10,112 nucleotides of DNA from Deltaproteobacteria bacterium (GTDB taxonomy: Bacteria; Bdellovibrionota_F; JAHFAK01): positions 1-10,112 of the forward strand of contig JAHFAK010000043.1 of the NCBI GenBank assembly GCA_023250585.1. The letters run 5' to 3'. This document shows, one piece after another, positions 1-10,112 of this stretch; within the stretch, counting starts at the first letter, position 1, and the number at the start of each line of letters is the position of its first letter. The notes below the pieces were generated by a model. That model searched no databases. It was not told where the DNA came from and worked only from the letters and a program-made list of their open reading frames with translations. Position numbers and translations under genes: made by a program.

Positions 1-365
1 TTTTTAAACCATCGGTTACAAGTTGTCCTGGATGTGGTCGAACTGACAGCGATTATTTCGTAAAACTCGATCGTGAAGTCACCGATCATATTGCGCAAAA
101 AATTAAGGAATGGAAAAAAGTTTATCCTGGGGTTGAAAAACTAAAAGTTGCAGTCATGGGTTGCGTTGTCAATGGCCCAGGGGAAAGTAAATACTCAGAC
201 ATCGGAATCAGCCTTCCCGGCATTAAAGAAACACCAACCGCTCCTGTATATATAGACGGAAAAGAATATTGTACACTTCGAGGCGACAACATTCGCGATG
301 AATTTATAGCAATTTTTGATAATTACATCAAAACCCGCTTTGAGAAATCACCAAGCCATTCCTAA
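1..365 (+). CDS. ispG: 4-hydroxy-3-methylbut-2-enyl diphosphate synthase, C-terminal part (5' end outside window)
   Basis: This is the C-terminal ~120 residues of IspG (GcpE), the iron-sulfur enzyme that reductively converts the cyclic diphosphate MEcPP to HMBPP in the non-mevalonate isoprenoid pathway in the cytoplasm. The reading frame is open from the window edge (first full codon at position 3). It carries the family's cluster-binding elements: SCPGCGRT (two Cys of a CXXC pair) and, about 45 residues later, [10 protein letters not shown], whose Cys and terminal Glu complete the [4Fe-4S] ligand set known from the E. coli enzyme. The motifs SDIGISLPG and TLRGDNI are also typical. The only ATG in the visible part lies at 156, inside the conserved [10 protein letters not shown] motif, so it is not the start. 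The gene ends at TAA 363-365 and a parS-type palindrome begins six bases later. Nothing looks broken. Confidence 0.96.
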
Positions 366-370
366 AAAAA

Positions 371-386
371 TGTTCCACGTGGAACA
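371..386. promoter_or_regulatory. parS-type ParB binding site (perfect palindrome)
   Basis: TGTTCCACGTGGAACA is a perfect 16-bp palindrome. The symmetry extends with A4/T4 flanks to 367-390. It matches the chromosomal ParB/Spo0J parS consensus (TGTTNCACGTGAAACA in B. subtilis) at all but one defined base, and both halves are the TGTTCCAC form. As far as I recall, the fully symmetric form is the one used by myxobacteria. It lies just behind ispG in non-coding DNA, as most parS sites near replication origins do. In RNA, TGTTCC/GGAACA with an ACGT loop and a short T run could also act as a weak terminator for ispG, but the exact parS match is the stronger reading. Confidence 0.85.
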
Positions 387-410
387 TTTTAATACTTATA
401 TTCAAAGGAA

Positions 411-532
411 GATGAGAGGGGAGTATATCTTCTTTTTTTATTATCCCATGACGTCGCTTCCATAAAAATATTAAGAACGGGGTAAGCGCGCTCATGGGAC
501 AATAAAAAAAGAAGATATACTCCCCTCTCATC
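411..532. repeat. 122-bp element with 41-bp inverted arms (MITE-like or giant hairpin)
   Basis: Positions 411-451 and 492-532 are inverted copies of each other, 40 of 41 bases matching (the mismatch is 443 against 500). They enclose a 40-bp centre in which a further five bases (CGCTT at 455-459 against 484-488) can pair. The arms begin and end at a sharp boundary, with no continued similarity outside. There is no believable coding sequence inside, although one arm contains a 7-base T run. The length, symmetry and position between ispG and the lipoprotein genes suit a non-autonomous inverted-repeat element. A very long bidirectional terminator is an alternative, but no T run follows either outer end. 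No target duplication was recognised. Confidence 0.75.
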
Positions 533-555
533 ATACCTAAGAACCTAAAAACTTA

Positions 556-583
556 TTGATTTTAGCATTGATTGTACTATAGT
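556..583 (+). promoter_or_regulatory. Candidate sigma-70 promoter for the tandem lipoprotein genes
   Basis: TTGATT at 556-561 (4 of 6 matches to TTGACA) and TATAGT at 578-583 (5 of 6 to TATAAT) are separated by 16 bp. Transcription would start about seven bases later, close to the ATG at 591, leaving almost no leader. That fits the lack of a purine-rich ribosome binding site upstream of this ATG. AT-rich DNA gives such matches often, so this is only a candidate. Confidence 0.35.
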
Positions 584-590
584 TCCCCTA

Positions 591-1019
591 ATGAAGAATA
601 GTATATGGCTTCTCATCAGCCTGGCAATTATTATAGGATGCACTCCTTTTCATGGGAAAATTCCGGGTGAAATTGTTCTTGACCCACCAAAAGATTATAA
701 AGTTGTCGGTGAATTTGAAATTGATGCTCATCGGTTTTGGACTCTTTACGTAGTTCCTCTAAAACATGAAAACATACGACTTGCGCTTCTTCAAGAAATC
801 GACAAATTCAATGGAGATGGAATTATGGATTTAGAATATGAATCCCAAAAAGATGGATTAGACATTTTTTTAGGTATTTCCTTAGCAGGGTTAACAACGC
901 TTAGTTATACATCAGATGTTCCATTTATATTCCCCTTTCATATACTTCTGCAATCCCGATCTCTAACTTTACGTGGAAAGGTAATTAAATTTAATGAAAC
1001 AAAGACGGAAAAGAAATAA
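591..1019 (+). CDS. Small lipoprotein, first of a tandem paralogous pair
   Basis: I do not recognise a named family. The 142-residue product begins MKNS, followed by a hydrophobic stretch ending in IIIGC (Cys 17). This is a type II signal peptide, so the mature protein should be a lipid-anchored envelope protein. After the lipid Cys comes TPFHGKIPG, which recurs as SPFHGKFPG in the next gene. Later shared elements are (V)VGEFEIDAHRFW against VLGRFDVSARRYW, a GDGIMDLEYES against GDAAIEVEIES segment, and a closing (T)LRGKVIKF against ITGTVIKY. A hydrophobic segment lies about two thirds along (LGISLAGLTTLSY to PFIFPF). Its 3' end overlaps the next gene by 26 bp, so the two are probably co-transcribed and translationally coupled. 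The start has no clear Shine-Dalgarno sequence, but the signal peptide begins exactly there. Confidence 0.8.
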   Translation: MKNSIWLLISLAIIIGCTPFHGKIPGEIVLDPPKDYKVVGEFEIDAHRFWTLYVVPLKHENIRLALLQEIDKFNGDGIMDLEYESQKDGLDIFLGISLAGLTTLSYTSDVPFIFPFHILLQSRSLTLRGKVIKFNETKTEKK

Positions 1020-1386
1020 TCTAACAACGATTTTTGTGCTTCTCGTATTTTTATCCTCTTGCTCTCCCTTTCATGGAAAATTTCCTGGATATATAAAGAA
1101 AACGGAGTCTTTCAGGAATCAGTATGAAGTTCTCGGAAGATTTGATGTTTCAGCCCGAAGATATTGGGGAGTTTTTACATTGGTAAAATTACATGAACCA
1201 AATATTGAAGAGCTTACTCGAGAAGAAATTGCTAGACTCGGGGGAGATGCTGCTATTGAAGTGGAAATAGAATCAGAATTTGATGGCTGGGATATGTTAC
1301 TGATTGTTCCTATGATTTTTACTCTTTTTGGCTCAAGCAGGGATATGCATATTACCGGCACCGTTATAAAGTATAGGAACCTCTGA
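994..1386 (+). CDS. Small lipoprotein, second of a tandem paralogous pair
   Basis: The product is 130 residues with a basic N-terminus (MKQRRKRNN), a hydrophobic core and the lipobox FLSSC (Cys 23), indicating lipid attachment. The mature part parallels the preceding protein: SPFHGKFPG after the Cys, a VLGRFDVSARRYW segment, GGDAAIEVEIES, a hydrophobic stretch (LLIVPMIFTLFG) and a terminal ITGTVIKY. The pair therefore arose by duplication. Its ATG lies inside the upstream gene in another frame, with GGAAAGG about 12 bases before it. The last codons and the TGA stop (1384-1386) lie inside a palindromic repeat (1375-1462), so the native C-terminus may have been replaced when the repeat inserted: the first paralogue runs about nine residues further after the shared VIK(F/Y). 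Function unknown. Confidence 0.8.
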   Translation: MKQRRKRNNLTTIFVLLVFLSSCSPFHGKFPGYIKKTESFRNQYEVLGRFDVSARRYWGVFTLVKLHEPNIEELTREEIARLGGDAAIEVEIESEFDGWDMLLIVPMIFTLFGSSRDMHITGTVIKYRNL

Positions 1387-1462
1387 AAAAGGCCCATCTG
1401 CATCGTTGCATCTGGATCTTTTTGAGAGGTTCCCTAAAACACAAGTTTTTCAGAGGGCCTCT
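1375..1462 (+). repeat. Palindromic repeat, copy A (internally deleted)
   Basis: The arms 1376-1391 (GGAACCTCTGAAAAAG) and 1418-1433 are inverted copies with one mismatch. A tail containing a further arm-like AGTTTTTCAGAGGG reaches about 1457-1462. The whole unit is related to the reverse strand of 5636-5788: 1375-1408 matches 5786-5753 at 31 of 34 positions, and 1408-1457 matches 5688-5639 at 42 of 50. The 64 bases at 5689-5752 are missing here, so this is the short form of one dispersed family. It supplies the stop codon of the upstream lipoprotein gene. It encodes no protein. Confidence 0.8.
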
Positions 1463-1477
1463 ATTAAAAAAATAGGA

Positions 1478-1493
1478 TGTTCCATGTGGAACA
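1478..1493. promoter_or_regulatory. Second parS-like ParB binding site
   Basis: TGTTCCATGTGGAACA differs from the site at 371-386 by one central base (CATGTG for CACGTG), which breaks the perfect palindrome at one pair. It lies in the non-coding stretch upstream of the small CXXC gene, about 1.1 kb from the first site. Central positions of parS matter for ParB recognition, so this may be a weaker site. Confidence 0.6.
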
Positions 1494-1540
1494 TTTATAA
1501 AAATTCCACCCATTATTCTGTGCGTTTTTTGAGGTGCTCT

Positions 1541-1795
1541 ATGAAAATTGAGATACATGCGTGCGACAGGTGCGGTAACGAATCTATAGCTCAAAATCTT
1601 CTTTCAAAAACATCAATTTCCGCAGAAATAACTCCCGGAACAAAAAAGAAAATAACATTTGAACTTTGTGACGATTGCAAGAAAGAAGTAAAAACTTTTG
1701 AAGCTGCTCTAAAAAAATTCTTTGGATCATTTAAGCTTTTTAAAACTCAAAAAATAAAAGTCCCTCGAAAAGAATCCTCGAAAATAAAAAAATAG
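1541..1795 (+). CDS. Small CXXC/CXXC zinc-ribbon-like protein
   Basis: The protein is 84 residues if translated from ATG 1541. I chose that start because GAGGTG (1531-1536) sits four bases upstream. The open frame extends back to an ATG at 1406, but that part covers the palindromic repeat and the second parS site and reads like non-coding DNA. Two cysteine pairs, CDRC (8-11) and CDDC (43-46), are spaced to bind one metal ion as a zinc-ribbon-like fold. Both are followed by polar, strongly basic sequence, and the C-terminal 25 residues are very Lys-rich (KTQKIKVPRKESSKIKK). There is no signal peptide, so it should be cytoplasmic. Nucleic-acid or protein binding is plausible for this composition, but the function is unknown. 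No strong terminator follows. Confidence 0.65.
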   Translation: MKIEIHACDRCGNESIAQNLLSKTSISAEITPGTKKKITFELCDDCKKEVKTFEAALKKFFGSFKLFKTQKIKVPRKESSKIKK

Positions 1796-1880
1796 TCCTT
1801 ATAAATTAATAGGATATAAAAATTTTATTTTTTTGTTCCACATCACAGACATTTTTAAGAATTTCAGATACACTACAATC

Positions 1881-1917
1881 ATAGGGTAGAAATAATAATA
1901 ATTTTAAAATACCCTAT
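1881..1917. promoter_or_regulatory. Perfect 8-bp inverted repeat upstream of the large lipoprotein gene
   Basis: ATAGGGTA (1881-1888) and TACCCTAT (1910-1917) are perfect inverted copies separated by 21 AT-rich bases. They are the only GC-containing patches in a very AT-rich 190-bp intergenic stretch, located about 35 bp before the -10-like TATAAT. They could be two half-sites of an operator or a loose hairpin. No regulator can be named. Confidence 0.35.
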
Positions 1918-1951
1918 AGACAAAACATAAAAAATATGTTAGGATTTAATA

Positions 1952-1984
1952 TATAATTTGACTGAATTATTTTTTTAGGGAGGT
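1952..1984 (+). promoter_or_regulatory. -10-like box and strong ribosome binding site of the large lipoprotein gene
   Basis: TATAAT at 1952-1957 is a perfect -10 match but has no convincing -35 partner. A weaker alternative is TAGACA (1917-1922) with TAGGAT (1940-1945). The ribosome binding site AGGGAGGT (1977-1984) is the strongest in the window. It stands five bases before ATG 1989, which fixes that start and suggests high expression. Confidence 0.5.
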
Positions 1985-1988
1985 ATGT

Positions 1989-4784
1989 ATGAAAAGTAAC
2001 TGTAAGTTTTTATTCTTCTCAATTCTATTAATTCTGGGATTAATCCTCGCAAATTGCGGGATGTTTAAGAGTCTAGACCCCACGGGGACACTTGACGATG
2101 ATTCCGACGATGTTGCGGTTAGCGGATCATTTGATGAAGACACTATGACAACTGCATTGCCTGCTCTATTAAGTGCGGCTCTGCCAGCCAGTAGCTCTTC
2201 TTACATGAAAAAAGTTAAATATAGCGCCGAAGACGTCGCTGATAACGTACTCATCGTTGGTCTTGCAATTAAATGCTTGCTCAATGCACTGAGCAGCGAT
2301 TCAGCGGATGATTTAGCTAAATGTCTTTCTACTGCTGTATTAAATGCAGATGGTACATACAAAAACCTATCGCTCCCTGCAGATGAAGCACGTCTTCTTG
2401 TTGGATGGAATACTGGTACAGAGGAAATTCTGTTTTATATGCTTGATTCTGGAGTCAATTTTGCGGCAGGAACCGCAGTTAAAACTGTTTCAACGTGTGA
2501 TGAAACAGGTAAATGTGAGACAACCTATACCGTAGAAAAAGGAAAAGAAGGATCTGCTGTTCCAGCAGATTCTGATACAAATCTTGCCAAAGGAGAGTAT
2601 CAATTGACCTTCGACAGTATAAAAGGCGCTGATAGCTCTGTCTTAAAAAACAGATTTAAAAATCCGGTGCTTAAAAGAATATTGAAACTCCAATCAGCTC
2701 CACCTCCTCAAAATCAACAAGGACATCAGCCTCCTCAAGGGCAAGGCGAAGGAGAGAACCATAACGATGGACCTCAGCCTGGAGATAAAATTAAAATATT
2801 CTTCCATAAGGAAGAAATGGCTAATGCTGACATCGTAGCTTTCTTTACAAATCATCCTGAATTTGGCGTTAAACCAGAAGATGTTTCCCCTAATGATGTA
2901 GGAATTCTCGCAGCCATCGTTGAAGGAGATGAAGCACCTACGGTTGCGGCATATCAAGTGTACAATACCGAAGATGGAAACGTTCTTGTTTGGAAATTCC
3001 ACGAAAAACATAACTTCAACCGAGGTTGTATGGCGCTCAATAGCGACAACATCTGCGTTGATGCAACAGAAATGACTATTACGATTAAAGATCCTTCGGA
3101 AGCAAAAGAAGCAGTTAAACTTAAAATTCAAGAAAGGCATCAGCTTTTATGCGATAATAGCGACGCAAAAGTTGCACTTGAAGATCAAGGCGACGCTCAA
3201 GGAGATCAAGATATAACTCTGCGTGCTACTATGAAATTGATAACCGAATCTGATCTTACCTTTGAACAATATATAGCAAAAGCATTAGGATCCGATGATA
3301 ATTCTGTGAAGATAAGCGCAAAACTTATTCCTTCCCAAACTTTCTTTACTCATGGCAGCTGTTCTACGCAACATTCAACAGGCTATGATACAACTGCTGC
3401 TTCTAATTTAATAACCGCTTTGTGCCCAAGTAAAGTAAATTCAATATTAACCGATCTTACTCAAAATGAATCGGCAGAAATGGATGTTGAGTTTGGAACT
3501 TCAGGAGGCGTAGGATATCTTAAGGTATGCGGAGTTGAGGTATCATCAACGATTGTAGATTTCTCCGAGGATCCAATGTATGATATGTATAGTCAAAAGT
3601 ATCTTTGTGATACCAAACCCGTTGATAATCCATCGGACTGTGGAAGCGGTCATACGCTCTATGCTCTTGAAGTGGAAGCGCATGCAAGAAATGATGCGCG
3701 ATCTGGCGGTAAAACAGAAGGAGATGCACGCTTTACACTAAGAGAAGGTGGATGTCAGGAGTGGGGTAAATTAAAGGCTCAAGGTCCAGGCGGCCCTGGA
3801 GGTCCACAGCCTCAATTTAATGAACCTTGTGCCTCAGAACTTATGATAACTACCGATTACAGTAGGTTACTCCAAGCTGGACAAGATTACGTTGACCCAC
3901 AATATCAAGGACAACAGAATTGTTACTTTATACCCCAAGACAACATCAAACCAAATCCTGCATGTGATAGTAATTATAAAGATGGTATCAACCTGTGCTA
4001 TAAAATTAATAATGATGGAACGGCTCATGTAGACATTAGCAATTTCAATGGATCCAAAAAACTCTTTGAAAGCGATGAAGCTCAAATGTTCTTCAATCAA
4101 ATAAGCTGGGATGTAGAATCCGGCAATGGTTTATACGAGGGGACAATAACCTTTGGAGGCGCTCAATGTAGTTACCATCCAGGAGATCAAATTAGTTTAA
4201 CCGTAAGTCTCAATGATGGAGCATGCTTAATAAGTGCTGACGTAGCAAATTGTGGATTTGGTCAACCTCAAGGTGGGCAGTCAAATGCAGAACTTTTAAT
4301 TATTGATCAGCTATTCTCAAAAGATAACGCTGACATCTCTTTCTATTATGACCAGACATGCACAACAGATGATATTCATAAAATATTTGGTCAACATTTT
4401 GATCCAACTACATGTTCATGCTACTGGGATTATCAGACCTATACCAATAAATGTTCTGACACATGTCCATCCTTCTCATTTGATGTTCTCCCAGCTAAAG
4501 AAGGATCTGATGCAAATCTCTATGTTTCACTCATGTCTAGTTTAGAAACTGACCCCATAGCAAACAATATTAAGATTCCTATTGATTATTATGAAAGTTC
4601 AGGATTCTCCATTTACTATTCGGATCCAACCTCTAAGCTCGAACATTCATATAGTTTCTATCAATGGGGAACAGGAACAAATGATCATAATTACGATGGG
4701 TCAATAAGCATCAATAATTACAGTAATTCTAATACCTATTGCCATGCTGAAGTTCGATTCCACAACCCATCATTTCAGCAATAA
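1989..4784 (+). CDS. Large cysteine-rich surface or periplasmic lipoprotein of unknown function (931 aa)
   Basis: I do not recognise a family. The protein starts with a signal peptide ending in LILANC (Cys 23). Asn just before the lipid Cys is less usual than Gly, Ala or Ser but occurs in some lipoproteins. An acidic tether (LDDDSDDV) follows, then about 26 further Cys spread through the mature chain, an even number that would suit disulfide bonding outside the cytoplasm. Three Gln/Pro/Gly-rich linkers break the chain into blocks: about residues 236-264, 598-610 and 757-765. The blocks between look beta-rich and polar. No catalytic motif or transmembrane segment is seen after the signal. The strong ribosome binding site and lone position argue for a monocistronic, well-expressed gene; a palindrome at 4791-4822 follows. 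A structural or adhesive surface role is only a guess. Confidence 0.85.
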   Translation: MKSNCKFLFFSILLILGLILANCGMFKSLDPTGTLDDDSDDVAVSGSFDEDTMTTALPALLSAALPASSSSYMKKVKYSAEDVADNVLIVGLAIKCLLNALSSDSADDLAKCLSTAVLNADGTYKNLSLPADEARLLVGWNTGTEEILFYMLDSGVNFAAGTAVKTVSTCDETGKCETTYTVEKGKEGSAVPADSDTNLAKGEYQLTFDSIKGADSSVLKNRFKNPVLKRILKLQSAPPPQNQQGHQPPQGQGEGENHNDGPQPGDKIKIFFHKEEMANADIVAFFTNHPEFGVKPEDVSPNDVGILAAIVEGDEAPTVAAYQVYNTEDGNVLVWKFHEKHNFNRGCMALNSDNICVDATEMTITIKDPSEAKEAVKLKIQERHQLLCDNSDAKVALEDQGDAQGDQDITLRATMKLITESDLTFEQYIAKALGSDDNSVKISAKLIPSQTFFTHGSCSTQHSTGYDTTAASNLITALCPSKVNSILTDLTQNESAEMDVEFGTSGGVGYLKVCGVEVSSTIVDFSEDPMYDMYSQKYLCDTKPVDNPSDCGSGHTLYALEVEAHARNDARSGGKTEGDARFTLREGGCQEWGKLKAQGPGGPGGPQPQFNEPCASELMITTDYSRLLQAGQDYVDPQYQGQQNCYFIPQDNIKPNPACDSNYKDGINLCYKINNDGTAHVDISNFNGSKKLFESDEAQMFFNQISWDVESGNGLYEGTITFGGAQCSYHPGDQISLTVSLNDGACLISADVANCGFGQPQGGQSNAELLIIDQLFSKDNADISFYYDQTCTTDDIHKIFGQHFDPTTCSCYWDYQTYTNKCSDTCPSFSFDVLPAKEGSDANLYVSLMSSLETDPIANNIKIPIDYYESSGFSIYYSDPTSKLEHSYSFYQWGTGTNDHNYDGSISINNYSNSNTYCHAEVRFHNPSFQQ

Positions 4785-4790
4785 GAAAAA

Positions 4791-4822
4791 TACACGGGGC
4801 AGACACACGGGTCTGCCCCTAC
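4791..4822. terminator. GC-rich palindrome between convergent genes (REP-like, possible terminator)
   Basis: GGGGCAGAC (4796-4804) and GTCTGCCCC (4811-4819) form a perfect 9-bp stem with a six-base loop. It sits in the 41-bp gap between the convergent large lipoprotein gene and znuB. Its GC content stands out from the surroundings, and the motif GGGGCAGAC...GTCTGCCCC resembles REP palindromes dispersed in many genomes. A long T run follows on neither strand, so it is not a textbook intrinsic terminator. It could still stop or protect both transcripts. Confidence 0.55.
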
Positions 4823-4825
4823 ATC

Positions 4826-5629
4826 TTAATTGATTTTTAGCCGTACCCCTTTGAGAATCATGTATGATCCACCGGCCACAACTACAATAGCAGCTCCACT
4901 CGGTAAATTAAAAAAGTACGATAACCATAACCCCGAAAGAGTAAATACAAGGCTAATAAAAAAAGAGCACACCATAATTTTCCGAATACTTTGGGAAAAA
5001 ATATTTGCAATGGTAACGGGAATAGTAATAAGAGCAATTAAGAGCAGCGCTCCCATGACTTGTATAAGCATAACAACGGTAATAGCAATCAAAAGAAGTA
5101 GAATAGTATAGAGCGCATGAACAGGAATACCACGTGTTCGAGCATATTCTCGATCATATGAAATTGCCTGGAATTGTTTGAAAAAAAAAGTTACAAAAAA
5201 AAGAATAATGAGATCCCATGCAAGCATAAAAGAAAGATCTTGTGAAGAAACAGTGAGAATACTTCCAAACAGATAGCTCATCAAATCAGGCGCATAGCCG
5301 GGGCTTAACGAAATAAATATACTGCCAATTGCCATGCCTAAAGCCCAAAGAATACCAATGATAGTATCTTCTCTTTCGTTGCCCTGACAATCCATCCATC
5401 CTAATCCTAACGCAGATAATAGACTAATGCTACTTGCGCCAATTAAGGGGTTAAAGCCCAGATAATAAGCAGCTCCAAGGCCTCCAAAAGCAATATGAGC
5501 AATTCCTCCGCTAATAAAAACTATACGGTTAATAACCACATATGTGCCAATTATACCACAAGCAATACTGACAAGAATTGCAGCAAGAATCGCATGTTGA
5601 ATAAATTCGTATGTAAGAAGATCTATCAT
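4826..5629 (-). CDS. znuB: Zinc/manganese ABC transporter permease (ABC-3 family)
   Basis: The 267-residue integral membrane protein belongs to the ZnuB/MntB/TroC (ABC-3) family, which forms the inner-membrane channel of metal-ion importers. About eight hydrophobic segments are visible. The family signature region appears near the N-terminus (VVINRIVFISGGIAHIAFGG, about residues 30-49), followed by REDTIIGILWALGMAIG (about 85-101). The C-terminal part (PSGAAIVVVAGGSYMIL) is also typical. The length is normal. The start is ATG 5629-5627, with AGAGGG nine bases upstream inside the tail of a palindromic repeat. It is the last gene of znuA-znuC-znuB, but a 157-bp gap filled by that repeat separates it from znuC. 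The ion is probably zinc, judged from its partners, although manganese cannot be excluded. Confidence 0.93.
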   Translation of the reverse strand: MIDLLTYEFIQHAILAAILVSIACGIIGTYVVINRIVFISGGIAHIAFGGLGAAYYLGFNPLIGASSISLLSALGLGWMDCQGNEREDTIIGILWALGMAIGSIFISLSPGYAPDLMSYLFGSILTVSSQDLSFMLAWDLIILFFVTFFFKQFQAISYDREYARTRGIPVHALYTILLLLIAITVVMLIQVMGALLLIALITIPVTIANIFSQSIRKIMVCSFFISLVFTLSGLWLSYFFNLPSGAAIVVVAGGSYMILKGVRLKIN

Positions 5630-5635
5630 ATTTTA

Positions 5636-5788
5636 GAACCCTCTGGAAAACTCGTCTTTTAAGGAATCTCTCAAAAAGGTAGAGATGCAAGGCGAAGGTA
5701 AAAGCACAACCGGAGCATACTCTGGTAGTATGTAAGGATGTGGTTTTACCTTCAACGACGCAGATGTGCCTTTTTCAGAGATTCCTTT
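5636..5788 (-). repeat. Palindromic repeat, copy B (full-length form) between znuC and znuB
   Basis: Terminal inverted arms 5661-5679 and 5769-5787 (19 bp, one mismatch) enclose a second inverted pair, 5695-5708 with 5739-5752 (13 of 14). Inside that is a small CATACT/AGTATG stem, so the whole core can fold into one long hairpin. A 25-bp tail (5636-5660) continues the similarity to copy A at 1375-1462, which lies in the opposite orientation and lacks the middle 64 bases. The element starts right at the znuC stop codon and its tail ends six bases before the znuB start. It contains no transposase or other believable gene, so it is a non-autonomous dispersed repeat. Confidence 0.85.
5639..5644 (-). 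promoter_or_regulatory. Ribosome binding site of znuB, inside the repeat tail
   Basis: AGAGGG on the minus strand is followed by nine bases and then the znuB ATG (5629-5627). The same CAGAGGG string is present in copy A of the repeat (1451-1457), so this translation signal belongs to the repeat sequence itself. Confidence 0.6.
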
Positions 5789-6542
5789 AATGTTTCTTCA
5801 AAACTTTATGTGGCAAGCCATGCGCCAACAACTCTATAGGACAGTTATACGTTTTCAAAATATCTTCTTCGGTAACTTCACCAGAACGATGACAATAGAG
5901 ATATCTATTTAAGCATCCAATTTTATTAACGTTCTCTGAAATTGCAGTAAGATCATGCGTAACGATAATAATAGGAATTTTTTTATTGAGATCTTTTAAA
6001 ATATCATACAAGCCTTTTTCCATTTCGGTATCAATACTCGCCGTTGGTTCATCCATAATGAGGAGAGCAGGGTTTGATACCAATGCTCGAGCAATAAGAA
6101 CACGCTGCAATTGACCACCTGACAATTCCCCAATTTGCCTATGCATATACGAAGACATGGATACGCTTTCGAGAGCTCCTTCTATAGAATGCGTGGGGCT
6201 GGATTCTTTCTTTTTGAATATATGTGCCTTCAGACATCCCATCCTAACAACTTCGTGGACATTTATAGGAAAATCTCGATATCGCTCAGTCGATTTTTGA
6301 GGAACATAGCCAACAGAAGATCGTACTGATTCCGGACGCTTCCCAAAGAGAAAAATATTTCCTCGAGATGGTTTTAAAAGTCCTAAGATAAGTTTGACCA
6401 ATGTTGTCTTGCCACCTCCATTAGGTCCAATAAGCGCTAAAAAATCTTCTCGATACAGCGCCAAATTAATTTCATCTAAAACAGGTTGCCTCTTATAGGT
6501 AAAATACACATTTTGTATTTCGAGAATTGGTTCATTATTCAT
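5787..6542 (-). CDS. znuC: Zinc/manganese ABC transporter ATP-binding protein
   Basis: The 251-residue cytoplasmic ATPase powers the metal importer formed with the neighbouring permease and binding protein. All ABC motifs are present in order: Walker A GPNGGGKTT (39-47), Q-loop Gln 82 (GYVPQ), signature LSGGQ (140-144), Walker B LLIMDEP (160-166) and switch His 196 (VTHD). The C-terminal tail CPIELLAHGLPHKVL is typical of ZnuC-type metal importers. Length and motifs are complete. Its ATG (6542-6540) overlaps the end of znuA by 8 bp, with no clear Shine-Dalgarno sequence, so translation is probably coupled to znuA. The stop codon (5789-5787) sits at the very edge of the palindromic repeat. Confidence 0.95.
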   Translation of the reverse strand: MNNEPILEIQNVYFTYKRQPVLDEINLALYREDFLALIGPNGGGKTTLVKLILGLLKPSRGNIFLFGKRPESVRSSVGYVPQKSTERYRDFPINVHEVVRMGCLKAHIFKKKESSPTHSIEGALESVSMSSYMHRQIGELSGGQLQRVLIARALVSNPALLIMDEPTASIDTEMEKGLYDILKDLNKKIPIIIVTHDLTAISENVNKIGCLNRYLYCHRSGEVTEEDILKTYNCPIELLAHGLPHKVLKKH

Positions 6543-7404
6543 AGAGTTTTAAGTATTCAACAAATGTTCGTAAACTTTTAGTATACTCTTGTGCTAACGG
6601 ATCAATCGTAACTACACTAGCATTAATTTCTTTGGCGATCAACGATGCCTGTTTAATACTAAATTGAGGTTCTATAAAAATAGCTTTTAGATTTTCTTTA
6701 CGAGCTCTATCAATGATCTGTTTCATGTGCTCAATGCCTGGTTCTTTTCCTTCAACTTCAATAGATACCTGTTCTAAATTATAATCAGCGGCAAAATATC
6801 CCCAGGAAGGATGAAATACAAGGAATTGACGTTTTTTGAGAGGTTCCAATTTTCTTTTTATTTCTTCATCGAGCATTTGTAGTTCATGAATTAAAGACAC
6901 ATAGTTCATTGTATAATACTCTTTATTGTTACTATCAACGTTAATCAAAGCTTCGTAAAAATTTTTTACTTGAATCTGCAATAAACGAGGCGATAGCCAC
7001 ATATGTGGATCACATTGATTCATTTTTCCATGACCATGAGAGGTTCTTCTCAAATGTATGCCTGCTGAGCTATCAATAATTTGAGGACCATTGTGCATTG
7101 AAGAAACTTTTTGTATCCATTGACTCTCGAAAACAAAAAGTCCTCCCAGCGTTACCCAAAGCATTGACCTTTGGAGCTTAAGCAAATCTTTTGGTTTAAT
7201 TTCAAAATGTTCTGCCGACGCAAACGGAGGAAGAAGAATAAAAATATCCGCTTTAGTACCAACGATTTTTTCAATATAATACGCTTGCGGAGGAAGCGAA
7301 CACGTAATAATAGGTTTCGAACTTTTATAAGAAGTATCATCAAAGCAAGAAATCAAAGGAAAAATGCACAGAAAAAAAATAATAGCATGCTTGAATATAG
7401 TCAT
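6535..7404 (-). CDS. znuA: Zinc/manganese ABC transporter substrate-binding lipoprotein
   Basis: The 289-residue protein is the metal-binding component (cluster A-I, ZnuA/TroA fold) that captures the ion in the periplasm and delivers it to the permease. A signal peptide ends in LISC (Cys 20), so it is lipid-anchored. The expected ligands are present: His 66 (SAEHFE), His 134 (DPHMW), His 198 (VFHPSWGY) and an acidic residue near the end (Asp 268 in TIDPL, possibly with Glu 245). A short His-containing loop (SHGHGK, 122-127) lies just before the second ligand. It is much shorter than the His-rich loop of classical zinc-specific ZnuA proteins, which leaves some doubt between zinc and manganese. 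It is first in the operon. A possible promoter (minus-strand TTGAAT 7455-7450, TCTAAT 7430-7425, 19-bp spacer) would draw its -35 from the repeat at 7439. No convincing Zur box was seen. Confidence 0.93.
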   Translation of the reverse strand: MTIFKHAIIFFLCIFPLISCFDDTSYKSSKPIITCSLPPQAYYIEKIVGTKADIFILLPPFASAEHFEIKPKDLLKLQRSMLWVTLGGLFVFESQWIQKVSSMHNGPQIIDSSAGIHLRRTSHGHGKMNQCDPHMWLSPRLLQIQVKNFYEALINVDSNNKEYYTMNYVSLIHELQMLDEEIKRKLEPLKKRQFLVFHPSWGYFAADYNLEQVSIEVEGKEPGIEHMKQIIDRARKENLKAIFIEPQFSIKQASLIAKEINASVVTIDPLAQEYTKSLRTFVEYLKLYE

Positions 7405-7438
7405 AAATATGATACTCTTATTTTATTAGATTAATAAA

Positions 7439-7560
7439 TACTAAATTGCATTCAAAATGATAACGAGGCGGCAAGGAGGAAGCAACGTAAGCGTATATAA
7501 TAATACGCTGAGGAGCTTTCGACGACGCCAACGAAGTTAGCGTTTGAATGCAATTTAGTA
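7439..7560. repeat. 122-bp inverted-repeat element between znuA and the TPR gene (MITE-like)
   Basis: Perfect 18-bp terminal inverted repeats (7439-7456 and 7543-7560, TACTAAATTGCATTCAAA and its complement) enclose an 86-bp interior. Its centre forms another palindrome: GCGTAT (7491-7496) and ATACGC (7504-7509). The interior is GC-richer than its surroundings and has no coding capacity. It fills the gap between divergent genes and runs 13 bases into the TPR reading frame. The central TATAAT (7496-7501) could act as a -10 box, but no good -35 precedes it. It is not related to the repeats at 411-532 or 5636-5788. Confidence 0.8.
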
Positions 7561-9257
7561 AGAGGTATTATTTATTGAAGCCTGACAAGAGTCAACTTAT
7601 AGCTAAAGCCCAAGAGTACATTCAGGCAGGCGAGCCAAAAAAAGCACTAGCCCATCTCAAAGATTATTTTCAACAAAACCCGCATGATTATGAAATACTA
7701 AAACTTCTCGCTCAGGCATTTCTCGACCTCAAACAGCTTGAGAAAGCAAAGTTTATCTACAATGAAGCGGTGAGGATTTTGGAAGAAGCGGGAAAAACAG
7801 AAGAGAAAGAATCTCTTTTAAAAGAAATATCAAAACTTCTGTATCCTCAGAAGGAAGAAGAAATTGTTGTTCCTGAAATGAGTGGATTAAAGGAACTCAA
7901 TGATCAAGAAGAAGAAGATAAATCTCATATTTCTAAAGTAATCAATGAAGCAGATATTTTTATGAAATATGGCCTTCCCGAAAAAGCGATTTCAAACTTA
8001 AAGGAAATTGTTGAAGAGGAACCCGACAATATTGAAGCACATAGCAAACTCAAAGAAATATATGAAAAGACGTCCAATGTTGCGAGCTTAAAAAGTGAAT
8101 TACTCATCCTCAGTGATATTGCTGCCAAAGGAGGAAAAACTGATTTACAAAAACAATACCTCGATAGCCTTTCGTTAATCGATCCTGATAATCAGGAAGT
8201 AAACCTTCGCCTCAGTAAAATTGACCTCCAAAAAGAACAATCGATCCAAGAGCCGATTGTAAAGGAACCACAGAGTATGCACCATAAAGAATCTAAAGAA
8301 GAGATTAGCCTTGGTCTTGATGTCCTCGATGAATTACAAGAGTCGTATGAACTCTTGAAAAAAGTCAATGATCATTCGTCAGCTCCCAATATTATTCTTA
8401 ATGAAATTGAAAAAAGTTTGGCGGGAGAAAAAAAACCCACAGGGCTTAAAGTTGAACTTGAAAATTTTATGGGGCATGAAGACCCAACGGCAAAAGAGCC
8501 GGAGACAATGTCATATAAGAAAGGCCTTCGTGCGCAAGCCATTTCTTCGGAAGAAGTACAAGAAGGACTCAGAGAGCTTCAATTTTTTATTAATAATTCA
8601 ATGACAAAAGAAGCTCATGAAATATTAGAACATTTACTAAAAAAATATCCCGATAACAGCGAAATTCAAAATTATAAAATAAAATTGAAAGATCAAAAAA
8701 AGGAACATGATAATTATATAAATCTTGGATCTTTTTTAGAAGAAAAAGAAAAGCAGGAAATTCAAACCGTTGAAAGCTTGATCAGTCAGTTCAAACAGGG
8801 AGTGCAAAAGGCTATTCCAGAAGGGGATGCGCTTTCCCATTATAATCTGGGAATAGCGTATCTTCAAATGGAACTTACCGATTCTGCCATAGAAGAATTA
8901 AAATTGGCAGAAAAGTCAGAAGAAATACATTATAATGTCCATTGCCTTTTGGGATTCTGTTACGAAAAAAAAACAGATTTTCATAACGCCCTCCATTACT
9001 ATAAAAAAGCAATTGAAAAACGAGGAATAGCTTCTGAACAAAAAATCGATCTTTTTTATAGAGCAGCCCTTTGCTCATTATCTCTTAACGATCAGCAATC
9101 TGCTCAGCTGTATTTTAAAAAAGTATACCTTTTAAATGCGCAGTACAAAGAGCTTCCGCAGTATATAAAAAAATTGAATCTTTCTAAAGATATTTTAGAA
9201 AAAGATACATCCGATAGTTCTGTAAGTGAGATAAGCAAAAAGATAAGCTTTATTTAA
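7548..9257 (+). CDS. Tetratricopeptide-repeat protein
   Basis: The 569-residue protein has no signal peptide or membrane segment and is made of helical TPR blocks joined by charged linkers. Clear TPR-like groups are about residues 20-90 (AGEPKKALAHLKDYFQQNP), 130-196 (YGLPEKAISNLKEIVEEEPDN), 335-380 (TKEAHEILEHLLKKYPDN) and 426-545 (LSHYNLGIAYLQMELTDSAIEELKLAE, then two more). The C-terminal block, ending LNAQYKELPQYIKKL, resembles long TPR proteins of delta-proteobacteria. TPRs bind proteins, so a cytoplasmic scaffold role is likely; the partner is unknown. The ATG at 7548 lies within the terminal repeat of the element at 7439-7560 and lacks a good ribosome binding site. TTG 7575 in the same frame has AGAGG nine bases before it and may be the true start, giving 560 residues. 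The gene converges on the next one with 13 bp between stops. Confidence 0.9.
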   Translation: MQFSKRYYLLKPDKSQLIAKAQEYIQAGEPKKALAHLKDYFQQNPHDYEILKLLAQAFLDLKQLEKAKFIYNEAVRILEEAGKTEEKESLLKEISKLLYPQKEEEIVVPEMSGLKELNDQEEEDKSHISKVINEADIFMKYGLPEKAISNLKEIVEEEPDNIEAHSKLKEIYEKTSNVASLKSELLILSDIAAKGGKTDLQKQYLDSLSLIDPDNQEVNLRLSKIDLQKEQSIQEPIVKEPQSMHHKESKEEISLGLDVLDELQESYELLKKVNDHSSAPNIILNEIEKSLAGEKKPTGLKVELENFMGHEDPTAKEPETMSYKKGLRAQAISSEEVQEGLRELQFFINNSMTKEAHEILEHLLKKYPDNSEIQNYKIKLKDQKKEHDNYINLGSFLEEKEKQEIQTVESLISQFKQGVQKAIPEGDALSHYNLGIAYLQMELTDSAIEELKLAEKSEEIHYNVHCLLGFCYEKKTDFHNALHYYKKAIEKRGIASEQKIDLFYRAALCSLSLNDQQSAQLYFKKVYLLNAQYKELPQYIKKLNLSKDILEKDTSDSSVSEISKKISFI

Positions 9258-9270
9258 GTGATGCGCGACG

Positions 9271-9537
9271 TTATTCTGTTTCGTCTGCGCCTTCACCAGC
9301 TTGATCTGCAGGAGGAGTCTGAACAGCTCCAGCATTTCCTTCACTTGGAGCAGGAGCTGGATTGGCATCAACGTGCTCTGCAGGTGCAGGAGGAGCAGCA
9401 ACTTCCCCTTGTGGAGTGTTAACCTCTTCTGTCATTACTGGTTTTTTCAAAAACTTCGTGTACAGAAAATATCCAATAATGGCCACGACGATTAAAATAA
9501 TAATCGCATTCAAAACGGAAAAACCTCTTTTATTCAT
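9271..9537 (-). CDS. Small single-pass membrane protein with Ala/Pro-rich tail
   Basis: The 88-residue protein starts MNKRGFSVLN and has one hydrophobic helix (about residues 10-28, AIIILIVVAIIGYFLY). Then come a basic KFLKK and a low-complexity tail rich in Ala, Pro, Glu and Gly (about 35-88). The basic residues on both sides leave the topology uncertain. The N-terminus resembles a type III signal of pilin-like proteins (basic start, Gly-Phe, then a VVAIIG core), but the Glu expected five residues into the mature chain is Asn. The start is well supported by AAAGGAG (9550-9544), six bases before ATG. It probably follows the upstream gene (9591 on) in one operon with a hairpin between them. 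No family recognised. Confidence 0.75.
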   Translation of the reverse strand: MNKRGFSVLNAIIILIVVAIIGYFLYTKFLKKPVMTEEVNTPQGEVAAPPAPAEHVDANPAPAPSEGNAGAVQTPPADQAGEGADETE

Positions 9538-9556
9538 ACGGAGCTCCTTTCGTAAA

Positions 9557-9602
9557 TAAATAAGAGACGTTTTATGAGAAACTCTCTTATTTAGCTTTTT
9601 TT
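9557..9602 (+). terminator. Hairpin with T run, read best on the plus strand
   Basis: TAAATAAGAGA (9557-9567) and TCTCTTATTTA (9583-9593) form a perfect 11-bp stem. The 15-base loop can pair further (GTTT/AAAC). On the plus strand GC and seven Ts follow (9596-9602), an intrinsic-terminator pattern. On the minus strand the trailing sequence is only mixed A/T (ATTTATTTACG). The right arm contains the stop codon of the minus-strand gene (9591-9593), so the hairpin also marks that gene's end. Confidence 0.5.
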
Positions 9603-10112
9603 GAGTAACGAAAAATTATTAAATATTTTTTGAAATGAGTCGAGATATTTTTCAAAATTATTTTCTAATGACCATGTAATAATTTGAAATAAGGCCTTAT
9701 CTTTCATAACGTACCACGCAGCGTATGTATATTTTTTCCCTTCATAGCTCCCACTGTAAATGATATATTGAGCTTCTTTATCAGTATTTATAATAGTTTC
9801 TTCATGTTGAATAGTAAAGCCCTCTAATTGTTTTTCAGGATATGATAGCGCTAGTTTACGAAGAGTCTCTGCCGAAAGAGGCTGCTCTAATGTTTCCGCA
9901 ATAACCATCCCAAAGGCATTATGATCTGAACTCATGAATTCAACATCGGAATCTTTATGCAAGATATGTTTATGTGGCTCCAAAAAATTCCAGTTAGAGG
10001 GAAGAGCTTGAATGGAGAATGTTCCTTCGCTAAATGCAGGAGTAGAAACTATTTTTAAAGAAGGATCTTCTATATAAAAATATATTCCGAGAAACACAAA
10101 AAAAATAAATGC
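9591..10112 (-). CDS. Membrane-anchored protein of unknown function (N-terminus outside window)
   Basis: The reading frame is open through the window edge. A GTG at 10097 could be taken as a start, but the codons before it (AFIFF) continue the hydrophobic run FVFLGIYFYI, so this is more likely the middle of an N-terminal anchor and the gene begins upstream. The remaining ~155 residues form a soluble domain: GTFSIQALPSNWNFL, then NAFGMVIAETL, a helix (AETLRKLALSYPEKQL), NTDKEAQYIIYSG, YTYAAWYVMKDKALFQIITWSL and a final helix (FEKYLDSFQKIFNNFSLL). The pattern of short strands, mid-domain helix and a closing 'F..I..SF' helix is like PsbP/DcrB/Mog1-type domains. That is a fold-level guess only. 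It is encoded just upstream of the small membrane protein on the same strand. Confidence 0.7.
   Translation of the reverse strand, partial: AFIFFVFLGIYFYIEDPSLKIVSTPAFSEGTFSIQALPSNWNFLEPHKHILHKDSDVEFMSSDHNAFGMVIAETLEQPLSAETLRKLALSYPEKQLEGFTIQHEETIINTDKEAQYIIYSGSYEGKKYTYAAWYVMKDKALFQIITWSLENNFEKYLDSFQKIFNNFSLLKKS

Follow-up and report, generated by a model that had tools for sequence, protein, structure and literature searches.

Mobile repeats are known to carry promoters, terminators and RNase sites. Bacterial MITEs, such as Nezha, Correia/NEMIS and MITEAba12, are ~150 bp long, have terminal inverted repeats and short direct duplications, contain no transposase and are present in tens of copies. 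BIME, ERIC, Correia and BOX repeats sit in operons and change the fate of the mRNA, and 36 genes take their stop codon from BOX (PMC3049150). It has also been reported that Geobacter genomes are rich in intergenic palindromes (PMC2700814 and PMC2996986).

Here, we analysed a window of 10,112 nucleotides (the whole of the stretch studied; contig JAHFAK010000043.1 of a Deltaproteobacteria bacterium), in which a palindromic element, copy B, lies between genes reading as znuC and znuB (Table 1). The family to which it belongs resembles the above MITEs in each of the features listed, and differs from them in its asymmetric tail joined to a palindromic core, its strong preference for stop codons and an outward terminus that is similar to a Shine-Dalgarno sequence. 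Like BOX, RUP and SPRITE of Streptococcus pneumoniae, it consists of interspersed folded repeats that extend operon transcripts, a comparison made by description only; BOX, in contrast, is modular (A/B/C), and the passages of PMC3049150 consulted describe no supply of a Shine-Dalgarno sequence by it. The likeness to the multicopy palindromic intergenic sequences of Geobacter, which are also abundant and grouped in families (PMC2700814 and PMC2996986), is again one of description and not of sequence.

Several known classes were considered and rejected. REP/REPIN repeats with RAYT (Y1) are also extragenic palindromes, but the present family has target duplications and a longer unit of ~150 nt with conserved arms, rather than one of 20-40 nt with a head tetranucleotide. 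An origin from RAYT/REP was rejected as well, four Y1_Tnp matches being present in the genome with no element within 1.5 kb. Integron attC sites are similarly imperfect palindromes located right after stop codons; the elements studied here lack RYYYAAC...GTTRRRY ends, are dispersed rather than arrayed in cassettes and have 4-bp target duplications. Rfam covariance models gave no match, either at the gathering threshold or at E 1.

Table 1. Features of the znu region and of the repeat copies in the window
Feature	Position	Strand	Remarks
Copy A, internally deleted family member (85 bp)	1376..1460	-	end provides the TGA stop of ORF 994-1386
znuB-like permease (ABC-3)	4826..5629	-	PF00950, E 4.7e-73; ATG 5629-5627
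Left target-site duplication TTTA	5632..5635		adjoins the tail end of copy B
Copy B, full-length MITE-like palindrome (150 bp)	5636..5785	+	covariance model 152.9 bits, model positions 1-151; tail towards low coordinates, core towards high ones; runs antisense to znuCB
Tail of copy B	5636..5662	+	outer terminal repeat (GAACCCTCTGGAAAACTC) and spacer
AGAGGG, predicted znuB Shine-Dalgarno	5639..5644	-	9 nt from ATG; paired GAGG 10 nt from ATG
Left core arm	5663..5679	+	GGAATCTCTCAAAAAGG
Right core arm	5769..5785	+	CCTTTTTCAGAGATTCC; complement of left arm, one mismatch
Right target-site duplication TTTA	5786..5789		holds the znuC TAA stop (5789-5787, - strand)
znuC-like ATPase	5787..6542	-	PF00005
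znuA-like binding protein	6535..7404	-	PF01297, E 6.4e-57

The repeat family and its relatives

Relatives of copy B were found by BLAST in ~24 places of the host genome, and a covariance model built from 22 aligned copies located ~42 distinct places, after reverse-strand self-matches had been taken out by eye. These copies form two subfamilies with one plan, a tail (the outer terminal repeat and a short spacer) followed by a palindromic core of 120-125 bp. The terminal inverted repeats are the outer GGACTCTCTGAAAAAC and inner GGAACCTCTCAAAAAGG versus the right end CCTTTTTCAGAGGTTCC. The left flank of each copy was compared with its own right flank, using mispaired flanks as a control. In the first set, 9 of 21 copies had exact 4-bp target duplications (1.65 expected), as did 8 of 42 at one fixed register for both subfamilies (1.07 expected); some copies of the second subfamily may have 5-bp duplications. 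This excess is a signature of transposition. With terminal inverted repeats, a fixed short (4 bp) target duplication and ~42 dispersed ~150-bp copies that lack a transposase gene, the element behaves like a MITE in every testable respect except for a named parent: among the DDE_Tnp_1 and Y1_Tnp genes examined, the two DDE_Tnp_1 genes of the host have no matching ends. The target duplication and the number of copies bear out the proposal of the preliminary description that a mobile repeat has been inserted in the znu operon.

Other copies are located between genes that read, by sequence naming only, as rpsC and rplP (L004, C27:22535-22683), pgk and tpiA (L017, C4:8708-8860) and sdhC and sdhA (L158, C45:4565-4717). 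One locus (L258, C45:1813-1830 plus flanks) is a miniature of ~35 bp, which comprises only the tail of the second subfamily and its inverted copy (GGGTATCTCTAAAAACATAGTTATTAGAGATACCC).

Outside the host, the covariance model matched seven of the other genomes (241 searched), all of them related only at the domain level. No element was found in the single other genome of the phylum in the set, and the plasmid records searched gave no match. In one of the matching genomes (G171), 31 places of related palindromes were examined. These copies have no recognisable tail; their core follows the same plan, down to the conserved imperfections of the stem. A Syntrophobacteraceae locus with a 118-nt gap was considered as a parallel insertion and ruled out, having no model match.

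The insertion between znuC and znuB

For the znuA-znuC-znuB-like operon, most of the best NCBIfam matches are to ABC systems for zinc or manganese, every one scoring under its curated cut-off (znuB is below every equivalog cut-off), and its metal specificity is likely zinc/manganese. As the preliminary description had stated, the repeat sits between the znuC stop and the znuB start; its limits are now refined to those given in Table 1, with a TTTA on each side. The flanking sequences are TTTAATG on the right and ATTTTA on the left, yielding the TTTA direct repeat, although a 4-bp flank match arises at any single site in ~8% of cases by chance. Removal of copy B together with one TTTA gives znuC-TAA-AAT-ATG-znuB with a gap of 3 nt. 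Such spacing is similar to that of znuC-znuB relatives, in which the start lies no more than 25 nt from the stop in 37 of 40 loci and overlaps it in 26. TAA-AAT-ATG was probably the empty site before insertion, a reconstruction made by joining the flanks, the genomes compared including just one other member of the phylum. An alternative znuB start within copy B was ruled out, the in-frame upstream codons being AAT and then TAA.

We consider it fairly probable that copy B is a non-autonomous MITE-like insert at the znuC stop, which ended stop-start coupling and gave znuB a substitute ribosome-binding site. Before the insertion, the two genes would have been 3 nt apart and znuB, with no clear Shine-Dalgarno sequence at this joined site, would probably have relied on ribosomes ending znuC. 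The element would have entered TAAA at the znuC stop, where the duplication kept the stop intact, and would have set 157 nt and a stable hairpin between the two genes. Its outward tail end would place GAGG ahead of the znuB ATG, most likely loading ribosomes there, and initiation of znuB would likely be freed from ribosomes completing znuC. The preliminary description had proposed that the repeat lowers or uncouples permease output relative to the ATPase; uncoupling is what should follow from a 3-nt gap becoming one of 157 nt, since stop-start coupling would thereby be lost. The replacement motif is moderate, so that the output of ZnuB could be lower than, equal to or higher than before.

The long hairpin that had been noticed on the transcribed strand was confirmed by folding. 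It reaches -55.8 kcal/mol versus -36.1 +/- 4.1 for shuffled sequences (z -4.8), and the element alone has z -6.0. Such a stable structure on the mRNA might suggest an attenuator or RNA-processing site, with transcription ending in part at the hairpin, or an RNase cutting there, and less permease than ATPase as a result, as described for BIME, ERIC and Correia. The A5 and T5 runs that flank the core stem in the consensus also fit this idea, and precedents have been reported for other repeats (PMC3049150). Nevertheless, we regard it as unlikely: no intrinsic terminator (a G+C-rich stem followed by a U run) was found in the element, the stem of copy B is broken beside the U run (pair 50:138 is G-G), and a sister copy is located between the rpsC- and rplP-reading genes, a place at which a strongly polar element would hardly be tolerated. 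Between 5500 and 7700, a terminator-like site is present only at 7298-7282 on the - strand. Neither a terminator nor a promoter beyond chance was detected at the znuC-znuB junction.

Tails as predicted ribosome-binding sites

Predicted pairing with the anti-Shine-Dalgarno sequence before znuB is -6.3 kcal/mol with copy B and -1.4 kcal/mol for the joined flanks; the usual anti-Shine-Dalgarno sequence was assumed here, a 16S gene being absent from the assembly. Among control 20-mers, ~11% pair as strongly as -6.3 kcal/mol. A consensus tail of the subfamily in the place of copy B would give -3.2 kcal/mol, so that the deviation of copy B strengthens the motif. It was previously claimed that AGAGGG is part of the conserved repeat tail. 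The tail is indeed conserved, but AGAGGG is a minority variant found in 4 tails of this subfamily, whose weaker consensus AGAGAG is present in 10. In a longer fold, AGAGGG pairs with the znuB start and its unpaired probability is near 0. An RNA switch masking the Shine-Dalgarno sequence was also considered; the local hairpin (-7.2 kcal/mol) was matched by 15% of shuffles and was dropped as evidence. It is most likely that AGAGGG/GAGG of the tail serves as the ribosome-binding site of znuB.

In eight elements with a recognisable tail, including copy B, a reading frame of 80 codons or more starts 2-12 nt past the tail. The downstream genes include livM (after livH), lysC-like, endonuclease III-like, QueG-like and cell-wall hydrolase genes, znuB, and a GntR regulator after a gene reading as an ABC permease (livH, livM, lysC and ABC-permease were named from sequence and Pfam family). 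All eight tails have a predicted pairing of -6.3 to -9.6 kcal/mol, each better than its own joined empty site (+1.9 to -6.8). In the seven that were measurable, the stop-start distance of the joined site is -8 to +7; at livH/livM (C48:23883-24032) the joined site is an overlapping TAATG, which became the duplication. Counted on the sequences themselves, GAGG lies 7-10 nt from the start in 6/8 and 15-16 nt from it, a long spacing, in 2/8 (L161 and L162). Solo tail remnants were searched for additional cases and none was close to a start.

The two subfamilies differ in this respect. Second-subfamily tails generally carry the motif GAGGT(G), with a mean of -8.1 kcal/mol, versus -3.7 kcal/mol for first-subfamily tails, in which the motif is absent save for the AGAGGG variant (-6.3), and -1.5 for random 16-mers. 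A pairing of -6 kcal/mol was reached by 8/8 tails near a start and by 11/27 others (Fisher p 0.003), a difference that is partly owed to subfamily, as the second-subfamily tail always carries the motif. At least seven sister copies at other gene junctions, mostly of the second subfamily, appear to have made the same replacement, and supply of a predicted ribosome-binding site is supported as a property of the family. With regard to the earlier suggestion that the repeat may have become a working part of metal uptake, these data favour the part concerning translation, as the tail gives the best Shine-Dalgarno-like sequence for znuB and seven other copies are alike, and not a part as terminator or promoter.

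On the other hand, copy B might be a tolerated passenger at a site where the damage is small. Its Shine-Dalgarno-like motif would then be a chance feature of the terminal repeat, with znuB still translated via reinitiation or other weak initiation. The motif is present in the terminal repeat of many copies away from gene starts, copy B, at 83% to the consensus, is one of the full-length copies that have diverged furthest, as an old neutral insert would have done, and the orientation bias described below suggests avoidance of harm. We give this explanation a low probability: 157 nt and a hairpin of -48 kcal/mol should make ordinary reinitiation unlikely, copy B departs from the consensus in the direction that strengthens the motif, and strong pairing is found in 8/8 near-start tails versus 11/27 of the others.

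Stop codons, strand and orientation

The stop codon of a flanking reading frame lies at the boundary of 22 of the 42 elements in the host genome. Among control sites in the stretches examined (4-mers of like kind, either outside coding sequence or overlapping a stop), 6.5% overlap a stop, or 12.4% when the 80 nt before genes are left out. The difference from these controls gives p values of 1e-15 to 5e-10, which are guides only, the reading frames being mechanical calls and the copies non-independent. Elements likewise adjoin stop codons in genomes outside the phylum. In G171 (L205-L251), the stop is at the core end in 18/31 and at the other end in 1/31, i.e. in one orientation (18:1). Such adjacency would fit either a target preference or selection, which are not separable in these data.

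In all copies tested (38/38 in the host and 15/15 in G171), it is always the same strand of the core that forms the more stable fold, by a mean of ~12 and ~7.5 kcal/mol, respectively. This constant asymmetry in two unrelated genomes suggests a step that involves recognition of one single strand. Where the neighbouring genes are co-directional, the mRNA carries the weaker-folding strand in 17:7 cases in the host genome and 24:4 in G171 (41:11 combined; p 4e-5; the tallies, 17/24 and 24/28, were counted by hand). Copy B follows this rule, the operon mRNA having the weaker-folding strand. This bias is most simply read as a disadvantage of strong hairpins in the mRNAs of operons, and on that reading the hairpin is unlikely to be what is useful; a mechanism that inserts the element in one orientation would account for it as well. 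The previously proposed recruitment of the hairpin itself, for example to stabilise one side of the mRNA, finds no support; the bias points to avoidance of hairpin strength on the mRNA. For a REP-like protector of the 3' end of the znuAC mRNA, with znuB left to itself, one may note that the element adjoins the znuC stop, as many REP-like repeats do, and that 22/42 copies are placed likewise. However, the presence of the weaker-folding strand in operon mRNAs of both genomes is contrary to a strong 3' barrier, and we consider this role very unlikely.

Returning to the insert as a source of a substitute ribosome-binding site, a broader and more tentative possibility is that this palindromic class is widespread and inserts preferentially at stop codons, favouring one orientation, and that in this lineage the outward terminus acts as a portable ribosome-binding site, by which tight gene pairs would be made independent without killing the downstream gene. 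A ribosome-binding site brought by the repeat end, as appears to be the case here, would explain how elements can occupy tight operons (for the uptake of zinc or of branched-chain amino acids, among others) while the downstream gene stays active. The eight junctions would provide natural before/after cases for weighing translational coupling, and the question is raised of how, in genomes that are unrelated, the element gets onto stop codons. The literature was searched for MITEs with a terminus that gives a Shine-Dalgarno sequence and nothing was found, which is weak evidence in view of its limited coverage.

Two additional palindromes are present in the window. A different 124-bp palindrome family (~40 copies in the genome) is represented at 7436-7562, where it fills the divergent promoter region between znuA and a TPR gene and includes the first ATG (7548) of the TPR frame. 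A third palindrome, at 411-532 between an ispG-like fragment and the next frame, has 49-nt arms that are 92% complementary and a 24-nt loop.
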